Source: DAOVGU01 sp030637775 [NCBI: bacterium] (lineage in GTDB: Bacteria > Ratteibacteria > UBA8468). Taken from it: a stretch of DNA of 9,878 nucleotides. Positions 1 to 9,878 of the stretch are shown here, in pieces. Each line of letters opens with the position of its first letter. Position 1 is the stretch's first letter. The position numbers and the translations under genes were made by a program. The DNA lies in assembly GCA_030637775.1 (NCBI GenBank), contig DAOWFY010000008.1, forward strand, positions 1 through 9,878, read 5' to 3'. Under the pieces are notes generated by a model. That model saw only the letters and a list, made by a program, of their open reading frames with translations, made no database searches and had not been told where the DNA came from.

Positions 1-95
1 AGGGTATAAATACACCTCCTTTAAAAAATTCCAGGAGTTATCCACAGTATTAACAGGCACTAACTCCCCCCTTGGAGAACCCCCTATTAACTATG
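1..95 (-). promoter_or_regulatory. Structured 5' leader and strong ribosome binding site of a gene outside the window
   Basis: The leader ends with AAAGGAGGTG (22-13), a near-perfect Shine-Dalgarno sequence. No ATG, GTG or TTG follows it at a normal distance inside the window, so the start codon is probably just past position 1. Upstream on the minus strand, CTCC (77-74), GGAGTTA (67-61), TAACTCC (40-34) and GGAGG (19-15) can pair in alternative ways (1-2 and 3-4, or 2-3). The 2-3 stem has 7 bp and is followed 5 bases later by six T (28-23). A regulatory role is inference. Confidence 0.45.
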
Positions 96-101
96 AATAA
101 T

Positions 102-130
102 ATTATATCCCTATGTGTAACCTTTGTCTA
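102..130 (-). promoter_or_regulatory. Sigma70-type promoter reading toward the left edge
   Basis: On the minus strand TAGACA (130-125), a 17-base spacer and a perfect TATAAT (107-102) form a near-consensus promoter. Predicted transcription starts near 95 and runs out of the window. No terminator is visible between it and the PilX-like stop at 172, so read-through from the pilus operon is also possible. It presumably drives the next gene, just outside, separately from the operon. Confidence 0.7.
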
Positions 131-171
131 TCAGTTCTACCGAGCAAACACTAATTTTTTTTACTAATTCC

Positions 172-1272
172 CTATTTCTCCTGCCAGGATGTGACGGAGT
201 AGATCTTGGTGCCGCCAGAGAAAGGTAAATCTATGGAGCCTGATAGATCTAAATACTCAATCGTTGAATCCGTCTCCAACTTAAAAGTTTCGCCAACTAT
301 CGAGCCGTACAAAGTGGAGGTAGTCTCTATCTTGACCTGACCCTTAGGTCCGAAGAGCACAGCATAGCAGGCTGAATCCGTTTCTAATTTAATTGCATCA
401 ATACCGTCATAGTCAGAAAAAAGCCCCACCGCCGTTGCCGCAGAGGAACCCACAACAGAGTTACTCTCCAGCTTTATGTATCCTTCAGCAACAATTATCC
501 CCGGACCAACAATCGTTACTCCATCGCCTTCAAGATTACCATAAATATAGATGATGCCATTGATGGGACTAAGAACGGGTATATTCAGAGTGGCGCCGGT
601 GACGTCCCAGTCTTCATTATGGGTATATCCTACCTCGGTAGCCTTGGTGGCGTAATCAACCATATCAAGGGTAGGCAGGGTTATTTCGTCGGCACTGTCT
701 TGAGAACCTTCGCTGAAAGTTCCGTCACCACTGACGGCTCCGTGTGCCGATCCCGCACCAGTAACGGCGACCCCTTCGTTTATTATATTAGTATTACTAT
801 GCAGATCTCCGGTGATACTAACCGGGGCTTCAACCTTTAAAAGTTCCTTAGTGCAAACTGTATAATCAAAGGCAGCTGCCCTTCCTTTCGTTACTACTTT
901 AACCCTCCTTTTCGCCATTAAGGGGGAACTCGTACTGGGTGTGTAGCCGGTGGCTTCAATTTCAATTACTGGATCGCTAGTCAGGTCGGCCGTAACTGTG
1001 AAATCACCCATTATCTCACCCCCTGAGCTGGAAAAAGAGGTCACAGTTTTGGTAGCGGGGGACCCGCTCCAGCTGGCAATGTTTCCATAGTTCAGTTCCC
1101 AGATAGCCAGCTCTATTCCGGCTTCGGCAAGATTGATGGCAGAGATTCTTCTGTAGGAGCGAAGGGTCAATCTCTGCTCGGATGAGATCATCGAGAGATG
1201 GACCCCTCCTAAGGCAAGAAGAACAGCCATAATAATTGTAACAACAATCAGGATGAATCCCTTCTGGTCCAT
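172..1272 (-). CDS. PilX-like pilus assembly/minor pilin-like protein with repetitive beta-rich C-terminus
   Basis: 366 residues; GGGAG lies 5 bases before the ATG. The N-terminus MDQKG-FILIVVTIIMAVLLALGG resembles a prepilin signal followed by one membrane helix (about 6-27), but the mature Glu5 is absent, as in PilX-type proteins. RRISAINLAEAGIELAIWEL (about 41-60) is the AEAGIExAxxxLN signature of PilX N-terminal domains. The middle has the family's ITGDLHSNTNI (153-163) and a turn-rich region. The C-terminal third shows short repeated strands: IKLESNS (266-272), IKLETDS (294-300), VKIETTS (313-319) and FKLETDS (330-336), with VLFGPKG and GSIVG between. This looks like a right-handed beta-solenoid, as in bactofilin-like or 'polymer-forming' segments. 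It is the last gene of the operon in the window. The role is probably in the pilus tip complex or adhesion; the exact function is unknown. Confidence 0.8.
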   Translation of the reverse strand: MDQKGFILIVVTIIMAVLLALGGVHLSMISSEQRLTLRSYRRISAINLAEAGIELAIWELNYGNIASWSGSPATKTVTSFSSSGGEIMGDFTVTADLTSDPVIEIEATGYTPSTSSPLMAKRRVKVVTKGRAAAFDYTVCTKELLKVEAPVSITGDLHSNTNIINEGVAVTGAGSAHGAVSGDGTFSEGSQDSADEITLPTLDMVDYATKATEVGYTHNEDWDVTGATLNIPVLSPINGIIYIYGNLEGDGVTIVGPGIIVAEGYIKLESNSVVGSSAATAVGLFSDYDGIDAIKLETDSACYAVLFGPKGQVKIETTSTLYGSIVGETFKLETDSTIEYLDLSGSIDLPFSGGTKIYSVTSWQEK

Positions 1273-1311
1273 CTTTCTCCCTTTTAATTTTTTACTTCTG
1301 TATATCTAAGG

Positions 1312-1448
1312 CGAGGAAGTTCCCTGAAGCGTGCCTTGTTACCGACAAGCGGGCACGGTGTCCGCCAAAGGCGGACGAGCGAGGAGCAACGAGAGTGTAG
1401 TTTGCCTCGCTGGGGCAAACAAACGTGCCGCTGAAGGGAACTTCCGAG
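1312..1448. repeat. Palindromic element, copy 1 (intergenic)
   Basis: Ends GGAAGTT...AACTTCC (1315-1321, 1439-1445). It has the same order of hairpins as copy 2: the CTTGT-TACCG-ACAAG stem, GTCCGCC-AAA-GGCGGAC (1360-1376), and GTTTGCC/GGCAAAC (1400-1420). Where the sequences differ in stems, both arms differ together. It fills most of the 181-base gap between the PilW-like and PilX-like genes, starting 6-9 bases after the PilW-like stop. There is no T tract, so it does not look like a terminator. Confidence 0.85.
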
Positions 1449-1453
1449 CCTCC

Positions 1454-2131
1454 TTATTTATTCCGTAACTTAACAACAGAATTTAAGGTTTCTTGATAGG
1501 TTCTGTTCAATCTGGTTCTGCTGGCAGTTAATTCAATGGCAACATAAGTTCCAGCGGAACTAAAGATTAAGGAACTGATATTATTAGCAATAACATTAGT
1601 ATTATCGATTCTGCTGCTTCCGGTACCATAAGCATCCATAATCCTTTCTAAATTGGCTAAATTAAGCTGGTAGATGAGATAGTCATATTCATCGGGAATG
1701 ATATCTCTATTCGTATCTATGGAAGGAATCTCCAGGACGAGGCAGTTAGTTGAAGTGGTATAACCTCCCCAGGCTGATAGCACCTGAGTTGCCCATTTAA
1801 TATCCTTAGACATCCAGTCCAGAGCCAACCTGGCATCGGCGTAAATATCCAGATAGGTTCTGCTGGAATCAAAACTTCGCTGACTGCCTAAGTAGAGAAA
1901 AAGGATTACCCCCAGGATAAAGGAGGCCAAGACCACCGAAACCATTATTTCCACAAGGGTAAACCCTGTTCTTTTTCTCCCCCACAAAGGCTTGGTAGTT
2001 TCCTTTAGGCGTGCCTTGTTACCGACAAGCGGGCACGGTGTCCGAAGGACGAGCGAGGAGGAACGAGAGCGAAGATTTCCTCGCTGGGGAAATCGAGCGT
2101 GCCGCCGAAGGGAACTACCGAGTCTATTCAT
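1454..2131 (-). CDS. PilW-like minor prepilin with a repeat-encoded, abnormally long leader
   Basis: 225 residues from the ATG that overlaps the PilV-like stop (ATGA). The prepilin signal is not at the N-terminus but at RKRTG56-F57TLVEIMVSVVLASF, so the leader would be 56 residues instead of the usual 5-30. Residues about 4-48 are encoded by a palindromic repeat (1991-2122) whose length there is a multiple of three and which contains no stop in this frame. The mature part (about 169 residues) has the hydrophobic N-helix, then RLALDWMSKDIKWATQV (about 101-117), the D/K-rich helix typical of PilW/GspJ-like proteins. NRDIIPDEYDYLIYQL and a beta-rich end (YVAIELTASRTR) follow. A TTG at codon 49, preceded by AAAGGA at 12 bases, would give the conventional leader MWGRKRTG, so the true start is open. 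Function: probably a minor pilin in the tip complex. Confidence 0.8.
   Translation of the reverse strand: MNRLGSSLRRHARFPQRGNLRSRSSSLVLRTPCPLVGNKARLKETTKPLWGRKRTGFTLVEIMVSVVLASFILGVILFLYLGSQRSFDSSRTYLDIYADARLALDWMSKDIKWATQVLSAWGGYTTSTNCLVLEIPSIDTNRDIIPDEYDYLIYQLNLANLERIMDAYGTGSSRIDNTNVIANNISSLIFSSAGTYVAIELTASRTRLNRTYQETLNSVVKLRNK
1991..2122. repeat. Palindromic element, copy 2 (inside the prepilin leader)
   Basis: An imperfect palindrome with ends GGTAGTT...AACTACC (1994-2000, 2113-2119), extendable to 1991-2122 (132 bases, 3x44). Internal hairpins: GTGCC/GGCAC around CTTGT-TACCG-ACAAG (2011-2035), GTCC-GAA-GGAC (2040-2050), and GATTTCC/GGAAATC with a TCGCTGG-like loop (2074-2094). It shares a 36-base identical block (2009-2044) with copy 1. 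It lies after codon 3 of the PilW-like gene and keeps the frame open. Confidence 0.85.
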
Positions 2132-2517
2132 TGCTTATCGATTCCCTCTCGCGTTATTAGCGTGACCAGACTTTTAGTTGAACTTCTGCCCTGAGCTGAG
2201 GTCCAGCTCACCGTTACAGTTACTTTTTTGATATCATCCTCTCCTGCAATATAGGTGTCGTCAACGGTTACCGTACCGACAGGATTAGCGAGATGAGCAA
2301 ATCCGGGAGTGGTAAATGTTCCTCCCACAATGTTATTGAAGGCCATATCTCTGATTAGTTCCATCTCCTCCTGGGCGGCCTGGGTAGCGATAAAAATCTC
2401 CCTTGTCTCGGTGCTAATGCCAAAACCATAAGAAAAGATACTGACGATGCCGATGGAGATGATGATAATGATAAGAATGGTCAGAGTTATCTCAATCAGC
2501 GTAAACCCCTTCTTCAT
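2128..2517 (-). CDS. PilV-like minor prepilin
   Basis: 129 residues. A class III signal is at the extreme N-terminus: MKKG, then FTLIEITLTILIIIIISIGI, so prepilin peptidase should cut after G4 and N-methylate the Phe. Glu5 of the mature protein is present. The hydrophobic helix is about 20 residues. QAAQEEMELIRDMAF (about 46-60) is the alpha1-C segment pattern seen in PilV-type pilins (A..QeemE.ir). The C-terminal beta segment (KKVTVTVSWTSAQGR, then LVTLITREG) matches the V-x-V-x-W...T-x-I pattern of that group. It lacks the cysteines common in pilin C-termini. The likely role is in the minor-pilin complex at the fibre tip. Translation depends on coupling to pilC, with no clear Shine-Dalgarno site. 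The stop TGA overlaps the next ATG (ATGA). Confidence 0.85.
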   Translation of the reverse strand: MKKGFTLIEITLTILIIIIISIGIVSIFSYGFGISTETREIFIATQAAQEEMELIRDMAFNNIVGGTFTTPGFAHLANPVGTVTVDDTYIAGEDDIKKVTVTVSWTSAQGRSSTKSLVTLITREGIDKQ

Positions 2518-2519
2518 CT

Positions 2520-3731
2520 TTACTTTACTAATTGGGTGATCTTAAATATGGGTAACAACATCGCAACAGCAATTCCGCCGATAACCACCCCCAAAAGAAC
2601 CATAATCACCGGCTCAATCAAACTGGTTAGACCACTGACCGCGGCATCAACCTCGGCATCGTAGAAGTCAGCCACTTTAGAAAGCATCTCCTCCAAGGAG
2701 CCGGTTTCCTCCCCGACTGCAATCATTCGGGTAACCATCGGAGGAAAGACGCCTGATTTAGTTAAGGGTTCAGCAATCGGTTCGCCCTCGCGGATATTCT
2801 TCCTCGCCTCATTGACCGCCTTTTCTACCACCTTATTGCCCGAGGTTTTGCCCACAATCTCCAGAGCATTTAGGATTGAGATACCGCTTTTAACTAAAGT
2901 GGACAGTGTCCTGGAGAAGCGGGAAACTACCACCTTCCTGACCAGTTTTCCAATGATGGGAAGTTTCAATAAAATGGTATCGAACTGAAACTTTCCTTTT
3001 TCGCTACGGACGTAGAAGCGAAAAGCAAGAAAAAGCAAGAATATCCCTCCAAAAACAGCAAAGAACCAGTGGCGAAAGATATCACTTATGAGAAGAAGAA
3101 AAGCGGTTGGTCCAGGAAGTGACCCCCCTAAACCTTCAAAAATGCCTTTGAATGTGGGGATAACTTTGAGAAGCAAAAAAGAGGTAACAATTATCGCCAT
3201 CACAATAATGGCCGCAGGATACGTCAGAGCAGATTTAATCTTCTTACGCAATGTACTTGTCGCCTCAAGATAGTTGGCTAACCTGTCTAACATATCATCC
3301 AGAGCACCAGAAGCCTCCCCGGCCCTCACCATATTTATATAGAGTGGGGAGAAGACCGTGGGATGTTTTTCTAAGGCTTCGGAGAGGTTGCTTCCGGTAC
3401 TGACGTCATCCCTGAGCTTTCCAATCAGTGCTTGAAAACCCCTATTTTCCATCTGTTTTGAGAGCGTGTCTAAGGTTTGAATCATCGGAAGTCCAGCATC
3501 CACCATCGTTGCCAACTGCCGGGAAAAAACAACTAAATCATCTAACTTAATTTTTGCTGTTACCCGAGGTGCTCTTTTCCTTCTTTCCCTTCTTCTTTCG
3601 GGAGCAAGGGAGATAATAGTGAGTTTGCGCTCCCGCAGGCTTGTTGTAACTTCCGCCTCATCTGCCGCTTCCATTGTACTGGTGATTAACTCTCCCTCTA
3701 ATGTCCTTGCCGAATAACGATATAAAGCCAT
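2520..3731 (-). CDS. pilC: Type IV pilus inner-membrane platform protein PilC (GspF family)
   Basis: 403 residues, the usual length. It has an N-terminal cytoplasmic stretch (YRYSARTLEGELITSTMEA), then two tandem T2SF domains. The first (about 70-190) carries FSRQLATMVDAGLPMIQTL and the second (about 270-395) the equivalent FSRTLSTLVKSGISILNAL. Both have the GE(x)SG/GEETGSLEEML helix-turn signature (VRAGEASGALDDML, AVGEETGSLEEML). Three transmembrane helices follow the family plan: about 171-190, 221-240 and a C-terminal one at about 373-395 (VIMVLLGVVIGGIAVAMLLPIF). The protein couples PilB and PilT rotation to insertion or removal of pilin subunits. AAGGAG lies 5 bases before the ATG, giving it a strong independent site. 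The stop is 2 bases before the PilV-like start (TAA-AG-ATG), so the minor pilin is translationally coupled. Confidence 0.95.
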   Translation of the reverse strand: MALYRYSARTLEGELITSTMEAADEAEVTTSLRERKLTIISLAPERRRERRKRAPRVTAKIKLDDLVVFSRQLATMVDAGLPMIQTLDTLSKQMENRGFQALIGKLRDDVSTGSNLSEALEKHPTVFSPLYINMVRAGEASGALDDMLDRLANYLEATSTLRKKIKSALTYPAAIIVMAIIVTSFLLLKVIPTFKGIFEGLGGSLPGPTAFLLLISDIFRHWFFAVFGGIFLLFLAFRFYVRSEKGKFQFDTILLKLPIIGKLVRKVVVSRFSRTLSTLVKSGISILNALEIVGKTSGNKVVEKAVNEARKNIREGEPIAEPLTKSGVFPPMVTRMIAVGEETGSLEEMLSKVADFYDAEVDAAVSGLTSLIEPVIMVLLGVVIGGIAVAMLLPIFKITQLVK

Positions 3732-3741
3732 TTTTTCTCCT

Positions 3742-5559
3742 TCACTCCTCGGAGGTGACGCGCATAACCTCCTCTAAGGTTGTGGTTCCCCTTTTAAAGT
3801 TTTTCACAGCATTATCCCGCAGGGTAGCCATTCCTTTTTCGATGACCTTCTTCTTGATCACATCGGCCGGAGCCTCCTTGATTGCCAATTCCCTAATTTC
3901 CCCATCCATAAGAAAAACCTCAGCCGTAGCCATTCTTCCATAGTAACCGGTCTGATTGCATTTCTTACACCCTTTCCCATGATAGAAAATGGGTTTTTCT
4001 CTCGTGGTTTCCAATTTTACTCCTATTCTCGCCAAAACTTCCTGGGGAATCTCTACCTCTTCTTTACAGGAATCACAGATTTTACGCATTAGCCTTTGGG
4101 CCGAGATCATAATTATTGAGGAGGCAATAAGAAAAGGTTCCACCTGCATATCAATTAGCCTGGTGATGGCGCTGGGAGCATCATTGGTATGAAGGGTAGA
4201 TAGCACCAGTTGTCCGGTAAGAGCGGCCTTCACCGCAATGTCTGCGGTCTCAAAATCTCTAATCTCCCCGATGAGGATGATGTCCGGACTCTGGCGAAGA
4301 ATGGCGCGTAGCCCCTTAGCAAAGGTTAAGCCTATTTCCGGTTTAACGGCAATCTGAGTGATACCGGGAATCTGGTACTCCACCGGATCTTCAATGGTAA
4401 TAATATTACGGTCTGCGGTGTTAAGTTTATTTAAGATGGAGTAGAGGGTAGTTGACTTTCCCGAACCGGTTGGTCCGGTGATGAGAATCATTCCATAGGG
4501 TCTGCTTGTTGCCTTCTCCATTTGCGCCAGTGGCCCGGGCAAAAATCCTAAATCGGATAACCCCAGGGAAAGGCTTGACCTATCCAGGGCACGAAGCACT
4601 ACCTTTTCCCCAAAACTGATGGGTAGCACACTGACCCGATAATCGATCTCCTTCTCTTCCATTTTAACCCGGAATCTTCCATCCTGCGGAAGTCTTCTTT
4701 CGGTAATATCAAGGTTAGACATAATCTTTAATCTGGCACTAATTGCCTGCTGCAGCCGTTTAGGGAGCTCAGTTTCTTCGTGGAGGATTCCATCGACGCG
4801 ATAGCGGAGGCGAAAATCCTTCTCGTAGGGCTCAAGATGAATATCGCTTGCTCTCCTCTGATAGGCTTGAAGGAGAATATAGTCAACCAATTTTACTACC
4901 GGGGTCTGGTCGGCCTCCTTAAGAAGATCCCTTTCCTCAATTACCTCCTCGACCACAACCTCCACCTTTTCCTTCCTTATTTTTCCAATGAGTTCCTCCA
5001 CGCTCTCTTCCGCCATTGATTCAGTGGCGGATTCTGGCAATTCTTTTGCCTCTTCCTTAATTACCTCGACAGACTTCCCTTTAAAATCGGCGGTAAGACC
5101 AGCAAGCATCTTATCCACATCCAATTTCTCCTCTTCTCGAGAATAGGACTTTCTGATGGTCTCGGCAATATCCTTCCTCGTAGAAAGACAATAGCGAATA
5201 TTATAGCCGGTGGTACTCTTAAGGTCATCAATGGCTAAGATATTTAAGGGGTCAGCAGTAGTAATGGTAAGAGTTTTACCAATGAGGGAGATCGGAAGGA
5301 CATTATAGTAACGGGCTGTCTCTATCGGAATGAGTTTAAGAGCGGATGGCTCTGGTTTGATTTTGCTCAGGTCAAGGGAGGGAAGGTTCAAATTTTCCGA
5401 GAGGGCGGATAAAAGATCCTTCTCCGAAATTAAACCTTCATCTAAAAGAATCCTGGAAAGAGGAAGTCTCTTTTGCTTCTGGATAGAGAGGGCTCTTTCA
5501 TAATCCTCTCTTTTGAGGAGATTATTCTTTAAAAGGATTTCCTCTATTTTTTTACTCAT
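3742..5559 (-). CDS. pilB: PilB/GspE-family type IV pilus extension ATPase (intact)
   Basis: 605 residues, full family length. MshEN/T2SSE_N domain at about 1-140, then a long acidic, helix-prone linker (about 140-215, rich in Glu/Lys), then the core beginning at TPVVKLVDYILLQAYQRRASDIHLEP (219-244). Motifs: LPQDGRF (290-296), Walker A GPTGSGKST (362-370), Asp box TIEDPVEY (388-395), Walker B DIILIGEIRD (426-435, Glu 432), His box STLHTNDA (454-461), zinc cysteines 495, 498, 531 and 534. All catalytic residues are present. The hexamer sits at the inner membrane and powers pilin addition through PilC, whose gene follows after 10 bases. The ATG at 5559 has no good ribosome binding site: the palindrome ends 9 bases upstream. 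Type II secretion GspE is an alternative name, but pilT and pilV/W/X-like neighbours favour a type IV pilus. Confidence 0.93.
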   Translation of the reverse strand: MSKKIEEILLKNNLLKREDYERALSIQKQKRLPLSRILLDEGLISEKDLLSALSENLNLPSLDLSKIKPEPSALKLIPIETARYYNVLPISLIGKTLTITTADPLNILAIDDLKSTTGYNIRYCLSTRKDIAETIRKSYSREEEKLDVDKMLAGLTADFKGKSVEVIKEEAKELPESATESMAEESVEELIGKIRKEKVEVVVEEVIEERDLLKEADQTPVVKLVDYILLQAYQRRASDIHLEPYEKDFRLRYRVDGILHEETELPKRLQQAISARLKIMSNLDITERRLPQDGRFRVKMEEKEIDYRVSVLPISFGEKVVLRALDRSSLSLGLSDLGFLPGPLAQMEKATSRPYGMILITGPTGSGKSTTLYSILNKLNTADRNIITIEDPVEYQIPGITQIAVKPEIGLTFAKGLRAILRQSPDIILIGEIRDFETADIAVKAALTGQLVLSTLHTNDAPSAITRLIDMQVEPFLIASSIIMISAQRLMRKICDSCKEEVEIPQEVLARIGVKLETTREKPIFYHGKGCKKCNQTGYYGRMATAEVFLMDGEIRELAIKEAPADVIKKKVIEKGMATLRDNAVKNFKRGTTTLEEVMRVTSEE

Positions 5560-5568
5560 TGCAGCAGT

Positions 5569-5622
5569 AGGGGTCAGGTCTCAACATTTGACAATTTTGT
5601 CAAATGTTGAGACCTGACCCCT
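5569..5622. repeat. Perfect 26-bp inverted repeat filling the gap between two ATPase genes
   Basis: AGGGGTCAGGTCTCAACATT... (5569-5594) is matched without a mismatch by its reverse complement at 5597-5622, with a 2-base TT loop. It spans from the stop codon of the upstream ATPase core to 9 bases before the next start. It has no T tract, so it is not an ordinary terminator. GGGGTCAGGTCT-type ends remind me of dispersed repeats linked to Y1/REP-associated transposases; that link is recollection, not shown here. Confidence 0.85.
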
Positions 5623-6809
5623 TATTCATCGGCGGTGGTAATTCTAAGGATCTCTTCCACGCTTGTCTCTCCCGAAAGAACTTTCCTGATCCCATCTTCC
5701 CGCATCGTCCTCATCCCAAGTTCCCGCGCTTTTTTCCTGATCTCAGATTCCGGCCTCTTCTTCATAATTAATTCTTTAATCTCTCTCTCTAAAGGAATGA
5801 CCTCAATAATCGCTAGCCGGCCTGAATAACCGGAGTTCTGGCAGATGCTGCAGCCTTTTGGCCGGTAGAAGATCTGCTCTTTTTTGGTCTTATTAATCTT
5901 TAAACTCTGCAAGATTTTTTCTCCTGGTTGATACCCTTCTCGGCAATGACGACAGAGTTTTCTCACCAGCCTTTGGGCCACCACCAAAAGCACGCAACTG
6001 GTAATTAAGAAGGGCTCTGCTCCCATATTGATCAGCCTGGTAATTGCTCCCGCCGCATCCATTGAATGGAAACTGGAGAACACCAAATGTCCCGTGAGAG
6101 CAGCCTTGATCGCAATATCTACTGTAGCTGCATCCCTGATCTCACCCACCATAATGATATCGGGATCCTGACGCAGAATTGACCTTAAAGAGCTGGCAAA
6201 GGTCAGTTTAATCGCAGGATTGATTGCCACCTGATTGATACCGGTAATTTCATACTCTACCGGGTCTTCGGTTGAGGTGATATTTACTTCCGGTTTGTCG
6301 ACCAGGTGTAAGAGGGAATAAAGGGTAGTTGTCTTACCACATCCCGTAGGACCACAGATAAGAATCATTCCATGAGGATGTCTTATTGCTTCCCGCAACT
6401 TTCTTACCTCTCTCTGCTCAAAACCAAGTTTTTCGATATCAAACATCAAAGTGCTCTTATCCAGGATACGGAGAGCAATCTTCTCTCCTAAGGAGGAGGG
6501 AATAACCGAGACGCGGAAGTCAACATTTCTTCCTCCCACTCTTAGTTTAAATCTTCCGTCCTGAGGCAACCTCTTTTCGGCAATATTAAGTTTTGCCATT
6601 ACCTTAATCCGAATCAAAAGTTGAGAATGGATTGAGGCGGGTGGATTAAAACCCTCCCTTAAGAGGCCGTCAACACGATAGCGAATACGAAGACTCTTCT
6701 CCAATGGCTCAATTAAGATATCAGAAGCCTTTCTTTTAATTCCCTCAACAAGAATAGAATCGGTCAATCTTACTACGGGATTTTCCTCAATCCCCTTTTC
6801 TATGGCCAT
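5622..6809 (-). CDS. PilB/GspE-type pilus extension ATPase core, lacking its own N-terminal domain
   Basis: 395 residues; family members are usually 550-600, and the missing part is the preceding MshEN protein. The protein opens at ENPVVRLTDSILVEGIKRKASDI, the normal start of the core's N2 domain. It then has LPQDGRFKLRVGGRNVDFRVSV (about 81-102), Walker A GPTGCGKTT (153-161), Asp box STEDPVEY (179-186), Walker B DIIMVGEIRD (217-226, Glu 223) and a tetracysteine zinc motif CRHC...CSIC (286, 289, 320, 323). The His box reads SSFHSMDA (245-252) instead of STLHTNDA, a noticeable departure, although the His is kept. Residues needed for ATP hydrolysis are otherwise present, so the domain looks functional. 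The ATG at 6809 has no Shine-Dalgarno sequence (upstream is A/T only), so expression probably relies on coupling or frameshifting from the upstream gene. Its TAA stop touches a large palindrome. Confidence 0.85.
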   Translation of the reverse strand: MAIEKGIEENPVVRLTDSILVEGIKRKASDILIEPLEKSLRIRYRVDGLLREGFNPPASIHSQLLIRIKVMAKLNIAEKRLPQDGRFKLRVGGRNVDFRVSVIPSSLGEKIALRILDKSTLMFDIEKLGFEQREVRKLREAIRHPHGMILICGPTGCGKTTTLYSLLHLVDKPEVNITSTEDPVEYEITGINQVAINPAIKLTFASSLRSILRQDPDIIMVGEIRDAATVDIAIKAALTGHLVFSSFHSMDAAGAITRLINMGAEPFLITSCVLLVVAQRLVRKLCRHCREGYQPGEKILQSLKINKTKKEQIFYRPKGCSICQNSGYSGRLAIIEVIPLEREIKELIMKKRPESEIRKKARELGMRTMREDGIRKVLSGETSVEEILRITTADE

Positions 6810-7257
6810 CTATATTTTTATAATATTTTTCTATCGCTTTCTTAATCTGGGAGGAAGTAGCGATAAAGATTTTTACCTTATGTTTACTAATCTCTTCTAT
6901 TTTTTTTGTGGTCTCTTCGTCGAAGGGATCGGCCATAATGACCAGAAGAGAATTGTCACTGATATCCACCGGGATGAAACAGTTATCAAGAACTAACTCC
7001 ATTGGAATAAGTTTGATTACTTTCTTATCAATATTATAATTATCTGGAGAAAGGTAGGGGATATTATATTGAGTAAGAATGGCCTCAATAATTTCTTCCT
7101 CGGTAGTATAGCCCAATCTGCAGAGGATCTCTCCGGTTAGACCTCCATCCCGGCGCTGCAAGTAAAGGACCTCCTTCAGTTGCTCTTTGGTAATTATTCC
7201 CTTGGCGATTAAGATTTGACCAATCTTATCTCTTGATATCCGTTCAAATCGAGCCAT
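6787..7257 (-). CDS. Stand-alone MshEN/T2SSE_N domain: N-terminal half of a split PilB/GspE ATPase
   Basis: 156 residues that match only the N-terminal regulatory domain of GspE/PilB ATPases. A double motif of the form (K/R)IGxILIxxGxITxxQLxxxLxxQ (about 11-35) and GEILCRLGYTTEEEIIEAI (42-60) is followed by a strand-rich half (IKLIPMELV, LLVIMADPFDEE) ending at KKAIEKYYKN. MshEN domains bind cyclic di-GMP in several secretion and pilus ATPases; the usual first Arg of the motif is Lys here, so binding is uncertain. There is no P-loop. The next gene begins exactly where the family's ATPase core should begin, in the +1 frame, overlapping by 23 bases at an AAAAGGGG run (6799-6792). The start has AAAGGA just upstream and forms TAATG with the pilT stop. 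This is either a real gene fission, a programmed +1 frameshift, or a one-base indel in the run. Confidence 0.8.
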   Translation of the reverse strand: MARFERISRDKIGQILIAKGIITKEQLKEVLYLQRRDGGLTGEILCRLGYTTEEEIIEAILTQYNIPYLSPDNYNIDKKVIKLIPMELVLDNCFIPVDISDNSLLVIMADPFDEETTKKIEEISKHKVKIFIATSSQIKKAIEKYYKNIDGHRKGD

Positions 7258-8318
7258 TATCCTTTAAATAGCCTTCTTAAATCCTCGGGATCTAAGCTTC
7301 TCTCCAATGCTTGCTGCTGACTGATTAAGTGGCGCTGGACAAGTTCGTAGAGGGACTGGTTCATCGTTCTCATCCCGAACTTCCCTCCCGTCTGAATAAC
7401 GGAATAGAGTTGATGAGTTTTACTCTCGCGGATCATGCTGCGGATCGCCGGGGTTATCACCATTACCTCCAAAGCAAGAACTCTTCCCTTTTCATCGGCG
7501 CGGGGGATAAGTTGCTGGGAAAGTATCGCCTGGAGAACAAAGGAAAGCTGAATCCGAATTTGATTCTGCTGGTGAGGAGGGAAGACATCGATCAGCCGAT
7601 TGATTGATTGGGTAGCATCATTGGTATGCAAGGTGGCAAAGACTAAATGTCCGGTCTCGGCCGCAGTGAGAGCGATAGCCATCGTCTCCAAATCCCTCAT
7701 CTCTCCAATAAGGATAACATCAGGATCCTGCCGGAGCACATACTTTAAGGCATTGACAAAGGAATGGGTATCCGTGCCTATCTCCCTTTGATTGACCAGA
7801 GCCTTTTTATGAGTATGAACATATTCAATGGGATCCTCTACGGTGATGATATGGCAGGGACGATTTTCATTGATGCGGTCAATCATTGAAGCAAGAGTGG
7901 TCGATTTTCCACTTCCGGTAGCCCCGGTAACTAAAACAAGCCCCTTGGGAAGTTTCGTCAGGCTGGTAGTTACCTCTACCGGTAACCCTAACTCCTCAAA
8001 TGTTTTAATTTTATAAGGAATGGCTCTGATGGCTACCGCAATTGAGTCCTTCTGCTTAAAGACATTGACGCGAAACCTTGATACATCTTTAATCCCAAAG
8101 GAGAGATCAAGTTCATCCTCTCTCTCAAATACTTTACGTTGCTCCTCACTCATAATAGAGTAAGCAAGCTCCTTAGTATCGACATCGGATAAGGGCTTAT
8201 TCCCCAAAGGAATGAGTTTCTCATTGATGCGGATGACCGGAGGAGAATCCACAGCAAGATGAAGGTCGGAAGCATCCCTCTCAATTGTCTTTCTTAAAAG
8301 TTCCTCTAATTTAATCAT
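7257..8318 (-). CDS. pilT: PilT-type twitching motility (pilus retraction) ATPase
   Basis: 353 residues, the normal PilT length. The N-terminal PAS-like domain has the ASDLHLAVDSPPVIRI signature (about 16-31). The RecA-like core has Walker A GATGSGKST (132-140), the Asp box TVEDPIEY (159-166), atypical Walker B VILIGEMRDLET (201-212, catalytic Glu 206) and the His box ATLHTNDA (228-235). The C-terminal region has AIRSMIRESK (291-300), matching the AIRNLIRE motif that marks PilT and is needed for retraction. No zinc-binding cysteines are present, as expected. PilT is a cytoplasmic hexamer that disassembles the pilus at the inner membrane through PilC. The ATG overlaps the GGDEF gene's stop (ATGA) and has GAGAGG upstream. 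The TAA stop overlaps the next start (TAATG). It could be a PilU paralogue, but position and motif favour PilT. Confidence 0.95.
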   Translation of the reverse strand: MIKLEELLRKTIERDASDLHLAVDSPPVIRINEKLIPLGNKPLSDVDTKELAYSIMSEEQRKVFEREDELDLSFGIKDVSRFRVNVFKQKDSIAVAIRAIPYKIKTFEELGLPVEVTTSLTKLPKGLVLVTGATGSGKSTTLASMIDRINENRPCHIITVEDPIEYVHTHKKALVNQREIGTDTHSFVNALKYVLRQDPDVILIGEMRDLETMAIALTAAETGHLVFATLHTNDATQSINRLIDVFPPHQQNQIRIQLSFVLQAILSQQLIPRADEKGRVLALEVMVITPAIRSMIRESKTHQLYSVIQTGGKFGMRTMNQSLYELVQRHLISQQQALERSLDPEDLRRLFKG

Positions 8319-9103
8319 CTTAACCTCTCCATTACTTTTTGTGAAAGTTGCTCGGAACCTGTGCCATCGGCCGGGCAGACAACAAAAGCAAACTTGACCC
8401 TCGCTTCTTTGATAGTTTCTTTGGCATAATCGAAGGTGTAGCTCTTAATTCTTTTCTTGATAATCTCGATAAATGATTTGATTTGAGTCGTTGTTTTTCC
8501 GGGAAGGATAATCGCTAATTTATCCGGCTCATACCTGATTAAGCGATCCTCCTCCTCTAAATTTCCAATAAGAATCTGACCAAAATCAATCAAGAGACTG
8601 TTGACGATATCCCGGTCATATTTCCTTAAATAATCATCATAATCAATAATCTGAAGCAGAACTAAACCGCAAGGTCTTTGAGAGGAAATTGATTTCTCCA
8701 ATTCCTGATGAAAAGCGGTTTCAAAGAAGGTGCGGGAGTGCAGTCCCGTCGCCTTATCGAGAATCTCAAGCCTGCCCCCCATAATTTTAAGAACCTCATT
8801 GAGTTGCTTTAATTCATCCTTGCCTATTTTTGTAAACCTATCCCCATTAACCATTGTTCGCGCCAGCCGATGAAGCCTTAAAATGGAGGAGGTAATCTCG
8901 CCAATAAGGTAGATTCCTAAGATGGAGCAGACAATGGCAATAAGAAGAAGCACACTTGCTCGGGCAGGCATTATTGCTCCAAGATAGAAAAGGACAATAT
9001 AGCCGACAATCAAAAGAGGAATGGTGGACATCAGTGCGATCGCAATTCCAATTTTGTGTCTTAGTCCCTGCGAAACAAGGCTAAACTGATTTTCCTTTTT
9101 CAC
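8315..9103 (-). CDS. Membrane protein with HAMP-like linker and degenerate GGDEF domain
   Basis: First gene of the pilus operon (262 residues), starting at GTG with AAGGAG 5 bases upstream. Two transmembrane helices (about 18-42 and 49-68) flank a very short loop, so there is no real sensor domain outside the membrane. A HAMP-like amphipathic linker follows (about 69-115), then a GGDEF-type domain (about 116-262) recognisable from the KATGLHSRTFFETAF start (compare DxLTGLxNRRxF) and RYxxDxLAIILPG. The active-site signature is lost: the GGDEF position reads E192-P193-D194-K195-L196. One metal-binding-like Asp (D154) remains, but the usual substrate Asn/His region reads YDDYLRKYDRD. It should therefore not make cyclic di-GMP; family members of this kind act as GTP/c-di-GMP sensors or scaffolds. 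It overlaps pilT by ATGA, so the two are translationally coupled and a role in controlling pilus motors is a reasonable inference. Confidence 0.8.
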   Translation of the reverse strand: MKKENQFSLVSQGLRHKIGIAIALMSTIPLLIVGYIVLFYLGAIMPARASVLLLIAIVCSILGIYLIGEITSSILRLHRLARTMVNGDRFTKIGKDELKQLNEVLKIMGGRLEILDKATGLHSRTFFETAFHQELEKSISSQRPCGLVLLQIIDYDDYLRKYDRDIVNSLLIDFGQILIGNLEEEDRLIRYEPDKLAIILPGKTTTQIKSFIEIIKKRIKSYTFDYAKETIKEARVKFAFVVCPADGTGSEQLSQKVMERLR

Positions 9104-9126
9104 TATATCTCCTTATTTAAACACAG

Positions 9127-9156
9127 ATTATACCATATTTTCCATTCATTAATCAA
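9127..9156 (-). promoter_or_regulatory. Sigma70-type promoter for the pilus operon
   Basis: The minus strand carries TTGATT (9156-9151), an 18-base spacer and a perfect TATAAT (9132-9127). The predicted start of transcription is near 9120, giving a leader of only about 17 bases before the GTG start at 9103. That leader contains the AAGGAG ribosome binding site (9114-9109). The -35 overlaps the T tract of the preceding terminator. The leader is too short to hold a riboswitch. Confidence 0.75.
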
Positions 9157-9185
9157 AAAAAATAATGCGAGGCTTTATGCCTCGC
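9155..9185 (-). terminator. Intrinsic terminator of the upstream unit
   Basis: On the minus strand a perfect 7-bp stem GCGAGGC/GCCTCGC (9167-9173 with 9179-9185, 5-base loop) is followed after ATTA by a run of eight T (9162-9155). This is a textbook Rho-independent terminator. It lies after the small membrane protein gene and directly before the promoter of the pilus operon, so it insulates the two units. Confidence 0.8.
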
Positions 9186-9337
9186 TGATTCAATGGCGAC
9201 GAAAACCCTGCTCGATAAACCGAGCGACTACAAAAAAATCTGTAGATGCCTGATTTGCTACATGCCTAACCTGAAAAACTGATTACGCATATTGCTACTG
9301 AAGTAAGCAGATAATATAGTGTCGCAATTTATCAGGC
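9186..9337. other. Non-coding gap with a cluster of small hairpins
   Basis: I see no gene in the 234 bases between the small membrane protein and the GGDEF gene (9104-9337). Besides the terminator and promoter listed separately, this part holds short inverted repeats. GCTCG/CGAGC (9210-9214 with 9221-9225) encloses an ATAAAC loop. CTACA (9228-9232) can pair with TGTAG (9241-9245), but that TGTAG can also pair with CTACA at 9258-9262, so the two are mutually exclusive. ATGCC is directly repeated at 9246 and 9262. The structure resembles mosaic palindromic intergenic repeats. It could also be a structured 3' UTR of the upstream unit. Confidence 0.4.
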
Positions 9338-9628
9338 TTATCCAGTAGGGATACCTCGGTCCTTTCGCTGGGCTTCTCTTTTTCTCTCTTCCTCAAAATC
9401 CTCTATTCCTTCTACCTCCGGGGATATTGGCTCGTAATCGGAAGGAATGGTAACTTTCTTTTCAGGTCTAATTACTCTTTCTGCTTCTTTTTCCTGAAAA
9501 ATTTCTGGCTTAACCGCTTTTTCCTCGGAGACTTTCTTTGCAGACTTCAATCCTACAGAATAAAGCCATATTCCAAGAACTAAAAGAACAAAAATTACCA
9601 AAATCCACCAAATTTTCTTATTATCCAT
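9338..9628 (-). CDS. Small single-pass membrane protein of unknown function
   Basis: I do not recognise this as a named family. From the preferred start the protein is about 96 residues: a short Lys-rich N-terminus (MDNKKIWW), one transmembrane helix of about 20 residues rich in I/V/L, a basic stretch just after it (KSAKK), then a highly charged Glu/Lys/Arg/Pro tail ending KDRGIPTG. This suggests a membrane anchor with a flexible charged tail. The frame is open further upstream, with in-frame ATGs at 9688, 9670 and 9658, but those starts overlap the end of the preceding PilX-like gene (stop at 9645). The ATG at 9628 starts 16 bases after that stop and has an AGGAG about 12 bases upstream, so it is preferred, with limited certainty. 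Close spacing to the PilX-like gene and the terminator downstream indicate that it is the last gene of that unit. A pilus-linked role is inference from position only. Confidence 0.55.
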   Translation of the reverse strand: MDNKKIWWILVIFVLLVLGIWLYSVGLKSAKKVSEEKAVKPEIFQEKEAERVIRPEKKVTIPSDYEPISPEVEGIEDFEEERKREAQRKDRGIPTG

Positions 9629-9644
9629 TTTTACATTTTTCTCC

Positions 9645-9878
9645 TCATTCTCCTTCATCTCTCCAATCATTGAATAAGTCTTCGTCAAGAATTGTCAGAT
9701 AATGGGGTGGTATAAGCGCCAGTAAATTATCATCATAGTAATAGTCGCGGTCAGTATAGCCATGTCCGGAAGTGCTGGCAAAATAGGAAAGTTGCGAGGT
9801 GCATAGCGAACCTCTGATGATTAACTGACCTTTTGCCTGGGAGAGTGCACAGTAAGCCTTGCCGGTTCGGGCAATCAT
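9645..9878 (-). CDS. C-terminal fragment of a PilX-like pilus assembly protein (gene continues past the window)
   Basis: Only the last 77 codons are visible. The reading frame is open to the window edge, and the methionine there is probably internal. The fragment has the layout of the C-terminus of PilX-like minor pilin/pilus-associated proteins: a hydrophobic turn-rich stretch (GQLIIRGSLCTSQLSYFA, i.e. a 'deposit/strand' repeat), a Gly-rich loop, then the tyrosine-rich YYYDDNLLALIPPHYL segment. A Y-D-x-x-L-L...PP-aromatic pattern is typical of this family's end. It finishes with an acidic tail (DWRDEGE) and a TGA stop. The presumed role is as a minor pilin or fibre-tip component. It lies upstream of, and is separated by a terminator from, the pilus operon that fills most of the window, so it probably belongs to a neighbouring pilus-related unit. 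The family assignment is from recognised pattern only; the diagnostic N-terminal half is outside the window. Confidence 0.6.
   Translation of the reverse strand: MIARTGKAYCALSQAKGQLIIRGSLCTSQLSYFASTSGHGYTDRDYYYDDNLLALIPPHYLTILDEDLFNDWRDEGE

Follow-up and report, generated by a model that had tools for sequence, protein, structure and literature searches.

Rickettsia offers the best-known examples of palindromic repeats inserted in frame in protein genes, and there is no settled account of how the proteins survive them. The Rickettsia palindromic elements are repeats of 105-146 bp that lie in frame within protein genes, as passages of two reports describe (PMC2229807, PMC10969869), and a passage of the first also notes repeat-ORF fusions with predicted signal peptides for other small repeats. 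The second point of reference is the type IV prepilin, whose leader is held in the cytoplasm by the positive-inside rule and is cut there by prepilin peptidase, according to sections of PMC4471445 and PMC10191384. Leader lengths of 6-26 residues, and of about 15-30 for type IVb, are given in a section of a review (PMC4471445), and the 18-residue leaders of Streptococcus sanguinis are called very long in passages of PMC10191384 and PMC5389465.

The locus described here brings the two subjects together. The window, by which we mean the whole 9,878-nucleotide stretch of DNA that was analysed, comes from a poorly known group of uncultured bacteria and holds a PilW-like prepilin gene (hereafter pilW) with a copy of a palindromic repeat of about 140 bp in the frame of its leader. 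It resembles the Rickettsia case in that short palindromic repeats lie in frame in functional genes, namely pilW in two species and a GspJ-like gene in one of them (G001). It differs in that the repeat is found in an apparently different bacterial lineage, rests mostly at gene boundaries, has no conserved frame and, where it is in frame, occupies a leader that is expected to be removed. In-frame palindromic repeats are known from Rickettsia, and what appears to be new is that unrelated repeats have repeatedly made use of a prepilin leader that is cleaved off; among the open-access papers listed in literature searches, no title dealt with repeats in prepilin leaders and no such recurrence was noted. 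The features of the window on which the argument depends are as follows.

172 to 1272, minus strand: PilX_N-like gene downstream of pilW (Pfam PilX_N 22 bits, below the cut-off of 25.5).
1306 to 1453, minus strand: second repeat copy, between pilW and the next gene (repeat search and covariance model).
1454 to 2131, minus strand: PilW-like prepilin gene, 225 aa, ATG start (ORF, with a Pfam N_methyl match above cut-off).
1964 to 2131, minus strand: 56-codon pilW leader ending in G56 (sequence, and the N_methyl match to residues 52-77).
1985 to 1987, minus strand: TTG codon 49 of pilW, an alternative start (TTA in the G001 orthologue).
1985 to 2127, minus strand: palindromic repeat copy in the pilW frame (covariance model 160.7 bits; BLAST family).
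2128 to 2131, minus strand: ATGA overlap of the pilV stop TGA and the pilW start ATG (ORF list; likewise in the G001 orthologue).
2128 to 2517, minus strand: PilV-like prepilin gene (pilV), 129 aa, with the motif MKKG/FTLIE, the slash marking the cleavage site (ORF).

The label PilW-like comes from gene order: Pfam gives N_methyl only for the product (26.2 bits against a cut-off of 21.2), and the NCBIfam model TIGR02599 reaches 26.3 bits against 256.5, so that the PilW family model is unmatched. The PilV-like gene matches no Pfam or NCBIfam family at E ≤ 1e-3. With type IV prepilins that have class III signal peptides the pilW product shares a G/FTLVE cleavage motif, glutamate at +5, a hydrophobic stretch and a basic leader. 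Cleavage is predicted between codon 56 (1964-1966) and codon 57 (1961-1963), that is, between G56 and F57. The repeat copy begins approximately at the pilV stop codon, at the pilV-pilW junction, and fills codons 5-48. A sequence-only reading of this DNA had proposed that 44 codons of stop-free repeat lie in frame between the ATG at 2131 and the cleavage site; this was borne out by the ORF, by BLAST and by the covariance model, and the ATGA overlap with the PilV-like gene that it reported was confirmed in the window and found again in G001. Counted from the only start common to both species, the pilW leader has 56 residues, compared with a published range of 6-26 and up to about 30, and leaders of 56-65 residues set the present cases apart from the usual type IV prepilins. 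Because leader length differs among systems, a long leader does not exclude membership, and since the leader contains 15 lysines and arginines and 1 aspartate or glutamate, its topology should hold. A motif scan of the loci examined gave no prepilin peptidase gene, and no pilin relative was found on viral contigs.

The repeat is a member of a dispersed family. BLAST found 26 matches in its own 1.40 Mb genome, and DNA matches occur in 5 of 61 genomes, four of them belonging to one bacterial family (f1) and the fifth (G008) being weak, with none in the other 56. Covariance-model matches at E ≤ 1e-3 number 35 in the window genome (G000), 45 in G001, 15 each in G002 and G003, and 1 in G008; of these 111, 80 were analysed, those dropped being mostly the weakest, and 79 were placed in the loci examined. 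With its terminal inverted repeats and dispersed copies the repeat has features of a MITE, and these properties, its size and its predicted stem-loops are shared with ERIC, NEMIS/Correia and RUP. Unlike those elements, it has no established transposase partner or clean target duplication and, at E ≤ 1, no match in Rfam; the passages covered from the literature on MITE-like repeats do not mention prepilin leaders. Being palindromic and intergenic, the repeat is also like REP/RAYT, and a different repeat in these genomes does show a REP/RAYT-like arrangement. In contrast to REP/RAYT, however, the eight Y1_Tnp loci (24.8 kb, up to about 1.5 kb per side) contain no copy of the ~140-bp repeat, and RAYT was rejected as its mobiliser as far as close linkage can tell. 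Also rejected was the view that the repeat is inherently a coding unit, as the pilW frame is open in just 17 of 63 copies; in this it is unlike the coding cassettes reported from Rickettsia. The parallel with Rickettsia drawn in the sequence-only reading stands as regards in-frame position within genes, and gives way where the frame is seldom open and most copies (49 of 79) lie at gene boundaries.

This preference is strong. Thirty-three of the 79 copies begin between -4 and +1 bases from the stop codon of a same-strand gene, compared with 0.41% of 15,800 random positions, and 16 lie beside the start codon of a gene on the opposite strand (0.22% at random; the rule for starts was applied a little more widely to the copies than to the random positions, and the narrow rule gives 15). 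The gene calls behind these counts were made by a simple codon-score script, which missed the true starts of pilW and of the PilV-like gene of G001. Repeats that adjoin or span stop codons are described for other bacteria in a passage of PMC2674063. Given that copies favour gene boundaries, the pilW copy, directly behind a stop codon, is at the usual site of the family, and pilW is affected because its start ATG overlaps the pilV stop. Sites also differ between relatives: the copy at 1306 to 1453 is missing at the same junction in G001 and must therefore have been gained or lost since the species split, a copy at G000:C175:3836 is likewise missing in G001, and a copy in G003:C105 has TGA on both sides at a site that is empty in G002.

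Comparison with a second species bears on whether the pilW copy is read as protein. A search of 61 genomes and a contig scan found a single pilW orthologue, in G001, a second species of the same genus (84% amino acid identity), in which the repeat is present in the same frame. Between the two, codons 5-48 differ at 5 of 132 bases and by no indel, and at codon 2 one sequence is longer by a whole codon. Finding the frame open in a single copy would be unremarkable, given the fraction of copies in which it is open; the same frame without an indel in a second genome therefore argues against a frame open by chance. The mature part differs at 81 of 504 sites, with dN 0.099 and dS 0.558, and is under purifying selection, as expected only of a protein that is used. 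Of the five changes in codons 5-48, three are nonsynonymous, so there is no sign of selection on the repeat-encoded peptide itself. Over the whole span of the model, the pilW copies of G000 and G001 are 92.3% identical with no gaps, only slightly more conserved than four other copy pairs in matching places (C34, C150, C88 and C175b), which show 87.1-90.8% identity with 2, 2, 18 and 24 gap columns; a fifth pair (C47) is only 57.6% alike, with 6 gap columns. The gapless pilW pair fits a copy held in frame, on what are small numbers.

The possibility, raised in the earlier reading, that all orthologues have long leaders of unrelated sequence is not what is seen, since the long leader of G001 contains the same repeat. 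No pilW orthologue lacking the element was found in the 61 genomes and the contig scan. Weak matches to the N-terminal part of pilW in nine other genomes (E 4e-7 to 9e-4) were taken for other prepilins. An ancestral short leader consisting of MNR plus WGRKRTG is accordingly a proposal for a gene of which both known orthologues carry the element.

Two alternatives would place the start of translation elsewhere, and the GspJ-like prepilin gene of G001 (G001:C43) bears on both. This gene (TIGR01711 32.5 bits, below the cut-off of 64.85) has a copy of the same repeat family in a leader of 65 residues, in a frame that differs from that of the pilW copy, and here too an ATGA overlap precedes the copy. 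Its orthologues have no repeat match at that place, and their leaders have 5 residues in G000, 5 in G003 and 8 in G002, so that the pattern of a short leader without and a long leader with the element is found in GspJ. As MIKKG is common to G000 and G003, the short leader is likely to be the older state. In G001 the stretch between repeat and cleavage motif has also been replaced, and the case is for this reason not a clean insertion. The mature part (138 of 171 residues identical to G000, dN 0.109, dS 0.429) is under purifying selection.

The first alternative is that pilW translation begins after the repeat, at the TTG of codon 49, leaving the repeat untranslated and its open frame due to chance. 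This TTG is in frame, the resulting 8-residue leader MWGRKRTG would be ordinary, the frame is open in many copies regardless, and in the window genome the codon could still serve as a start. G001, however, has TTA at this position, so that the TTG, which the sequence-only reading had set against its own proposal, is not a conserved start; neither does G001 have any ATG, GTG or TTG between the repeat and the cleavage site, and the ATG that overlaps the pilV stop is the only in-frame start before the cleavage site common to both species. The GspJ-like gene of G001 similarly has no in-frame ATG, GTG or TTG from the repeat to the cleavage site. Five of the six bases of AAAGGA before the TTG lie in a predicted stem (pairing probability 0.83-1.0), an argument that is weak because GAGAGGG before the ATG is also largely paired in the same fold. 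We consider initiation at the TTG quite unlikely.

The second alternative uses a start codon that lies at the repeat's right end and is out of frame by one base, with the frame restored by a +1 shift or a change in length of a run of five Gs. This start codon is kept in both species despite a differing base (GTG in the window, ATG in G001), and at another copy (G001:C110:4622-4770, locus L068) an apparent ribosomal protein S10 gene, which is how we read it, seems to start right at the ATG of the copy's right end. The same five Gs are nevertheless present in both species, a five-base run is short for slippage, and we know of no +1 slip signal of this kind; in the GspJ-like gene of G001, moreover, the stretch after the repeat offers as starts only an out-of-frame TTG and GTG. 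The probability of this explanation seems to us very small. Translation from the overlapping ATG through the repeat is the reading that we retain, with cleavage after G56 as the inferred next step.

The pilW copy might instead be kept for a role in the mRNA, as a stem-loop controlling pilV-pilW expression, with the long leader a by-product. This would suit the observation that the nucleotides of the repeat are better conserved than the mature part of the gene (differences at 5 of 132 sites in the one, at 81 of 504 in the other), and both-side changes occur in 6 of the 33 predicted pairs of its hairpins; repeats with RNA roles are described in a passage of PMC2229807. The structure was, however, drawn from the same alignment in which these changes were counted, the fold z-score is only -2.15, and homogenisation among copies would explain the conservation as well. 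Being compatible with translation, an mRNA role is also partly complementary to the reading that we retain. The repeat may also act as RNA in the transcript; that this is the reason for which the copy was kept is the most credible of the alternatives considered here, and still doubtful.

The strongest support comes from a survey of prepilin leaders in the four genomes of the family, which contain 82 prepilin N_methyl matches. Leader length, taken from the nearest in-frame ATG, GTG or TTG, was measured for 77, two lying outside the loci examined and three having no cleavage glycine by the rule used; under this rule the pilW leader of the window has 8 residues (from the TTG), and 56 from the ATG. 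The five longest leaders, of 65, 57, 38, 34 and 33 residues, all contain repeat sequence, and in the next longest (31, 27, 26 and 25) neither repeat was recognised. Those of 38, 34 and 33 residues carry a second kind of repeat, in which two GGGACTGTCCC motifs stand 34-44 bases from each other. Such pairs occupy seven places in the four genomes and none in the other 31 genomes of the class; five of the seven are in prepilin leaders, three of these five having been used to find the motif, and beyond motif discovery the count is two of four (rough chance under random placement 4e-6). Two of the five leaders, those of G002:C14 and G002:C159, could be shortened, to as few as 11 residues, by in-frame starts inside the repeat or beyond it; one of these genes is GspI-like, a name given by gene order, and in G000 and G001 its orthologues have 8-residue leaders. 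The long leader in G000:C92 and G001:C41 opens with MKKGFTLI, apparently the former start and cleavage motif standing ahead of the insert, and the two are probably one event. The pilW copies of G000 and G001 were likewise counted as one. At least one prepilin leader is also entered by each of two small palindromes (leaders of G002:C121 and G001:C240): GTGCGATTYATCGCAC, present at 36 places, and GGCAGAGTTYACTCTGC, present at 24, both counts taking all contexts together.

Could repeats in leaders merely reflect the presence of many, tightly packed prepilin genes, with no special tolerance? The number of prepilin matches is large, and the main repeat favours gene junctions anyway. Of the two GGGACTGTCCC places not in prepilin leaders, one is outside any long frame and the other (G001:C257:1443-1499, locus L246) is in frame in a HypF-like gene (TIGR00143, 561 bits), a placement much like that of Rickettsia palindromic elements within genes; in-frame insertion is for this reason not confined to leaders. 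Twenty-two frames are open across one of the 79 copies with at least 50 codons beyond, and the majority have a start codon inside or soon after the repeat. Setting aside G000:C98 (at a contig edge), G001:C269, G001:C213, G000:C55 and G001:C18, the frames judged to need an upstream start are pilW (in G001, and in the window apart from the TTG) and GspJ, all of them prepilins. This, together with the two of four independent GGGACTGTCCC places, argues against this explanation, which we regard as rather improbable.

We propose that palindromic repeats of about 140 bp have spread through this bacterial family and come to rest mostly at gene boundaries, and that one copy landed directly behind the pilV stop codon and hence, through the ATGA overlap, inside pilW in an open frame. 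Translation from the overlapping ATG would run through the repeat and produce a strongly basic leader of 56 residues, which would stay in the cytoplasm and be removed by prepilin peptidase after G56. The mature pilin would be unchanged, which in our proposal is why the insertion was tolerated; that the repeat-encoded peptide is removed we infer from prepilin biology, and low cost would be the reason for the tolerance. A single insertion in pilW would predate the split of the two species and would have been kept since, with the same event in a GspJ-like prepilin and an unrelated repeat in several others. Most probably, then, translation includes the repeat, the additional peptide is removed by cleavage and the insertion is near neutral, and we hold the account as a whole, from junction repeat to recurrence elsewhere, with considerable confidence. 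More generally, and with only a slight balance in its favour, the prepilin leader may be a safe harbour, in which unrelated repeats within one bacterial family have lengthened leaders from about 4-8 to 33-65 residues, sometimes with a fossil of the old start (MKKGFTLI...); in-frame insertions there would cost little because the leader is cytoplasmic and removed.

A removed leader would be a simple and testable answer to how proteins survive in-frame repeats, and because the pattern recurs across prepilin genes, what began as a single curiosity becomes a rule open to checking in other genomes. Prepilin leaders would reach about twice their known length, and some 50-60 extra residues should then be tolerated both in membrane insertion and by prepilin peptidase.

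Several minor observations concern the surroundings of these repeats. Two PilB/GspE-like ATPase genes are adjacent in the window at 3742-5559 and 5622-6809, and a short ORF of its own (6787-7257), in the same orientation, lies immediately upstream of the second. Between them, at 5569-5622, is a perfect 26-base inverted repeat (GGGGTCAGGTCTCAAC...), unrelated to the palindromic family, on which all ten Rfam matches in the window (E ≤ 1) fall; all are sub-threshold microRNA matches, and a known RNA family was rejected. The GGGGTCAGGTCTCAAC motif flanks Y1_Tnp genes on both sides in loci L184 and L186, in a REP/RAYT-like arrangement. The 25-residue leader of G001:C160 has a palindromic look by eye, and some copies of the main repeat adjoin apparent tRNA 3′ ends, as read by eye. 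Another copy, at G001:C41:6377-6518 (locus L150), breaks a gene that is continuous in G000:C3. In a subclass with the left end CATA/RTATGTTCGG (for example G000:C100:499-640), a single base separates the end of the repeat from the ATG of an opposite-strand gene; when G001:C224 is compared with G000 and G002, the repeat seems to have shifted the start codon and altered the second codon. Finally, the window stretch at about 9254-9313 recurs next to a copy in G001:C44 (88% over 60 bases) and looks, by eye, similar to the junction of GspI and GspJ in G000 (G000:C139, locus L091, before 1931). It may represent a further repeat family, placed at the junction where G001 has the palindrome.
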